From an uncultured Granulosicoccaceae bacterium (GTDB lineage Bacteria; Pseudomonadota; Gammaproteobacteria; Granulosicoccales; Granulosicoccaceae), in assembly GCA_937930305.1 (NCBI GenBank), contig CALGLE010000009.1:124001-188000 (forward strand): DNA of 64,000 bases, in the 5' to 3' direction. Shown piece after piece: positions 1 through 64,000 of this stretch (the stretch's first letter is position 1; the number at the start of each line of letters is the position of its first letter). A program made the translations under genes and the position numbers. The notes under the pieces are model-generated. The model made no database searches and was not told the origin of the DNA. It saw nothing but the letters and a program-made list of their open reading frames with translations.

Positions 1-32
1 CTCAAGGGGTGCAACCACTTAGCGGATGACGA

Positions 33-713
33 CTAATCGCGCAACACACCCGCACAATTGGAGTGCCCAGTGGACACATCCCATTCCGCATTACGAGTGC
101 AGGAGCCTTGATAGTTTCGGTGCACACGGAAACGTCCTGAGGTGGGTAAGCCATCATCGAGTTTGCGATCTAATTCGGCGAGTATGCCTACTGGAATTTG
201 ATCGCCAGTAAAAATTTCATGCGATGGGCTAATCACATCAGCGGCCTGCGCGCTGTAGCTAATTTTATAAAACCCGTTGAAGGGGTTTTTGGGACAGGTA
301 CCTGGCGCGCAATCGACATCGGAAGCTGAACCCACAGCCGCTTGCTCACCATCGAAGTTACCGTTTATGAAACCGGCTAACGACAGTTGTTGCCAAACAC
401 CCGCGCGTTCAGCGCTGCCGTCTAATTTTCCATTCCCATTGCCGGATACAGCGGCACTGTCTATTTGTGTGCCAGCAGATTGAAAATCCCCCGGCAGTGC
501 TCGGTAGCGATCTTGAAAGGAATACCAGGCGGTACGAATACCAGAGACTTCCGTGGCCATCGATCGCACACGAGCGCTATCGATTAATGCTTGACCTTTG
601 AACACCCCAGCCAACATGAGCCCAACAATCACCAACACAATGGCAATTTCTACTAACGTAAAACCTTCTGAACGGCGAGTGATGGTTTTTTTAGGCATGG
701 CAATAAAACGCAT
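33..713 (-). CDS. Type IV prepilin-like protein (GspG/PilE-type N-terminus)
   Basis: Pseudopilin or minor pilin, expected to be cut by a PilD-type prepilin peptidase and assembled into a type IV pilus or type II secretion pseudopilus. The N-terminus has a basic leader and the motif GFTLVEIAIVLVIVG: Gly17/Phe18 is the expected cleavage site and Glu22 is the +5 glutamate, followed by the usual single hydrophobic helix. The rest (226 aa) is a globular domain with Cys pairs near residues 133-138 and close to the C-terminus that could form disulfides. A strong GGGAGG ribosome site lies 7 bases before the start at 713, favouring it over the ATG at 698. It sits downstream of signal peptidase I on the same strand with a 131-base gap. 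No other pilus genes are visible, so which machine it serves is unknown. Confidence 0.85.
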   Translation of the reverse strand: MRFIAMPKKTITRRSEGFTLVEIAIVLVIVGLMLAGVFKGQALIDSARVRSMATEVSGIRTAWYSFQDRYRALPGDFQSAGTQIDSAAVSGNGNGKLDGSAERAGVWQQLSLAGFINGNFDGEQAAVGSASDVDCAPGTCPKNPFNGFYKISYSAQAADVISPSHEIFTGDQIPVGILAELDRKLDDGLPTSGRFRVHRNYQGSCTRNAEWDVSTGHSNCAGVLRD

Positions 714-844
714 AGGAACACCTCCCTGTATAACAATGCGTGTGGATTATCGTTAAAACGTTCGCCAGCATAAAACAAGCACAGGCAGTTTCGCAAGCGA
801 TCTTATGGGTTAATTGCTGACCTCACAATGAACAGGAAATGAGC

Positions 845-1633
845 TTACTTTGGTATCACACCCAACCGTGACCAACGCACCCCGTCTTCACCTCGGGACC
901 ACACAATTTGTCGGACCTTTCCTACTACGGACGTTAAATCGATGGCCCCGAATGAGCGCGAATCCAAACTCATGCCTCGGTTGTCGCCCATAACAAACAT
1001 GTGACCGGCTGGCACGGTCAGAGCTTCCTTACCCGGGATCGGATCTCCCTCAAGTGCCACCACACGCTTTACCCACATCACACCCGGCATCTTAGGGCTA
1101 TGAAACACCACCATATCCCCTTTAGTAACCGGCTTCGAGCACGTTGCACACCCGACACGCATATCCGCAAAAAACACATCCCCTTTCATCAACGTTGGCT
1201 CCATGCTGCCTGACGGAATGTGAAACGCGCGAACCCAATGGTCTCGCACAAAATAGGTCGCGCCATAAACCGCAGTATTAATCAGCAAAAACATCAATAC
1301 ATACACCCCAATTTTTTGCCATTCCAATAATCGGTAGTTGGGTAATTGTTTCGCTGTCCGCCACGCCTGCCAATGACTTAATAACCAAACAATTAAAAAG
1401 GCGAACCATAGAACAGCCAAAGCGGGTACCACCGCTGAGGCGGGAAGAACCAACGCCACTAACGCCGTCATGGGCCCCGCTATCGCCAACAAAAGCAAGC
1501 CATAGCACAAACCCCGATGCCATTGACCGTTATAAAACTGGCCCAAGCCAAAGGCGGACAGCGATAACACCACTGCTAACCAGCCTTTGCGCGGTGCAAT
1601 CGGTTCATCCAGATTCATAGTTGTCTGATTCAT
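845..1633 (-). CDS. lepB: Signal peptidase I
   Basis: Membrane serine protease (S26 family) that removes signal peptides from exported proteins on the outer face of the inner membrane. The 262-aa protein has several membrane segments in the first half (about 17-35, 42-65, 68-90, 108-125), more than in E. coli LepB, then the catalytic domain. The box SGSMEPTL carries the nucleophile Ser143, VKRVVALEGD carries the general base Lys189, and MGDNRGMSLDSR is the conserved box E region. A CxxC pair (Cys162, Cys165) sits in an insertion between the catalytic boxes. It follows the sigma/anti-sigma pair by 27 bases and may be co-transcribed with it. It could be a second, dedicated LepB, since it is not next to lepA or rnc. 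Confidence 0.92.
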   Translation of the reverse strand: MNQTTMNLDEPIAPRKGWLAVVLSLSAFGLGQFYNGQWHRGLCYGLLLLAIAGPMTALVALVLPASAVVPALAVLWFAFLIVWLLSHWQAWRTAKQLPNYRLLEWQKIGVYVLMFLLINTAVYGATYFVRDHWVRAFHIPSGSMEPTLMKGDVFFADMRVGCATCSKPVTKGDMVVFHSPKMPGVMWVKRVVALEGDPIPGKEALTVPAGHMFVMGDNRGMSLDSRSFGAIDLTSVVGKVRQIVWSRGEDGVRWSRLGVIPK

Positions 1634-1660
1634 AGTCCGTTTCCTTCACGCAACTGCGGT

Positions 1661-1894
1661 TCAACTAAAGGCGCCTACAAAGTACATCCCAAATAATATG
1701 CGCATCGCTTGAGCTACGCCCACACCAACACCGGTGACTAACGCTAAGCCGCGCAGAATATGTAGGTACAAGGGTGTGCTCACCGCGATGGCTTCTGCTT
1801 CGATTCGAGCCATAACGGAACGCTCAAACCCTTGCGGTGGTTTAGCAAAGCCTTCGCTTAATAAATCATCGACTTCTTTAGGTGATAAAGTCAT
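1661..1894 (-). CDS. Small membrane protein, putative anti-sigma factor
   Basis: A 77-aa protein whose start overlaps the stop of the sigma factor gene as ATGA, which signals translational coupling. The N-terminal half is soluble (MTLSPKEVDDLLSEGF...), with an FERSVMARIE helix. The C-terminal half holds one hydrophobic helix (about residues 40-70) rich in Gly and Val. Small membrane proteins coupled to ECF sigma factor genes are commonly anti-sigma factors, but no zinc-binding HxxxCxxC motif is present. The role is therefore inferred from position only. A longer reading upstream to 1969 would overlap the sigma gene by 79 bases and is less likely. Confidence 0.6.
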   Translation of the reverse strand: MTLSPKEVDDLLSEGFAKPPQGFERSVMARIEAEAIAVSTPLYLHILRGLALVTGVGVGVAQAMRILFGMYFVGAFS

Positions 1895-2427
1895 TCGGGT
1901 ATCTCCAACAAGTGCGTAAGACGTGTTCGTGCACGGCTCACGCGAGTTCGGTAGGTGCCAGGCTCGCACTCTAAAATGATCGCAGCCTCTGTTGACGATA
2001 AGCCATCCACATACGCCAACGCCAATACATCACGCTCATCATGGTTAAGTTGTTGTATCGCGCGCTTAAGCTGCAACCGTTTTTGTTCACGTTCGGTGTT
2101 GGCGCTGGGGTCGTCTGTGTGCGAACTGGTTTCTTCCAATACAACCGGATCGGTTGCTTGGGGCAGCTTGGCGTTCTTTTTCATCGTACTGAATGCCACA
2201 TTGCGCGCAATGCGGAACAGCCACGTATTCCACTGGCTGTGAGACGCATCGTATCGATCACGATATCGCCAAGCGCGAAGAAAGGCTTCCTGCGCCACAT
2301 CTTCCACAAGTCCGCCAGACAAACCTAAGCGACTTAAATAACCAAACAAAGACGCTTGGTGCGCGCGCACCTTCTGTGAAAAATCACAGTCGTTGCGGGA
2401 TGAAGACTGGGGTTCGGACGTTGGCAT
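1891..2427 (-). CDS. RNA polymerase sigma factor, ECF (sigma-70 family)
   Basis: Alternative sigma factor of 178 aa. Region 2 spans about residues 20-90 with the -10 recognition helix (EDVAQEAFLRAWRYRDRYD, then WLFRIARNVAF). Region 4 spans about 115-175 with the helix-turn-helix for the -35 element (LALAYVDGLSSTEAAIILE, then YRTRVSRARTRL). The length and two-domain layout are typical of ECF sigma factors. It is translationally coupled to a small membrane protein that could act as its anti-sigma factor, and lepB and a prepilin follow on the same strand. The signal and the regulon cannot be told from the sequence. Confidence 0.93.
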   Translation of the reverse strand: MPTSEPQSSSRNDCDFSQKVRAHQASLFGYLSRLGLSGGLVEDVAQEAFLRAWRYRDRYDASHSQWNTWLFRIARNVAFSTMKKNAKLPQATDPVVLEETSSHTDDPSANTEREQKRLQLKRAIQQLNHDERDVLALAYVDGLSSTEAAIILECEPGTYRTRVSRARTRLTHLLEIPE

Positions 2428-2490
2428 AGTGTGAGTTATACCGTGGGTCCTTCGATGTGTTACATCAAGAGTTGCTAAACAAGCAATGGC

Positions 2491-3888
2491 CTAGAATGGC
2501 GCGCTGCCGGGCACTCGAGGAAATGGAATCACATCGCGTATGTTTTCCATGCCCGTGACGTAGTTCACAAGGCGTTCAAATCCTAGCCCAAAACCTGCGT
2601 GCGGCACGGTGCCATACCGGCGTAAATCGCGATACCAATCTAAGTGGCCCGTTAAACCGAACGCCTCTAAGCGATCATCTAATATGTCAATGCGTTCTTC
2701 ACGTTGACTGCCACCGATGATTTCACCGATGCCTGGCGCTAGTACATCCATGGCAGCGACTGTTTTTTCATCATCGTTTAAGCGCATATAAAACGCTTTA
2801 ATGTCTTTGGGATAATTCATTAAAATAACTGGGCGACCCACATGCTTTTCAGTCAGGTATCGCTCGTGTTCTGACGCTAAGTCGGTTCCCCAAGACACGG
2901 GAAATTCAAATTTCTCACCACAGTTTTCTAATATCGTTACAGCTTCTGTGTATTCCATGCGCTCAAAGTTAGAATCAGCAACCGTTGTAATCCGGGTAAT
3001 GGCTTCTTTGTCGATGCGTTCCGCAAAGAACTCCATGTCTCTTGAACATTCATCCAAAACGGCTTTACAACAAAATTTAAGAAAGTCTTCGGCCAAATCC
3101 GCATTGGCTGTTAAATCATTGAACGCCACTTCCGGTTCAATCATCCAAAATTCGGCCAAGTGGCGACTGGTGTTAGAGTTCTCTGCACGGAACGTGGGGC
3201 CAAAGGTATACACCTTCGACATCGCCAAAGCGTAGCTTTCCGCGTTCAACTGACCCGACACGGTTAAGAATGCTTCACCACCGAAAAAATCTTGCGAATA
3301 GTCAACACCGCCTGTGTCCAAGGTGGGCAAATTCATCATGTCCAAGGTGCTGACACGAAACAGCTCCCCGGCCCCTTCACAGTCACTGGTGGTAATGAGT
3401 GGTGTGTTAACCCACACATAACCGCGCTCATGAAAATACCGATGCACCGCTTGCGCCACACTGTTACGTACACGCGTTACGGCACCGAACGCGTTGGTGC
3501 GCGGCCTTAAGTGAGCCACGGTTCTTAAGTATTCAAACGTGTGGCGCTTTTTTGCAATGGGATAACTCTCTGGCTCATCAACCCAGCCGACCACTTCCAC
3601 ATCGTTGGCTTGAATTTCAACCGATTGACCTTTGCCCGCTGACTCCACTAAGGTGCCCGTGATGCGTACCGCGCAACCGGCACTGAGTTTTTTAACCTCA
3701 GATTCGTAATTACTTAAGGAATCGGGCACGACCGCTTGCAAGCTGTCGAAATGAGAACCGTCATTAACGGCCACAAACGACAGACCGGCTTTGGAATCAC
3801 GGCGGCTTCGCACCCAGCCAGCGATTGTGACGGTTGAGTCGATTTTTCCGTTGTCGAAAAGATCATTGATTACCGATGTAGTCGTCAT
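2491..3888 (-). CDS. asnS: Asparaginyl-tRNA synthetase
   Basis: Class IIb aminoacyl-tRNA synthetase charging tRNA-Asn, 465 aa like E. coli AsnS. An N-terminal OB-fold anticodon-binding domain ([13 protein letters not shown], about residues 19-110) is followed by the class II catalytic domain. Motif 2 is visible as [16 protein letters not shown] and motif 3 as [14 protein letters not shown] near the C-terminus, ending in the family-typical [11 protein letters not shown]. The start at 3888 overlaps the stop of holA as ATGA, so it is probably translated by coupling. The frame is open further upstream to 3960, but those residues are unrelated to the family. Confidence 0.96.
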
Positions 3889-4934
3889 GCCAGTCTCGTT
3901 GTTAAGAGGGTGTCTCCATGACCTGCTAAGCAGGCACTTAGAGCGGTGAACGCATCCCAAACATCGCCCGGTTCCTGCCCTTTTACCATGCGATCAATTT
4001 CTGCGGTCTGTTGCAACATGTGCAACCAGCTTGCCACGCTGTGTCGTTTAAGCGCTATTTTAAGTGGCGCTACCCGACTTGACCAAACCCCAGCCGCTTT
4101 TAAGGCTTTATCTGCCGGTACTCGCTCAGCAATCGCTTCCGCCGCTCGCGTGGCACTGCGAATCTCTGCGCTCAAGGCCCAAAGCACCAGCACGGGAGCT
4201 GTGGCCTCGTCCCGTAATCCTCGAACAATGCGAACCGCACGAGCGGCGTCCCCTGCCAAGGCGGCAGAGGCTAAATCGTTAATGGAATACCGAGCACTGT
4301 CTGAGACCGCGGCCAACACATCCTCTGGCGTGAGCGTGGCATCAGGATGCAACAAAGCCAGTCGTTCCACCTCTTGCGCGGCAGCCAACAGATTGCCTTC
4401 CACACGTTCGGCAATGAGATCCAAAGAATCTTTATCTGCGCTTAAACCATGGCGCTTAAACCGAGCTTGAAGCCAACTGGGTAGCTCTCGCGGCGGCACG
4501 GGGAATGCCTCAATGGTGACTCCGGCTTTGTCTAGGGCTTTAAACCACGCACTGGTTTTACCTCCGCGCTCCAACTTTACGCTGGTCACCAACAGCAACA
4601 CATCAGGCGCTGGATTTTGGCAATAAGCTTTCAATTGTTCCCCACCGGCCCGACCAGGCTTACCCGTGGGTAAACGCACCTCAATCAAACGCCGCTCGGC
4701 GAACAAGGACAAACTGTCAACCGCTTCCCGAAACGCTGACCAATCTGTGTCTTCACCCGCATAAAACACCTGCCGCTCATCAAAGCCGTTGTCTCGCGCA
4801 TGGGCCCTAAGTTGATCGCCCATTTCCATAATTTGCAACGGCTCATCACCGTGCAGAAAATACACAGGTGCCGTTTTCTGTTTCAAATGCGCGGCGAGTT
4901 TGTCTGGGTAAAGCTTCAAGCGAGTGACCATCAT
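3885..4934 (-). CDS. holA: DNA polymerase III subunit delta
   Basis: Clamp-loader delta subunit, which opens the beta sliding clamp during replication. The protein is 349 aa from the start at 4934 ([17 protein letters not shown]), close to the usual 340 aa. Family features seen are [21 protein letters not shown] near the N-terminus, [17 protein letters not shown], and the middle segment [21 protein letters not shown]. An alternative start one codon downstream (4931) is equally possible. The frame stays open to 5174, but that extension would overlap pyrD on the other strand and has no family similarity. In many gammaproteobacteria holA follows lptE; here no lptE is seen and asnS follows instead. 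Confidence 0.93.
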
Positions 4935-5022
4935 CCGGGGGACCTGAATGATACCGCAGCTAAGCGCGGAAGCTTGCCCAATCCTTGTGCGATGCTGGGT
5001 AAACTGATCCAACACAAACGGT

Positions 5023-6090
5023 TTGCAACGAGCACCCCACTTGAGCCCAACGCCACACCCTGAATTATCCGACCCACTGTATGCCGCCCTTAGGCGCATC
5101 GCGTTCAGTAAAGAACCCGAAGCCGCACACGATTGGGCTTTAGGCTGGATGTCAAAGCCTTGGGTGGCGTCCATGCTGGCACGACGCTACCGAGTAAGCT
5201 CTGAAAAGACAGTTTGTCCTGCCGCCGGCTTAGCCTTTCCAAATCGAGTGGGCTTAGCCGCTGGATTAGACAAAAACGGGGACTATATTGATGCCCTCGG
5301 GGCACTGGGTTTTGGGTTTATTGAGATAGGCACCGTTACACCAAAAGCCCAATCGGGCAACCCACAACCGCGCATGTTTCGGTTACCCGAACATAACGCA
5401 CTGATTAACCGGCTAGGCTTTAACAACTTAGGGGTGGATCACTTAGTCAAGAATGCAGAAAACCGACGATGGCAAGGCAAGCTGGGCATCAACATTGGCA
5501 AGAACGCCAGCACGCCGTTAGAAAATGCGCACAGTGATTATGTGCATTGCTTAGAACGCGTATACCCCGTCGCTGACTACATCACCGTCAACATCTCTTC
5601 CCCAAACACAAAAGATTTACGTCAGTTGCAACACGGTGATGCCTTAGCCGAACTGCTTGAGCCGGTGATGAATCGACATGCCCAGTTAGCCAGCCAACAC
5701 CAAGGCAGTAAGCCGCTGTTTGTGAAAATTGCACCGGACATGGATGATTCAGCCATTGAACAGTTTATTCAAGTCGCCAGTACCTACCCGATTCATGGGG
5801 TGATCGTATCGAACACCACCTCACGCAGAGACCTTATTGATAGTCACCCGCTCGCAGCCGAAGCAGGCGGCTTAAGCGGAGAAGTGCTCAGAGACTTTGC
5901 CAATGATCGACTCAGTGCGGTGAAGAAGCGGCTTCCCGCAAACTGGACACTCATTGGAGCCGGTGGTATTTCAAGCGGGCAGGATGCGGCAACAAAACTA
6001 GTCCTGGGCGCAGATTTGGTGCAAATTTACACGGGCTTCATTTATCACGGGCCGAGATTAATTCAACGCTCAGTTGAGGCGACCGTGTAG
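5023..6090 (+). CDS. pyrD: Dihydroorotate dehydrogenase (quinone), class 2
   Basis: Membrane-associated FMN enzyme that oxidises dihydroorotate to orotate with quinone as acceptor, the fourth step of pyrimidine synthesis. It shows the class 2 hallmarks FPNRVGLAAGLDKNGDYIDAL, GFGFIEIGTVTPKAQ, RLGFNNLGVD, LGINIGKN, the catalytic-serine region NISSPNTKDLRQLQ, SNTTSRR, and the FMN phosphate loop GAGGISSGQDAATK. The 355-aa length includes about 20 extra N-terminal residues before the amphipathic helix (LYAALRRIAF), so the true start could be a little downstream. It is divergent from holA and followed by a strong terminator. Confidence 0.95.
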   Translation: MQRAPHLSPTPHPELSDPLYAALRRIAFSKEPEAAHDWALGWMSKPWVASMLARRYRVSSEKTVCPAAGLAFPNRVGLAAGLDKNGDYIDALGALGFGFIEIGTVTPKAQSGNPQPRMFRLPEHNALINRLGFNNLGVDHLVKNAENRRWQGKLGINIGKNASTPLENAHSDYVHCLERVYPVADYITVNISSPNTKDLRQLQHGDALAELLEPVMNRHAQLASQHQGSKPLFVKIAPDMDDSAIEQFIQVASTYPIHGVIVSNTTSRRDLIDSHPLAAEAGGLSGEVLRDFANDRLSAVKKRLPANWTLIGAGGISSGQDAATKLVLGADLVQIYTGFIYHGPRLIQRSVEATV

Positions 6091-6098
6091 TTTTACGC

Positions 6099-6121
6099 AC
6101 ACCCCCGCGGGGGTGTTTTTC
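6099..6121 (+). terminator. Rho-independent terminator of pyrD
   Basis: A perfect 16-base GC-rich palindrome (CACCCCCGCGGGGGTG, 6100-6115) is followed at once by a run of T, 9 bases after the pyrD stop. Very likely the pyrD terminator. Confidence 0.9.
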
Positions 6122-6458
6122 ACGTTTCAAGTGTCTTGTAAAAACATTCTTTGCGCTTGGTTGTTGTTTGACGAATCTTACCGACTGGCTTATCTGCCGA
6201 TAGTCGCACCAGACCATCCTCGAGTCATCCAGTCAAAACCTGGCGCAGGTGCTCTAAATACTGGCCAATAGGCCCAACTCCCACCCTAACCATTCAACTA
6301 AGCACCCCTCAGAACGGGCAGCGTTTGCTGTAAGTTTTCGCTAACAGTCGGGTTTGTGAATATTCACCAGCGAATCTTCGCTTAATACCAGTGTGAATAA
6401 GAAGGTCAAACCATACTGAAGCTACCTACTCAACAACAATCAGAAAAAACACATAAAC
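6122..6458. other. Intergenic region without recognisable gene
   Basis: 337 bases between the pyrD terminator and the lipoprotein gene. No convincing reading frame, tRNA or hairpin was seen. The A-rich stretch just before 6459 probably holds the promoter and ribosome site of the lipoprotein gene, but I could not assign boxes with confidence. Confidence 0.5.
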
Positions 6459-7277
6459 ATGAACATCAAATCCCTATCCGCTGCAGTACTTTCAATCACA
6501 CTGGCTGCCTGCGGAAGCGAAGGCGTAATTAATCCTTTGCCAACTAACCCCAGTCAGTCGGTAAACCCAACTAATGAAGTACCAAGCACCAACCCACCTC
6601 AATCGGCTCCCGCTGCTCCGGTTGCAACGAGTGCCAGTCACGAACAAATTACGCGTCGATTTGAAAACCACCCGTTGATTCAAAGTGGAACTGCATCAGG
6701 TGATCGATTCGATTTTCGAAGCCAGCAAGTCACACAGGTACGGGAAACATTAACTGGCAAAGGGGTTACGGTGTCTATTTCCGATGCGAATTTCAGTTCG
6801 TCATCTGTTGCAGTTACCAGTGAAAATACGTTTTACGCATTTTGCACGGGCGGGCGATTGGGTGTAGCTTCCGATACGGATAACACATTCGTCAACAATG
6901 GACTAACCAGTGACAGTTCCAATTTTTTCAACACTTTCAATTCCGCTGATGAAAGCTTCTTAGGATACTGGGACGTGGCTGATCTGACGACCACGCTCGA
7001 AGATGGACAAATATTCAACGGCATCGTTCTGATTCCAATGATCGATGTGTCTCAATTTCCAGATGTGCTCAGTCAAAATTTACCTTACCCTAGCCCAGGG
7101 CAGCAAGATGTGGTGACTGGCGGCCTGGTTCTCACGGACAGGGGCGAGGCACTCGCGATACTACCTGTATTATTTCAGTCATTCACAGCGTTAAACGCCC
7201 AAGGCCTAACCTTTGCAGCCTCTGATCAAGAATTGTTTCCATTCGTGGATCCAAGCTCGATTTGTGGAAGAATCTAA
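6459..7277 (+). CDS. Hypothetical lipoprotein
   Basis: 272-aa protein with a lipoprotein signal: a hydrophobic segment ending in the lipobox LAAC, lipid attachment at Cys18. A Pro/Ser/Asn/Thr-rich linker (about residues 22-60) follows, then a globular domain of about 200 residues rich in Ser, Asn, Phe and Asp. Family not recognised. It contains two cysteines in the mature domain (FCTGGR and the C-terminal SSICGRI) that could form a disulfide. It stands alone between the pyrD terminator and a convergent gene. Residue 19 after the lipid-carrying Cys is Gly, not Asp, so outer-membrane sorting is likely; this is inference. Confidence 0.75.
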   Translation: MNIKSLSAAVLSITLAACGSEGVINPLPTNPSQSVNPTNEVPSTNPPQSAPAAPVATSASHEQITRRFENHPLIQSGTASGDRFDFRSQQVTQVRETLTGKGVTVSISDANFSSSSVAVTSENTFYAFCTGGRLGVASDTDNTFVNNGLTSDSSNFFNTFNSADESFLGYWDVADLTTTLEDGQIFNGIVLIPMIDVSQFPDVLSQNLPYPSPGQQDVVTGGLVLTDRGEALAILPVLFQSFTALNAQGLTFAASDQELFPFVDPSSICGRI

Positions 7278-7329
7278 TACTGCTTGAGTATCGTCGACAT
7301 CGGCGATACTCAACTTCCGGACGAAACTT

Positions 7330-7815
7330 TTACAAAGGAACGGTGGCGGCGTGCGTACCGTTTGCATCCGGCTCACCGGTTACGTATCGTAAAATATCCA
7401 CCACTTGTGCAGGCGTTTGCGCCCAACCTTGTGCAGCCCCATCAACCTCTTTCAACGGGTGAATGATGTCGTCATCGTGTAGCGTGACATACGGTTTACC
7501 CAAGGCTGAACACATACCCGCATCAAAGGCGGCGTTCCATTGCTTGTACTGTTTCCCAAATCGGATTACTGCAACATCGCACTGCGTGATTAACGATTTT
7601 GTTCGCATCGCGTTAATACGAGAGGATTGCTGATCACGTAAATAGCCTGCTGGGACTTCGCCTAATATATCGCCTGCAGCATCACTGGCACCGTGGTTGG
7701 TCACCGCCGAAACAAAGCGTAGTGGCAGCTTCTGTGATTCAGAAGCCGACATAATTTGCTCACGCCAATCGGTGTGAATTTCACCCGACAAATACACCGT
7801 CCAAATCGTTGACAT
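7330..7815 (-). CDS. YtoQ family protein
   Basis: Small cytosolic protein of 161 aa, recognised from the family-typical opening TVYLSGEIHTDWRE, the middle ITQCDVAVIRFGKQYKQWNAAFDAG, and GKPYVTLH. The fold resembles nucleoside 2-deoxyribosyltransferases, but the biochemical function of YtoQ is, as far as I know, not established. The start at 7815 is preceded by GGGA at about 9 bases, so the open extension to 7833 is not needed. It lies 28 bases downstream of the HDAC-like deacetylase gene on the same strand and is probably in its operon. Confidence 0.85.
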   Translation of the reverse strand: MSTIWTVYLSGEIHTDWREQIMSASESQKLPLRFVSAVTNHGASDAAGDILGEVPAGYLRDQQSSRINAMRTKSLITQCDVAVIRFGKQYKQWNAAFDAGMCSALGKPYVTLHDDDIIHPLKEVDGAAQGWAQTPAQVVDILRYVTGEPDANGTHAATVPL

Positions 7816-7843
7816 CGTGCTTTCCCTACTCAATTTTGTTTTG

Positions 7844-8770
7844 TTAATCCAAACCCATCAGCACGCGCACATGCCCAGAAGCGGAACGTGACAGTGCGGG
7901 CAAAGCGTAACCGCCTTCCAGCATCGAAACAATACGACCATCTGCGTGTCGGTCAGCCACATCCATAATTTGTTTGGTAATCCATACATAATCCATGTCG
8001 GTTAACAGCAAACCTGCCAATGGATCTTCTGCGTGCGCATCAAACCCCGCACTGACAATGATTAGTTCAGGCTTGAAGGTATCCAATGCTGGAAGCCAAG
8101 TTTCCATAATGGCTTGTTGAAACTCAGGACCTTTGCAGCCCGAGACCAGTGGCACGTTCACACGCTGGTTGGCCACATTGTCTCGATACCCACCGGGGTA
8201 TAACGGGTGCTGAAACGATGAGCAAAATAAAATCTTGGCGTCCCCATCGACAATATCTTCTGTGCCATTGCCGTGATGCACGTCGAAATCGAGGATGGCT
8301 ACACGTTCCAAACCGTGCTTCTGAATAGCGTGACGAGCCGCTAAAGCTACATTGCCAAAGAAACAAAATCCCATGGCCTTATCGAATTCGGCGTGGTGCC
8401 CAGGTGGCCGGGTTAAACAAAACGCATTATTTACGCGCTTTTCAATAACTGCATCGGTTGCCAATAAGCCAGCACCAACGCCTCTCAAGGCAGCCGTCAG
8501 GGTGTGTGGGTTCATGGCCGTGTCGGCGTCTAACTGCACAGAGCCAATATCAGGTGCCGATACAAAAATATTTTCTATATAGGCCGGTTCATGCCCCATG
8601 AGCAATACCTCACGATCAGCAATAGGCGCATCGGCATGCACACAATGGTCATACAAATCTTGCTTTTTTAGCTGATCAAGAATGACATCAATTCGAGCCG
8701 GGCATTCGGGGTGCCCTGGGCTAATTTCATGCAGCACGCAATCTGGGTGAGTTACTAACAAGGTTGCCAT
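7844..8770 (-). CDS. Histone deacetylase family protein (acetyl-lysine or acetylpolyamine deacetylase-like)
   Basis: Zinc-dependent amidohydrolase of the arginase/deacetylase fold, 308 aa, full length for bacterial class II-like HDAC proteins. Active-site elements are present: RPPGHHAE with the His125-His126 dyad, the zinc ligands Asp163 and His165 in DFDVHHGNGTED, Asp244 in SAGFDAHAEDP, and the transition-state Tyr288 in LEGGYAL. Substrates in the family include acetyl-lysine in proteins, acetylpolyamines and other N-acyl amides. The gene starts 62 bases from the divergent Pat-type acetyltransferase, which suggests that this enzyme reverses its acetylation. That link is inferred from position. 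Confidence 0.92.
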   Translation of the reverse strand: MATLLVTHPDCVLHEISPGHPECPARIDVILDQLKKQDLYDHCVHADAPIADREVLLMGHEPAYIENIFVSAPDIGSVQLDADTAMNPHTLTAALRGVGAGLLATDAVIEKRVNNAFCLTRPPGHHAEFDKAMGFCFFGNVALAARHAIQKHGLERVAILDFDVHHGNGTEDIVDGDAKILFCSSFQHPLYPGGYRDNVANQRVNVPLVSGCKGPEFQQAIMETWLPALDTFKPELIIVSAGFDAHAEDPLAGLLLTDMDYVWITKQIMDVADRHADGRIVSMLEGGYALPALSRSASGHVRVLMGLD

Positions 8771-8832
8771 AATGGCTGCCTGGCTCCAATCGCTTTAGAA
8801 TAGGCGACTATAGCAAACCAAAACGGACCTCA

Positions 8833-11475
8833 ATGACCACTTTGCATCTCGATGCGCTGTTAAACCCACGCTGCATTGCGGTCGTGGGCGCAAGCGCACG
8901 CCCGGACTCGAAAGGGCTGGCGCTGGTGCAAAATATAGTCGAAGGGGGTTTCGAAGGCACACTCTATCCAATAAACCCGCGTTACAACGACGTAGAAGGC
9001 TTGGTTTGCCTGGATTCCATCAACGAGTGTCCGACTGATCCCGACCTCGTGGTCATCATCAGCCCGGAACGCACCATCAAAAAAGCCTTAAAGCAATCGG
9101 CTAAGCGTTCGGTTCGAGTCGCCATTGTGATGTCGGCGGTGGAGGACAGCGCCGCGCTGCACAAACAAGCCAGAAAACTCAATATCCGTTTGCTAGGCCC
9201 TTACTGCGCTGGCCTCATTCGACCCAGCGCTAAACTGAATGCCTCCTACAGCGTGAACGTTGTCAACGAAGGCCGCATTGGTTTGATTAGTCAATCCGCC
9301 TCATTAGCAGCGTCTCTTTTAGATTGGGCGGAAGCCGCCAATGTCGGATTCTCTGCCATGTTGTCCACCGGTAAAGATTCGGATATCACTTTGGGTGATT
9401 TACTGGATCTTCTAGCTGAAGATCATCACACCCGCGCCATCATTGTGTATGTGGATCACGTGATAAACGTGCGCTCATTCATGAGCGCGATCAGTGCTGC
9501 TGCACGAATTAAACCGGTGATTTTGATGAAGTCGGCGGTGGATGCGGCTGAATATTGCGATGTGTATTCGCAAACCGGCGAAGTGTTCTCCAGTGATACG
9601 GTGTTTCAAGCGGCGATGCAACGCGCGGGCGTGGTACGCATTCGTACCTTTATGAATTTATACACCGCAGGGCGTATGTTGGAATCGGGTATGCGAACCC
9701 AAGGCCGGCGTGTGGCCATTGTAAGTAACGGTGCAGCCCCTGCGTTACTGGCGGTTGAACGCCTTAAACAACGAGGCTTAAGTGCACCTGCTCTCCCCAG
9801 GGACATTCGCCTAGCCCTGCGACCTAAATTAAATCCCCATTGGAGTCGAGCGAACCCGATCGTGCTGCGCGAATCCAAGCAACTGCCTGAAGCCTATGGC
9901 CATGTGTTGCAATCACTTCAAGCGCAAAAGCAATACGATGCAATCGTGGTCATTCACGTGCCTGATTCCATCACAACGCCAGAAGATGTGGCACAGGCAG
10001 TCATCGATCATCGCCCCAAAAATTTACCGATTGCGGTGGCTTGGATGGGAGACAGCGTGGTGAGAGAGGCGCGTAATCAATTAGCTGAAGAGAGTTTACC
10101 CACGTTTAGAACCCCTGAAAGCGCCATCGATTGCATTGATTTCTTACATCGCTACTACACCAGCCAACAACAGCTATTGCAATTGCCTAATCCCACATCA
10201 CGTACAACGGCGGCCGATGTGCCGGCTGCCCGCGCGCTAACAGCGCAAGCGTTAAATGAAGGTGAACGTGTACTTGGCCCACAAAAGGCGCGGCAGTTGA
10301 TGCGCTGCTTTGACATTCATACGCAACCTGCCGTACGAGTGATTGATGAAGAGGATGCCGTAAAAACTGCCAATGACATCGGTTATCCGGTGGCGATTAA
10401 ATTGGTGTCACCCAACTTAATGCATAAGGCGGCGGTGGCAGAAACCCGCTTGAATGTGGAAACTGACAATGAAGTGCGTGATGCGTTCAACCAAATGAAA
10501 AACGCACTGACCACACGCCGACCAGAAGCTGAGTTTCGTGGCGTGTTAGTTGAACAGATGCACCAACAGGCGCACAGCCGATCATTGTCGCTGGGCATTC
10601 ACCAAGACCCAACCTTTGGTCCGGTTATTACACTCGCGATCGGTGGTGACAATACCCCCATTAACCTTCATCGTTCTGTGCAGTTGCCACCACTGAATCA
10701 ATACCTCATTGATCAAATGTTGGATGAAGCACCGATGAAAGCGTACTTAGACGCTTGGCAATACAAGCCAGCGGCCAGTCGAAGCGCTGTGGCATCCACA
10801 TTACGACGCTTATCTGAAATGGCCACCGAGATGCCCGATATATTTTCACTCGACATCAATCCCTTAGCGGTATCAGAAACACAAGCGGTAGCGCTTGGCA
10901 TTCGGGTGGTATTGGAACGACGAAAATTACAAAGGCCTTACACCCATTTAGCCATTCATCCCTATCCGTTGAAGTGGCAAAAATGTATCACCAATAAACA
11001 GGGTAATACCTTTTTGCTACGACCCGTGCGCCCGACTGACGGTGGCAACATTCGAGAACTCGTGAAAAACATGTCAGCCGAATCACGCTACTTTCGGTTT
11101 ATGCATGCGGTTAACGATTTGTCTCCTCGCATGGTGGTGCAGTTCACTAAGCTGGACTACGATCGACAAATGGCGTTTGTTGCCGTGCCGGAAGAGTCGG
11201 ATGCCATTGTTGGAGTAAGCCGATACACCATCGACAGTCGCCGAATATCGGGGGACTTTGCTATCGCCATTGATGACAACTATCAAGGCCAAGGCTTGGC
11301 GACTCAATTAATGCGTCATTTAATTGAACACGCCCGGGCACAATCGTTAGAAACAATTAGAGGCGATGTGCTGCGCACCAATAACGCGATGCGCGGACTC
11401 ATGGAGTACTTAAACTTCAAAGGCGAACTCGATCCTAACGATTCGGAAGTGATGGTTTACACCTATACCCTGTAA
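8833..11475 (+). CDS. Pat/PatZ-type protein lysine acetyltransferase (acyl-CoA synthetase-like + GNAT)
   Basis: 880-aa two-part protein. Residues 1-700 resemble an NDP-forming acyl-CoA synthetase: CoA-binding Rossmann domain (IAVVGASARPDSKG, 15-28), ligase-like domains (GRIGLISQSAS) and an ATP-grasp domain (about 480-700). Residues 728-880 form a GNAT acetyltransferase domain with the acetyl-CoA loop YQGQGLATQLM (817-827). At the place where active ADP-forming synthetases have the catalytic His in SHTG, this protein has SQTG (Gln247). This fits regulatory acetyltransferases such as Salmonella Pat, which acetylate lysines on metabolic enzymes such as Acs. Divergent from the HDAC-like deacetylase gene. 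Confidence 0.9.
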   Translation: MTTLHLDALLNPRCIAVVGASARPDSKGLALVQNIVEGGFEGTLYPINPRYNDVEGLVCLDSINECPTDPDLVVIISPERTIKKALKQSAKRSVRVAIVMSAVEDSAALHKQARKLNIRLLGPYCAGLIRPSAKLNASYSVNVVNEGRIGLISQSASLAASLLDWAEAANVGFSAMLSTGKDSDITLGDLLDLLAEDHHTRAIIVYVDHVINVRSFMSAISAAARIKPVILMKSAVDAAEYCDVYSQTGEVFSSDTVFQAAMQRAGVVRIRTFMNLYTAGRMLESGMRTQGRRVAIVSNGAAPALLAVERLKQRGLSAPALPRDIRLALRPKLNPHWSRANPIVLRESKQLPEAYGHVLQSLQAQKQYDAIVVIHVPDSITTPEDVAQAVIDHRPKNLPIAVAWMGDSVVREARNQLAEESLPTFRTPESAIDCIDFLHRYYTSQQQLLQLPNPTSRTTAADVPAARALTAQALNEGERVLGPQKARQLMRCFDIHTQPAVRVIDEEDAVKTANDIGYPVAIKLVSPNLMHKAAVAETRLNVETDNEVRDAFNQMKNALTTRRPEAEFRGVLVEQMHQQAHSRSLSLGIHQDPTFGPVITLAIGGDNTPINLHRSVQLPPLNQYLIDQMLDEAPMKAYLDAWQYKPAASRSAVASTLRRLSEMATEMPDIFSLDINPLAVSETQAVALGIRVVLERRKLQRPYTHLAIHPYPLKWQKCITNKQGNTFLLRPVRPTDGGNIRELVKNMSAESRYFRFMHAVNDLSPRMVVQFTKLDYDRQMAFVAVPEESDAIVGVSRYTIDSRRISGDFAIAIDDNYQGQGLATQLMRHLIEHARAQSLETIRGDVLRTNNAMRGLMEYLNFKGELDPNDSEVMVYTYTL

Positions 11476-11484
11476 ACTGTTTCC

Positions 11485-12369
11485 ATGCCTACGCACGATC
11501 CCAAACTCAGTACCGATTCCCTCACACTGCGTGATGATGTCACCATCGCACTATTACGCCAACGTGAACCCAATATCAACAGCGACACTCGCGTGCTGTG
11601 TTTGCACGGTTGGTTGGACAACGCCAACAGCTTTGTGCCCATGATGCCGTATCTGCCCGATATGGATCTAGTCGCGGTGGATTTACCAGGCCACGGGCAC
11701 TCCTCGCATCTGCAAGGCCCCTACAGTGTGCTCGACACAACGGTGCGTTGTTTAGAAATCGCCTCAGCCTTGGGCTGGGAAACCTTTCACGTGGTCGGCC
11801 ATTCCTTAGGTGGTTCTCTCGCACTCATGTTGGCCGTAGCCGCGCCCGATCGAGTGCTAACGACCACAGCGATCGAATCCGCCGGTCCACTCGCTGGCCC
11901 ACCTGAGGACTTCGCCTCTCGCCTACAAAAAGCTGCGGACGATCGAGAACACCCGGAACGCTATCAATCCAGAACTTTTGAAAGCCGAGAAAAAGCCGTT
12001 GAGTCGCGTTTAAAAGCTGCCAAAATGGATCGCTTATCGGCAGAATTAATTATTCGCCGACAGGTGCAAGAAACCGATGACGGCTTTACTTGGCGATTTG
12101 ACCCCGCCCTTCGCAACACCAGCTTGTCTTATATGCAGGAAACGCAAGTGGAATCCGCCATGGCGGCGATTCAATGTCGAACCCATATTGTTGTTGCCAG
12201 CGATGGCTTTATCGCCAAACGAGATGAAACTGGCGCGCGGTTAGGCGCTGTAAAAGATCTACTCATCACGGAATTACCGGGCTTTCACCATCTACACATG
12301 GATACGCCGGAGCCAGTGGCGGCAGCCATTAATCGCTTCTTGGGTACGCGACCTGCCTTAGGTGGATAG
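11485..12369 (+). CDS. Alpha/beta hydrolase
   Basis: 294-aa serine hydrolase of unknown substrate. The oxyanion-hole motif LHGWLDN (41-47) and the nucleophile elbow GHSLGGS with Ser107 are clear. The segment GFHHLHMDTPE near the C-terminus carries the likely catalytic His. The layout resembles Ser-type esterases/lipases such as MhpC/YbfF-like proteins. It starts 10 bases after the acetyltransferase gene and is probably co-transcribed with it. No signal peptide, so cytosolic. Confidence 0.88.
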   Translation: MPTHDPKLSTDSLTLRDDVTIALLRQREPNINSDTRVLCLHGWLDNANSFVPMMPYLPDMDLVAVDLPGHGHSSHLQGPYSVLDTTVRCLEIASALGWETFHVVGHSLGGSLALMLAVAAPDRVLTTTAIESAGPLAGPPEDFASRLQKAADDREHPERYQSRTFESREKAVESRLKAAKMDRLSAELIIRRQVQETDDGFTWRFDPALRNTSLSYMQETQVESAMAAIQCRTHIVVASDGFIAKRDETGARLGAVKDLLITELPGFHHLHMDTPEPVAAAINRFLGTRPALGG

Positions 12370-12400
12370 ACTGAGCGGGTTTGTATGGTGAATACCACGT

Positions 12401-12441
12401 GTTAAAAGGCGAGCAATAACAGCTTATGCCCGCCTTTTAAC
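12401..12441. terminator. Bidirectional terminator between convergent genes
   Basis: An 11-base perfect inverted repeat (GTTAAAAGGCG at 12401-12411 with its complement at 12431-12441) lies between the alpha/beta hydrolase and the convergent OmpA-family gene. The A/T stretches on the outer arms provide the T-run in both directions. Confidence 0.7.
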
Positions 12442-12458
12442 TCTAGCCATGATGCAGC

Positions 12459-13313
12459 TTAGTAGTTGGTGTTTTCCACCACGTTGCTTGCCACATTAGG
12501 GAAAATTACTTCAACCCGTCGATTTTGTTGACGTCCAGATTGATTATCGTTACTCGCTACTGGTAAGGTTTCACCAAATCCCCTGGTTGATATTCGGTAG
12601 GATTCAACCCCTCGCAACACCAACGCTTGACGAACTGCATTGGCGCGATTTTCTGATAGCTGCATATTGTAGCCATCATCACCCATTGAATCGGTATGAC
12701 CTTCGATTTGAACGCTCTTCTCTGGATGTTCTTGCATAAAGTTCGCAATGTTATCGATGTTTCGTTCAGCGCCAGGTTTTAAAGTGGCTTCGTTCACATC
12801 AAACAACACATCGCCTAAGGTCAGCACCATACCACGCTCAGTTTGTTGCGCTTGCAGTTCAGCCATTTGCTGTTTTAACGCTTCTGCTTCTAATTTCGCA
12901 CGCTCAGCATTCACCCGTTCTTGTTCCAACAATAATCGCTTTTCGGTGATCTCTTTTGAGCGCAAATCGAGTTGAGCTTGCTGGCGTTCCTTATCCATAG
13001 AGCTCAGAGTTTCATCCGCCAGATTGCGTTCAACAATCAGCTTGGCTAAATCAATGCGCTTTTGCGCCAACGTGGCGTGATGAACCGTGGTTGACGTTTT
13101 CTCACCACGCTTATAATTTCTTTCCGCCGCCGTTAAGGACACTTTGGCCGCATCCAATTCGTCTGAGGCGTATCGCACGGTGGCCTCATCCGCGCTGGCT
13201 GCTTGATATTCCGCGCGAGCCCGTTCAAGTTCAGGAATTTTCTTTGGCGCACCGCCACAAGCAGTCAGAAGCGCTGCTAGCGATACACACAGCAATGTTG
13301 TGTTCAATTTCAT
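12459..13313 (-). CDS. OmpA family lipoprotein with DUF4398 and coiled coil
   Basis: 284-aa envelope protein. Lipobox LTAC with lipid-carrying Cys19. Residues about 25-100 form a DUF4398 domain. A long charged coiled coil (about 100-155: repeats of RLLLEQERVNAERAKLEAEALKQ type) follows, then a C-terminal OmpA peptidoglycan-binding domain (about 160-275) with GDVLFDVNEATLKPGAERN, IEGHTDSMG, LSENRANAV and GRQQNRRVEV; these include the Asp and Arg that hold diaminopimelate. It probably tethers the outer membrane to peptidoglycan. GGAG before the start. It follows a second DUF4398 lipoprotein by 26 bases on the same strand. Confidence 0.93.
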   Translation of the reverse strand: MKLNTTLLCVSLAALLTACGGAPKKIPELERARAEYQAASADEATVRYASDELDAAKVSLTAAERNYKRGEKTSTTVHHATLAQKRIDLAKLIVERNLADETLSSMDKERQQAQLDLRSKEITEKRLLLEQERVNAERAKLEAEALKQQMAELQAQQTERGMVLTLGDVLFDVNEATLKPGAERNIDNIANFMQEHPEKSVQIEGHTDSMGDDGYNMQLSENRANAVRQALVLRGVESYRISTRGFGETLPVASNDNQSGRQQNRRVEVIFPNVASNVVENTNY

Positions 13314-13339
13314 GTTTTTCTCCAGTTCGTGGTGCAGGA

Positions 13340-13720
13340 TTACTGAACGCTCTTGATGCGCTGCAACTCCGTTTCCATCAGCTCTAAGCCCTCTCGGGAC
13401 TCATCAACAGCAGTGCGGGATTTGGCCAAATCCGCTTTCGCTTTAGCCAGCTCAGCATTGGCCAGCGAGGCATCAGCGGCGCGGCGGGCTTTGACGAAAT
13501 CCCCATTTTTCATATGAGCATCGGCTTGAGCTTTCTGCTCCTGCGCGGTTCGAAGCTCAATGGGTGCGTATTCCTTGGCGCCGGAGGCTTCAGCGTTTTG
13601 CAACGCAGCCTCAGTCAAGATCAGTTCTGAGGTGGGTTTCGGCGCGCTAGAACAGGCACTCAACAGTAACAGGAGGGCGCAAGCACCTGGCACTACTCGA
13701 TTTTTCATTGTCATTGCCAT
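13340..13720 (-). CDS. DUF4398 domain lipoprotein
   Basis: Small 126-aa lipoprotein: signal MAMTMKNRVVPGACALLLLL and lipobox LSAC (Cys23), then a DUF4398 domain dominated by Ala/Lys/Glu-rich heptads (LRTAQEQKAQADAHMKNGDF...) that should form a helical hairpin or coiled coil. Two further in-frame ATG codons follow within 4 codons; the first (13720) has AAAGG at 5 bases and is preferred. The open frame extends to 13771 without support. It lies directly upstream of the OmpA-DUF4398 gene and shares its domain, so the two may form a complex at the outer membrane. The function of DUF4398 is not known to me. Confidence 0.87.
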   Translation of the reverse strand: MAMTMKNRVVPGACALLLLLSACSSAPKPTSELILTEAALQNAEASGAKEYAPIELRTAQEQKAQADAHMKNGDFVKARRAADASLANAELAKAKADLAKSRTAVDESREGLELMETELQRIKSVQ

Positions 13721-13913
13721 ATCAGCCTTTCGTGGTCTTAAACAGAGATAGCGGCACGACTTGTGAATCATCTGAACGATATTCAGTTACGCATCGGTCA
13801 GGTTTCCAAAAGTACAGACCCCCCTGAGCCACATTTCAATCTGTTCCACCCAGCTAAGCACTTAAGCATTCAATCATGACAAGAGGCACACATTCCCGGG
13901 TTACAATTCCGCG

Positions 13914-16900
13914 GTGAATAAAAGCACTCGCATTTTAAGTTTTGACGATGTCATCGAGCTGTGCGGCTCGGTGTTCACATCCCGTGGTGGCGTCTATAAA
14001 ACCAGCGGCAAAGTTCGGGATGTGCAGTGGAACGCCGATAAGCAATTACTCACTGCTGCCGTCAAAGGCACCGCAGCCGACCCCTACCGGCAGCGTGTGC
14101 AAATTGAAGCGCATATGCTTTCGGGCACCTGCACCTGCCCAGTGCAATACAATTGCAAACACGTGGCGGCAGCTCTGCTGACTTGGATAGAACAGCAAAA
14201 CACCCAACCCACTGAATCCGATCAATCATTACGCGCCATTAATCGATGGCTGCAAGATATGGTCATCCAAGGCAAGCAGCTCGACCCCACATTAGAACAA
14301 CACACACCGGGAGAGCCACTGCTGTTCTTCCAATTGGATGAAACCAGTTTGTCGCAGCATCAATTGGGGGTTGAATTGCAGATCCTGCAAAGTCGCTTAC
14401 TCAAGCGCGGCGGCTACGGCAAAGAAACCCCCTATCGCTACCACGCGCACTTTCATCATCCGGATTGGGTGCAACCCAGCGATCACGCCATTCTTGAACT
14501 TGCGATTGGAAAAAATGCTGACATTAGCTATCGAACGCTCGTGATTGAGGGTGATACCGGGCATTTACTAATGACGCGACTGCTATCAACCGACCGATGT
14601 TTTTGGGGCGCTAATCGCGACAAACCCTTAACGCAGGGTGAGCCACGCAATCTAAAAATCGACTGGACCCGTGAGGGCGAGGAAGATTATCAATTGGGTG
14701 TGTCACTGGAAGGCACAGACTCTTGGCACCTGGTGCCCACAGAACCCGCTTGGTATTTGGATACCGAAAACCAAGTGGCGGGTTTGTTAAAAGACGTTCC
14801 TCCCACGGGCTTGTTGTCACGCTTGATAAAAGCACCTTCAATTCCCGAAGCGCACGCGCAAGCGATCAGTAATTACTTGGCTTCTCGCCTGCCCGCGGCC
14901 AATTTACCGCTGCCCACAGAACCCAACTTTGAGCGGGTCGTTGTGGATGCACAGCCCATCCTAATTTTGCAATCGAAAGAAGAAAGCGCTGACATTCGTG
15001 ATTATTTCGCGGCTATTCATTTTCGGTATGGCGACTACACACTGCCATTTAATGGGCATAAAACCGAAGATACCTTAGAGGGGAAAACCCGCGACGGTAA
15101 ACCCTTAGTACTGAAACGCAATCTGATGCAAGAGCACAAGTTTGCAACACATATCGAACAGCGATTTCCCAATTTTGCCCACGCCAGCGAATCTGACCCC
15201 GAATTCTATTCCATTGCCGATCGAAAACCGAGAACGAAAAATGTGTACGAACTGGCCTCCGAATGGCGGCATCTTCTAGAGCAACGCGATGAACTGGAAG
15301 CCGAGGGTTGGGAAATCATCAAGCGCGAGCCATTCGACTTATCGTTCAAACCGATTACGCAAATTGAGGCATCAGTTACCGACAGCAGTATGCGTTCGTC
15401 TTGGTTTGACATGGCACTAAAGCTAAACCACGAAGGCCAGCGTTTTGATTTGGTGCCTTTAGTTATTGAATGGTTAGAGACCGGTGAACGCGATCAACCC
15501 ATTTTATTGCAAGCCGAAACCGGCCAATGGTTAGAAGTCTCCCCTGAAATTTTCTCTCCTATAGCGGACACCCTGCAAGAGCTGTTTAACCAGCGCAGTG
15601 ATGATGGCAACATCCAACTTATGCGCGAACATGCTACCGCCTTAGATGAATTCCAAAATCATTGGGAGTCACACGGTTTAGAAGTACGCTGGGACGGCGC
15701 CGAGGAATTAATGCAACTTGCCGAAAAGTTGCAATCGTTCGAAGGCTTGAAAGCCATCGAAGCACCGGTTAATTTGCACGCTGAGCTTCGTCCCTATCAG
15801 TTAGAGGGTTTAGCTTGGTTAGATTTTTTGGCCGACTTCGGCATGAACGGCGTACTCGCCGATGATATGGGGCTGGGAAAAACGCTGCAAACACTTGCAC
15901 ATATTTTAAATGAGAAAAAAATTGATCGACTCAAAGGGCCTACGCTGATAGTGGCCCCAACTAGCCTGCTGGTGAATTGGTCTCGAGAAGCAGAACGCTT
16001 CACACCCAGTTTAACCACCATGGTGTGGCACGGTGCGGATAGAAAGCAACGCCAACCGAACTTCTCAGCCTACGATATTGTTATCACCAGTTACGCGCTG
16101 GTTAACCGTGACTCAGGCCTACTGCAAGAAGAAGCTTTCCAGATGATTGTTCTGGATGAGGCGCAGGCGATAAAAAACCCCAGTGCCAAAGTGACCCAAA
16201 CCTTAAAAGAATTTCAAGCTCCACGCCGCTTATGTTTGACCGGCACACCGCTTGAAAACCATTTAGGTGAATTATGGAGTTTGTTTGATTTTCTGATGCC
16301 AGGTTTACTCGGCACACGAAAACTCTTCACCAAACACTTTCGCACACCCATTGAGTCGCATCAAGACACTGATGCACAGGTGCGATTGACGCAACGCATA
16401 AAGCCGTTTTTGATGCGCCGACGCAAGGAGGAAGTGGCGTCTGACCTACCACCAAAAACCGAAATAATAAAATCCATCACCTTAGCCGGTGAGCAAGCTC
16501 GTTTGTACGAATCCATTCGCGTCACTATGGAACAACGCGTACAAGAAATATTGCGCGAACGCGGATTGCAGCGCTCACATATTGAGTTACTAGATGCCCT
16601 GTTAAAACTTCGACAAACCTGCTGTCACCCTGCACTCGTAAAGTTAGACAGTGCGGAAGGGATATTGGAATCGGCAAAAACTAAGCTGCTGTTATCGATG
16701 CTGGAAGAACTCACTGCGGAAGGTAAGAAAATACTGTTGTTCAGTCAGTTTACCTCCATGCTGGAAATAATCGAAAAGGAAGTGCAGGAAGCCGGCATTC
16801 CCTATGTGAAACTCACCGGTCGAACTCGTAAACGCGAAGACGTTGTAGATGCTTTTCAAAACGGGGAGGTACCATTATTTTTAATTAGCTTAAAGGCAGG

Positions 16901-17201
16901 TGGTACCGGACTCAACTTAACAGCCGCCGACACGGTTATTCACTATGACCCGTGGTGGAACCCTGCGGTTGAAAATCAGGCCAGTGACCGAGCGCATCGA
17001 ATTGGGCAAACTAAACCTGTGTTTATTTACAAGTTGGTGGCCAGCAATACGGTAGAAGAGAAAATTCTTGGCATGCAAGAACATAAAAAACTGTTGTCTG
17101 ATGGCATCATAAACGCGGATAAAAATCCATTATCCAAACTTACCGCGGATGATTTTTTAGAGCTGTTCGCGGACCCCAGTGATGAAAGAGGCGCAGCCTA
17201 G
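13914..17201 (+). CDS. SWIM zinc-finger SNF2 family DNA/RNA-dependent ATPase
   Basis: 1095-aa Swi2/Snf2-type translocase of the HepA/RapA-like group. A SWIM zinc finger is present near the N-terminus (CTC at 73-75, then Cys81 and His83: pattern CxC...CxH). The helicase core starts near residue 620: ELRPYQLEGLAWLDFL, motif I DDMGLGKT (about 650), motif II DEAQ (about 748), motif III LTGTPLENHLGELWSL, then the second RecA lobe with LLFSQFTSMLEII (about 943) and AHRIGQTKPV (about 1027). The middle 100-600 region is not recognised. The predicted start codon is GTG. Probably remodels protein-nucleic acid complexes; a specific role is not indicated by neighbours. Confidence 0.92.
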   Translation: MNKSTRILSFDDVIELCGSVFTSRGGVYKTSGKVRDVQWNADKQLLTAAVKGTAADPYRQRVQIEAHMLSGTCTCPVQYNCKHVAAALLTWIEQQNTQPTESDQSLRAINRWLQDMVIQGKQLDPTLEQHTPGEPLLFFQLDETSLSQHQLGVELQILQSRLLKRGGYGKETPYRYHAHFHHPDWVQPSDHAILELAIGKNADISYRTLVIEGDTGHLLMTRLLSTDRCFWGANRDKPLTQGEPRNLKIDWTREGEEDYQLGVSLEGTDSWHLVPTEPAWYLDTENQVAGLLKDVPPTGLLSRLIKAPSIPEAHAQAISNYLASRLPAANLPLPTEPNFERVVVDAQPILILQSKEESADIRDYFAAIHFRYGDYTLPFNGHKTEDTLEGKTRDGKPLVLKRNLMQEHKFATHIEQRFPNFAHASESDPEFYSIADRKPRTKNVYELASEWRHLLEQRDELEAEGWEIIKREPFDLSFKPITQIEASVTDSSMRSSWFDMALKLNHEGQRFDLVPLVIEWLETGERDQPILLQAETGQWLEVSPEIFSPIADTLQELFNQRSDDGNIQLMREHATALDEFQNHWESHGLEVRWDGAEELMQLAEKLQSFEGLKAIEAPVNLHAELRPYQLEGLAWLDFLADFGMNGVLADDMGLGKTLQTLAHILNEKKIDRLKGPTLIVAPTSLLVNWSREAERFTPSLTTMVWHGADRKQRQPNFSAYDIVITSYALVNRDSGLLQEEAFQMIVLDEAQAIKNPSAKVTQTLKEFQAPRRLCLTGTPLENHLGELWSLFDFLMPGLLGTRKLFTKHFRTPIESHQDTDAQVRLTQRIKPFLMRRRKEEVASDLPPKTEIIKSITLAGEQARLYESIRVTMEQRVQEILRERGLQRSHIELLDALLKLRQTCCHPALVKLDSAEGILESAKTKLLLSMLEELTAEGKKILLFSQFTSMLEIIEKEVQEAGIPYVKLTGRTRKREDVVDAFQNGEVPLFLISLKAGGTGLNLTAADTVIHYDPWWNPAVENQASDRAHRIGQTKPVFIYKLVASNTVEEKILGMQEHKKLLSDGIINADKNPLSKLTADDFLELFADPSDERGAA

Positions 17202-17213
17202 CTAGGCTAAACA

Positions 17214-18563
17214 TTAGGCAGCATCACCTCGCTCTTGCAACGCCTGTCGGATACGTGCATGTTCATCTTCTGTGATTGGATAAGCGCGCATAACCCAAAG
17301 CGCTGATAATTTAAAAAAGATGCACGGTACGCCATACATTACGGCCAATGCCGTCAAACTGCTTTGCGAGTTACTACCGCTCGCGTCAAAACCAAACGCA
17401 TCCAACAACGGAAACGCCATCCCAATCGCCAGTCCATAAGAAAGTTTGGATGCGGTTCCCCACATCGCAAAAAATAATCCTGGTCGCCGATAGCCGGTTT
17501 GCAATGCATCCCATTCAATGATGTCACCATTGATGGCAGAAGGTAGCGCTAAGTCTGCTCCCGTTGCAAAGCCTGTGCAGGCAACGATGACAATGAACAA
17601 CCACAAGGTGGATTCTGACAACCAGGGCGTCCAGATAAAAAACACGCAGGCGAGCACGATGGCCACAGACCAGGTTTGATGCTTACCCAAACGTTTTGCC
17701 AACCAAACCCAAAAAGGCACCGAGAGGGCTGCACTGATAAAATACAAAAACAGCAACTGCCCAGCCATCGCCTCACTCGATAATACGTGCGTGACATACA
17801 ATAAAAATAGTGTGGCAGGAATTGCATTACCAACTGCATTTAATAGAAAGCTCAATAGCAGTTGCCGAAACGGATTAGGATTACGCAACAAGTCACGCAC
17901 GGCGGCAAAGGTGTTGTCGGGTAACTTAGTCTGACTCACATCCGGCACACGAAGGGCAGCCCAAACAGTGGACAGCAACAAAGTTGTTAACGCCAATAGA
18001 GCAATGACGGTCAGTGTTTTCCCGTAGCCTTGCTCTCCTCCGGTACCGATAAAAACAGGCACCAACAGCGCTGCCATGGTTCCAGCTAAGCCGAATGCCA
18101 CGCGCACACCCGTCACACGTGCTTTTTGATGATAGTCCGGTGCCAGCTCAGCGCCCCAAGCCGACATGGGCACAACAGAAACTGTTCCGGCTATGTAAAT
18201 TGCAATCGTCCACATCAACAAGTACAGTGCGCCTGCATCAGCCGGAGGATTGAATAAAGCCCATACGCTCAGCGCAATTGGCAAAGCGGCAGCCACAACA
18301 AACACTTTGCGACGGCCAAATTTAAACTGAGATTGATCTGACCAATAGCCCACGATAGGATCGGTGACCATATCCAATAAACGCGCGATGAGCAGTACGA
18401 CACCGATGGCCGATAAACTCAGATTGGTGGATTCGGCGTAAAAGGTGGGGACGATGACTTGCAACGCGATAAAGGCGGCGGCTAACGGAAATGCCAAACT
18501 GCCATACGCGAACAACACACCACGCGCCAACTGAGTTGAAGGCGCGCTGTTGTTCTCTACCAT
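17214..18563 (-). CDS. MFS transporter, GPH (glycoside-pentoside-hexuronide:cation symporter) type
   Basis: 449-aa inner-membrane protein with 12 hydrophobic segments. The loop between helices 2 and 3 carries DMVTDPIVGYWSDQSQFKFGRRK, the signature of the GPH/MelB-type group (DPxxGxxSD...GRRR). Substrates of the family are sugars, glycosides or uronates taken up with H+ or Na+. It is the last gene of a minus-strand group after a CBM9-like lipoprotein, which points to carbohydrate uptake, but no sugar-degrading enzyme lies next to it. Confidence 0.88.
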   Translation of the reverse strand: MVENNSAPSTQLARGVLFAYGSLAFPLAAAFIALQVIVPTFYAESTNLSLSAIGVVLLIARLLDMVTDPIVGYWSDQSQFKFGRRKVFVVAAALPIALSVWALFNPPADAGALYLLMWTIAIYIAGTVSVVPMSAWGAELAPDYHQKARVTGVRVAFGLAGTMAALLVPVFIGTGGEQGYGKTLTVIALLALTTLLLSTVWAALRVPDVSQTKLPDNTFAAVRDLLRNPNPFRQLLLSFLLNAVGNAIPATLFLLYVTHVLSSEAMAGQLLFLYFISAALSVPFWVWLAKRLGKHQTWSVAIVLACVFFIWTPWLSESTLWLFIVIVACTGFATGADLALPSAINGDIIEWDALQTGYRRPGLFFAMWGTASKLSYGLAIGMAFPLLDAFGFDASGSNSQSSLTALAVMYGVPCIFFKLSALWVMRAYPITEDEHARIRQALQERGDAA

Positions 18564-18586
18564 ATTGTTTGAGTCGCTTAGTGGCC

Positions 18587-19882
18587 TTAGTTGATGGGCG
18601 GTGGATTTGGCACCAACTCAATCAAACCCATCCGGGAGGGGTCTTGCCAAGTTAAATCACTTGAAAATTCGGCAGGCTGTGCAGATGGTGCGCGCCAGCC
18701 AAATTTAAATTCTCGATTCTGGCCATCAATATCGTTGTTGATTTGTACGTCGAATCCAAATGACTGGCCTATGGGTATTTGCAATTTTGTTAAATCAAGG
18801 CGAATTTCATAGGTGTCTTGGCTCGGGCATATACACATCGCGAACTCCACCCCATCCAACCCAACAATGGGCACAGAATTGATACCCGTTTCCGCCCGAC
18901 CATCGGGGTCGAGAGATCCGTCTTCTAATCTGGACCGATTACGCGTTCCCAAACCTAGTTTCATTAACGGCAGGGTCAGGTGATAGTCGTCTACACCATC
19001 GTAGGTGGACCCTTGGCTGCGATTTCCATCCCAAAAAATGTCAATCGCATCATCGTGCCAAGGTAAAGTCGAGTCTCCCTGCGAGGTTCGATTCTCGACA
19101 CTTTCACCCAATACAAACAAGTACAGAAACTGGCTGTCGTGTAAAGCGCCCCAACGAAATTCGGTACTACCTTCGGGACGATCCGGATCAAAGCCCAGCA
19201 TGCGGTTATCGATTTGCAAATTATTGCCGTCTCGATCTTGATATTGCGCTTCACCCCAAACCAAATCGTAACTGCCGTCAATAACCGGCGCTCTGGCCGG
19301 ATCAATGCCAGCGATAAAAGCATCGGCGCGGAACAGACCGGGGTCAGTTGATAATAAGGGGTCTGAGTTTTCCAAGCGTTCAGCTAAGTTCGGAACATTG
19401 TCATTGTCGTCATCTAATCTAGGGTATCTTTCCAAGTCCCCGTCGTTGTCACCCACGGCATAGTCATCGTCAAACAAAATCACAGCGGTATCACGAGAGA
19501 CTTCTGGATAGGTCATGTCAGCGATTGCCAGTAACAATTCACGACTGCGAAAAAACTCAATCCATTCCACCCGCAAAACCACATCTTCGCCTTGTGGAAC
19601 TTGCGCAAAGCCTTGGTAAATAAAACCGTTAGCTTGTGGCGTTAGATTTAAGGTCGCACCATTCAGTGTCACCCGAGGATTCACTTGCGCCTGATTTAAT
19701 GCTCGCTCACGAAGAAATTCGGGCGCCGCTATTTCCCACATGGCCGTGTCTTGCGAAGTGGGTTGAAAAATGGATTGCTGCTCTCGGTCTGAGCAAGCCG
19801 ATAACATCAACGCGAAAACCCCAGCAAGCCATGGCATCCCGTAAAATTTCGACCCACCAATCAATTCTTTCATTATGTGCAT
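18587..19882 (-). CDS. CBM9-like carbohydrate-binding lipoprotein with Ca-binding TSP3-like repeat
   Basis: 431-aa lipoprotein, lipobox LSAC with Cys30 from the start at 19882. An Asp-rich stretch (DNDGDLERYPRLDDDNDNVP) resembles thrombospondin type 3 / calcium-binding repeats. The C-terminal about 230 residues resemble carbohydrate-binding family 9 / DOMON-type beta sandwiches: VIDGSYDLVWGEA, WHDDAIDIFWDGN, STYDGVDDYHL, FGFDVQINNDIDG and FGWRAP. It shares this plan and many residues with the lipoprotein at 33063-34517. It lies between an exported Ig-like protein and a GPH symporter on the same strand, so a surface glycan-binding role is plausible but not shown. Confidence 0.85.
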   Translation of the reverse strand: MHIMKELIGGSKFYGMPWLAGVFALMLSACSDREQQSIFQPTSQDTAMWEIAAPEFLRERALNQAQVNPRVTLNGATLNLTPQANGFIYQGFAQVPQGEDVVLRVEWIEFFRSRELLLAIADMTYPEVSRDTAVILFDDDYAVGDNDGDLERYPRLDDDNDNVPNLAERLENSDPLLSTDPGLFRADAFIAGIDPARAPVIDGSYDLVWGEAQYQDRDGNNLQIDNRMLGFDPDRPEGSTEFRWGALHDSQFLYLFVLGESVENRTSQGDSTLPWHDDAIDIFWDGNRSQGSTYDGVDDYHLTLPLMKLGLGTRNRSRLEDGSLDPDGRAETGINSVPIVGLDGVEFAMCICPSQDTYEIRLDLTKLQIPIGQSFGFDVQINNDIDGQNREFKFGWRAPSAQPAEFSSDLTWQDPSRMGLIELVPNPPPIN

Positions 19883-19886
19883 GGTG

Positions 19887-20516
19887 TCATTGTCGCCCAG
19901 GCTGATTGATGGTGACGGTAAAATCGCACAATCCATCTTCACAATTGCTTGGTCCTGGGTTCGATCCTGGCCCAGATGAGCGACCAGAGTTCGCTAAAGC
20001 GCCAACGAGTGCGCCCAACACCAGAGCACCTGCTACGAAATACAGCGGCTTACGTTCAACAGTTTTAGTGGCTGCTTCTGCGATGGAAGGTTCGACCTCG
20101 ACTTGCGGTACTTCGATAAAGCGGATGAGCGGGCTGAAATTGTACCCACGCAAGGTGCGATTGCCGCTGACATCCCGCGCTTCAATGTAGTACTCAATGG
20201 ATCGAGAGTCTTCTAAGCCGGTGGGAATTTGCACCGTGAACGTGGATGAATACGACACGCGATCCATATCAATACTGGTGTAGCTGGTTTCACCCTCGAA
20301 CCGATATAAGAACCGCACACTGGCCAGTTCGTCATCGTCTGCCACGGTGGCTAGAAAGCTTTGCCGCTCTGCAGCGATTTCCGATTCGACCACCTCGTGC
20401 TCGATGATCGGGGGCTCCACATCCAACGATTGTGCAACGGCATCCACCACCGTGACAAACTGCGCAAGACAGAACCAGGTTAAACATGCCAGCCTGATCA
20501 ATAGATTGTTCGTCAA
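19887..20516 (-). CDS. Exported protein with Ig-like domain and C-terminal membrane anchor
   Basis: Family not recognised. From a TTG start at 20516 (GAGGA 7 bases upstream) the protein of 209 aa begins with a clean signal peptide (TNNLLIRLACLTWFCLAQF..., cut after AVA). A beta-rich domain follows with PPIIEHEVV, DDELASVRFLYRFEGE and SIEYYIEARDVSGN, typical of Ig-like or fibronectin-like folds. After that come a Pro/Glu linker, a hydrophobic helix (YFVAGALVLGALVGAL) and a short tail with two Cys. An ATG at 20564 in the same frame lacks a ribosome site and would bury the signal peptide. It ends 5 bases before the CBM9-like lipoprotein, so the two are very likely co-translated. Confidence 0.72.
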   Translation of the reverse strand: MTNNLLIRLACLTWFCLAQFVTVVDAVAQSLDVEPPIIEHEVVESEIAAERQSFLATVADDDELASVRFLYRFEGETSYTSIDMDRVSYSSTFTVQIPTGLEDSRSIEYYIEARDVSGNRTLRGYNFSPLIRFIEVPQVEVEPSIAEAATKTVERKPLYFVAGALVLGALVGALANSGRSSGPGSNPGPSNCEDGLCDFTVTINQPGRQ

Positions 20517-20753
20517 ACGCGATTCCTCGTCCACTGTTCGCCCACGGGTCAAAACGGATTCCATCCGAATTCATCAAGCCTACATAGAAAACGTTACACT
20601 GTGGAAAAACCGTTAAAAAACAACGCGGTAATAATAACAAATGCTATTTGAACTCACCACAGTGAACATCGATATTGCGTGTTACCACAAGGTAGCCGCA
20701 ACACTGTTGCATAATCGACCCCCTAACCACGATTGCTTGCGCGTAACGTTTCC

Positions 20754-21365
20754 ATGAATAAATACAGACGCTACCTACCCATTGTCGCCGTCCTGCTGGC
20801 CGCACTTGGACTGAATTTAGACCGATTTGGGATCGATTTAGATGCCCTCAGCCGCGGCCAATCGCCCTTCTCCTCCCAAGGTACAGCAAATTCGTCGGGG
20901 AACTCAAACTCATCGAATGGTCAGTCTGCAAGTACCGGGAAGTCTAGCAGTCACTCGAGTGGGCAGAAGTGGTCTGATACATCCCCAAACATTAATTTAT
21001 GGCATGTCTTCGAAGGTGAAATAAATCGCAGCGGCAGTCCAACCGGCTACCACTCCCGACCCGGCGGCCAAGATGCACCCAACGCTCGAATCGTGCGCAT
21101 TCAGGACAGGCCTAATCGACAGGGTGTTTATACGGCTACTATCGAAGTGCGTGACGGCAATCAATGGAAATCGAAGTTCTCCACTTTCTTCCCAGATTCA
21201 TTATCACGGGACGAGGTAATCGACATAATTTTGCACGCCTATAAAAACAGTAAGAATAAAAACGAAGCGCCTTGGGAAGGCCCATCCGGGGCCGGATACC
21301 AGATCCGGGGTTACACCTCGGGGAAAGGCGGCATTAACACCGCCTTTCCCGTTTACGTCAAATAA
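20754..21365 (+). CDS. Exported EndoU-like (bacterial EndoU) nuclease
   Basis: 203-aa protein. An N-terminal hydrophobic helix (YLPIVAVLLAALGLNL) is an uncleaved anchor or signal. It is followed by a Ser/Asn/Gly-rich low-complexity linker (about 35-75) and a C-terminal domain resembling the bacterial EndoU family: NLWHVFEGEIN with His84, TGYHSRPGG with His100, YTATIEV, WKSKFSTFFPDSLS with Lys139/Lys141, and a C-terminal GGINTAFPVY. The two His and a Lys match the expected catalytic set of EndoU ribonucleases, which often occur as polymorphic or contact-dependent toxins. No immunity gene is seen beside it. The start at 20754 is preferred over an in-frame TTG at 20733. Confidence 0.72.
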   Translation: MNKYRRYLPIVAVLLAALGLNLDRFGIDLDALSRGQSPFSSQGTANSSGNSNSSNGQSASTGKSSSHSSGQKWSDTSPNINLWHVFEGEINRSGSPTGYHSRPGGQDAPNARIVRIQDRPNRQGVYTATIEVRDGNQWKSKFSTFFPDSLSRDEVIDIILHAYKNSKNKNEAPWEGPSGAGYQIRGYTSGKGGINTAFPVYVK

Positions 21366-21371
21366 CCGCAG

Positions 21372-23549
21372 TTAGGCGTTGCCCGAATCCACCCTTGTTT
21401 CGGTGGATGGGGCATGCTTGGCTTGTCGACGCTCACGCACTTCTAGCGTAACGCGTACGCAGCTAAGCGCTGCGAGTAAGGCCAATAGAAACCAACCCAG
21501 TGAGCCACCACCGTTACTGGTTGAGTGACGCGGTGCGTTAAACATCGGTTGCTGCGTATCTTGGCGCGTGGGTTGAATGGCTTGTTGAGCGCGAACTTCC
21601 CGAGCCATTCGTTCGCGTTCCACGCGAGTGGCGTTGTTACGCGCAATGCCGGTGGATTCAAACACGTCGTCGCGCAGCACTAAGAGAGAGGTGTAATCGG
21701 TGACGATACCGGCGTCAAGCGCGATGTCAGTAATTTGATTCTGCGAGTCCTCGCTCTCCCCAACCAAGTCCTGCACCGCTTTTAGCGCCTCGATAGTTGA
21801 GTAAGCCCATAAGCGTTCGAGCTCTGGATGGGCGGTGTCTTCCGGTGGAAACGCAGCCTTGGCTTGATAGGTTTTTTTCTCTCCAGACACTTTTGCCTTT
21901 AACGTCACTTGGGCAAGGCCTGAACCAGAATACTTTCCCAGTACGTTTAACTGCTCACCACGATATACGCGAGAGAATTCATGGGGGCTTAACTCGGAAA
22001 CCGCTACACCATCTATTCGAATCGATACATCATGTAACGCCTCATGCGTAGCTTTACTCAGCATTTGCAACATCAGTCCATTCACATCATCCACCGTCGA
22101 TACATTCATCGCAAAGCCTGATGTGTGGTGAGTTATAGCCGACAGCAAAGGTTTATTCGCACTGTTGCCCATCACCGCAGTGAATACACGCAAGTCCACT
22201 TTATTCAGTAATTCAAGAAAGCTTTTCGCTTCGGTTGTACCAACATTCGCCACCCCATCAGTCACTAATAAAATGGAGGTGGTTCGATCACGATCGATTA
22301 AGCGCAAGCCTTTTTCCAAGCCTTTATATAAATCGGTGCCACCGCCGGTTCCATGCTGTTTAAGTTTTCTTACGGTGTCGCTAACGTTGTTGGCCGTCGC
22401 CTGCTCAAAGCGATTCGTCATCATGCGAGTCGAATTAGAAAACGTCACCACCGCGTATCGATCATTGGCATTTAACGCGGCAAGAGATTGCTCAACGCCA
22501 GCCACCAAGGTCGCGTAATCACCCGCCATTGATCCGGATGAGTCTAATACAAAAATCCAATCACGCCCTTCTGTGATGGGTGCTAAATCGATGCCCGGTG
22601 TTAAGGTCAACATAAAGGTGCCATCGGCAGCGCCGGCTTCCTTGTAGGTCACTAAATCCATCGCTCCCGGCAGATTTTCAGCTAATCGCCAATACACAAT
22701 CAGGTCTTTATTTAATTGAAATGCCGCTTGATTATTTACGTTGGTAGAACGCCCTGGGCTTTGCTCATAAGTTAAGGTGTCATTGCCATTGGCTGCGGTC
22801 TCTAGAGCCTCTCTCTGGGCAAGATCGGTATCACTTAAATTCTGTCCCATCTGCGCACCATGACCTGCAACCGATGCAATGCTGACTTGCCATTCACCAC
22901 TATCGAGCTGCTGAACGGACGCCTGCCCGTAAGGCACACGAATGGCATCAACCGGATAAGCCGAACGCAAGTGCAACCGAAACGAAAATTTGGCTTGCAC
23001 CGACTCATTGCGTGTCCAAAAAGATTCTGTGTTCGCATCCAGCTCTGCTTCCTCTAAGGGATAGGCATATCGACCCATGCCATGATCTATTGATGCCTCT
23101 TGCAAATACACCAGACGAACCTTCACTGATTCATTTGCACGAACCGGTGACACTCGCATATCGAAGTGCTTGTATTCCTCCTTTTCCACTAATGCGCTTT
23201 CTCGCCCGTTAGACACTTCCTTAGCGTATCGATCCCGCGCCTCTTGCTTTTTAAACACCTCGGCATGAACCGGTTGCTCATCTATCCAGTAAGTGAATTC
23301 ACCCACCGACGCTCGGTGTGGTACGGGAAAGCGATACAAGGCCTCCAAATCACGCGCGTGTGGATTTGAAAACACTTGGGTGACTTCGGTAACGGTGAAT
23401 CCGTTCTGTATGACAACTTCTACTTGTTGCTCGGTTAACTCCAACTCCGCGCCGCCGTTGACGGGCGACATAAGCCCTGCAGCTAGGCCGACTTTTGCTC
23501 CCACCAACAGTGCGGTTGAAACCACTAACTTCAAAAATAAGTGCCTCAT
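21372..23549 (-). CDS. VIT and von Willebrand factor A domain membrane protein
   Basis: 725-aa exported protein: signal peptide (1-23), VIT domain (about 28-155), VWA domain with the metal site DSSGSM (336-341) plus a downstream TDG, and a C-terminal membrane helix (about 683-700, LGWFLLALLAALSCV) followed by basic residues. The plan resembles the marine proteobacterial 'sortase target' VIT/VWA proteins, but no LPxTG-like motif and no sortase gene are seen here, so the C-terminus is probably a plain membrane anchor. AAGGAA precedes the start. Divergent from a TetR regulator; the shared 205-base gap carries three operator-like repeats. Confidence 0.88.
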   Translation of the reverse strand: MRHLFLKLVVSTALLVGAKVGLAAGLMSPVNGGAELELTEQQVEVVIQNGFTVTEVTQVFSNPHARDLEALYRFPVPHRASVGEFTYWIDEQPVHAEVFKKQEARDRYAKEVSNGRESALVEKEEYKHFDMRVSPVRANESVKVRLVYLQEASIDHGMGRYAYPLEEAELDANTESFWTRNESVQAKFSFRLHLRSAYPVDAIRVPYGQASVQQLDSGEWQVSIASVAGHGAQMGQNLSDTDLAQREALETAANGNDTLTYEQSPGRSTNVNNQAAFQLNKDLIVYWRLAENLPGAMDLVTYKEAGAADGTFMLTLTPGIDLAPITEGRDWIFVLDSSGSMAGDYATLVAGVEQSLAALNANDRYAVVTFSNSTRMMTNRFEQATANNVSDTVRKLKQHGTGGGTDLYKGLEKGLRLIDRDRTTSILLVTDGVANVGTTEAKSFLELLNKVDLRVFTAVMGNSANKPLLSAITHHTSGFAMNVSTVDDVNGLMLQMLSKATHEALHDVSIRIDGVAVSELSPHEFSRVYRGEQLNVLGKYSGSGLAQVTLKAKVSGEKKTYQAKAAFPPEDTAHPELERLWAYSTIEALKAVQDLVGESEDSQNQITDIALDAGIVTDYTSLLVLRDDVFESTGIARNNATRVERERMAREVRAQQAIQPTRQDTQQPMFNAPRHSTSNGGGSLGWFLLALLAALSCVRVTLEVRERRQAKHAPSTETRVDSGNA

Positions 23550-23569
23550 ATGTCATTTCCTTCGTTATA

Positions 23570-23677
23570 TTAAACAATGTTCAATTTAATCGCACCAAAG
23601 ACCCTATATCGGACTCGGCAAGCAGGATATTAAACAATGTTCAATTAAAAAGGGGGATTAATTTAAACATTGTTCAA
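23570..23677. promoter_or_regulatory. Three TetR-type operator-like repeats
   Basis: Three 15-base near-palindromes lie between the divergent VIT/VWA and TetR genes: TTAAACAATGTTCAA at 23570-23584 and again at 23630-23644, and TTAAACATTGTTCAA at 23663-23677. The common form is TTRAACAnTGTTYAA with dyad symmetry. Box 1 is 20 bases upstream of the VIT/VWA start; box 3 is about 78 bases before the TetR start. They are the obvious candidates for binding sites of the adjacent TetR protein, allowing autoregulation and control of the VIT/VWA gene. Confidence 0.8.
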
Positions 23678-23754
23678 AAACTGTGTCTGATTCCGTCCTT
23701 ATGGCCTGTGCGCCCGCTATACTGCGCTTTCATACCCGAAAGCCAAACATTTTT

Positions 23755-24411
23755 ATGGGACGTCGCAGCGAACATAGCCGAGATGAACTTCGCACTTTAA
23801 TCATCGATGCGGCCTTAGAACTTATCAAAGAGCAGGGCTCGGGCTCTGTCACGGCTCGACAAATTGCCAAATCCATTGGCTACACACCCGGTATGTTGTA
23901 CGCGGTGTTTAAAAACCAGCACGATATTTTTTTACACGTCAATTTATGCACGTTGGAATCATTGCAACAGCACTGCATTAACAGCTGCCGCAATCAACCC
24001 GACCCCGCCAAACGCCTACTACTACTCGGTAAAGCTTATTGGTCATTTGCCAGTGAGCACACACATCAATTCGATTTATTGTTTGCTCGACATGAGTCGC
24101 AAGACGCCGAGATCCCACCGGCGTTACCGGTTCGCGTGCAAGCCTTATTTGCCTTAGTGGAAACCGCACTGGTGGAACTCCTATCCCCATCCGATAAAGA
24201 TCCCAACAAAGATCAAGTCGCATTGGCTGCACGTGCCTTGTGGTCAGGTGTTCACGGTGCAACCGAGTTGGGTTTATCAGACTTATTTTTTTTCTCACCC
24301 GAGAATTCAAAAACCGATGCCCCCAATGCCGCGCAGCAATCTGAACAAGTCATCGACACCCTAATTCAACAATTTGTGGCAGGTTGGTTGGCTACGAATC
24401 CGATTAAATGA
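23755..24411 (+). CDS. TetR/AcrR family transcriptional regulator
   Basis: 218-aa regulator. N-terminal helix-turn-helix: RDELRTLIIDAALELI, then GSGSVTARQIAKSIGYTPGMLYAVF with the KNQHDIF follow-on typical of TetR. The C-terminal ligand domain is not assignable. The start at 23755 (MGRRSEHSR) gives the standard length; an in-frame ATG at 23683 would place the coding region right after operator-like box 3. The stop overlaps the next gene as ATGA. It probably represses itself and the divergent VIT/VWA gene through the three repeats. Confidence 0.88.
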   Translation: MGRRSEHSRDELRTLIIDAALELIKEQGSGSVTARQIAKSIGYTPGMLYAVFKNQHDIFLHVNLCTLESLQQHCINSCRNQPDPAKRLLLLGKAYWSFASEHTHQFDLLFARHESQDAEIPPALPVRVQALFALVETALVELLSPSDKDPNKDQVALAARALWSGVHGATELGLSDLFFFSPENSKTDAPNAAQQSEQVIDTLIQQFVAGWLATNPIK

Positions 24412-24902
24412 AACCGATATACATGAACTATTCACTTGCGGTACCGGATGCTTATAAGAATTGGGGTTTTGTATTGATGCAGTTTGCTTGCATTGCCTTA
24501 TGTTTTTGGAACGTCAATTTTGAGTCGCTCCTTCAGTTACCGCTTGTGAGAACTCTGGTTTGCGTCGCGCTTATCACGGGTGGAATCGCGAATGGGGTTT
24601 GGGCATTGTGGGCAATGGGTTCCAACACGTTCTCCGTGTTACCCAAACCCGTGGCAAACGGCAACTTATGTATTTCCGGCCCCTACCAATGGTTAGCTCA
24701 CCCGATGTACACCTCGGTGTTAATGATTTGTTTGTCGGCGGTGATTATCAACCCAACAGGATGGCGCATTGCCGTGTTCATTCTGCTGGTGATCGTGCTG
24801 GCGGGAAAGTTAAAATTTGAAGAGGGTCTGCTCGCGCGTCGTTTTTCAGATTATGAAAGCTATCGCAAAGCCCGGCACCGTCTCGTGCCAGGCATCTGGT
24901 AG
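24408..24902 (+). CDS. Isoprenylcysteine carboxyl methyltransferase-like membrane protein
   Basis: 164-aa membrane protein with four to five hydrophobic segments and the ICMT/PEMT-type C-terminal core: GPYQWLAHPMYTSVLM, KFEEGLLARRFSDYESYRKARHRLVPG. In this superfamily the HPMY and EE motifs bind S-adenosylmethionine and the substrate head group. Bacterial members methylate small lipids or are uncharacterised. It is translationally coupled to the TetR regulator (ATGA overlap) and followed by a terminator, so it belongs to the TetR transcription unit. Confidence 0.82.
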   Translation: MKPIYMNYSLAVPDAYKNWGFVLMQFACIALCFWNVNFESLLQLPLVRTLVCVALITGGIANGVWALWAMGSNTFSVLPKPVANGNLCISGPYQWLAHPMYTSVLMICLSAVIINPTGWRIAVFILLVIVLAGKLKFEEGLLARRFSDYESYRKARHRLVPGIW

Positions 24903-24910
24903 TTGTTAGT

Positions 24911-24940
24911 GGGCGAAGCCGTCGCTTCGCCCTTTATTTT
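24911..24940 (+). terminator. Rho-independent terminator after the methyltransferase gene
   Basis: A perfect 9-base stem (GGGCGAAGC / GCTTCGCCC) with a 4-base loop at 24911-24932, followed by TTTATTTT. Ends the TetR-methyltransferase unit. Confidence 0.88.
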
Positions 24941-25163
24941 GTGTCGCGAGTTAGCTTTAAACGCCTACTCGCCTCCTCCCTGCTCAACCACTCAAATCAA
25001 ATGATTTGATCCGCAGCGGTATCACACTGAAGCCTGGGATTCGCGTTGGAATTTAACACAGCAGCCCTTGATGTAAACCTACGGCATCAGAAGCTGTGAA
25101 CTGTGCCTCACAAATGAGTCCACTCTGGTTACACTGAAGGCTCTCGCTGCCGCTGTTTCGATA

Positions 25164-26159
25164 ATGATGTCGATATCCTCCGAGGAGCTAAACCACCATC
25201 GCCGCATGGACGAGCGCTTAGCGCCTGTCATGTTCGGCTTGGCCATCGCGTTTCTCATTCTCCTTGCTGCGTTGATCGTCGCCATGGTGGACATGCCACG
25301 CGTGGTCGAGCTAAGCCTGTTGGAGTCAGAAGATCAAACGCTAAGCGAACACGTGCGCGCCAGATTGGTCAGCGCCGAGCGACTTGGCGGGCATCTACTC
25401 ACCCTGTTGTTATTGCTTTGGCCATTGTTTATTGCAGAGTCCTTATACCAACTCACACAGGCAAAAGCGGCAAACGCCACCAAAAAACAATGGGGATTAA
25501 GAGTGGCCGCAGCGGCAATTCCTCCCATACGCTTGGGCACCCCATCCATGGCTTGGGACGGTCGAGTCTGGCTACCAGTCATGAGCTGGGTTCACCCCAG
25601 CAAAGCATCCAAACAAATGTTAGCCCGTTTTTTTGGCAAACCTATGATTGCCATCGCGCTGCTGATACTGCCCATTTTATTGTTAGAGTTCGGATTTAAA
25701 TCCTTAGTGGCCAATCATTTCTGGTTACAAATGCTCATTCATTTGGCCACGGGTTTTATATGGTTTGCCTTCACGGTTGAATTTATCTTAATGGTGAGCG
25801 TCAGTGATAAAAAGCTGGCTTACGTTAAGAAAAACTGGATTGACCTAGCCATCATTCTATTGCCGTTAATCTCTTTCTTAAGAGGTATACGCGCGCTTCG
25901 CTTGGCTAAATTAGCCAAGGTGCAACAACTGGCCAAAATGGGCCGGGTCTATCGCATGCGAGGCTTAGGTATGAAGTTGTTTCGTGCCTTGCTTTTATTT
26001 GAGGTGGTGAACCGAGTACTGCGCATCACACCAGAAAAACAACTCGACAAGCTTAAAAGTATTCGCCAAGACCACATTGAAGAATTGGAAGAGATTGATC
26101 TCGAGATTGCTAATTTAGAACAAGTAATACAAGACAAAAGCGCTCAGCTTAAGGAATAA
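25164..26159 (+). CDS. Pore-less voltage-sensor-domain membrane protein with C-terminal coiled coil
   Basis: 331-aa protein. Two N-terminal hydrophobic helices (about 20-42, 74-95) precede a four-helix block that looks like a voltage sensor domain. S1 is about 160-180, S2 about 186-212 with the charge-transfer pattern F203-x-x-E206, and S3 about 222-239 with N224-x-x-D227. S4 has basic residues every third position: R240, R243, R246, K249, K252, then K258 and R261. No pore helix or TVGYGD-like filter follows. Instead there is a charged heptad-rich tail (about 291-331, KQLDKLKSIRQDHIEELEEI) predicted to form a coiled coil. This plan recalls Hv1 proton channels. Function not established; could also be a gating or regulatory subunit. 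The start is not firmly fixed (ATG at 25164 or 25167). Confidence 0.75.
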   Translation: MMSISSEELNHHRRMDERLAPVMFGLAIAFLILLAALIVAMVDMPRVVELSLLESEDQTLSEHVRARLVSAERLGGHLLTLLLLLWPLFIAESLYQLTQAKAANATKKQWGLRVAAAAIPPIRLGTPSMAWDGRVWLPVMSWVHPSKASKQMLARFFGKPMIAIALLILPILLLEFGFKSLVANHFWLQMLIHLATGFIWFAFTVEFILMVSVSDKKLAYVKKNWIDLAIILLPLISFLRGIRALRLAKLAKVQQLAKMGRVYRMRGLGMKLFRALLLFEVVNRVLRITPEKQLDKLKSIRQDHIEELEEIDLEIANLEQVIQDKSAQLKE

Positions 26160-26622
26160 GTCGCATGTCTCTGTGCGCGATACCATCTTCTAAGTAGTCC
26201 TCGGACACCACTTCAAACCCATAGGCAGCATATAAACCATCCACACCCACTTGAGCTGAGAGTTCAAGTGTGGAGTTTGGATAATGAACTTGGCAACAAG
26301 CCAAAACACGTTCCATCAGTTGCTGCGCTAATCCCGTTCCACGATACGGTTTTGCCACCACCACTCGACCAATACGCACAGCTGCCTTTTCACCCAACGC
26401 CGCATCAGCTGCTAAAATTCTGGCCGCTGCGACAACATGGGCACCGGCATCCGTTGCAAACACATGCCGTGTTGTGGGCAACGCATCCAACCCATCGAGT
26501 TCTGCGTAAGCACAACGCTGCTCCACCACAAACACATCCACTCGCAGCTTCAACAGGTGATGCAGTTGCACGGCGCTTAGTTCAGCTATAGAGGCATCAA
26601 CCCAGTTGAGTTCCTCACTCAC
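26149..26622 (-). CDS. elaA: GNAT N-acetyltransferase, ElaA family
   Basis: 157-aa acetyltransferase of the GNAT fold. ElaA hallmarks are LLKLRVDVFVVEQRCAYAELDGLD near the N-terminus and the acetyl-CoA loop VAKPYRGTGLAQQLM, followed by LSAQVGVDGLYAAYGF. The substrate of ElaA is not established. Its end overlaps the end of the convergent voltage-sensor gene by 11 bases, and its start overlaps the stop of the DUF2786 gene as ATGA. Confidence 0.9.
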   Translation of the reverse strand: MSEELNWVDASIAELSAVQLHHLLKLRVDVFVVEQRCAYAELDGLDALPTTRHVFATDAGAHVVAAARILAADAALGEKAAVRIGRVVVAKPYRGTGLAQQLMERVLACCQVHYPNSTLELSAQVGVDGLYAAYGFEVVSEDYLEDGIAHRDMRLIP

Positions 26623-27326
26623 GATTCAGTAATCCGGACACGTTTTGCGCTTTCCAATTGCTGATCGAGTGACACATCATCCCCGTCAACAGTTCCTGCA
26701 CGATGGGCCTCTCCATCTCGGTAACGCACTTTGCGTGGCCGAGTACGGGCTAGATCCTGCGAGCAGGCCTCTCTGACTAGCTCCAATTTCTTAACCACCA
26801 AGGCGTGATCCAAAGCAACAGTGTCCGCTTCGTTCAGCGTCGGTTCAGTCAAACTTGCGCGCCGCTCCTCATCAATGGCTCGGCAGCGGCGCATGACCGA
26901 AATGGCAAAGCCCACCCGATAGTCAAAACTGGCCGAGCGACCAGGCCCGACATCCCCGTTCGCTTTGCGCGCCTTCAATGAGCGCTCCATGGCGTTAAAT
27001 AGATAGTTGTATGTCAGAGGCGCGACTTCGGCATCTACACTGAATCCGCGGAATTCAATATTCCCAGAATCCACACACAAGCAATCGTGCAGCAATCCCA
27101 CCGACGCACCCAAAACTGAGACATAGGCCGGGGTGGCTCGATAGCCCTTACCCACCTTGCTGGAACTGAATTCAGGCGTCTCCAAATCACTCTCAGAAAC
27201 CCCAAACCGCTCCATCAGTGAGCGGCAGCGGCGCAGGGCAATTTCGGCCTCATGAGGTGAGGAATCAGCCTCTTGCGCCATGGCGTAGAGCTTTCTTATT
27301 CGCTCAAGTAGCTTGCTGCGTTCCAA
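26619..27326 (-). CDS. DUF2786 domain protein
   Basis: 235-aa soluble protein. The N-terminal 40 residues (LLERIRKLYAMAQEADSSPHEAEIALRRCRSLMERFGVSESDL) match the DUF2786 domain. The central part (GASVGLLHDCLCVDSG ... YNYLFNAMERSLKARKAN) matches the associated uncharacterised domain seen in phage-like and chromosomal members. The C-terminal 60 residues are charged. Function unknown. First gene of a two-gene unit with elaA, coupled by a 4-base overlap. Confidence 0.82.
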   Translation of the reverse strand: MERSKLLERIRKLYAMAQEADSSPHEAEIALRRCRSLMERFGVSESDLETPEFSSSKVGKGYRATPAYVSVLGASVGLLHDCLCVDSGNIEFRGFSVDAEVAPLTYNYLFNAMERSLKARKANGDVGPGRSASFDYRVGFAISVMRRCRAIDEERRASLTEPTLNEADTVALDHALVVKKLELVREACSQDLARTRPRKVRYRDGEAHRAGTVDGDDVSLDQQLESAKRVRITES

Positions 27327-27489
27327 AAAAATACCTTCTAATCCAGCACTGTGGCGTGCCCCACAACAGCTTACCGGACCTGATGGGGGTTCAAAGGGGT
27401 TGACCTTGGTTAAAATTCAGGCAAGCTATCTGGTTATGGGCGTATTGCCCGTTTAACACACAACTATAACGACACACCTGGAGAACCGT

Positions 27490-29079
27490 ATGACTCGGAA
27501 GACATTGTCTGCCGCCGTCTTGTTTGCACTCGCCGCTCAAGGCGTAATGACAGCCGCTCAAGCTGAAACTCTGCGCTGGGCTCGTGCGGGTGATTCGCTC
27601 ACCCTCGACCCTCACGCACAGAACGAAGGCCCCACCCACACCCTAGCGCACCAAATTTACGAGCCCTTGCTGCATCGTGATATGAGCGCATCGGTCATCC
27701 CGGCTTTGGCCACAGAATGGGCACCCACCGAAGACCCAACCGTTTGGCGCTTCAAACTGCGTGAAGGCGTTAAATTTCATAACGGCGAAGACTTCACGGC
27801 TGATGACGTGGTTTTTTCTCTCGAACGCGCCATGAAGCCCACATCAGCCATGAAAGAATTACTGTCTTCAGTGGCTAGCGTAACCAAAGTGGATGATTTC
27901 ACTGTGGACATCACCACCGATGGCCCAAACCCACTAATGCCGAGCAACCTCACCAATTTGTTCATCATGGATTCGGGTTGGACAACCGACAACGATTCAG
28001 CCGAACCGCAGGACATCGCCAACGGGGGTGACAACTTCGCCGCTAAGAACACCAATGGCACCGGTGCCTTTCAATTGGTGTCACGCGTTGTGGATGAAAA
28101 AACCATTCTCAAAGCCAATGATGCCTATTGGGGTAAGGATGAATTCCCACTGGAAGTTAGCGAAATTGTCTTCACCCCTATCCAGTCTGCGGCAACACGC
28201 GTTGCTGCCCTGTTGTCGGGCGAAGTCGATTTCATACAAGATGTACCCGTGCAAGATTTGGCTCGCGTCGGCGGCACTGACTCGCTAAAAATTGTGAATG
28301 CTGCGCAAAATCGAACAATCTTTTTCGGTCTGAACAGTGGGGATGAGGATCTCACCAGTGATAACGTTGAAGGCAAAAATCCCTTCTCTGATGTTCGGGT
28401 ACGCCAAGCGATGAACATGGCGATTAATCGTGATGCCATTCAACGCGTAGTGATGCGTGATCAGTCCTCACCCACAGGGGTCATCATGCCTCCGTTCGTT
28501 AATGGTTGGACAGAAGCGCTTGACGCCTATCCTGCTGTTGATGTGGCTGGCGCTAAAGCTTTGATGGCAGAAGCTGGCTACGGCGATGGATTTTCCGTGG
28601 TACTCAATTGCCCGAACGATCGTTATATCAACGACGAAGCTATTTGCCAGGCAGCGGTGGGTATGTTTGCGCAAATCGGCATTACAGTGAATTTGGATGC
28701 TAAACCTAAGGCTCAACACTTTCCGTTAATTCAAAACAGAACAACGGATTTCTACATGTTGGGTTGGGGTGTTCCAACATTTGATTCCGAGTACATCTTT
28801 AACTTCCTCGTTCACAGCACCACCGATGAGCTGGGCTCGTGGAACGGTACTCGTAACTCCAATCCAGACTGGGACGCCAAAATTGTTAGCTTGGCCTCAG
28901 AAACGGATTTGGATAAGCGTAACGCCACCATCAAAGCAATTTGGGATGGCGTGCAGGCTGAAACTTTATACTTGCCAATCCATAACCAAGTTTTAAATTG
29001 GGGCATGAACAAGAGCGTTAACTTTGATGTGCAACCTGAAGATCAACCGCACTTCAAATTCTTAACATTCACCAAGTAG
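27490..29079 (+). CDS. ABC transporter substrate-binding protein, family 5 (peptide type)
   Basis: 529-aa periplasmic binding protein of the DppA/OppA family. Sec signal peptide with cleavage after AQA (residue 25), then LRWARAGDSLTLDPHAQNEGPT, WRFKLREGVKFHNGEDFTADDVVFSLERA and the C-terminal YLPIHNQVLNWG, all typical. It delivers di- or oligopeptides or similar ligands to the permeases encoded next. Ribosome site GGAG 7 bases before the start. A hairpin follows the gene before the permease genes, which probably raises its level above theirs. Confidence 0.93.
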   Translation: MTRKTLSAAVLFALAAQGVMTAAQAETLRWARAGDSLTLDPHAQNEGPTHTLAHQIYEPLLHRDMSASVIPALATEWAPTEDPTVWRFKLREGVKFHNGEDFTADDVVFSLERAMKPTSAMKELLSSVASVTKVDDFTVDITTDGPNPLMPSNLTNLFIMDSGWTTDNDSAEPQDIANGGDNFAAKNTNGTGAFQLVSRVVDEKTILKANDAYWGKDEFPLEVSEIVFTPIQSAATRVAALLSGEVDFIQDVPVQDLARVGGTDSLKIVNAAQNRTIFFGLNSGDEDLTSDNVEGKNPFSDVRVRQAMNMAINRDAIQRVVMRDQSSPTGVIMPPFVNGWTEALDAYPAVDVAGAKALMAEAGYGDGFSVVLNCPNDRYINDEAICQAAVGMFAQIGITVNLDAKPKAQHFPLIQNRTTDFYMLGWGVPTFDSEYIFNFLVHSTTDELGSWNGTRNSNPDWDAKIVSLASETDLDKRNATIKAIWDGVQAETLYLPIHNQVLNWGMNKSVNFDVQPEDQPHFKFLTFTK

Positions 29080-29092
29080 TGGTTATTGCAAC

Positions 29093-29118
29093 CCAGTGCC
29101 GCGCTCTAGCGGCACTGG
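29093..29118 (+). terminator. Intercistronic hairpin (attenuator or mRNA-stabilising)
   Basis: A perfect 10-base stem, CCAGTGCCGC and its complement, with a 6-base loop, 13 bases after the binding-protein stop. No clear T-run follows, so it more likely stabilises or partly attenuates the binding-protein mRNA ahead of the permease genes than ends it fully. Confidence 0.65.
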
Positions 29119-29180
29119 CTGTTGTTACTGTAAACTCAGGCCCACTCGACGTCAGTGGTATCAACGGTGAGGCCACCTAA

Positions 29181-30161
29181 GTGTTTGCATACATCATTCG
29201 GCGCTTTTTTCAAGGCGCGCTCGTTCTGGGCATTGTTGGCTTCATTGCCTTCAGCATGTTTCGCTTTATTGGCGACCCCTACGAAAATATTCTTGGCCAA
29301 GACGCTACCGTGCTGGATCGTCAGGCGTTGGAAGAGCGGCTTGGTTTAAACAAACCCATCGCGATTCAATATCTCAAATTCCTGGGCAACGCGATGCAGG
29401 GTGAATTTGGCGTATCCTATCGAAACGGAATTCCCGTTTCAGAAATGATTGCGCAACGTCTGCCCGCCACCATTGAATTGGCTATCGTTTCTGCCCTGTT
29501 CGCACTTTTTCTTGGTGTTTTATTGGGCGTCTATACGGCGATCAACCGCGATGGCTTCCTCGCCAATTTCATCATGACAACCTCTTTAATTGGCGTCTCC
29601 CTACCCACGTTTTTGATCGGCATCCTACTCATCTGGGTGTTCGCGGTGGAACTCAATGTACTACCCTCATTCGGTCGCGGCGAAACGGTAGAAATATGGG
29701 GTTGGAAAACTGGGCTGGCCACAGCATCTGGGCTTAAGTCCATCATCTTGCCCGCCATTACTTTGGGCTTGTACCAAATGACCTTGGTTATGCGTTTAGT
29801 CCGTTCGGAAATGTTAGAAGTGCTGCGCACCGATTACATCCGATTTGCACGAGCGCGCGGGCTTACTCGACGTGCAATTAATTTCGGCCATGCGTTGAAG
29901 AACACCTTGCTACCGGTCATTACCATCATCGGGATACAACTTGGACAAATCATCGCCTTCGCCATCATTACTGAAACCGTTTTCCAATGGCCCGGTGTCG
30001 GCTTGCTGTTCATCAACGCCGTTAACTTCGTCGATGTTCCCATCATGGCCACGTATTTGTTGTTGGTCGGTTCCTTGTTTGTAGTCATAAACCTGGTGGT
30101 GGATTTACTCTATGTGGTCATTGATCCGCGCTTACGTCTTGATGGCACGGAGGCACGCTAG
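29181..30161 (+). CDS. ABC transporter permease, DppB type
   Basis: 326-aa inner-membrane permease with six hydrophobic segments. The N-terminus MFAYIIRRFFQGALVLGIVGFI is typical of DppB/OppB. The EAA loop is present as MLEVLRTDYIRFARARGLTRRAINFGHALKN. Predicted start is GTG. Its TAG stop shares one base with the GTG start of the next permease. First membrane subunit of the peptide-type importer. Confidence 0.93.
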   Translation: MFAYIIRRFFQGALVLGIVGFIAFSMFRFIGDPYENILGQDATVLDRQALEERLGLNKPIAIQYLKFLGNAMQGEFGVSYRNGIPVSEMIAQRLPATIELAIVSALFALFLGVLLGVYTAINRDGFLANFIMTTSLIGVSLPTFLIGILLIWVFAVELNVLPSFGRGETVEIWGWKTGLATASGLKSIILPAITLGLYQMTLVMRLVRSEMLEVLRTDYIRFARARGLTRRAINFGHALKNTLLPVITIIGIQLGQIIAFAIITETVFQWPGVGLLFINAVNFVDVPIMATYLLLVGSLFVVINLVVDLLYVVIDPRLRLDGTEAR

Positions 30162-31081
30162 TGAGTGATTCGCGCTGGCTTCGGTGGTGGCAATCGGATG
30201 TGATGTGGTCGTGGCGTAGGTCCCCGGTGGCTATCGTATCTACCGCCGTGTTTTTTGCTTTGGCATTCGCGGCTATTTTCGCCCCATTGGTTGCCCCCTA
30301 CACACCCTTTGATCCGTCCTCGTTAAATTTAATGGATGGCTTCACAGCTCCAGGTGAAACCGGCATGGGTTCAGGAAATAAATATTGGCTGGGCACCGAT
30401 GACCAAGGCCGCGATATTTTCTCAGCCATTTTGTACGGTATGCGCTTATCGCTATTTATAGGTGTTATGGCCGTCACCTTGGCGGCCATTCTGGGCATTT
30501 CACTGGGCTTGATTGCGGGCTACTTTGGTGGCTGGATAGACGCTGTCATCATGCGTATTGCAGACATACAACTCACCTTCCCATCCATTCTGGTGGCCAT
30601 GTTAATTTTTGGTGTTGCACGGGGTTTAACACCACCAGAGTTGCGAGATCAAATGGCCGTGTGGGTTTTAATCATCTCAATTGGTTTATCCGATTGGGTG
30701 CAATTTGCAAGAACCGTTAGAAGTTCTGCGATGGTGGAGTCACGCAAAGAATATGTGCAGGCCGCGCGACTCATTGGCCGTAGCCCGATGATTATTTTGA
30801 GGAAGCATCTATTGCCGAACGTGATGAGCCCGGTGTTAGTTATTGCAACCATCTCATTAGCCTTGGCCATTATTTTAGAAGCCACCCTATCGTTTTTAGG
30901 TGTTGGGGCGCCGCCAACTAAACCCTCTCTAGGCACACTCATTCGCATCGGCCAAGATTTTTTATTCGCGGGTGAGTGGTGGATAATCTTGTTTCCATCA
31001 CTGACGTTATTAGTGCTTGCGCTATCAGTCAATCTGTTAGGTGATTGGCTGCGTGATGTTCTTAACCCTAAGTTGCGCTAA
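30161..31081 (+). CDS. ABC transporter permease, DppC type
   Basis: 306-aa permease. N-terminal oligopeptide-permease segment (WRRSPVAIVSTAVFFALAFAAIFAPLVAPY), the DppC marker WLGTDDQGRDIFSAILYGMRLSL, and the EAA loop VQAARLIGRSPMIILRKHLLPNV for docking with the ATPase. GTG start overlapping the previous stop by one base. Forms the heterodimeric channel with the preceding permease. Confidence 0.94.
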   Translation: MSDSRWLRWWQSDVMWSWRRSPVAIVSTAVFFALAFAAIFAPLVAPYTPFDPSSLNLMDGFTAPGETGMGSGNKYWLGTDDQGRDIFSAILYGMRLSLFIGVMAVTLAAILGISLGLIAGYFGGWIDAVIMRIADIQLTFPSILVAMLIFGVARGLTPPELRDQMAVWVLIISIGLSDWVQFARTVRSSAMVESRKEYVQAARLIGRSPMIILRKHLLPNVMSPVLVIATISLALAIILEATLSFLGVGAPPTKPSLGTLIRIGQDFLFAGEWWIILFPSLTLLVLALSVNLLGDWLRDVLNPKLR

Positions 31082-31084
31082 CGC

Positions 31085-32071
31085 ATGACGACAAACGCTC
31101 TATTGGAAGTGAATAACCTCACCGTTGAAATACCCACTCGGCGCGGCACTTTAATCCCGGTTAACGAGGTCAGTTTCAACATTGATCGCGGCGAAATCGT
31201 TGGCGTAGTGGGTGAATCGGGCGCTGGGAAGTCCATCACCGGCTCGGCCATTATCGGGTTACTCGACCCCCCTGCACGCATTGCTGGTGGCAGTGTGACC
31301 TTGCAAGGCAAGCTCATCAGCGACATGAATGAAAACCAGTTACGTGACATACGCGGCAAACGTATCGGCACCGTTTTCCAAGACCCACTCACTAGTCTCG
31401 ACCCGCTGATGTCTATTGGCAACCAGCTCAGTGAGACAGCCATGGCACATTTAAATATTGGCCGTGACCAAGCTCGAGAAAAGGCCTTGCAAGCTTTAAT
31501 TGATGTCGGCATCCCAGCGGCGGAATCTCGACTCGATGCTTATCCCCACGAATTTTCCGGCGGTATGCGCCAACGCGTTGTCATCGCACTCGCACTCATA
31601 GGCGATCCTGAATTAATCATTGCCGATGAACCGACCACAGCATTAGATGTATCGGTGCAAGCGCAAGTGTTGATGCTACTTAAACGTTTATGCAAAGAGC
31701 GCAACACCGGTGTCATGCTCATCACCCATGACATGGGTGTTATTGCCGAAACTACGGATCGCGTGGTGGTTTTATACGCAGGACGTGTCGCTGAAATTGG
31801 GGATACTCGCCAAGTGCTGACTGCTGCCATACACCCGTATACCCAAGGATTGGTTGGTGCCACGCCGAACCCAACGAATCTTGCCAACAGCCAGGAACGG
31901 CTCAACCAAATTCCAGGCACCATGCCAGGGCTTTTGTCCATGCCGGCGGGTTGCCCCTTTCACCCGCGCTGCTCAGAAGTTATGGAAGTGTGTAAAACCA
32001 CCTTGCCCACGCTCAGTCAACGAGAGAATTCCACCATTGCCTGCCATCTGGGTGCAGAGGCAAAAACATGA
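31085..32071 (+). CDS. ABC transporter ATP-binding protein, DppD type
   Basis: 328-aa ATPase. Walker A GESGAGKS, Q-loop FQDPLTSLDP, signature FSGGMRQR, Walker B LIIADEPTTALD and H-loop ITHDMG are present. The C-terminal oligopeptide-type extension carries the HPYTQGLVGATPNP segment and a Cys cluster (CPFHPRC, CKTTLP, CHLG) that in DppD/DppF homologues can bind an iron-sulfur cluster. Three bases after the permease stop; its own stop overlaps the next start. Confidence 0.94.
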   Translation: MTTNALLEVNNLTVEIPTRRGTLIPVNEVSFNIDRGEIVGVVGESGAGKSITGSAIIGLLDPPARIAGGSVTLQGKLISDMNENQLRDIRGKRIGTVFQDPLTSLDPLMSIGNQLSETAMAHLNIGRDQAREKALQALIDVGIPAAESRLDAYPHEFSGGMRQRVVIALALIGDPELIIADEPTTALDVSVQAQVLMLLKRLCKERNTGVMLITHDMGVIAETTDRVVVLYAGRVAEIGDTRQVLTAAIHPYTQGLVGATPNPTNLANSQERLNQIPGTMPGLLSMPAGCPFHPRCSEVMEVCKTTLPTLSQRENSTIACHLGAEAKT

Positions 32072-33060
32072 ATGAATCGTTAGTCACGGTACAGGCGCTC
32101 ACCCGGGTTTTTGATGTATCCAAACCCTGGTTAAATCGCGTGTTAGCCAGAGAGAAAAGACAAACGCTCACAGCGGTGGATTCTGTGGACTTCAGCATCG
32201 AACGCGGCAGTACCTACGCGCTGGTAGGAGAAAGTGGTTCAGGTAAATCCACCATCGCGAAAATGTTAGTGGGGCTACTCAGTCCAACTTCTGGACGAGT
32301 GCATATCGATGGTGTGGATTTAGCCAACGCCAGTGCTGCGGATATTTCAAGCACTCGTAAACGTATCCATATGATCTTTCAAGATCCCTACGCCAGCTTG
32401 AATCCACGTTGGCGCGTTCGCGACATTGTCGGTGAACCGATTGATGCGTTTATGAATGTATCAGCCACTGAGCGAGCAAAAAAAGTGGATGAACTGCTTG
32501 AAAAGGTCGGCTTATCAACCAAAGATGGCGCTAAGTTTCCGCATGAATTCTCCGGTGGCCAGCGCCAACGCATTGGTATTGCGCGCGCCTTAGCATCAGA
32601 CCCAGAATTCATCGTTTGTGATGAACCCACATCAGCACTGGATGTTTCGGTGCAAGCGCAGGTGTTAAACCTCATGCGCGACTTGCAAAGAGACTTAGGC
32701 TTAACCTATCTATTCATCACGCACGACTTGGCCGTTGTGCGCTACATGGCCGATCATGTGGGTGTTTTGTATTTGGGACGACTGATTGAATCAGCCCCGC
32801 GGCAGCAACTGTTCGATTCGCCCGCACACCCGTACACTCAAATGCTCATTGATGCCGCCCCCAGGGTGGACGGATTTGGTCGAGATCACGAAGCGGTTGA
32901 CGGTGAAATTCCAGACCCGATATCACCGCCTAGCGGGTGTCATTTTCACCCCCGGTGCAAACAACGAATAGATCAATGCAACCAACAGGTTCCTACTGTT
33001 CAACACGCCGATGACCGATCAGTCAGTTGCCTGCTGCACAGCCAGGGGCTGAATCTTTAG
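32068..33060 (+). CDS. ABC transporter ATP-binding protein, DppF type
   Basis: 330-aa ATPase pairing with the preceding subunit. Walker A GESGSGKS, Q-loop FQDPYASLNPR, signature FSGGQRQR, Walker B FIVCDEPTSALD, H-loop FITHDL. The C-terminal extension has SPAHPYTQMLIDAAPR and CHFHPRC with further Cys near the end. The start overlaps the previous stop as ATGA. Completes a five-gene importer (binding protein, two permeases, two ATPases). Confidence 0.94.
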   Translation: MNESLVTVQALTRVFDVSKPWLNRVLAREKRQTLTAVDSVDFSIERGSTYALVGESGSGKSTIAKMLVGLLSPTSGRVHIDGVDLANASAADISSTRKRIHMIFQDPYASLNPRWRVRDIVGEPIDAFMNVSATERAKKVDELLEKVGLSTKDGAKFPHEFSGGQRQRIGIARALASDPEFIVCDEPTSALDVSVQAQVLNLMRDLQRDLGLTYLFITHDLAVVRYMADHVGVLYLGRLIESAPRQQLFDSPAHPYTQMLIDAAPRVDGFGRDHEAVDGEIPDPISPPSGCHFHPRCKQRIDQCNQQVPTVQHADDRSVSCLLHSQGLNL

Positions 33061-33062
33061 CC

Positions 33063-34517
<1,455 letters not shown>

Positions 34518-34696
34518 GGTTGTATTCCGTCGTAGTAAATTCTGGTGCCAGCGATTCCCTCCAGACTGGCCTAACCAACCGAAGACGAACCACCACAGAA
34601 TTCGATCTTAACGCTGTGCAACGCTGTTCGATACCTACGGGGTCGGGTTGCCAAACAAATTCACAGCTTTTCACCAAGCTCAGCAGGAGATTTCCC

Positions 34697-35812
34697 ATGC
34701 ATATCGGCGTTCCAAAAGAGATTAAAAACCACGAGTATCGCGTGGGGATGACTCCAACCAGTGTTAGAGAGCTGGTATTGGCAGGGCACCAAGTTAGCGT
34801 CCAAACCGATTGTGGCGTCGGTATCGGACGCACAGATGACGATTACCGAACCGCTGGCGCTGAAATTACCGACGGCCCAGAAGCGCTGTTTGAAAAGTGC
34901 GACATGATAGTCAAAGTGAAAGAGCCGCAAGCTTCTGAAAGAGCCATGCTTCGAGAAGGGCAAATACTCTTCACGTATCTTCACCTAGCCCCAGACCCAG
35001 AACAGACTCGTGAACTGGTAGACAGTGGCGCTGTTTGCATTGCGTATGAAACGGTCACCGGTCCTGGCGGAGGTTTACCGCTGCTGGCCCCGATGTCGAA
35101 AGTTGCGGGCCGTATGGCGGTTCAAGCGGGTGCTTACGCCTTAGAACACCCACACGGTGGATTAGGTATGTTGCTCGGCGGTGTGCCGGGTGTTGATCCT
35201 GCCAAAGTGGTTGTCATTGGGGCCGGCATGGTGGGTTCGCACGCCACGCACATTGCCGTGGGTATGGGGGCGGATGTTTGGGTATTGGATAGGAACCCAG
35301 ATGTTATTGAAAAGCATTGGGAACAATTTGGCCGCGGCACAAACAGCGTGTTCTCAACCGCAGATGCACTCGAGCATCACGTACTAACTGCAGACTTAGT
35401 TATTGGAGCGGTTCTGATACCTGGAGCCTCAGCTCCAAAGCTCATTACAAAAGATATGGTAAAGCGTATGAAGCCAGGCGCTGTCATTGTCGATGTGGCC
35501 ATTGATCAAGGTGGATGCAGTGAAACCTCACGCGCAACCACACACGCGGAACCCACGTACATTGTTGACGATGTTGTTCACTATTGCGTAGCGAACATGC
35601 CAGGCGGCGTGCCACGTACATCCACATATGCGTTGAACAACGTCACCCTACCGCACGTATTAGCGCTGGCCAATAAAGGTTGGAAAAAAGCGCTCTCTGA
35701 TGATGCGCACCTTATGGCAGGATTAAATGTTTGTCATGGCAAAGTAACCTACGAAGAAGTTGCCGAAACATTGGGGTACGAATTCACCGAGGCGAGTTCT
35801 TTACTGAACTAG
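34697..35812 (+). CDS. ald: Alanine dehydrogenase
   Basis: NAD-dependent oxidative deamination of L-alanine to pyruvate and ammonium (reversible), 371 aa, the usual length. Family features: MHIGVPKEIKNHEYRVGMTP, MIVKVKEPQ, FTYLHLAPD, the Rossmann loop VVIGAGMVGSHATHIAVGMGA, GAVLIPGASAPKLITKDMV, and AMVDVAIDQGG-like VIVDVAIDQGGCSETSR. AGGAGA 7 bases upstream fixes the start at 34697; the frame is open back to 34520 without support. Followed by a terminator. Confidence 0.95.
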   Translation: MHIGVPKEIKNHEYRVGMTPTSVRELVLAGHQVSVQTDCGVGIGRTDDDYRTAGAEITDGPEALFEKCDMIVKVKEPQASERAMLREGQILFTYLHLAPDPEQTRELVDSGAVCIAYETVTGPGGGLPLLAPMSKVAGRMAVQAGAYALEHPHGGLGMLLGGVPGVDPAKVVVIGAGMVGSHATHIAVGMGADVWVLDRNPDVIEKHWEQFGRGTNSVFSTADALEHHVLTADLVIGAVLIPGASAPKLITKDMVKRMKPGAVIVDVAIDQGGCSETSRATTHAEPTYIVDDVVHYCVANMPGGVPRTSTYALNNVTLPHVLALANKGWKKALSDDAHLMAGLNVCHGKVTYEEVAETLGYEFTEASSLLN

Positions 35813-35838
35813 GTGTATGCTGTGATTTGGTAAAATCT

Positions 35839-35875
35839 GAACCGGCTCCTATAAGGGGCCGGTTTCAGTTTTGAA
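35839..35875 (+). terminator. Terminator of the alanine dehydrogenase gene
   Basis: Stem of GAACCGGCTCC (35839-35849) with GGGGCCGGTTTC (35855-35866), one G-U wobble in RNA, 5-base loop, followed by CAGTTTTGAACTTT. A moderate T-run. Confidence 0.75.
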
Positions 35876-35911
35876 CTTTAAAAAAAATTAATTCCAGCAA
35901 CCGAGATTCCC

Positions 35912-36937
35912 ATGATTCGATTTGGCGTTTTGTCCACGGCAAAAATTGGTGTTCAGCAAGTCATTCCCGCCATTCAACAATCTCAATTTGCGACAGTAAC
36001 AGCCATCGCCTCACGCGATGGCAAGAAAGCCAATAAGCTAGCCCAGTCGATAAACGCAGAGCACGCCTTCAGCTCTTATGAAGAATTACTGGCAAGTGAC
36101 GTCATCGATGCAGTGTACATCCCCTTACCCACTTCTCATCATTTGGAATGGACGTTAAAAGCCGCTGCTGCAGGCAAGCATGTGCTGTGCGAAAAGCCTA
36201 TCGCCTTAAAAGCACAGGATATTAAAAAACTCATTAAAGCTCGTGACAAGCACAAGGTTGTGATTTCCGAAGCTTTTATGGTGGCCTATCACCCACAATG
36301 GCTTAAGGTCCGTGAGCTCATCTCAAAAGGAAAGATTGGTGACATCCGCCACGTCCAAGGATCCTTCAGCTACTTCAATGTGGACGAAAAAAATCTAAGG
36401 AATAGACCCGAATTAGGCGGTGGTGTTTTACCTGACATTGGCGTGTACCCCACTGTGGTTACCCGTTTTGTCACTTGCGCTGAACCTTCCAGAGTTCAGG
36501 CCAGTGTCGACTTTGACCCCAAATTCAAAACAGACCGATACGCCAGCATCAAGGCCGACTTTAACGATTTTGAGTTATCGTTTTATGTGTCGACTCAAAT
36601 GGCTTTGCGCCAGAACATGGTGTTCCACGGCACAAAGGGGTTCATTGAAGTGAACGCCCCATTTAACAGCAACATTTACGAAGGTTCTGTGGTTCGGCTA
36701 CACAATGCCAACCACAGTGAATATCAATGCTTTCAGTTTGCCAATGTCAATCAGTACACGCTTCAAGCCGATGCTTTCGCCCAGGCCATTAGCCAAACTC
36801 CAAAGACTGCCAAAAAACCGACTAAAAAGTCACTAGCCTCACCCGTATTCAGTTTGGAAGACTCCTTGTTGAATCAACGAGTTATTGACGCAATCTACGG
36901 CTCAGGGGAACGCAAAGGTAACTGGAAAAATATTTGA
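35912..36937 (+). CDS. Gfo/Idh/MocA family oxidoreductase
   Basis: 341-aa NAD(P)-dependent dehydrogenase. Rossmann N-terminus FGVLSTAKIGVQQVIPAIQ, the family motif CEKPIAL with Lys95 as the likely catalytic lysine, GGGVLPDIGVYPTV in the C-terminal domain. Closest in feel to sugar 1,5-anhydro or trans-dihydrodiol-type dehydrogenases, but the substrate cannot be assigned. Sits alone behind the alanine dehydrogenase terminator. Confidence 0.9.
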   Translation: MIRFGVLSTAKIGVQQVIPAIQQSQFATVTAIASRDGKKANKLAQSINAEHAFSSYEELLASDVIDAVYIPLPTSHHLEWTLKAAAAGKHVLCEKPIALKAQDIKKLIKARDKHKVVISEAFMVAYHPQWLKVRELISKGKIGDIRHVQGSFSYFNVDEKNLRNRPELGGGVLPDIGVYPTVVTRFVTCAEPSRVQASVDFDPKFKTDRYASIKADFNDFELSFYVSTQMALRQNMVFHGTKGFIEVNAPFNSNIYEGSVVRLHNANHSEYQCFQFANVNQYTLQADAFAQAISQTPKTAKKPTKKSLASPVFSLEDSLLNQRVIDAIYGSGERKGNWKNI

Positions 36938-36940
36938 ATT

Positions 36941-36954
36941 ATGATTATTATCAT
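36941..36954. promoter_or_regulatory. Fur-like palindrome (tentative)
   Basis: ATGATTATTATCAT, a near-perfect 14-base palindrome containing GATAAT-like half sites on the opposite strand, 3 bases after the oxidoreductase stop and 83 bases before the small acidic protein gene. It partly matches the Fur consensus built of GATAAT units. Only two of three units fit, and neither neighbour is a known iron gene. Confidence 0.35.
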
Positions 36955-37037
36955 GAAATATAACCCCATTAAGGGGGTCGGCACGATTCCCGCTTAGAGG
37001 TCATTGTCTACCGTTAACAACAGTGTGGTGAGTTGTC

Positions 37038-37352
37038 ATGAGCGCATCGCAAAATCCGCATCCTGAAAAGGATGATGAGCTTTTTGAAGAACCCGATTAC
37101 GACAAATTCAGCGATGAAGAGCTCGATGCTTTGTATCGGGGCGAATCTATTGAATCGGTTAACGCCCATCAAAAATTAAACTCACCCACAAGCTCGCATG
37201 TGAATGTGCAACCTCCTACTGCTGATGAAGACATCGAAGTAGAAGAAATTGACCCAGCGCTTGAGCGAGAGTTACAAGCAGAACTGGGCGATGAAAGTTT
37301 TGATAGCGACGATGACTGGGACGCCATGGACGAAGACTTCGACGACTTATAA
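37038..37352 (+). CDS. Small acidic protein of unknown function
   Basis: 104 aa, about a third Asp and Glu, predicted disordered. It contains short repeated acidic motifs (DYDKFSDEELDALYRGE and DDDWDAMDEDFDDL). No domain recognised. A real gene is suggested by amino-acid use, its position between two solid genes and the lack of a competing frame. The stop is one base from the convergent IMPACT-family gene. A weak ribosome site precedes the ATG. Confidence 0.7.
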   Translation: MSASQNPHPEKDDELFEEPDYDKFSDEELDALYRGESIESVNAHQKLNSPTSSHVNVQPPTADEDIEVEEIDPALERELQAELGDESFDSDDDWDAMDEDFDDL

Positions 37353-37353
37353 G

Positions 37354-37953
37354 CTAGTCGTCTTGCCAGCTCGCCCCAAAAGTTTCTAGCAGTGCAATCA
37401 ATGCCTCACGCTGCTTAGCGGGATAAGCCAACATTAACTGCACATGTTCAGAAAAATCTCGAGACTCGATCGTGGTCTCAAGCTCAACCAATCTATGCTC
37501 TAAAGTGTTTAGGTTCGAATAAGCCAAGGTTATGCATAGATAGTCACGAACCACCACCGGTTGTGTCACTAGTTGTTGTAACGCTTCACTCACCGCTCCA
37601 CTGTAAGCTCGAACCAGGCCCCCAGCTCCGAGCTTTACACCACCAAAATAACGCGTAACCACCACCAAGGTGTTGCCCAAGCCTGAATGTTGCAGTACGT
37701 TGAGCATTGGTTTTCCTGCAGTACCTCTGGGTTCTCCATCATCGCTTTGATCGTGTAAGAAAAAATCGTTCGGTCGTCCAGCTACCATGGCCCAACAATG
37801 ATGATTGGCATCTGTGCTATTTTCGCGTATGCGAGCAATTTCCACTTTGGCCATCGCACGGCCGTCCACGGGCAAAACACGAGTGACGAAACGGCTGCGT
37901 TTGACTTCTAATTCAAACCTTTGTTCTAAAACCGGGGTAAGGTAGTCATCCAT
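37354..37953 (-). CDS. yigZ: YigZ/IMPACT family protein
   Basis: 199-aa protein of the UPF0029 (IMPACT) group, which in eukaryotes dampens GCN2 and in bacteria is of unclear role, with RNA-binding proposed. Family motifs: KRSRFVTRVLPV, HHCWAMVAG, SDDGEPRGTAGKPMLNVLQHSGL and VVTRYFGGVKLGAGGLVRAYS. The start at 37953 (MDDYLTPV) is typical; the frame is open to 37986. Divergent from the zinc peptidase gene with 35 bases between starts. Confidence 0.9.
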   Translation of the reverse strand: MDDYLTPVLEQRFELEVKRSRFVTRVLPVDGRAMAKVEIARIRENSTDANHHCWAMVAGRPNDFFLHDQSDDGEPRGTAGKPMLNVLQHSGLGNTLVVVTRYFGGVKLGAGGLVRAYSGAVSEALQQLVTQPVVVRDYLCITLAYSNLNTLEHRLVELETTIESRDFSEHVQLMLAYPAKQREALIALLETFGASWQDD

Positions 37954-37988
37954 TAAACTTATTGTAAGCCACCACAACATCAGCACCT

Positions 37989-38675
37989 GTGATTTTAATC
38001 CCTATCCTTTTTTTGGTACTTTTGTTCATCGCCCCAAGCCTTTGGGTTCGCTGGGTCATGTTCCGATATAGCGCTAACTTGGCGGGCATACCAGGCACCG
38101 GTGGGGAACTTGCTGCGCATTTAGCTAAACGATTCGACATCAATCAACTGGTGGTGGAAGAATGCGGAAAGCTGCAAGATCACTTCGATCCAAGCGCTCC
38201 AGCCATCCGCTTGTCCCCCGACAACTTCAATGGCCGATCCTTAACGGCGGTGGCTGTCGCGGCACATGAAATTGGTCACGCCATTCAGTGGTCACGCAAA
38301 GAACGGGTTTTCCGTTTACGTACGCGATATGTACCACTGGCCAAACGATTACAACGAATCGGCATTCTGTTTGTGTCCGCAGCCCCCATCATCGGTTTAA
38401 TAACCAGGCACCCAATCGGGATAGCTGCGCCTGTGATTGGTGGGCTGGTGGCGGCCATCGCGGGCGCTGCTACCTACCTCATCGTGCTTCCTGAAGAGTG
38501 GGACGCCAGCTTCAATAAAGCCCTGCCTTTATTACTGGAAGGCGAATACATAACGCCTGAGCAAGAACCTGCGGTACGAAAAATTTTGCGGGCTGCAGCC
38601 TTTACCTACGCCAGCAGCGCTTTGTTTTCTGTCTTGGCCGTTTGGCGATGGTTGCCGTTACTACTCAGGCGCTAG
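37989..38675 (+). CDS. Zinc metallopeptidase (YugP family)
   Basis: 228-aa membrane protein. N-terminal hydrophobic helix, then a domain with the zinc motif HEIGH (His93, Glu94, His97) in AVAVAAHEIGHAIQWS, two membrane segments (about 125-165) and a last hydrophobic helix near the C-terminus. The segment SPDNFNGRSLTAVAV just before the motif is characteristic of this neutral zinc metallopeptidase family. Predicted GTG start. The 3' end overlaps that of the convergent LysR gene by 15 bases. Substrate unknown. Confidence 0.88.
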   Translation: MILIPILFLVLLFIAPSLWVRWVMFRYSANLAGIPGTGGELAAHLAKRFDINQLVVEECGKLQDHFDPSAPAIRLSPDNFNGRSLTAVAVAAHEIGHAIQWSRKERVFRLRTRYVPLAKRLQRIGILFVSAAPIIGLITRHPIGIAAPVIGGLVAAIAGAATYLIVLPEEWDASFNKALPLLLEGEYITPEQEPAVRKILRAAAFTYASSALFSVLAVWRWLPLLLRR

Positions 38676-39599
38676 TTCGCTTATTATCCATTCTCTAAAT
38701 GCCTGCACTTGCACATTTCGCCGAGCTTCTTCGAGTGTAACAATGTGGTAAGCGTGTTCCACTTCACTGCGCTTTTCAAATACAGGCACCAAGCGCCCTT
38801 CATTGATATCGTCTTGCGCCAATTGCTCAATGGTTAGCACGACACCTTGACCAGCAATAGCCGCTGATAACGCCAGCAATACACTATTGAAGTAAATGTT
38901 ATGCGCCGGTTCAACCGGATCCACCCCATTATTTTTAAACCAGTCTGACCATTTGGGTCGTCCCTCATAGGGGGATTCGTCATGCAACAAGGTGTGATTT
39001 TTTAAATCACTGGGCGAGTTCAATACTGGTGAAACGGCATCATCCAAATAACTCGGACTGCACAACGGCACAGCATCCACATCCATTAATTTTTGAACTT
39101 CACAGCCGGGGTAATGCCCGCTGCCAAAGCGAATGGCTAAATCGATGTTGTTAGACTTCAGAATTTCCGCACTGAGTGAGGGAGAAGTGGCATCGTTATC
39201 AATCAATGAAGCACTGCCTGAAATGCGTAAGTCAATCGTAGGATGAGCCGCGGTAAATCGATGCATTCTGGCCATCAACCATTTCGATGCGAAGGATGGT
39301 GAAGTCCAAATGTTCAGTTCTTTCCGCTGATCCGCCGATTGCATGCGCCGAACCGCGCTTTGAATGCTTTCAAAACCAGATTGCAAATCCGAAAGGCCAG
39401 CCGCACCGGCGTCCGTTAAGGCTAACCCACGGTTCAAACGGTGAAATAGCGCAACATTTAGTACATCTTCCAGCTGCCTAATTTGCTGGCTCACTGCTGC
39501 TGGCGTGACATGCAGCTCTTCCGCCGCTTTGCTAAAACTGCCCACGCGAGCCGCTACGACAAAGGCGTTCAGGGCATTCAGGGGAAGTGTTGCTGCCAC
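38661..39599 (-). CDS. LysR family transcriptional regulator (GcvA-like)
   Basis: 312-aa regulator. N-terminal winged helix-turn-helix (LNALNAFVVAARVGSFSKAAEELHVTPAAVSQQIRQLED, about 6-45) with the GcvA-group wording, then a type 2 periplasmic-binding-like effector domain (LNIWTSPSFASKWLMARMHRF from about 95). LysR regulators often control a divergent neighbour; here that is the DUF1127 gene 154 bases away. Confidence 0.93.
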   Translation of the reverse strand: MAATLPLNALNAFVVAARVGSFSKAAEELHVTPAAVSQQIRQLEDVLNVALFHRLNRGLALTDAGAAGLSDLQSGFESIQSAVRRMQSADQRKELNIWTSPSFASKWLMARMHRFTAAHPTIDLRISGSASLIDNDATSPSLSAEILKSNNIDLAIRFGSGHYPGCEVQKLMDVDAVPLCSPSYLDDAVSPVLNSPSDLKNHTLLHDESPYEGRPKWSDWFKNNGVDPVEPAHNIYFNSVLLALSAAIAGQGVVLTIEQLAQDDINEGRLVPVFEKRSEVEHAYHIVTLEEARRNVQVQAFREWIISELAPE

Positions 39600-39753
39600 G
39601 TTACATTCTGCTTTAAGTTTTACTTACGGGGGCTTAAAAAAACTATCGTTTGTGAAAAGTGCTGCCCAGCCGTAAATTGATCACCAAGGCGAGAAAACAG
39701 CTAGTTCGACCACTCGTCAACTGTCAACAACTTTATATGATCAGGGGCTCAAT

Positions 39754-40140
39754 ATGTTCCAACTTTTAAAATCCTTAGCCAAAGGCTACGAAAGCTACAT
39801 GATCCATGTAGGCCGTAATCGGGCACGCAGTGTTCTGATGATGCAAGATCGTCGTGCACTGGAAGACATGGGCATCTCGTACCACTTGTTGCTAAAAGGC
39901 ACTTCGGCATGGCCATGGCGTGATGACGTGGTTCAAGCCACAGCTTTGAACACCACAACTAAGCCGAATCGTCGTCAAGAGAAGCGCGCTATACGTGAAC
40001 TTCGCTCAATGTCTAACGCTGAACTGCGCGACATGGGTATTTCACGCGGCGGTATTGTGGATGCCGTTCGTCACGGTCGCCGCGATGATATTGAAGTGCC
40101 AACTCGACTGCGTAAAGACTTGGCAAAGTCCGCTGCCTAG
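39754..40140 (+). CDS. Tandem DUF1127 protein
   Basis: 128 aa with two DUF1127-like units: RNRARSVLMMQDRRALEDMGIS (about 21-42) and KRAIRELRSMSNAELRDMGISR (about 79-100). Single-unit DUF1127 proteins are small Arg-rich proteins implicated in RNA turnover and in phosphate and carbon metabolism in alphaproteobacteria. Two units in one chain are less usual. AGGGG 6 bases before the start. Divergent from a LysR regulator. Strongly basic, cytosolic. Confidence 0.8.
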   Translation: MFQLLKSLAKGYESYMIHVGRNRARSVLMMQDRRALEDMGISYHLLLKGTSAWPWRDDVVQATALNTTTKPNRRQEKRAIRELRSMSNAELRDMGISRGGIVDAVRHGRRDDIEVPTRLRKDLAKSAA

Positions 40141-40355
40141 TTTTAGACCTTCCGTCCAGCACTCTGGTTCCTCCTCCCAGACGTGTTGGGCGGTAAGTTC
40201 TAACCCTTAAAAGCAGGCTGGCCTCAGGTCAACGTATATGGCCAATAACAGGGCCAACGACAAGGCTATTGCCGGTCGATTCCGCCGCCACCAAGCGTGA
40301 CAAACTGCTAGATAACCGTTAGCTTATCAATTCTGACATTATCAGGATTGAAACC

Positions 40356-40679
40356 ATGGCCCAAAGCAATCCATTCGACGGCCCTCAACTGCAAGAAAAA
40401 ACCTACCAAAAAGCGGATATGTCTAATTCACGCTTTGACGGGGTTAATCTCACCAACGCATTTTTCTTCGCAGTTTTAGAAAACGCAACGTTTTCCGACA
40501 CGAACCTAGCTGGCGCTAAATTCGATGATGTGAATTTATCGAAATCCACATTTTCTAATATTAATTTATTCAGCAGCACTTACAGCGATATCAATTTATC
40601 CTTCGCTCAATTCTCTAATTTGAATTTGTCGGCCATTTCTATTAGCTTCGAAGCTTACGAGTCGGCACAAAATACATGA
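40356..40679 (+). CDS. Pentapeptide repeat protein
   Basis: 107 aa made almost wholly of five-residue repeats (pattern A/S-x-L/F-x-x) from about residue 20 to 100, e.g. NLAGAKFDDVNLSKSTF. This should form a right-handed quadrilateral beta helix. Function unknown; some relatives mimic DNA and bind gyrase. AGGA before the start. The stop overlaps the start of the enolase-superfamily gene as ATGA, so the two are coupled. Confidence 0.85.
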   Translation: MAQSNPFDGPQLQEKTYQKADMSNSRFDGVNLTNAFFFAVLENATFSDTNLAGAKFDDVNLSKSTFSNINLFSSTYSDINLSFAQFSNLNLSAISISFEAYESAQNT

Positions 40680-41833
40680 AGATCAGGGACATCGATGTTC
40701 ATGTTCTAAAGACTCCACTGGACGAACCTTTTGCGTTCTCACAAGGCTGGGTCACGCATCGATCAGCCACTTTGGTTCGCGTGCAAACAGACAACGGCCT
40801 TGAAGGCTGGGGAGAAGCTTTCACACAAGGGCTTGAAGCGCCAGAAATAGCCGCCGCTGCAATCGAACATGCCTTTAAACCACTGTTACTTGGCGAATCG
40901 CCATTGAACACCGCTGTGTTATGGCAAGCGATGTACCACCGAAGTCGTGACTTTGGCCGCAAAGGCAGCGTGGTTGCTGCAATCAGTGCACTAGATATTG
41001 CACTTTGGGACCTCTGCGGGAAATTTCTTAACCAACCGATTCACCAACTCTTGGGTGGTGCCGTACGCAATAAGGTGACGCCTTATGCCACCGGTTTTTA
41101 TCGAATTCACGGGCAAGGTGAGGCCGCCAGGCTAGCGGATGAAGCCAGGTCCCACTACAACGCAGGTTTTCGTGCCATGAAAATCAAACTTGGATTCGGC
41201 GTGCATGACGATACCGTCGTGATACGAACCATCGGTGACGAACTGCGTGAAGAACTCAACACTGGCGAGGTTGAACTCATGGTGGATAGCAACCATGCGT
41301 ATGGTCGCAATGAAGCATTAAAACTGGGGCGAGTGCTAGAGGATTTCCCATTACGTTGGTATGAGGAACCTGTAGTACCCGAGGACATTGATGGCTATCG
41401 ATGGCTGAGAGATCGACTGGATGTGCCAATCGCGGGGGGTGAAAACGAACATACCGCTATCGGATTTAACAGCTTATTTCAAAAACAAGCACTGGATATC
41501 GCGCAACCCGATATTGGCTCTTGTGGAGGAATCACTGCCGCTCGCGACATCACAGCACTTGCACAAGCCAATGGCGTGTCAGTTAATCCGCATGTGTGGG
41601 GTAGCGCAGTGGCCCAAGCTGCGTCCCTTCAATGGATAGCAACTTTACCCATCACGCATCATAATCTGTTTCCACAGCAACCTCTTTTAGAATACGACCG
41701 CTCCTCCCACCCTTTCCGCCAACAGCTCATACATAAGCCCTGGGAGTTAGAAAACGGTGTAATCAACATTCCCACAGAGCCGGGTTTGGGGATTTGTATT
41801 AATGACGATGTTGTTCGCGAATTCAGCAGTTAA
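40676..41833 (+). CDS. Mandelate racemase/muconate lactonizing enzyme family protein
   Basis: 385-aa enolase-superfamily enzyme. The N-terminal capping domain is followed by a barrel with Lys169-x-Lys171 (AMKIKLG), metal ligands Asp204 (DSNHAYG), Glu230 (WYEEP) and Glu256 (GGENE), and His306 (VNPHVWG). This KxK plus His set is that of the mandelate racemase subgroup, which includes acid-sugar dehydratases. The substrate cannot be read from sequence. Coupled to the pentapeptide repeat gene by a 4-base overlap; followed by a VOC pseudogene. Confidence 0.9.
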   Translation: MKIRDIDVHVLKTPLDEPFAFSQGWVTHRSATLVRVQTDNGLEGWGEAFTQGLEAPEIAAAAIEHAFKPLLLGESPLNTAVLWQAMYHRSRDFGRKGSVVAAISALDIALWDLCGKFLNQPIHQLLGGAVRNKVTPYATGFYRIHGQGEAARLADEARSHYNAGFRAMKIKLGFGVHDDTVVIRTIGDELREELNTGEVELMVDSNHAYGRNEALKLGRVLEDFPLRWYEEPVVPEDIDGYRWLRDRLDVPIAGGENEHTAIGFNSLFQKQALDIAQPDIGSCGGITAARDITALAQANGVSVNPHVWGSAVAQAASLQWIATLPITHHNLFPQQPLLEYDRSSHPFRQQLIHKPWELENGVINIPTEPGLGICINDDVVREFSS

Positions 41834-41845
41834 ATCTACACCTCC

Positions 41846-42076
41846 ATTACCCCCATACTCAACGTATCCAATTTTGACGAATAGGTGGCTTGGTTTGAGA
41901 CATTGGGGTGGAAGAATAATTTCCGGTGGGTCGAGGACGTGGACACCGTTAATCGCAACTGCTTGGAAAACGAAATAGAAGTCACTCATCCGCCCGAGAA
42001 CATGGCTTGGAAGGTGCGCGAAATGCATATCCGGCATCTGGATTGGCATGTGTTTCGAATTGGCCAATCGTGTTAA
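41846..42076 (+). pseudogene. Decayed VOC (glyoxalase/bleomycin-resistance fold) gene
   Basis: Reading from ATT at 41846 gives (I)TPILNVSNFDE, then TAG at 41882-41884, then VAWFETLGWKNNFRW and VEDVDTVNRNCLENEIEV, PPENMAWKVREMHIRHLDWHVFRIGQ to a stop at 42076. The beginning and end match VOC proteins of about 120-130 residues. The start codon is changed (ATT for ATG), there is one nonsense codon, and the middle (about 50 residues between FRW and VEDVD) is missing. All pieces are in one frame, so decay was by point mutation and one in-frame deletion. Confidence 0.82.
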
Positions 42077-42265
42077 TTTTCATAGCCATATGGCTAGTTT
42101 TCACGTATCTTAAAATCTCAACGCGCTTCTGATATTTAGCCAAAAGTGTATGACAGTCAACAAGATTCACCAAGGGTCCTATTTGCCCTAGCTTGACCCA
42201 TCAAGGAATTGCCCTGGAATCCGTTAAAAAATTGTAACGAGCCAACTTCTCAAGATTTTCCAGAA

Positions 42266-45200
42266 ATGAGCATTCGCGTAAAACTATTCATTTTCGTACT
42301 CTGCGGATCCTTCCTGCCGTTATTACTCGTTTTCTTAGTCAACTATTCACAACAACGCGAAGACGTTCGCAAATCCATTGAAACCTCCCTGACGACACAG
42401 GTTGAACAATCCATTACCGCCATCAATGATCGGGTAAGGGAAGCTCAAAACAACCTCCAGAATTTCAGCCGTCTAGGTGTCATGAAGCGAGTCAAAACCC
42501 GCGATTCCTTCGATTTTCTTCAAACCGATATAGAGCATTTTGTCTATTCGCACCCTTTATTCGATCGCATCGTAGCCATCGCACCTAATGGAGATGTGGT
42601 CGCATCCACGGATTCTTCCCTACACACCATAAATTTTAGCGAAAGACCCGAATTTCAATTAGCTGCCACTGGCAGCTCGTACTTCTACCCACCGGTTTTT
42701 TCAGCAGATGAGGGTAAATTTATTTCGATACAAGCGATACCCATTTTTTCAGATAGTTATGAAGTCATTGGGGTGCTATTGGGGTCGTTGAACTGGAGCT
42801 ATTTTAATCACGCTTTAAGCCAAACAAACATTCTTGGTGGCGAGCAATCTGATGATCGAATATTGACGTTGCGTTCATTAGATAACAATACGCTGTTGTA
42901 CAAAACGCATAACAGCAAAATATCGGATTCTGCAGTCATTCTAGAACCGCATACATCACCCATCGAAATCGTAAATAACGAACGAAAATTTGTCAGTCTG
43001 ACCATGGAACCTAAGTCAGACGGATTTGTACATAGTTTCCCAATATCCATGCAGTTGCTTCTAGACTACAATAGAGCTTACGCACCGATTCAACGCTTAA
43101 CCAGTACGTACATGTGGATCGGACTGTGTGTTTTCTTTTTAGTGGGTGGGATGTGGTGGTTGTTATCTTTATCCATTATCCAGAGGCTCTCTAAACTCAC
43201 CGAAGGTGCAAGAGAACTCACTAAGGGCAACTTTCATTACGAACTCAGCGAACAAGATCATTCTGATGAAATTGGGGAAGTTGCACAAAGCTTTGCTTTA
43301 ATGCGCAGCACCATAAAAGAGAATGAAAAAATACTGATTGAGAAAACGGAAGCTGCAGAGCAGGCGGCTCAACTCAAAGGTGAATTTCTTGCCAACATGA
43401 GCCATGAAATTAGAACTCCTATCAATGGGGTCCTGGGTATGGCCGAACTAATGTTGCATACCGAATTAGATATCAACCAAAAGCGATTTGCATCAACCAT
43501 ATTACGTTCAGGTCAATCTCTTCTCAGCGTTGTAAACGACATTCTTGACTTTTCTAAAATTGAAGCGGGCAAGCTTGATATAACCTCTGCACCTTTCGAT
43601 TTAAGAGAAACGGTGGAAGATGTTGCGGAAATGCTAGCTGAATCCGCGCACAGAAAAAGTTTGGAACTGAACGTTGAAATGGATCCTCAAGCGCATGTAG
43701 CTTATAACGGCGACGCAGGCAGGATACGTCAAGTCCTGATTAACTTAGTCAGCAATGCGATAAAATTTACTTCAGAAGGTGAAGTGAGAATCAGGGTTCA
43801 TCAACTAGACCCTTCATCTGACGGTTTGGCACGGATCAATTTTGACGTTATCGATAGCGGTATTGGAATATCGGAAGAACAACAAGGTCGTGTATTCCAT
43901 GAGTTTGAGCAGGCGGACGGCACCACCACAAGAGAGTACGGTGGCACCGGCTTGGGTCTGTCCATCGCTAAGAAACTCTCGGAACTGATGGGCGGGGGAA
44001 TAAGCCTGAAAAGTACCTATGGGAAAGGTTCTACCTTTTCATTCACTGTATTGATAGAAGCCCTACCTGAATCGATTCAACAACGCTGGTCTTGCTCAAA
44101 ATCCCTCACTAATCGAAGATTTTTGATTGTTGATGACAACGAAACCAATCGAGAAATACTGCGAACGCAGCTAATTCATTGGGGTGCACAAACACTGGTT
44201 GCGAACGACCCTGATCACGCATTACAAATCATAGAAGACTGCAATACACAGCGAGAATTTATTGATGTCGCGATTGTGGACCAACAGATGCCCAGAATGA
44301 GCGGCACGGACATGATCAACAAAGCCCAGAGCAAGTGGCCAAACAATCCACTAGCGTACGTGATGTTAAGTTCAGTTAATCAACATCGCGACCGAAACGA
44401 ATCACTTCAGCTGGCGCAGCACTCACATATTACAAAACCTGCTAGACAGAAAGACTTATACAATTGCCTTGCAGCCGCACTCGGCGATGACAGCGCGATA
44501 AACGCGTCCATTGATTCAACCAAACTAGAAAAATCAGTGCTTAAAGGCAGCATATTGTTGGTTGAAGACAACCCAGTGAATCAGGAAATGATGCTGGAGA
44601 TGCTTAAGCTGTTAGGACTTAACGCTGAACTCGCTGAAAACGGTGAAGAGGCAGTTACGCGACTAGCAGAGCACGAGTTTGATTTGGTGTTCATGGATTG
44701 CCAAATGCCCGTGATGGATGGTTTTGCGGCAACTGCAGCCATCCGCGAACGTGAAGCCCATCAAAAAGGCGACTTTATCCAACCGATCGTTGCATTAACA
44801 GCGAATGCGTTGGAGGGAGACAGGCAGCGATGCATTGACGCAGGCATGTCAGACTACTTAAGCAAGCCAGTCAGTACAGCAGAGCTTCGCCTATGCCTAC
44901 AAAAATGGTTGATCAAGCAAGAGAATACATTGAGTCCAGAGATACACACTGAATCCTCGACTGAATCATCGATAGAAAACACATCCGTCGAACGATCAGC
45001 TGCACCAGAAAGATCGACACCCTATTCTAACTCAACCTCTTTTTCAGACATTAGCAGCAACCTACCCGTAATCGACCATTCGGTTTACCAGGAAGTGGTG
45101 GCCATGTGTGAACAAGCCAGTGACGGCTTTTACGATCGACTCATCACAAAATATATCGATAGCTCAGCAGAAGATATTGAGTCTATAAAGCAAGCAATTA

Positions 45201-45415
45201 CAGAAGCCAATGGGTCAGCGATAAAAGCATCTGCACATCGATTGAAATCCAGCAGCAGTAACTGGGGAGGGGCACGAGTAGCGGATTTGTGTCAACGACT
45301 GGAAAATGCCGGCCGTGATGAAACGCTGGATGATGCACCCAAATTGTTTGAAGCCTTAACGGTGGAATTGGATACGCTGATCGGTGAGCTGTTCGACCAA
45401 CAAAACGCGGCTTGA
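42266..45415 (+). CDS. Hybrid sensor histidine kinase with two receiver domains and HPt (BarA/ArcB-like)
   Basis: 1049-aa membrane phosphorelay protein. TM1 (8-26), a large periplasmic Cache-like sensor (30-275), TM2 (282-303), HAMP (304-355). Then dimerisation/phosphoacceptor His380 (NMSHEIRTP) and the ATPase domain with DSGIGIS (530) and GGTGLGLS (559). Receiver 1 has Asp672 as acceptor, DD at 623 and Lys724. Receiver 2 has Asp811 (FMDCQMPVMDG) and Lys867. An HPt domain with His991 (AHRLKSSS) ends the chain. All phosphotransfer residues are intact. No response regulator gene is adjacent. The start at 42266 (MSIRVKLFIF) is chosen because TM1 follows at once; a TTG at 42209 is possible. Confidence 0.93.
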   Translation: MSIRVKLFIFVLCGSFLPLLLVFLVNYSQQREDVRKSIETSLTTQVEQSITAINDRVREAQNNLQNFSRLGVMKRVKTRDSFDFLQTDIEHFVYSHPLFDRIVAIAPNGDVVASTDSSLHTINFSERPEFQLAATGSSYFYPPVFSADEGKFISIQAIPIFSDSYEVIGVLLGSLNWSYFNHALSQTNILGGEQSDDRILTLRSLDNNTLLYKTHNSKISDSAVILEPHTSPIEIVNNERKFVSLTMEPKSDGFVHSFPISMQLLLDYNRAYAPIQRLTSTYMWIGLCVFFLVGGMWWLLSLSIIQRLSKLTEGARELTKGNFHYELSEQDHSDEIGEVAQSFALMRSTIKENEKILIEKTEAAEQAAQLKGEFLANMSHEIRTPINGVLGMAELMLHTELDINQKRFASTILRSGQSLLSVVNDILDFSKIEAGKLDITSAPFDLRETVEDVAEMLAESAHRKSLELNVEMDPQAHVAYNGDAGRIRQVLINLVSNAIKFTSEGEVRIRVHQLDPSSDGLARINFDVIDSGIGISEEQQGRVFHEFEQADGTTTREYGGTGLGLSIAKKLSELMGGGISLKSTYGKGSTFSFTVLIEALPESIQQRWSCSKSLTNRRFLIVDDNETNREILRTQLIHWGAQTLVANDPDHALQIIEDCNTQREFIDVAIVDQQMPRMSGTDMINKAQSKWPNNPLAYVMLSSVNQHRDRNESLQLAQHSHITKPARQKDLYNCLAAALGDDSAINASIDSTKLEKSVLKGSILLVEDNPVNQEMMLEMLKLLGLNAELAENGEEAVTRLAEHEFDLVFMDCQMPVMDGFAATAAIREREAHQKGDFIQPIVALTANALEGDRQRCIDAGMSDYLSKPVSTAELRLCLQKWLIKQENTLSPEIHTESSTESSIENTSVERSAAPERSTPYSNSTSFSDISSNLPVIDHSVYQEVVAMCEQASDGFYDRLITKYIDSSAEDIESIKQAITEANGSAIKASAHRLKSSSSNWGGARVADLCQRLENAGRDETLDDAPKLFEALTVELDTLIGELFDQQNAA

Positions 45416-45433
45416 GCCAACTTTTTAATATAC

Positions 45434-45470
45434 AAAAAAAAACGACACATAGACTATGCGTCGTTTTTTT
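45434..45470. terminator. Bidirectional terminator
   Basis: An A-run, a 10-12 base stem (AACGACACATAG with CTATGCGTCGTT, one mismatch) and a T-run lie between the convergent kinase and dsbA genes. Both strands have a T-run after the stem. Confidence 0.9.
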
Positions 45471-45519
45471 GATCTTACGGGTAAGAAGTAAACACCATCC
45501 TTCTAACAGATCGGGCTAG

Positions 45520-46185
45520 TTAGCTTCGTTCGAGTTCAACCAATCGCTCGATAACGCTAATAACTGCCTTGTCTCCACCAGCCATCGACACGCTGGTACG
45601 GTATTTTCCGTTCACCAAAATGGCAGGCACACCCGTGATTCCCGATTGTTGGGCTAGCTGAGTAGAGCGGCGTAGGCCCGCATCGACTGCAAACGACTTC
45701 ATAGTTTTTTGGAATTTCTCTGAATCCACACCAACATCCAAGGACTCAATGAATTTACCAATATTTTTTGGCTTACGAAGGCGCTTGCGGTTTTGATGAA
45801 TTTCGTTGAATACAGGATCAACGATCTGATCCACAATACCTAGGCTTCGAGCAGCGTAAAAAATTCTGGAATGTTGTTCCCACTGCGGATTAAGTGGTGG
45901 GGCTTCGCGAACAAAGGCGACGTGATCGGGGATGTTTTTATGGTATTCATTGATGGTGGGTTCGAACGCATAGCAATGCGGGCACCCAAACCAAAAGAAT
46001 TCCAACACTTCCACTTTGTCAGGATCTGCCGTGTTCATGGGGGTAGACAAAACTTCATAGCCTACAGCTGCCTGCGCCTGTGCAGCGCCGGAAGACAGCA
46101 GTGACAGAGCACCCGTACTGGCAGCGACACCCGCTACCCCGAGTGTAGTGGCTTGTTCTAAAAAGCGGCGACGTGAAACGGTCAT
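45520..46185 (-). CDS. dsbA: Thiol:disulfide interchange protein DsbA with Tat-type signal
   Basis: 221-aa periplasmic oxidase that introduces disulfide bonds in exported proteins. Thioredoxin fold with the redox motif Cys68-Pro-His-Cys71 (FFWFGCPHCYAFEP) and the cis-Pro loop SGITGVPAILVNG. The signal sequence contains SRRRFLEQA followed by a mild hydrophobic stretch and AQA cleavage, which fits a twin-arginine (Tat) signal and not the SRP-type signal of E. coli DsbA. Stands alone before a bidirectional terminator. Confidence 0.93.
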   Translation of the reverse strand: MTVSRRRFLEQATTLGVAGVAASTGALSLLSSGAAQAQAAVGYEVLSTPMNTADPDKVEVLEFFWFGCPHCYAFEPTINEYHKNIPDHVAFVREAPPLNPQWEQHSRIFYAARSLGIVDQIVDPVFNEIHQNRKRLRKPKNIGKFIESLDVGVDSEKFQKTMKSFAVDAGLRRSTQLAQQSGITGVPAILVNGKYRTSVSMAGGDKAVISVIERLVELERS

Positions 46186-46467
46186 CTCTTAAGATCCCTG
46201 TGTTGTGTTCATTTGATGCCTGCGATTTTACTAGGCATTGATTTCTAGTCTGCACATGCCGAGAACGTGCCAAAAATTCAATCTTTCGAACTTTTGAATT
46301 CCACCCGGTTGCTTGTGCTGATGTTATGGACAGTTACGCAAATTTTCCACAACCAGACCGTTCGACCTCAAAAAGTGATTTTAGGTTCCGTAGAATGCCT
46401 CTGAAGGCTACACTTTAGGCCTGGGCAGCCCTGACAGCGGCCCTGGCATGAGAATAAGGAGAAATGC

Positions 46468-47325
46468 ATGATTCCCGAGTTTGTGGCTTCGATCACGATC
46501 CAAAAACCCGCCACCTTTCGTCAAATTTTCGGCATTGCAACCGTTCTCGGGTCAATTCTTCTCACCCCAGTTGCGACAGCAGATACTTACGATGTCGCTT
46601 CAGAGGCCTACGACAAGGGCGAATACGAGGCAGCTTTGTCCATCGCGGTACCTCTGGCCGAGAACGGCAACCCCAATGCGCAATTCCTGGTAGCCCTGAT
46701 GTACGACGATGGTGATGGTACCGAATTAAACGACGAAAAAGCCATTCAGTGGTACACCCAAGCCGCTAAGCAAGGCCATGCAGATGCACAATTTAATTTG
46801 GCCTACATGTACGACCACGGTGAAGGCACCGAAGAGAACAATCCTGAAGCGGTTATTTGGTACACCCAATCCGCCGAACAAGGCGATGCGTCGGCACAAA
46901 TGAACTTAGCCTTAATGTACGACTTTGCTGAAGAAGGTGTTGAACGAGATGTAGAAAAGGCCATTAAATGGTACACCGCCGCTGCCGAACAAGATGAACA
47001 AAACGCCCAATACAACCTTGCAGTGATCTACGACGAAGGCGAAGGCGTGCCCGTTGATGATTCACGCGCTGTCTACTGGTACCAACGTTCAGCTCTATTG
47101 GGTGAATCCAGCTCGCAAACCAATCTTGCTGTGATGTATTTCGAAGGTGAAGGGGTTGATAGAGATATCGTGGAAGCGCTGGCCTGGACTTATTTAGCGA
47201 TCGACGCCGAACATGAAACCGCGATTGAAAATATTGGTTTTTTTGAGGAAGAAGCCAGTAAGAAACAAGTTCGACGCGCAAAACGTCGGGCAGATGAATT
47301 GCGTGATTCGCTGGTTTCTAACTGA
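46468..47325 (+). CDS. Sel1-like repeat protein, exported
   Basis: 285 aa. Signal peptide (about 1-38, cut near ATA-DTY), then six Sel1/TPR-like repeats of about 36 residues (AQFLVALMYDDGDGTELNDEKAIQWYTQAAKQGHADAQ and similar) from about 48 to 260, and a basic C-terminal helix (EEEASKKQVRRAKRRADEL). Such solenoids bind partner proteins. Strongly acidic repeats. AGGAG 6 bases before the ATG at 46468. Confidence 0.9.
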   Translation: MIPEFVASITIQKPATFRQIFGIATVLGSILLTPVATADTYDVASEAYDKGEYEAALSIAVPLAENGNPNAQFLVALMYDDGDGTELNDEKAIQWYTQAAKQGHADAQFNLAYMYDHGEGTEENNPEAVIWYTQSAEQGDASAQMNLALMYDFAEEGVERDVEKAIKWYTAAAEQDEQNAQYNLAVIYDEGEGVPVDDSRAVYWYQRSALLGESSSQTNLAVMYFEGEGVDRDIVEALAWTYLAIDAEHETAIENIGFFEEEASKKQVRRAKRRADELRDSLVSN

Positions 47326-47453
47326 TCCGAGCAAAGTTGCCTTATTTCCAATGCGAATACATTGTTCGCTTGCGCAAACGCCTCAAGTTACCAAACCACG
47401 TGGGAGTATAATCAGCGCTTATACAATCCAGCTTCAACAAGGGACAGGTTTAA

Positions 47454-48011
47454 ATGAATATTTCATGTGATTGCGGTCAATTTGTAGCGGAACTCGTAGC
47501 CTTTCCAAAAAACACGCCGGGCCGACTAGTTTGTTACTGCGGTGATTGCCAACAGTTTGCTGAGAAGCTGGATCGAAACGATGTATTGGATGATTTCGGT
47601 GGTACCGAGGTTATTCCTGCCTATCCAAAAGAAATCACAATATCGAGTGGCAGTGATTTATTGGCTTGTTACCAACTTAGTGATAAAGGACTGAATCGAT
47701 GGGCGACCACATGTTGCAACTCCCCCATCTTAAACACTCGGCCCAATTTTCCCTGGGCAGGAATATTTCATACTGCCTACAAAAGCAAAGACCCCAACGC
47801 CCTAGATGAACTAGGGGATATCCGCGGGCGCATATATGGCCGAGATGCCGCTCCTGGAGCACCCTTTAAAATTTCTAAAACGGTTGCCTTCAAAGACTTT
47901 TTAACCATCATGCCGTTTATTATCAAAGGCAAGTTCAAAAAGATGCATGAAAACTCTCCATTTTACGAGAGTGATAACGTAACACCAGTCAGTAAACCCA
48001 CGATTCTTTAG
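47454..48011 (+). CDS. DUF6151 family protein (GFA-like Cys-rich fold)
   Basis: 185-aa soluble protein. Cys pattern CDCGQF near the N-terminus, CYCGDCQQFAEKL, and a later TTCCNSPI resemble the zinc-binding layout of GFA/CENP-V proteins, and the whole matches the uncharacterised DUF6151 group as I know it. The function is unknown. A weak ribosome site (AAGGGACAGG) precedes the start. The tartrate-dehydrogenase-like gene starts 11 bases after it and may be co-transcribed. Confidence 0.75.
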   Translation: MNISCDCGQFVAELVAFPKNTPGRLVCYCGDCQQFAEKLDRNDVLDDFGGTEVIPAYPKEITISSGSDLLACYQLSDKGLNRWATTCCNSPILNTRPNFPWAGIFHTAYKSKDPNALDELGDIRGRIYGRDAAPGAPFKISKTVAFKDFLTIMPFIIKGKFKKMHENSPFYESDNVTPVSKPTIL

Positions 48012-48022
48012 AACCAGTCGCC

Positions 48023-49093
48023 ATGAGCAATCGATACATCCTAAACAGCATACCCGGTGACGGCATTGGGTTAGAAGTATTACCCGTTGGGCAACGGTTA
48101 ATCGATGCGGTAGCCGATAAGTGCGGATTCTCCATCCAGTGGGTTGAACGTAATTGGTCGTGTGAGCTCTACGCAACAACGGGCCAGATGATGCCTGACG
48201 ATGCGATCGATCAACTGAAGGATTCAGATGCCATCTACCTTGGCGCATGCGGCTGGCCATCGGTTCCCGATCACATCTCACTATGGAATATGCTGCTACC
48301 GATGCGGCGCGAATTAGACTTATACGCCAATGTCAGACCCGTGAAACTTCTAAAAGGTATGACATCTCCTCTGGCAAATCGCACGTCAGAAGATATTGAT
48401 TTCGTTATCGTACGCGAAAATGTGGAAGGGGAATATTCAGAAATTGGCGGTCGGCTCTATGGGGGCACCGACCAAGAGCAAGTGTCGCAATTAGCTGTTT
48501 TCACACGCCATGGTACCGATAGGATTTTACGTTATGCCTTCGAAACTGCACGATCACAAGGTCGTAAACACGTAACCTCGGCTACCAAATCTAACGGAAT
48601 AAAACACACCATGCCATTTTGGGATGAACGCTTTAAAGCCATCTCATCCGAATATTCCGATATTGATACCTCGCAATACCACATCGATATTTTAACCGCC
48701 CATTTCGTACAGCACCCCGACTGGTTCGATGTCGTCGTCGGGTCCAATTTGTTTGGTGACATCTTGTCCGATTTGGGCCCTGCGATTGCAGGCTCGATCG
48801 GTATTGCACCCTCGTCTAACATCAACCCGGAAGGCAAATACCCTTCACTGTTTGAACCTGTGCACGGATCCGCACCCGATATCGCTGGCCAAGGAATCGC
48901 CAATCCCATTGCATCGGTTTGGACAGCAGCCATTATGTTGGATCATATCGGTGAACATGAGGCCCACAACCTTTTAATGCAAGCGATTGAAGAGACGTTG
49001 CAAACGGACTCAGGACGCACCAGAGATTTAGGCGGAAGTGCTAGTACCGTGCAGTGTGAAACTGCTTTGAAGGAGGCGTTGTTAGCTTTGTAA
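48023..49093 (+). CDS. Isocitrate/isopropylmalate-type dehydrogenase, tartrate dehydrogenase/decarboxylase-like
   Basis: 356-aa NAD-dependent beta-hydroxyacid oxidative decarboxylase. Family motifs: IPGDGIGLEVLPVG, RRELDLYANVRPVKLL (substrate Arg residues), VRENVEGEYSEIGG, TSATKSNGIKHTMPFWDE, VGSNLFGDILSDLGPAIAGSIG (metal Asp residues) and FEPVHGSAPDIAGQGIANP. The PSVPDHISLW segment is typical of tartrate dehydrogenase (TtuC) in contrast to LeuB, which also would sit with leuCD. Substrates of the group include tartrate, malate and isopropylmalate-like acids. Convergent with the TTT/acyl-CoA ligase operon. Confidence 0.85.
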   Translation: MSNRYILNSIPGDGIGLEVLPVGQRLIDAVADKCGFSIQWVERNWSCELYATTGQMMPDDAIDQLKDSDAIYLGACGWPSVPDHISLWNMLLPMRRELDLYANVRPVKLLKGMTSPLANRTSEDIDFVIVRENVEGEYSEIGGRLYGGTDQEQVSQLAVFTRHGTDRILRYAFETARSQGRKHVTSATKSNGIKHTMPFWDERFKAISSEYSDIDTSQYHIDILTAHFVQHPDWFDVVVGSNLFGDILSDLGPAIAGSIGIAPSSNINPEGKYPSLFEPVHGSAPDIAGQGIANPIASVWTAAIMLDHIGEHEAHNLLMQAIEETLQTDSGRTRDLGGSASTVQCETALKEALLAL

Positions 49094-49108
49094 CGCGATA
49101 ATAAGCGT

Positions 49109-50701
49109 TTATACCAACGCCATATCACACAATTTATTGCGCTGAATTTTTCCGGAGGGCCCTTTCGGCAATTCATCTAGCAGATATATTTTATCTGGGC
49201 ATTTGAACGCACCGACCGCAGTTTGCACGAGCCCAAGTAGTTCGCTAGTGCTTAAGGTTGACCCAGGTTTTAAACACACAGCGGCCTCTACACGCTGTCC
49301 GTAGTTAGTGCACTCAACCGCGAAAGCAGCCGCTTCAACTACGTCCGGATGGCTATAAAGCGCATCGTCAATTTCGCGGGGGGCGATATTTTCCCCGCCC
49401 TTGATGATAAGCTCCTTAAGCCGGCCGGTTATAAAAACGTAGCCCTCATTATCGAGCTTACCTAAATCCCCGGTTCGCAACCAACCCCCGTCCATCACAG
49501 CAGCTTTGGTGGCTTCCGGGTTTCGAAAGTAACGCTGCATAATGTTTTTGCCACGAATCAGCAGTTCGCCTTCCAAACCAATCGCTGTATCCATTCCTTC
49601 AGCATCAACTACACGAAGCTCCACACCCACCGGTAAACCGGGCGAACCGAGTTTCCGTTGCCCAGGAGGCATGGGATTTGACAAGATTTGTGCTGCACTC
49701 TCGGTCAGACCCATGGTTTCGATTAAAGGAACACCGAATGTTTTTTCAAAACTACCGTGCACATCGGGCGACAAAGGCGCAGAGGCTGATCGCCCAAAAC
49801 GTAATTTGGAACAAGAAACCGGCTCACCTGCATCTCGTAGTAGATAAGAAATTTGCGTAGGTACCGCACTAAACCAAGTACATTCTGCTTGTTGTATCCA
49901 TGCCCAAAACTTAGACGTTGAAAAACGAGAGGGCATAACCACTGAACTGCCAGACACGAGCGGCCCCATCAAAGTGACGCACAGCCCATTGATGTGGAAT
50001 AAAGGCAACACACACAATGCTCTATCGGAATCGATAAGCTCATGCCCTTCACAAACGTTATATCCACCAGCCAGTAAATTTTGGTGTGACAATACAACAC
50101 CTTTTGGGCGACCGGTGGTACCAGAGGTATACATCAACAACCCATCGTGCTGCGGTGTGATCGCGGTATCCGCTGAATTGAAAGCAGTGAGTTCCGAAGG
50201 CTTAAAGGTTTGAGTAGGGGCTAACTCAGGTTGCACATGCCAAGTGAAAACAGATTCCTGAATTTTTTGCACATCGTCAAGCAAAGCGATGACAGGCTTC
50301 GGGCTGTTAAAGTCTAAAAATGTTTCACAATGCAAAGCTTCTTCAATTAACTCACTGACGCTAGCTTGCGTAATGATGAGCTGTGTTTCTGAATGCGAAA
50401 GTACATAGGCGATGACATCTCGCCCAGCCACTAAGTTAATAGACACCGCTCGGTATCCGCCGTAATGCAAACCGAGAATTGTAATAGCTGCCCCGAGGCC
50501 ATTAGGCATCGCATAAGCGACACTACTGCCAAACTCGATTCCCAATGAGTCCACCGCATTAGCAACCTGAATACACAAGGTTCTAAGCTGCTCGTAGGTG
50601 CAAACCACGTCAGTTTCTGGATCGATCAGAAAAGTTCGACCAGGATGCATTTCTGCACGTTGATCTATCAGCGATCGAATGGACATTGGGTCGAAGTCCA
50701 T
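49109..50701 (-). CDS. AMP-forming acyl-CoA ligase (SauT-like)
   Basis: 530-aa adenylate-forming enzyme of the class I acyl-CoA synthetase family. Motif A3 YTSGTTGRPKGVVLSH, A5 ETMGLTESAAQ, A7 RTGDLGKLDNEGYVFITGR, A8 LKELIIKGGENIAPREID, and the A10 Lys in KGPSGKIQRNKL. It activates a carboxylic acid to its CoA thioester. It follows an acylating aldehyde dehydrogenase by 5 bases and a TTT transporter, the combination known for sulfoacetate use (SauT + SauS). The sulfonate substrate is an inference, because no xsc or pta is seen. Confidence 0.88.
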   Translation of the reverse strand: MDFDPMSIRSLIDQRAEMHPGRTFLIDPETDVVCTYEQLRTLCIQVANAVDSLGIEFGSSVAYAMPNGLGAAITILGLHYGGYRAVSINLVAGRDVIAYVLSHSETQLIITQASVSELIEEALHCETFLDFNSPKPVIALLDDVQKIQESVFTWHVQPELAPTQTFKPSELTAFNSADTAITPQHDGLLMYTSGTTGRPKGVVLSHQNLLAGGYNVCEGHELIDSDRALCVLPLFHINGLCVTLMGPLVSGSSVVMPSRFSTSKFWAWIQQAECTWFSAVPTQISYLLRDAGEPVSCSKLRFGRSASAPLSPDVHGSFEKTFGVPLIETMGLTESAAQILSNPMPPGQRKLGSPGLPVGVELRVVDAEGMDTAIGLEGELLIRGKNIMQRYFRNPEATKAAVMDGGWLRTGDLGKLDNEGYVFITGRLKELIIKGGENIAPREIDDALYSHPDVVEAAAFAVECTNYGQRVEAAVCLKPGSTLSTSELLGLVQTAVGAFKCPDKIYLLDELPKGPSGKIQRNKLCDMALV

Positions 50702-50706
50702 TTTGG

Positions 50707-52131
50707 TCAGCGACCTACTTGCGACCAATACGAGTCAAATACAGATTCTACCGTTGGCTCATTAGCTGGAATCGGGCGAACCACTTTAGACACATTCATA
50801 AAGTGACGATAATTCAAATTATCATCAATAGAATTCCCTCCCCAACTGCCACACCCCATCGACAGTGAAAACGGCATGCCATTATTGAAAGCCCCACCGG
50901 TGGCAAAACAATGAGCTTGGTTCACAATCACCCGACAAGTTGGTATGCACATCGCCAGTTCCCGAGCATGCTCATCTCGACTACTGTGCAGACCAATTGA
51001 ATGCCCTGCCCCTTGAAATGACAATATATTCGATGCTTGCGTTACCGCATCATCAAAATCTTTCGCTATATAGAGTGCAACCGCTAGAGACAATTTTTCC
51101 CCACTCTCAGGGTGATCAGGCCCAACCCCTTCACTAGGTAGAACCACAAATTTTGCGGTGTCAGCATCTTCAACATCTAGCTTAGCAGCAGCCAAAAACA
51201 CATCAATATCTTTTGCAATGAGGTGGCGATTCAAATGCCCACTAGCGAATAGTGTGGATTTAAGGTGATCTGTTTGTGCTTTATCTAAAACTCGGCCGCC
51301 CGCTGCGTGTAATTCGGTTAGAAATTCATCCTTAACAGATTCTAAAACGATAAGTACGTTTTCAGAAGAACAAGACGTCGCATTATCAAACGTTTTCGAT
51401 GCGGTTATTTTTTCTGCAGCTGACTTAAGATCAGCGCTTTCATCAACAATGACTGTAGCGTTCCCTGCCCCCACACCGATAGCGGGGGTTCCGCAGGAGT
51501 ATGCACGCCTAACATTGTCCTGACTGCCAGTTACAATGATTAAATCCACCGCCTCCATCACGCGTTGTGTTTTCACCTTTGATGAAGGTGACGGTACCAT
51601 TTGAACCAAATCATGATCTAAACCGATCTTATCGAATTCTTCATAAATTGCTGCGAGTAATTGTTCGCAGACTTCGTTGCCCTTGGGTGAGGGTGACAAA
51701 ACGATAGCGTTGCCACACTTCAGCGCATTAATAATATTATTAGTGGGAGTCGCTGCTGGATTGGTACTGGGTACAACCGCGCCCACTACTCCGATTGGGC
51801 GTGCGTATTCGCTAATGCCCGTTTCTGCATCATCACTAAGCAAACCGGTGGTTATTGCGCCTTTAATGTCACGCAACAAGCCTAAGGTTTTGCGGTAGTT
51901 CTTAGTAATTTTGTCTCCCACATTACCTAACCCAGTAGTGGCTACCGCCAATTCCGACAGGGCTTTATTGCGACTGGGCTCCATTAAAGCCCAGGCGGCG
52001 GCCAGCGCCGCCTGGTCGTATCGTTCCTGAGTAGCCCCTTCGGCATAACTAGCTTGTGCTATGCGCGCCCGTTCAACGATATCGTCGACCAGTGCGACTT
52101 CATCCATAAAATCCGAAGAGGAATTACTCAT
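50707..52131 (-). CDS. Acylating aldehyde dehydrogenase (SauS-like sulfoacetaldehyde dehydrogenase)
   Basis: 474-aa CoA-dependent aldehyde dehydrogenase. NAD-binding VGAVVPSTNPAATPTNNIINALK, GNAIVLSPSPKG, VTGSQDNVRRAYSCGTPAIGVGAGNATVIV, and the catalytic Cys254 in NATSCSSENV. The C-terminal AHCFATGGAFNNGMPFSLSMGCGSWGGNSIDDNL is typical of the EutE/AdhE/SauS branch. It interconverts an acyl-CoA and an aldehyde. Two bases after the TctC gene and 5 before the acyl-CoA ligase, so the substrate probably enters by the TTT transporter, is activated by the ligase and reduced here. Confidence 0.88.
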   Translation of the reverse strand: MSNSSSDFMDEVALVDDIVERARIAQASYAEGATQERYDQAALAAAWALMEPSRNKALSELAVATTGLGNVGDKITKNYRKTLGLLRDIKGAITTGLLSDDAETGISEYARPIGVVGAVVPSTNPAATPTNNIINALKCGNAIVLSPSPKGNEVCEQLLAAIYEEFDKIGLDHDLVQMVPSPSSKVKTQRVMEAVDLIIVTGSQDNVRRAYSCGTPAIGVGAGNATVIVDESADLKSAAEKITASKTFDNATSCSSENVLIVLESVKDEFLTELHAAGGRVLDKAQTDHLKSTLFASGHLNRHLIAKDIDVFLAAAKLDVEDADTAKFVVLPSEGVGPDHPESGEKLSLAVALYIAKDFDDAVTQASNILSFQGAGHSIGLHSSRDEHARELAMCIPTCRVIVNQAHCFATGGAFNNGMPFSLSMGCGSWGGNSIDDNLNYRHFMNVSKVVRPIPANEPTVESVFDSYWSQVGR

Positions 52132-52133
52132 GA

Positions 52134-53102
52134 TTACTTTAATCCTGCCAGTAGATCTTGCAAAGTCTCTTCACGGGCAGCCCACATTTCCAACACCTCA
52201 TCACGAGTCATGATGTGCATGGGCGAACCACCGGCTTGCATTTGCTTAGCGACACGGGCGTTTTCGAACATCTGAGGAACAGTTGCAGCTAGTTTTTCGA
52301 TAATCGCAGGATCCGTTCCTTTAGGGACCATCACACCACGAAAATTCACTGAACTATTGTCCACATCAAAACCTGCTTCCTTCAATGTAGGAACATCCGG
52401 CAGGAAGTCGGAGCGTTCTAAATCAGCGACTGCAAGAATTTTTACATTACCTGCTTCTCGTGCGCGGAATGCATCCGATAGATTATTAACACCGGCGATA
52501 ACGTCCCCTGCAATAACCGCTTTCATCGCCGCTGCACCACCGCCCTTTGTCGGGATGTAGGCCATTTTAGCACCGGTGGCTTTTTCAATTTGCAGCGCAG
52601 CTATGTGGTGGCCCACATAAAGACCGGCGCCCGACAAGGTAACTTTACCTGGATTCTCAGTAGCGAAACCAACCAGCTCTTCAATGGTGTTGTAAGGGCT
52701 GTCCGCACCAACCACTACGACGGCTGGATCGGCACCCCAGTTCGCAATCGGTTCAAAACTTTCAGCCGAATATTTAACGCCTCCCTCAATAGATTGAGCG
52801 ATGAAGTGAGGAATGTTGTACGCCCCCATCGTATAGCCATCACTGTCTGCTTCAGAGGCAAACCAGTTCCAACCCACACGCCCGCCAGCGCCTGGCTTGT
52901 TGATAATAACCATCGGTTGCCCAAGATACTCTTCATTCCCAGCGACCATAGTGACAATGCGAGCCTGAAAATCAGTTGCACCACCCGCGCCGTACGACAC
53001 CATCAATGACACAGGACGATCGGGATATTCTGCGGCAACAATCGGGGCTGCCGTTAATGAGGCCGCCGCCAAAACAGCGGATGCGATTAAGCGTAATTTC
53101 AT
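52134..53102 (-). CDS. tctC: TTT transporter substrate-binding protein (TctC/Bug family)
   Basis: 322-aa periplasmic binding protein with a signal peptide cut after IVAA (about 23). Bug-family features: YPDRPVSLMVSYGAGGATDFQAR, VINKPGAGGRVGW, MKAVIAGDVIAGVNNLSD and DVPTLKEAGFDV. It binds a carboxylate for the TctAB channel. GGAG precedes the start. Separated from TctB by 121 bases, and only 2 bases from the aldehyde dehydrogenase gene. Confidence 0.93.
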   Translation of the reverse strand: MKLRLIASAVLAAASLTAAPIVAAEYPDRPVSLMVSYGAGGATDFQARIVTMVAGNEEYLGQPMVIINKPGAGGRVGWNWFASEADSDGYTMGAYNIPHFIAQSIEGGVKYSAESFEPIANWGADPAVVVVGADSPYNTIEELVGFATENPGKVTLSGAGLYVGHHIAALQIEKATGAKMAYIPTKGGGAAAMKAVIAGDVIAGVNNLSDAFRAREAGNVKILAVADLERSDFLPDVPTLKEAGFDVDNSSVNFRGVMVPKGTDPAIIEKLAATVPQMFENARVAKQMQAGGSPMHIMTRDEVLEMWAAREETLQDLLAGLK

Positions 53103-53223
53103 TATTTTCTCTCCAACGTGGTTGATTCAATTAGATTCATCAAAATAAACCGACAAATCGATTGATTTAAGGCGCCGCACGTTTACTATCACTGTAAATC
53201 TAAGCACGCCAAATTTTTCACTG

Positions 53224-53724
53224 CTACAAAAAAATCCCTCTCGGGGTTTGAACTTTTAACAACAAGGTAAACAAGGCATATACAACACCCATGAAAACTA
53301 TGGTGACAACAATGCGTTTCACCCAAGACTTCGGTGATAAATGAGAGGCCGGATCATAACCTGAGTACAATAAGAAAAACACACCGGTAGAGGCCACATA
53401 AAAACCCAAATATTTCGCGGCAAAAAAGATAAACGCAGCCATTAACATAATGCCTGGAAGGATTCGCATCCATGTCGTGCGAGTTAATCCTTTACCCACT
53501 TTAGATTTACCAGCTGCCGCGCGGAAAAAATTCCATAGCGCTAACAGCAGCATCACCGTACTAATAAGGCGCGGAAACAAAAAGGCACTTGCAGGCTCTT
53601 GGGTGTAACTAAGCCACGCCACGATGCTTGCCAGTCCCAAAATTAAAATCGCTGGAACTAAATATCCCAAACGCGATGCGTCATTAGATTGTTCGGATGA
53701 TATTGGCGAGGTTAAGTCATTCAT
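53224..53724 (-). CDS. tctB: TTT transporter small membrane subunit (TctB family)
   Basis: 166-aa protein with four hydrophobic segments: LVPAILILGLASIVAWLSY, TVMLLLALWNFF, ILPGIMLMAAFIFFAA with YLGFYVASTGVFFLLY, and IVVTIVFMGVVYALFTLLL. The FPRLISTVMLLL and TPRGIFL ends are family-typical. Start overlaps the stop of tctA as ATGA. Confidence 0.9.
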   Translation of the reverse strand: MNDLTSPISSEQSNDASRLGYLVPAILILGLASIVAWLSYTQEPASAFLFPRLISTVMLLLALWNFFRAAAGKSKVGKGLTRTTWMRILPGIMLMAAFIFFAAKYLGFYVASTGVFFLLYSGYDPASHLSPKSWVKRIVVTIVFMGVVYALFTLLLKVQTPRGIFL

Positions 53725-55229
53725 GCATCACCAGCTGCAGCAGCATTTTTTGCTTCTTTACGTGATGTGACAAAGCTCCAAGCGATGGACGCGAGAACTA
53801 AGACAATGAGAAAAAGATTCAATGATCCCATCATGAAATATTCAAACGGGCCATTCATTGCGTTGGCGATCATACTGCCTTGAATAAAATTCGCTTCGGC
53901 GATTGGGCCAAGTATCAAACCCAACACTAACGGTGCCGCAGAAAATCCAAATTTCTCTAAGAAGTACATTGCCACACCGAGTACAAACATCACGTACACA
54001 TCCCCCATCGATTGTTGTACGGAATAAGCACCAAATACCGCCAGAACCAACACTGCAGATGCCATGATGGCCTTAGGAACCTGCGCCACTTTCGCTGCAT
54101 ATCCAGCCACCCAAATACCAAAGACCACCATGAGTATTTGACCAATCAACATGGAGTTGATAAAAGTCCAAATCACTTCTGGATGGTTATCGAATAAATC
54201 CCCACCTGGGAAAATACCGTGGATTAGCAGCCCGCCTAACAACACAGCAGCCGTCGGGCTGCCGGGAATAGACAAGGTAAGCAGCGGCACTAACGATGGC
54301 CCCACCATCGCGTTATTCGCTGACTCTGCCGCTATAACCCCTTGCGGGTTTCCTTGTCCGAAACTCTCAGGGTTTTTAGAAAACTTCTTGGTTTGATCGT
54401 ATGCCAATAGACCAGCGATTTGCCCCCCAACCCCGGGTATTAAGCCAATGAATGAGCCAATCACAGTTCCAATAGATAAAGACTTCACGCTGCTTAGTGT
54501 TAGTTTCACCGACTCTAAAAACGGTTGCTTACTCACTGTAACGGCGGCAATATCTTGCCGCTGTCGGCCTACCGCTAACATCTCGATAACTTGAGGGATG
54601 GCAAAAATACCGATAAGCGCCGTAATGATACTGACGCCTCCAGTTAAGGCGTCGTGAAAGATAAAGCGCTGCGCGCCTTGGATATCGTCATATCCGATCA
54701 TCGATAACCACAAGCCCAGACAGCCAGACAGCAATCCTTTCACGAACGATTTTGAATCAAGAGACCCAATGACCGTCACGCCCAGGATCGCCATCCAAAA
54801 TAAATGTGATGGGCCAAACAACAACGCCCACTTAGCCAATACGGGGGTTAAGAAGATCAACAAGAAAACACCAATGACCCCGCCAATTCCAGAAGAGAGA
54901 AACGAGATATGGAGCGCTTTTGCACCCTGACCTTGAACGGCCATCGCATTACCGTCCAATGCCGTTGCGATATTGGCTGGCGCACCCGGTATGCGAAGTA
55001 AAATGGCGCTAACAGCACCGCCTGCCACCGTTGAGGTGTAGGCCGCGCCCAATAGAATGAGCCCCTGCGTGGGGGCCAGTTGAAACGTAAATGGAATCAG
55101 CAAAGCCACCGCCATGGTTGGCGATAAGCCTGGGGTGGCCCCCAAGATCAGCCCCCCAATCGTGCCTCCTATCAGTAGCAGGAATGAAGTCGGCTCGAAG
55201 ACGCCGCCAAAATACTGAAGAAACTCCAT
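53721..55229 (-). CDS. tctA: TTT transporter large membrane subunit (TctA family)
   Basis: 502-aa inner-membrane protein with about 12 segments. Family motifs: GATPGLSPTMAVALLIPFTF near the N-terminus, GSFIGLIPGVGGQIAGLLAYDQ, and GVIAAESANNAMVGPSLVPLLTLSIPGSPTAAVLLGG. It is the first gene of the minus-strand operon tctA-tctB-tctC-aldehyde dehydrogenase-acyl-CoA ligase. A LacI-type operator lies 53 bases upstream of its start. Confidence 0.94.
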   Translation of the reverse strand: MEFLQYFGGVFEPTSFLLLIGGTIGGLILGATPGLSPTMAVALLIPFTFQLAPTQGLILLGAAYTSTVAGGAVSAILLRIPGAPANIATALDGNAMAVQGQGAKALHISFLSSGIGGVIGVFLLIFLTPVLAKWALLFGPSHLFWMAILGVTVIGSLDSKSFVKGLLSGCLGLWLSMIGYDDIQGAQRFIFHDALTGGVSIITALIGIFAIPQVIEMLAVGRQRQDIAAVTVSKQPFLESVKLTLSSVKSLSIGTVIGSFIGLIPGVGGQIAGLLAYDQTKKFSKNPESFGQGNPQGVIAAESANNAMVGPSLVPLLTLSIPGSPTAAVLLGGLLIHGIFPGGDLFDNHPEVIWTFINSMLIGQILMVVFGIWVAGYAAKVAQVPKAIMASAVLVLAVFGAYSVQQSMGDVYVMFVLGVAMYFLEKFGFSAAPLVLGLILGPIAEANFIQGSMIANAMNGPFEYFMMGSLNLFLIVLVLASIAWSFVTSRKEAKNAAAAGDA

Positions 55230-55281
55230 CGCTCAATTCACCCTTTCGTTCAGGGCAAACATTACCTAATGAAAATAGTAT

Positions 55282-55295
55282 TGTAAACGTTTTCA
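55282..55295. promoter_or_regulatory. LacI-family operator
   Basis: TGTAAACGTTTTCA, a near-perfect palindrome with the central CG and the A/T arms usual for LacI/PurR/CcpA-type operators. It lies between the divergent tctA (start 55229) and the LacI gene (start 55316), placed to control both. Confidence 0.85.
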
Positions 55296-55315
55296 TTATG
55301 TGAGAACGTCATTTC

Positions 55316-56398
55316 ATGACGCAAGCGGACATAACAAAATCGCAGGTTAAGAAAAAAAATAACCGTCGCATGCGACAGCGTAAGGGCGCCCCTGGGCTGC
55401 TGGATGTGGCCGCCCGCGCTGGCGTCAGTGGAGCAACCGTGTCTCGTTGCTACAACCACCCAGACAGCGTTCAACCCAAAACGCGTCACCTCATTCTAAA
55501 AACTGCCGCTGAATTGGGGTACATACGTGATCGCGCTGCTGGGTCACTGCACGGTCGACGCAGCGGCACGGTTGGTTTAGTTGTACCCACGATCGACAAC
55601 GCAATTTTTGCGGAATTAATCGAAGCCTTTACCGCTCAACTCCAGCAGCACGATCGCACCGTTTTAATCGCAAGCCACAACTACAACCTCGATCAAGAAG
55701 TGGATATCATCCGCTCATTACTTGAACGCCGTATAGACGCGATTGCCTTAGTCGGGCGAGACCATTCATCAGTTGCGATACAAATGCTGAAATTACGAGA
55801 CATTCCTGTGCTAACTCTATGGAATACCTGTGACGAAACCGATCTTCCTAGCATTGGCACCAACAACGCAAGCGCTGGCTTCGATGTCACCCAACACTGT
55901 ATCGACTTGGGCCATTCACGAATCGCTGTGATGTTTCCAGACATCGTGAACAACGATCGTGCTAGAGATCGCAAACAAGGCACTCTTGACGCACTCAAAG
56001 CGCATGACATTGAATTACCCGAACGTTGGGACGTACACTGCCCTTACGACACGGCGGAGGCTAAGCTAGCGGCGGTGCATTTACTTAAGCAACGACGCGA
56101 TGCGCCCAGCGCAATCATATGCGGGAATGACATCATAGCTTATGGTGTTTTATACGCCTGCCAGCAACTCGGCATTCAAGTGCCAGACGATGTTTCTGTG
56201 GTGGGTATTGGCGACTTCAGTCACTCTTCGTCAATTGAGCCCGCGTTAACAACAGTACGGCTACCAGCCAGACGCATTGGGCAACTCGCGGCGAATAAAC
56301 TAGTGGCGCGAATACTGGACACCGAATCTTCAATCAACGAACAAATAGTAATACCCACCGAATTGGTCGTGAGAGCCTCCAGCGGATACCATCAATGA
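55316..56398 (+). CDS. LacI family transcriptional regulator
   Basis: 360-aa repressor. An N-terminal basic extension precedes the LacI helix-turn-helix (GLLDVAARAGVSGATVSRCYNHPDSV, about 27-52), the hinge (LGYIRDRAAGSLHG) and the periplasmic-binding-like effector domain (VGLVVPTIDNAIFAELI, CGNDIIAYGVLYACQQLGIQVPDDVSVVGIGD). Hinge-helix operators usually carry the central CG seen at 55282-55295. The stop overlaps the start of the first dioxygenase as ATGA, so it is co-expressed with it. Effector unknown; probably the transported acid or a product. Confidence 0.92.
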   Translation: MTQADITKSQVKKKNNRRMRQRKGAPGLLDVAARAGVSGATVSRCYNHPDSVQPKTRHLILKTAAELGYIRDRAAGSLHGRRSGTVGLVVPTIDNAIFAELIEAFTAQLQQHDRTVLIASHNYNLDQEVDIIRSLLERRIDAIALVGRDHSSVAIQMLKLRDIPVLTLWNTCDETDLPSIGTNNASAGFDVTQHCIDLGHSRIAVMFPDIVNNDRARDRKQGTLDALKAHDIELPERWDVHCPYDTAEAKLAAVHLLKQRRDAPSAIICGNDIIAYGVLYACQQLGIQVPDDVSVVGIGDFSHSSSIEPALTTVRLPARRIGQLAANKLVARILDTESSINEQIVIPTELVVRASSGYHQ

Positions 56399-57372
56399 CA
56401 GAGTTACAGTTTCCAACCAATAGCCCTTATCAAGATCGTATTTTTGACGACCCACCGTTTAATCCTTCAGCTCACCTCGCACTTGAAATGCCCTCCAAGT
56501 TGTTCACCTTAAGCGATCTGGGTTATACCGAATCAAAACCCGACTTGCCCACTAACATAGCCGCCACCTCGTGCTTTCGCGTTTTGTCAGAAGAAGGCGT
56601 GCATGCGCTGTACCACGTGTGCAAGCAACTGGAAGCTTTCACCACATCAAACGCACGCATTGCTAGAAACGTTAGAGGTGGTGTCTACCGGTCGGGATTT
56701 TTAAGAGCTTTAGCCCTATCCCCAGAAATAGCTGAACATATGAGCACCGTCTTAGGAGCGGAGCTAGCGCCACATGGTATGCCACACCAACTAGCACACT
56801 TAAACTATCAACCCATAACTCCAGGTGAAAACGTTGACAAGTGGCATTGGGATACACTGCAAGTCGATTACGTAATGTTTGTGACTGATCCCAACACCGT
56901 TGAAGGTGGCGAATTCCAGTACTTTAATGGCACTCGGGAAGATTTCACTCAACTGCATGCTTCGAATCAATCCATACCCACCGATCGAATCATTGCCCCA
57001 AAGATGCCAGGGCCAGGCTACGCTGTGCTAATGCAAGGGGACCATGTTGTGCATCAAGCAAGAGGCATCAAGAGTGGCGAACGCATCACCTTGGTTAACG
57101 GCTACACCTATAAAGCACACTGCGCAAAAGACTTTTCTGCACTCGGCCAACTAGTGCACGCAGATGAAAAACAAACCGTTCTGGCCGAATACACCCGACA
57201 TATGTCTTTACGTTGCCAACAACAGTTACTGCACAACGTCAACACACCTAATTTTAATGCCGATGCGGCAACTCATGCTGAGGCACTTAAGCGAGCCAGA
57301 CGAGAACTGGACGATGCAATTGATAAACTGGAAACCCTGCAACATGAAGACATGCTGCATTTCGGTGATTAG
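56395..57372 (+). CDS. Fe(II)/2-oxoglutarate-dependent oxygenase-like protein
   Basis: 325-aa protein with a 2-oxoglutarate oxygenase core: His151-x-Asp153 (KWHWDTLQVD), a distal His at 217 or 220 (GDHVVHQARG) and Arg230 (SGERITLVNGY) as expected for 2-oxoglutarate binding. N-terminal 60 and C-terminal 85 residues are outside the core, the last with long helices. The subgroup was not recognised. It is translationally coupled to the LacI regulator and 42 bases before a second oxygenase, so it probably modifies the substrate or an intermediate of the regulated pathway. Confidence 0.78.
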   Translation: MTELQFPTNSPYQDRIFDDPPFNPSAHLALEMPSKLFTLSDLGYTESKPDLPTNIAATSCFRVLSEEGVHALYHVCKQLEAFTTSNARIARNVRGGVYRSGFLRALALSPEIAEHMSTVLGAELAPHGMPHQLAHLNYQPITPGENVDKWHWDTLQVDYVMFVTDPNTVEGGEFQYFNGTREDFTQLHASNQSIPTDRIIAPKMPGPGYAVLMQGDHVVHQARGIKSGERITLVNGYTYKAHCAKDFSALGQLVHADEKQTVLAEYTRHMSLRCQQQLLHNVNTPNFNADAATHAEALKRARRELDDAIDKLETLQHEDMLHFGD

Positions 57373-57414
57373 ATTTTTATTTAAACGACGTCAGTAATTA
57401 CATAGGACGCAACG

Positions 57415-58248
57415 ATGCCAAAAATTCTTTCCACACAACAAATTCAGGAATACGACACCAAAGGGTTCATCTCATCGATTGATGTGATGTCTGAAGATGA
57501 GGCGGCCTTGTACCATGAAAAACTATTGGCAGCTGAACGCGACCACCCAGAACACATTCACGCAGAAAATAGAAACAACGCGCACTTATCGTTCTGCTTC
57601 TTAGATGAGCTGGCGCACCATCCTGTCATTTTAGACGTGGTTGAAGATTTACTTGGCCCAGACTTTTCCTTGTGGGCCAGTGTTTTATTTATCAAAGAAC
57701 CCAATACATCCCATTTCGTTAGTTGGCATCAGGACGCTACCTACATGGGCATGAATAAAAATACGTTTTTAACTCCGTGGATAGCTCTAACACCCAGTAA
57801 TTTAGACACCGGCTGCATGAGCATGATTCCAGGCAGCCACAAACAACACATTGTTGAACACGAAGACACCTTTGGAAAAGACAATATCTTAACTCGCGGC
57901 CAGCGAGTCAATGATGTAGATGAGTCACAGGCGGAACATTTGATACTAAAACCTGGGCAGATGTCCGTTCATCACTGCGAGGTGATTCACGGATCACAAC
58001 CCAACCACAGTAACACTCGGCGCGTAGGGTTTGCCTTGCAGTCATACATGCAAAACGATGTTCGTCAGGAAATTGGAAAAAATCAATGGATGCCCGTTCG
58101 AGGTAAACCACGAACTGAAGCGGACAACATTGACATACGCCGTCCACGTTTTGACCTGGACCCCATATCACAAGCCGATAGGGATGCCGCTAGCGAAAAT
58201 TATTCAGATATTCTGTATCACGGAGCGAAACAAAAGCGTGCTTACTAA
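57415..58248 (+). CDS. Phytanoyl-CoA dioxygenase (PhyH) family protein
   Basis: 277-aa Fe(II)/2-oxoglutarate oxygenase. Iron ligands His105-x-Asp107 (SWHQDATYMG) and His192 (HHCEVIHGSQPN), with Arg202/Arg203 for 2-oxoglutarate (NTRRVGFAL). MIPGSHKQHIVEH is the typical PhyH mid-region. Bacterial members hydroxylate or demethylate small molecules. AGGA 7 bases before the start. The stop shares a base with the start of a tfoX remnant. Confidence 0.9.
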   Translation: MPKILSTQQIQEYDTKGFISSIDVMSEDEAALYHEKLLAAERDHPEHIHAENRNNAHLSFCFLDELAHHPVILDVVEDLLGPDFSLWASVLFIKEPNTSHFVSWHQDATYMGMNKNTFLTPWIALTPSNLDTGCMSMIPGSHKQHIVEHEDTFGKDNILTRGQRVNDVDESQAEHLILKPGQMSVHHCEVIHGSQPNHSNTRRVGFALQSYMQNDVRQEIGKNQWMPVRGKPRTEADNIDIRRPRFDLDPISQADRDAASENYSDILYHGAKQKRAY

Positions 58249-58378
58249 TGAGCGATTTCATCATTTATTTGAAGGATGTGTTTAGCGAGTTGGGCGACAT
58301 TCAAACTCGGAAAATGTTTGGTGGCCATGGGCTGTACTTTAAAGACGCCATGTTTGGCCTAGTCGCTGACTACGCCAA
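58248..58378 (+). pseudogene. TfoX/Sxy N-terminal domain remnant
   Basis: MSDFIIYLKDVFSELGDIQTRKMFGGHGLYFKDAMFGLVADY (58248 to about 58374; shown in parts: MSDFIIYLKDVF, RKMFGGHGLYF, MFGLVADY) matches the start of TfoX N-terminal domain proteins of about 100-115 aa. Beyond about 58378 the frame runs antisense into the 3' end of the GFA gene and reads unrelated residues to 58499. The rest of the domain is lost, most likely by a deletion that fused the two convergent genes tail to tail. Confidence 0.78.
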
Positions 58379-58760
58379 AGGTGCCCGAGTGAGCGGGCAC
58401 ACCATCATTCAATTCATAGTAATCGCCTTTTTCATCAACAAAAATATGCGCAACCAGTGGTGCATCGGTACGGCCATCGATACAGCCCGCCATCACTGAC
58501 GTGAAATCGCTGTCATCTTTCTTCCAGATCAACAAGGACCCACAATGCTGGCAAAACCCACGAGAAGCAAAATTCGATGCCCGATACCAAGTTAGGTGCT
58601 CTTCACCCGTCAAAGTCAGTTCAGAATCCAAAACATGACCTGCTGTCACATAGGTGCCTGTTTGTTTCCTGCACTGAATGCAATGACAGGATCGCAATGG
58701 GCGCTCAAATCTATCAAAAGATAAAGCCACTTTCCCACAAACACAGCTTCCCGTTTTCAT
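58359..58760 (-). CDS. GFA family protein (CENP-V/GFA zinc domain)
   Basis: 133-aa zinc protein related to glutathione-dependent formaldehyde-activating enzyme. Zinc motifs GSCVCGKV, SCHCIQCRKQTG and FCQHCGS are all present, so it looks functional. Its last residues (about GVVSD) are encoded antisense to the tfoX remnant, so the C-terminus was probably replaced by the same deletion. Physiological substrate unknown. Confidence 0.88.
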   Translation of the reverse strand: MKTGSCVCGKVALSFDRFERPLRSCHCIQCRKQTGTYVTAGHVLDSELTLTGEEHLTWYRASNFASRGFCQHCGSLLIWKKDDSDFTSVMAGCIDGRTDAPLVAHIFVDEKGDYYELNDGVPAHSGTFGVVSD

Positions 58761-58884
58761 AATCCACCTTTGAAATTATCAAAAATAGCCAATCTAGGTT
58801 CAGGCTACGCCATAAATCGAACTCTGCATTACCAGTATCGACGGGCATTTAGTTAAGATCATCATGTCCCACAAGGAATGGCCT

Positions 58885-60069
58885 ATGTTCAACGATAAAA
58901 CGCCGTTTAGCGAAACTGAGTACAACCGCCGCCTCAACTTGGCCAAACAAGCCATGCAAGACAAGGGCTTGGACGCGATGGTCATTACCGACCCATCGAA
59001 CCAAGCTTGGCTAACGGGCTACGATGGCTGGTCATTCTATGTACACCAAGCGGTTATCCTGCAACACGATGCCAACCCCATCTGGTGGGGTCGCATGCAA
59101 GACACTGCAGGGGCTAAACGAACCGTCTGGATGCCACATGAGGACATCATTGGCTACCCCGATCACTTCGTGCAATCTACCACTTGCCATCCCATGGAAC
59201 ATTTGGCCGAGCATCTGCAGGCCTTGAACTTAACTTCAGCTCGCATCGGTGTAGAGATGGAAAACTACTACTACTCGGCCAAGGCCCACTCTGTGCTGGT
59301 GGAGTCCCTCCCGCAATCTCAAATAGTAGACGCAACCGCAACGGTCAATTGGTGTCGGGCAGTTAAGTCAGAAGAAGAACTTAACTTTATGCGCAAAGCC
59401 GCATCCATTTCAGAGAGCATGATGAAGGTTGCCATCGAACGCGCTGAACCCGGACTGCGTAAAAATGAACTGGTGGGTGAAATTCAACGCGCTGCCACTT
59501 TTGGTGTAGGAGAGGACTGGGGAGATTATCCCGCCATCGTGCCACTCACTCCTTCAGGCGAAGACGCCACAGCCCCCCATTTAACCTGGGATGGCACGCC
59601 AATGAAGAAAGGGGAAGCCACCTTCTTTGAATTATCTGGTTGCTATAGACGCTATCATGCCCCACTTTGTCGAACCGTATTCCTTGGCGAACCGCCACAG
59701 GCTATGCTCGATGCTTCTGAAGCATTAAACGCAGGAATTGAGGCGGGATTAAACGCTGCGGTGGCAGGCAACAGAACCTGCGACATCGCCAATGCATTGC
59801 ACGCCGAACTAAAAAAAGCCGGTATCGAACGCAGCAATCGTTGCGGTTACCCCATTGGCCTGTCCTATCCTCCCGACTGGGGCGAGCGCACCATGTCGCT
59901 TAGGGACATCGACACCACCGAATTGCAACCGGGCATGACGTTCCATTTTATGCCCGCACTGTGGATGGATGCTTGGGGGTTAGAAACCACCGAAACCATA
60001 CTAATCAAACCCACCGGTCCCGCAGAACCCCTGTGTGATTTCCCACGCAAACTTTTCATCAAACACTGA
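58885..60069 (+). CDS. doeA: M24 family peptidase-like hydrolase, ectoine hydrolase (DoeA/EutD)-like
   Basis: 394-aa pita-bread-fold enzyme. Creatinase-like N-terminal domain (MVITDPSNQAWLTGYDGWSFYVHQ) and catalytic C-terminal domain (KSEEELNFMRKAASISESMM, ELSGCYRRYHAPLCRTV, GYPIGLSYPPDWGERTMSLR). These segments match the DoeA/EutD group that opens the ectoine ring to N-acetyl-diaminobutyrate, in contrast to true proline dipeptidases. AAGGA 8 bases before 58885 favours this start over ATG at 58864. Followed by an ArgE-like deacylase and a TAXI-TRAP transporter. Confidence 0.82.
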   Translation: MFNDKTPFSETEYNRRLNLAKQAMQDKGLDAMVITDPSNQAWLTGYDGWSFYVHQAVILQHDANPIWWGRMQDTAGAKRTVWMPHEDIIGYPDHFVQSTTCHPMEHLAEHLQALNLTSARIGVEMENYYYSAKAHSVLVESLPQSQIVDATATVNWCRAVKSEEELNFMRKAASISESMMKVAIERAEPGLRKNELVGEIQRAATFGVGEDWGDYPAIVPLTPSGEDATAPHLTWDGTPMKKGEATFFELSGCYRRYHAPLCRTVFLGEPPQAMLDASEALNAGIEAGLNAAVAGNRTCDIANALHAELKKAGIERSNRCGYPIGLSYPPDWGERTMSLRDIDTTELQPGMTFHFMPALWMDAWGLETTETILIKPTGPAEPLCDFPRKLFIKH

Positions 60070-60083
60070 ATGTGAAACAGTCC

Positions 60084-61244
60084 ATGAGCCTAATTGAACA
60101 AACGAAAGCGCTGCTTAAAGAACTCATTGCGTTTCCTACCATCTCTAGCGACAGCAATTTAGAGCTCATTCAGTGGATAGCGGCCAAGCTGGAAAATGAA
60201 GGCGCTAAGGTGTCGATATTCGAAGACGGCACAGGGACCAAGGCCAATTTATTCGCCACACTAGGCCCCGATGTCAGCGGAGGTGTTGTTCTATCCGGAC
60301 ATTCAGATGTCGTACCGGTTGCAGATCAAGACTGGACTCACGATCCATTCGACATGATCGAACAAGATGGAAAATTATACGGTCGCGGCTCGTGTGACAT
60401 GAAAGGATTTATCGCCGCATCACTAGCCATGGCACCGATTTTTGCTAAAGCCGATTTAAAACGCCCTATTCACTTTGCGTTTACTCACGATGAAGAGACC
60501 GGCTGTATCGGCGCTCAAAGTTTAATTCAAGACATCAAACAATCAGGCGCACAACCTGCCATTGTGATTATCGGCGAACCAACAGATATGCGAGTTATTG
60601 AAGGTCATAAAGGGTGCTTTGAATACAGCACGCAGTTCACCGGCTTAGAAGGGCATGGTTCCGCTCCCGCTCAAGGTGTAAACGCAGCGGAATACGCTGC
60701 CCGATACGTCATGCAACTTATGGAATTAAGACACACGCTAAAAGAAAGAGCCCCAAGCACAAGTCGTTTTGAACCGCCGGAGACCACCATTAATATTGGC
60801 GGCATCCACGGCGGTGTGGCCCCGAACGTCATCGTGGGTAAGGCGAGAGTTGATTGGGAAATGCGACCGGTGCAGGACAGCGATGCCGAGCTGGTGAAAA
60901 CTCACTTGAAAACCTATGTGGAAGATACCTTGTTGCCTGAGATGCAAGCCATTCATCCAAACTCCAATATCGAAATGCATACCCATGGCGAAGTACTTGG
61001 CCTTGAACCGATGGAGCAAAACGCCGCCAGGGACTTAGTTGCTGAACTGACGGGAGCGAACGGTGCGGAGGTGGTGGCCTTTGGCACGGAAGCTGGGCTA
61101 TTTCAGTCCATTGGTGTGGATGCCGTCGTTTGTGGGCCTGGCTCAATCACTCAAGCCCACAAACCCGATGAATACGTTGCGATAGAACAACTCGAACAAT
61201 GTTTGTCGATGCTAAACAAGTTAAAAGATCAGATGACCTCCTGA
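60084..61244 (+). CDS. M20 family deacylase, acetylornithine deacetylase (ArgE)-like
   Basis: 386-aa zinc metallohydrolase. Metal and catalytic residues are in VLSGHSDVVP, LYGRGSCDMKGF, THDEETGCIG and IIGEPTDM, with the C-terminal His in ITQAHKPDEY. The lid domain has LEGHGSAPAQGVNA. It matches N-acetylornithine deacetylase in length and wording. Next to a DoeA-like gene it could remove the acetyl group from N-acetyl-diaminobutyrate, taking the place of the AstE/AspA-type DoeB, which I do not see here. A GTG at 60072 is an alternative start. Confidence 0.88.
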   Translation: MSLIEQTKALLKELIAFPTISSDSNLELIQWIAAKLENEGAKVSIFEDGTGTKANLFATLGPDVSGGVVLSGHSDVVPVADQDWTHDPFDMIEQDGKLYGRGSCDMKGFIAASLAMAPIFAKADLKRPIHFAFTHDEETGCIGAQSLIQDIKQSGAQPAIVIIGEPTDMRVIEGHKGCFEYSTQFTGLEGHGSAPAQGVNAAEYAARYVMQLMELRHTLKERAPSTSRFEPPETTINIGGIHGGVAPNVIVGKARVDWEMRPVQDSDAELVKTHLKTYVEDTLLPEMQAIHPNSNIEMHTHGEVLGLEPMEQNAARDLVAELTGANGAEVVAFGTEAGLFQSIGVDAVVCGPGSITQAHKPDEYVAIEQLEQCLSMLNKLKDQMTS

Positions 61245-61262
61245 TCTGTTCACAACAACAAA

Positions 61263-63470
61263 TTAACTTACAGCGACAGCTGGCCCCCGGTTGCGCCTGA
61301 ACAATTGCCACAATACAACAGGCATCACGATCGCCAACGCAACTAAATCCGCTTTAAATGAGGGCGCAATAAAAATGATGCCAGCAACACCAGCAAGCAA
61401 GCGCTGAATAAAGCCCATAGGCAAGAACCAGTAACCCACGACAGCTGTGGACAATGCAATAACACCAGCGATGCAACTGGTTGCGGTGTAACTGAATTCA
61501 AGTAAATCAAACCCTGTTGAAGAAACAAACAGCAACACAGGGGCGTAAACAAAAGCCATCGGTGCCACCACTTTTCCTAAGCCCAAAGTGAATGCCGACA
61601 AACCTGTACGAAACGGATTGGAATTCGCGATGGCAGCCGCCGCATAAGCCGATGTACAAACAGGAGGGGTTATCTCAGACACCACACCGTAATATAAAAC
61701 AAACATATGACTGGCAATAGGCGGTACGCCTAGCTGCGCTAGTGCCGGCTGCGCAACCGATACCAACATGATGTAAAGCGCTGTTGTCGGAATGCCAGCG
61801 CCCATCAAAATGCATGCAATAGCAATGAACACCAACGAGAGAAACAACTGCAGGTCTTCAACTGCAAACAGTTTGAAGTCTCCTAATGACATCAATCCGT
61901 ACAGATCCGTGGCTAAGTTACCAGCCCCCTGGGTAACCATAAACCCAATCCTAAATCCTACACCGGTGGTGTTAATCACCCCCACCACGATTCCGACTGC
62001 AGCAGAGGCTGCACCCACCGCCAGAGCGTACTTTACGCCGGTTTCCATGGCCGCTGACATCTCAGGAATTTTGATTCGAGATTGCGGATTGAACAAGCCG
62101 ATAATCGAACCAGCCACTAGCAACGATGCCATGGGCAATTCAAACCCACCATTGAAATACTTCCACACAACAAACGCGATAAAAGCCGCCGGATAGACCC
62201 AGGTAAGAGGGGATTTCCATCGAGCCATGCCGACAATCACAGACAAAGAGATTCCACAAAATGCCGACATAAACGGGGTGTATCCAGAGAACAGCACAAC
62301 CAGCAACCCTATTAACGGCACCACGTTAGCCCAGCCATCACGCCAAACCACGCCAAACTTTGGCAACATATCTTTCGATAAGCCTTTTAGGTTCAATCGG
62401 CGGGCCATTAAATGCACCACAGCAAACACACCAACGTAGTGCAGAAGCGCCGGGAAAATCGCAGCAATCACTATCGTGGTGTAGGGCACCTCTAAAAATT
62501 CAGCCATGATGAAGGCTGCCGCCCCCATGATAGGTGGTGTGATTTGCCCACCTGCGGAAGAAGCGGCCTCTACTCCACCGGCGAAATGCCCGGGATAGCC
62601 CAACCGTTTCATATTAGGAATCGTAAGTGCACCCGTTGACACTGTGTTAGCAACGGAAGAGCCCGAGATGGTGCCAAAAAACGCAGAAGATATGACCGAC
62701 ACCTTGGCAGGTCCCCCGGTATAACGCCCAGCCAGGATGGTTGCGTTGTCAATGAACAATTGCCCAAGCCCTGTTCTTTGCGCAATGACACCAAACAGCA
62801 CGAAGTGAAACACTATGGTTGATACGACCCACAGAGTTACCCCAAAAATACCTTCTTGAGGAAAATACATGGACGAGACAAAGGTGTTGAACTTAACCCC
62901 AGGGTGTTGCAATAACCCAGGGAAAATTGGACCAAACAAGGCGTAGGACATAAATACGCAAATAATAAGCGGTAGCACCCATCCCAAGGTGCGTCGAGCG
63001 ATGTCGAGCACCAAGACAATGAGGATGCATCCGAACACAATATCGAAGCGATTCGGGTTCCCCATTCGAAAAGTTTGTTCGTCAATCCCCAGCATGGGAA
63101 TACCACGCCAAGCTAAACCCACATACAACGCCGCCACCACACCTAACACCATCAGGATTATGTCGTACCAAGGGATGTTACCCAAACGAAAAACACTGGC
63201 TTGCAAACTATAGAGCCGGGTGGTTTTAACAATGGGGAAAAACGCGTAGGTGAGTATGAACAATCCCGCCAAATGCCAACCCATGTGCCAGTGATCGGCG
63301 GGTAATCCGAAACCTGCGGTTATAAAGTGATAAACAGCAAACGACAGCGCCACCACACGCAAAACCCAGGATGCAACAGGCGTGACTTTCCGCGTGGCCG
63401 ATCCTTCATCGTATTTCGCTTCAATGGCTGCTAGTTCTTCAGCACTCAGCGCATCTTCTGTTGTATTCAT
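61263..63470 (-). CDS. TRAP transporter permease, fused small and large subunits
   Basis: 735-aa inner-membrane protein with about 18 hydrophobic segments. The N-terminal four-helix part stands for DctQ and the C-terminal about 550 residues for DctM (ATILAGRYTGGPAKVSVISSAFFGTISGSSVANTVSTGALTIPNMKRLGYPG; GGQITPPIMGAAAFIMAEF; SEITPPVCTSAYAAAAIANSNPFRTG; motifs shown as parts). Fused permeases of this kind pair with TAXI-type binding proteins, as here. Ion-driven uptake of a carboxylate or amino-acid-like solute. Confidence 0.93.
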   Translation of the reverse strand: MNTTEDALSAEELAAIEAKYDEGSATRKVTPVASWVLRVVALSFAVYHFITAGFGLPADHWHMGWHLAGLFILTYAFFPIVKTTRLYSLQASVFRLGNIPWYDIILMVLGVVAALYVGLAWRGIPMLGIDEQTFRMGNPNRFDIVFGCILIVLVLDIARRTLGWVLPLIICVFMSYALFGPIFPGLLQHPGVKFNTFVSSMYFPQEGIFGVTLWVVSTIVFHFVLFGVIAQRTGLGQLFIDNATILAGRYTGGPAKVSVISSAFFGTISGSSVANTVSTGALTIPNMKRLGYPGHFAGGVEAASSAGGQITPPIMGAAAFIMAEFLEVPYTTIVIAAIFPALLHYVGVFAVVHLMARRLNLKGLSKDMLPKFGVVWRDGWANVVPLIGLLVVLFSGYTPFMSAFCGISLSVIVGMARWKSPLTWVYPAAFIAFVVWKYFNGGFELPMASLLVAGSIIGLFNPQSRIKIPEMSAAMETGVKYALAVGAASAAVGIVVGVINTTGVGFRIGFMVTQGAGNLATDLYGLMSLGDFKLFAVEDLQLFLSLVFIAIACILMGAGIPTTALYIMLVSVAQPALAQLGVPPIASHMFVLYYGVVSEITPPVCTSAYAAAAIANSNPFRTGLSAFTLGLGKVVAPMAFVYAPVLLFVSSTGFDLLEFSYTATSCIAGVIALSTAVVGYWFLPMGFIQRLLAGVAGIIFIAPSFKADLVALAIVMPVVLWQLFRRNRGPAVAVS

Positions 63471-63487
63471 TACTCGCCTGTACTAAC

Positions 63488-63530
63488 AAAAAAAAGGCGA
63501 GCCCAACACAATGTAATGTTAGGCCCGCCT
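63488..63530 (-). terminator. Intercistronic terminator/attenuator between TAXI and TRAP permease genes
   Basis: On the minus strand a 13-base stem with two mismatches (arms 63518-63530 and 63495-63507) is followed by eight T. It follows the TAXI gene by about 20 bases and precedes the permease start by 18. It probably lets only part of the transcripts continue into the permease gene, giving more binding protein than channel. Confidence 0.78.
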
Positions 63531-63550
63531 GTCGAACTGCATCGCTTAAA

Positions 63551-64000
63551 TTACTTCAAAAGACCCGCATCTTTGTAGAACTTTTCAGCACCGGGGTGCA
63601 ACGGCACGCCTAAGGCAGCCACTCCATCAAGCGCGGTTTCAGGTGTAATTTGCTTACCCTTCGCATGACCATTGTCCAGTAGCTTTCGAGTGTTTGAGTT
63701 CCAAAGTGCTTCTGTAATACCGTGCACAAGTTCATCTTCCAAGTCAGATGAAACAACTAACAAAGCACTGACTGCTGGGGTCAACACATCTTCATCAACG
63801 CCTTCATACACACCACCCGGAATTTTAGATGGGATGTAGGCAGGAATGATTTCGTTGATTTTCGCCAAGTCCTCTTCAGTAAATGAATGTAACGACATGC
63901 CTTTAGTTGACGCTAACTGCACCATAGCAGCGACCGGCCAACCTGCCGCATAAAAATACGCATCTAACTGGCCATCAGCCAATCGCTCAGCACTTTGACT
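63551..64000 (-). CDS. TAXI family TRAP transporter solute-binding protein (C-terminal part)
   Basis: Last 149 residues; the reading frame is open to the right edge of the window, so the N-terminus and signal peptide lie outside. ERLADGQLDAYFYAAGWPVAAMVQLAS is the TAXI-type core, followed by IPAYIPSKIPGGVYEGVDEDVLTPAVSALLVVSSDLEDELVHGITEALW and the C-terminal PLHPGAEKFYKDAGLLK (motifs shown as parts). Delivers the solute to the fused TRAP permease encoded downstream. The solute could be ectoine or a related compound given the DoeA-like gene nearby, but TAXI ligands are mostly unknown. Confidence 0.9.
   Translation of the reverse strand, partial: SQSAERLADGQLDAYFYAAGWPVAAMVQLASTKGMSLHSFTEEDLAKINEIIPAYIPSKIPGGVYEGVDEDVLTPAVSALLVVSSDLEDELVHGITEALWNSNTRKLLDNGHAKGKQITPETALDGVAALGVPLHPGAEKFYKDAGLLK

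Follow-up and report, generated by a model that had tools for sequence, protein, structure and literature searches.

A bacterial protein family predicted to carry a tandem voltage sensor and no recognisable pore

Two-pore and four-repeat channels (TPC, Nav, Cav) carry more than one voltage-sensing domain (VSD) per chain, each with its own pore. For prokaryotes, the accessible portion of a 2023 review states on the basis of a database search that all known VSDs are accompanied by a pore, and that nothing points to Hv channels (PMC10377628). According to the same portion, Hv channels arose in an early eukaryote when S1-S4 split from a channel gene, and prokaryotic S1-S4 segments are stated to lack the S4 Trp that is invariant in Hv1 (PMC10377628). 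Human TMEM266 is presented, in the available part of its source, as a pore-less VSD with a coiled coil and no known conductance (PMC13095418). A literature search, with preprints and most subscription journals outside its coverage, returned no report of a bacterial pore-less or voltage-sensor-only family among the matches listed.

The gene, its family and its distribution

The gene lies on the forward strand of a window of 64,000 nucleotides (the whole stretch of DNA analysed), and its open reading frame of 331 residues is present just as the preliminary description had it. Window positions of the features discussed are as follows.

24911-24932, forward strand: terminator-like hairpin (consensus scan; a pattern match, not proof)
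25164-26159, forward strand: gene for the predicted pore-less tandem voltage-sensor protein, 331 amino acids plus stop (ORF call, 104-member family)
25224-25298, forward strand: S1' (TM1), residues 21-45 (hydropathy, profile alignment to S1)
25383-25454, forward strand: S2' (TM2), residues 74-97, with W86-x-x-F89-x-x-E92 (E/D92 in 104/104)
25482-25532, forward strand: S3' remnant, residues 107-123, ending in P120-P121-x-R123 with no S4' after it (profile alignment to S3, conservation)
25563-25589, forward strand: linker motif W136-x-P138-x-x-x-W142, residues 134-142, predicted cytosolic (conservation, charge balance)
25638-25706, forward strand: S1, residues 159-181, with P160, P170 and acidic E175 (E in 81 and D in 19 of 104)
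25722-25802, forward strand: S2, residues 187-213, with the charge-transfer-centre motif W200-x-x-F203-x-x-E206
25833-25874, forward strand: S3, residues 224-237, with N224-x-x-D227 and P234 (aligned to Kv3.1)
25875-25961, forward strand: S4 and its extension, residues 238-266, basic at 240, 243, 246, 249, 252, 258, 261 and 264
26034-26153, forward strand: C-terminal coiled-coil-like helix, residues 291-330 (helix in AlphaFold model, heptad pattern)

The hairpin sits upstream of the sensor gene and follows a PEMT/ICMT-like gene, and the 3' end of the sensor gene is overlapped by a convergent GNAT gene. Comparison of gene neighbourhoods at 29 loci revealed no neighbour in a constant position across clades. 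Constant positions were seen within a clade only (3-4 loci), the best neighbour family recurs in at most 6/29 loci, and the sensor gene seems to stand alone. Elsewhere the window contains a probable EndoU-type nuclease with a hydrophobic N-terminus (20733-21365, forward strand; Pfam EndoU_bacteria, E 5e-24), a protein with a VIT and a von Willebrand A domain (21372-23549, reverse strand) and two CBM9-type domain proteins (18587-19942 and 33063-34517, reverse strand), which also form one group in the neighbour clustering.

The family was defined as 104 distinct members, each scoring over 150 bits; one further sequence (L187) was left out because it is mostly masked. Members occur in Pseudomonadota, Planctomycetota and Bacteroidota, and the family thus covers three bacterial phyla or more. 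Eight relatives emerged when named genomes were scanned with a sequence pattern, two from Granulosicoccaceae, two from planctomycetes (Mariniblastus, Pirellulaceae) and four of Cytophagales type. The window genome shares its genus with genomes G016 and G010; in length and score, the matches of these two genomes equal those of L001 (a Granulosicoccus MAG) and L002. Strong matches, taken as E 1e-50 or better, were found in 13/57 relatives (any match, 14), including 11/27 of the same genus, in 71/248 genomes of the class of L003 (any match, 76) and in 13/241 genomes of the order of L005 (any match, 26). Searches at phylum level gave 3/398 genomes for Pseudomonadota (any match, 47), 27/392 for the phylum of L003 (any match, 42; most overlap with the class-level search) and 2/296 for the phylum of L005 (any match, 16). 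Genomes with a strong match have one strong copy each. These counts show the gene to be patchy and, among the groups sampled, commonest in planctomycetes.

The proteins read for the weaker matches include 40 distinct sequences that fit a pore pattern and are channels matched on their VSD; because the family profile was used to find them and the pore pattern to select them, their high match to the family is partly due to selection. No relative was found on viral contigs, and plasmids gave a single weak match, a Deinococcus ion transporter. A FastTree analysis of 143 VSDs placed 103/103 family sequences on one side of a branch with support of 0.446, hence no sister-group claim is made.

Two kinds of divergent relative were observed. 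Genome G125 (planctomycete class) encodes a strong copy plus two head-to-head paralogues at locus L189, on both strands (334 and 273 residues), that retain N-terminal helices, a heptad-like tail and a linker motif (WLPRMGW; WWPLRNW) and have lost most S3-S4 sensor residues. Two intermediate relatives, L130 and L131 (frames of 283 and 313 residues; 105 and 94 bits), show a shortened S4; their open frames, as read, start close to the linker and lack the N-terminal sensor unit.

Sensor segments, tail and N-terminal half

A complete voltage-sensor signature had been proposed in the preliminary description, and all nine residues it named (F203, E206, N224, D227, R240, R243, R246, K249 and K252) are found at those numbers. 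In the family alignment, F203 is present in 104/104 members and E206 in 103/104 (one gap), while position 227 is acidic in 103/104 (D in 96, E in 7, one gap); the family therefore has the aromatic-x-x-acidic S2 motif and acidic S3 residue that mark a VSD. Position 175 in S1 is acidic in 100/104, position 168 is I, V, L or M, and P170 occurs in 104/104. With the S2/S3 residues conserved across 104 members, of which 20/103 fall below 30% identity to the window protein over aligned columns, the signature is more than a chance resemblance. The S1-S3 region also aligns with VSD chains. The Pfam Ion_trans profile reached 25.7 bits for relative L001 (cut-off 25) and matched 19/43 members at E<=0.1, the window protein itself not being listed. 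By homology, the C-terminal half (S1-S4) is a VSD, in agreement with the original proposal. In a coevolution analysis by mean-field DCA (104 sequences, an effective number of 74), gap columns dominated the signal and no usable result was obtained.

The S4 of the window protein displays an every-third series of R240, R243, R246, K249, K252, Q255, K258, R261 and R264, basic at 8/9 steps with Q255 the exception; the longest unbroken basic run is five. The five basic residues named earlier are all there, yet they undercount the ladder. Shuffles of residues 238-266 reach an equal basic count in one phase with p 0.0002, and a chance origin of the pattern was rejected. Across the family, R240, R243 and R246 are conserved in 70/104, 81/104 and 57/104 members, in an alignment whose S4 part is poor for a long-loop subgroup, with position 246 occupied by Q in 16 members and G in 12. 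At least three basic residues in one i+3 phase are found in 95/102 members with a readable S4 (238-261); the longest unbroken run reaches at least three steps in 56/102 of these S4s and one or two steps in 46/102. If the count is extended to residue 266, 84/104 show a run of three, a figure that overstates family support for S4 because it extends into the post-S4 segment. All nine steps are basic in eight relatives, all among ten of the same genus. Of the residues that the preliminary description had wanted compared among homologues, E206 and D227 are thus kept, and the S4 basic residues give a mixed result. Beyond S4 lies the segment R261-x-Y-R264-x-R266, with R284 found in 97/104; the linker and post-S4 residues are better conserved than S4.

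Three of the 104 members are truncated before the tail. The remaining 101 readable tails (37-119 residues) contain neither a filter motif nor a further hydrophobic segment after S4 (0/101), hence the S5-selectivity filter-S6 arrangement of voltage-gated cation channels is lacking. A heptad pattern, at a threshold of our own choice, was detected in 100/101 tails compared to 36% of 505 shuffles. Both the absence of a pore and the C-terminal coiled coil, the latter as a coiled-coil-like tail, were correctly anticipated. No match to Ion_trans or Ion_trans_2 was obtained at E<=0.001 in the protein's own genome (94.7% complete), whereas among 14 control genomes the two profiles found matches in 8 and 11, respectively. 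This makes a homologous pore partner unlikely, yet the Ion_trans search misses the window protein too.

In both AlphaFold models, built on 9-sequence alignments, residues 225-285 form one continuous helix with pLDDT of about 46-61 beyond residue 240; in the full-length model this helix runs on to about 285 and is followed by a 40-residue helix (291-330). Taken at face value, the straight 225-285 helix of these low-confidence models is unfavourable to an S3-S4 transmembrane pair.

The N-terminal half had been read as two extra helices and a 60-residue loop. Helices and loop are present, but they correspond to a degenerate VSD (S1', S2', S3') plus the WxPxxxW segment. In a profile search the helices aligned to a NaChBac chimera over its S1-S2 (E 0.023), and duplication was tested only after this match had been seen. 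Compared profile to profile, the N-terminal hairpin and S1-S2 of the same protein scored 27 (best of 60 column-shuffled controls, 13.7; reversed, 10.7), with PM placed on PM and W86-x-x-F89-x-x-E92 on W200-x-x-F203-x-x-E206; at position 89, 71 members have F and 13 have Y. When extended through the loop, the N-terminal half matched its own S1-S2-S3 with a score of 41.5 over 83 columns (best of 60 shuffles, 18.7) and the VSDs of pore-bearing channels with 32.8 (controls, 18.3). The linker alone gave no significant match to S3-S4 in profile comparison. The local alignment stops at P120-P121 (R123 against channels), where S4' would begin, and the WxPxxxW segment follows (W136 and P138 in 104/104, W142 in 101/104). 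By these comparisons the N-terminal half is newly recognised as a second, S4-less sensor, probably a duplicated VSD that lost its S4'; charge balance suggests S3' does not span the membrane.

Proposed mechanism and alternatives

We tentatively favour, at just under an even chance, a model in which the window protein is a pore-less tandem voltage sensor, dimerised through its coiled coil, that passes S4 motion to a cytosolic module. On a change in membrane potential, the S4 basic ladder would slide past the F203/E206/D227 charge-transfer centre, a movement argued from the retention of this centre next to a basic S4. Having lost S4, the N-terminal unit (S1', S2' and the S3' remnant) is probably a fixed packing partner. 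As S4 appears to continue into the conserved R-x-Y-R-x-R segment and then a short coiled coil, the protein is probably a dimer, and the helix leading from S4 through R261-x-Y-R264-x-R266 and R284 to the coiled coil would be a plausible output lever. S4 motion could be relayed to the cytosolic face, made up of the WxPxxxW linker and the basic helix after S4, and be read there by a partner or lipid; docking would probably take place at WxPxxxW, which is conserved more than any other cytosolic element. The S3-S4 hairpin, dimerisation, S4 movement, voltage response and output are all predictions. It is furthermore possible, if clearly short of an even chance, that the family represents a bacterial non-channel voltage-responsive class (tandem VSD, coiled coil and cytosolic reader) in which membrane potential controls a non-conducting output.

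The better conservation of the linker and post-S4 residues relative to S4 and the fewer S4 charges in many members could also be explained by a former VSD serving as membrane scaffold, with S4 immobile and the conserved cytosolic linker and coiled coil doing the work; the L189 paralogues, which retain the linker motif and not the sensor, fit this too. We consider it somewhat unlikely, as E206 and D/E227 (103/104, the other a gap) are hard to explain unless S4 charges pass them, and S4 is basic at 8/9 steps in the window and 9/9 in eight relatives. An Hv1-like channel, the VSD itself conducting a proton (or cation) leak, possibly acting as a safety valve on membrane potential or pH, would account for the pore-less VSD and coiled-coil-like tail and for the acidic residue E/D175 in S1 (100/104), and Q or G at position 246 might leave a hydrated gap. 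This is unlikely, however: the Hv1 S4 signature RxWRxxR occurs in 0/104 members, human Hv1 gives no significant match in a direct profile comparison, and E175 falls near Hv1 E119 and not on the filter residue D112 (one weak global alignment). The window S4, basic at 8/9 steps, would moreover tend to plug the pathway in any position. Conduction by the window protein may be possible but is not favoured, S4 being charged at nearly every step. The Hv1 membership entertained at the outset is not supported and was rejected, the signature being absent.

Both AlphaFold models would suit a single amphipathic or membrane helix at 225-285, with no working S1-S4 sensor. Their confidence in this region is low and their alignments hold 9 sequences, while homologous channels share the same short S3-S4 turn and both charge balance and S3-S4 inserts speak against a single helix; we judge this quite improbable. 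VSDs normally drive pores, and an accessory VSD subunit might pair with a separate pore protein, a divergent example of which could be missed given that the Ion_trans search misses the window protein too. The lack of Ion_trans and Ion_trans_2 matches in the protein's own 94.7% complete genome (E<=0.001) nevertheless speaks against it, as does the finding that no neighbour family occurs in more than 6/29 loci, making such pairing extremely improbable.

Relation to known voltage-sensing systems

Sequence comparison establishes VSD homology, tandem duplication and a conserved charge-transfer centre, with no recognisable pore, and we file the window protein under the VSD kind, not Hv1. A pore-less VSD family in three bacterial phyla contradicts the statement, in the accessible portion of the review, that all prokaryotic VSDs carry a pore (PMC10377628) and shows that eukaryotes are not alone in having pore-less sensors. 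Should S4 move, bacteria would possess a direct membrane-potential sensor that is no channel, and a compact system of one gene would allow bacterial electrical signalling to be tested. The tandem unit furthermore illustrates a route to sensor duplication and S4 stripping.

Bacterial 6-TM ion transporters or Kv-like channels (Pfam Ion_trans; L022, L061, L076) share with the family the S1 pattern PMxxL...E, a WxxFxxE-like S2 motif, the short S3-S4 turn and the i+3 basic S4 (profile probability 99.4). They possess S5-pore-S6, whereas the family lacks these and has the extra N-terminal S1'-S3'. Seven 6-TM ion transporters (L022, L061, L065, L068, L069, L071 and L076), among the channels nearest to the family in the FastTree analysis, have an unusual GS(D/E/Q)-(F/Y)-(W/F)-P at the expected selectivity-filter place. 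TPC, Nav and Cav resemble the window protein in having multiple VSDs per chain, but neither VSD of the window protein carries a pore. Hv1/VSOP likewise consists of a pore-less VSD followed by a C-terminal coiled coil, with F-x-x-E in S2 and Asp in S3; the family differs by its tandem N-terminal sensor unit, its bacterial origin and its lack of RxWRxxR. TMEM266 is similar as a pore-less VSD with a coiled coil, but is vertebrate-conserved and nearer to sodium-channel VSDs, and the available part of the source does not mention a tandem unit (PMC13095418). VSP identity was rejected for want of a phosphatase domain, none being found among the listed Pfam families of 43 members (25 of 34 families) or for the window protein. 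Although Ci-VSP carries such a domain and the family tails span only 37-119 residues, voltage-sensing phosphatases parallel the role proposed here in coupling a VSD to a non-pore output.
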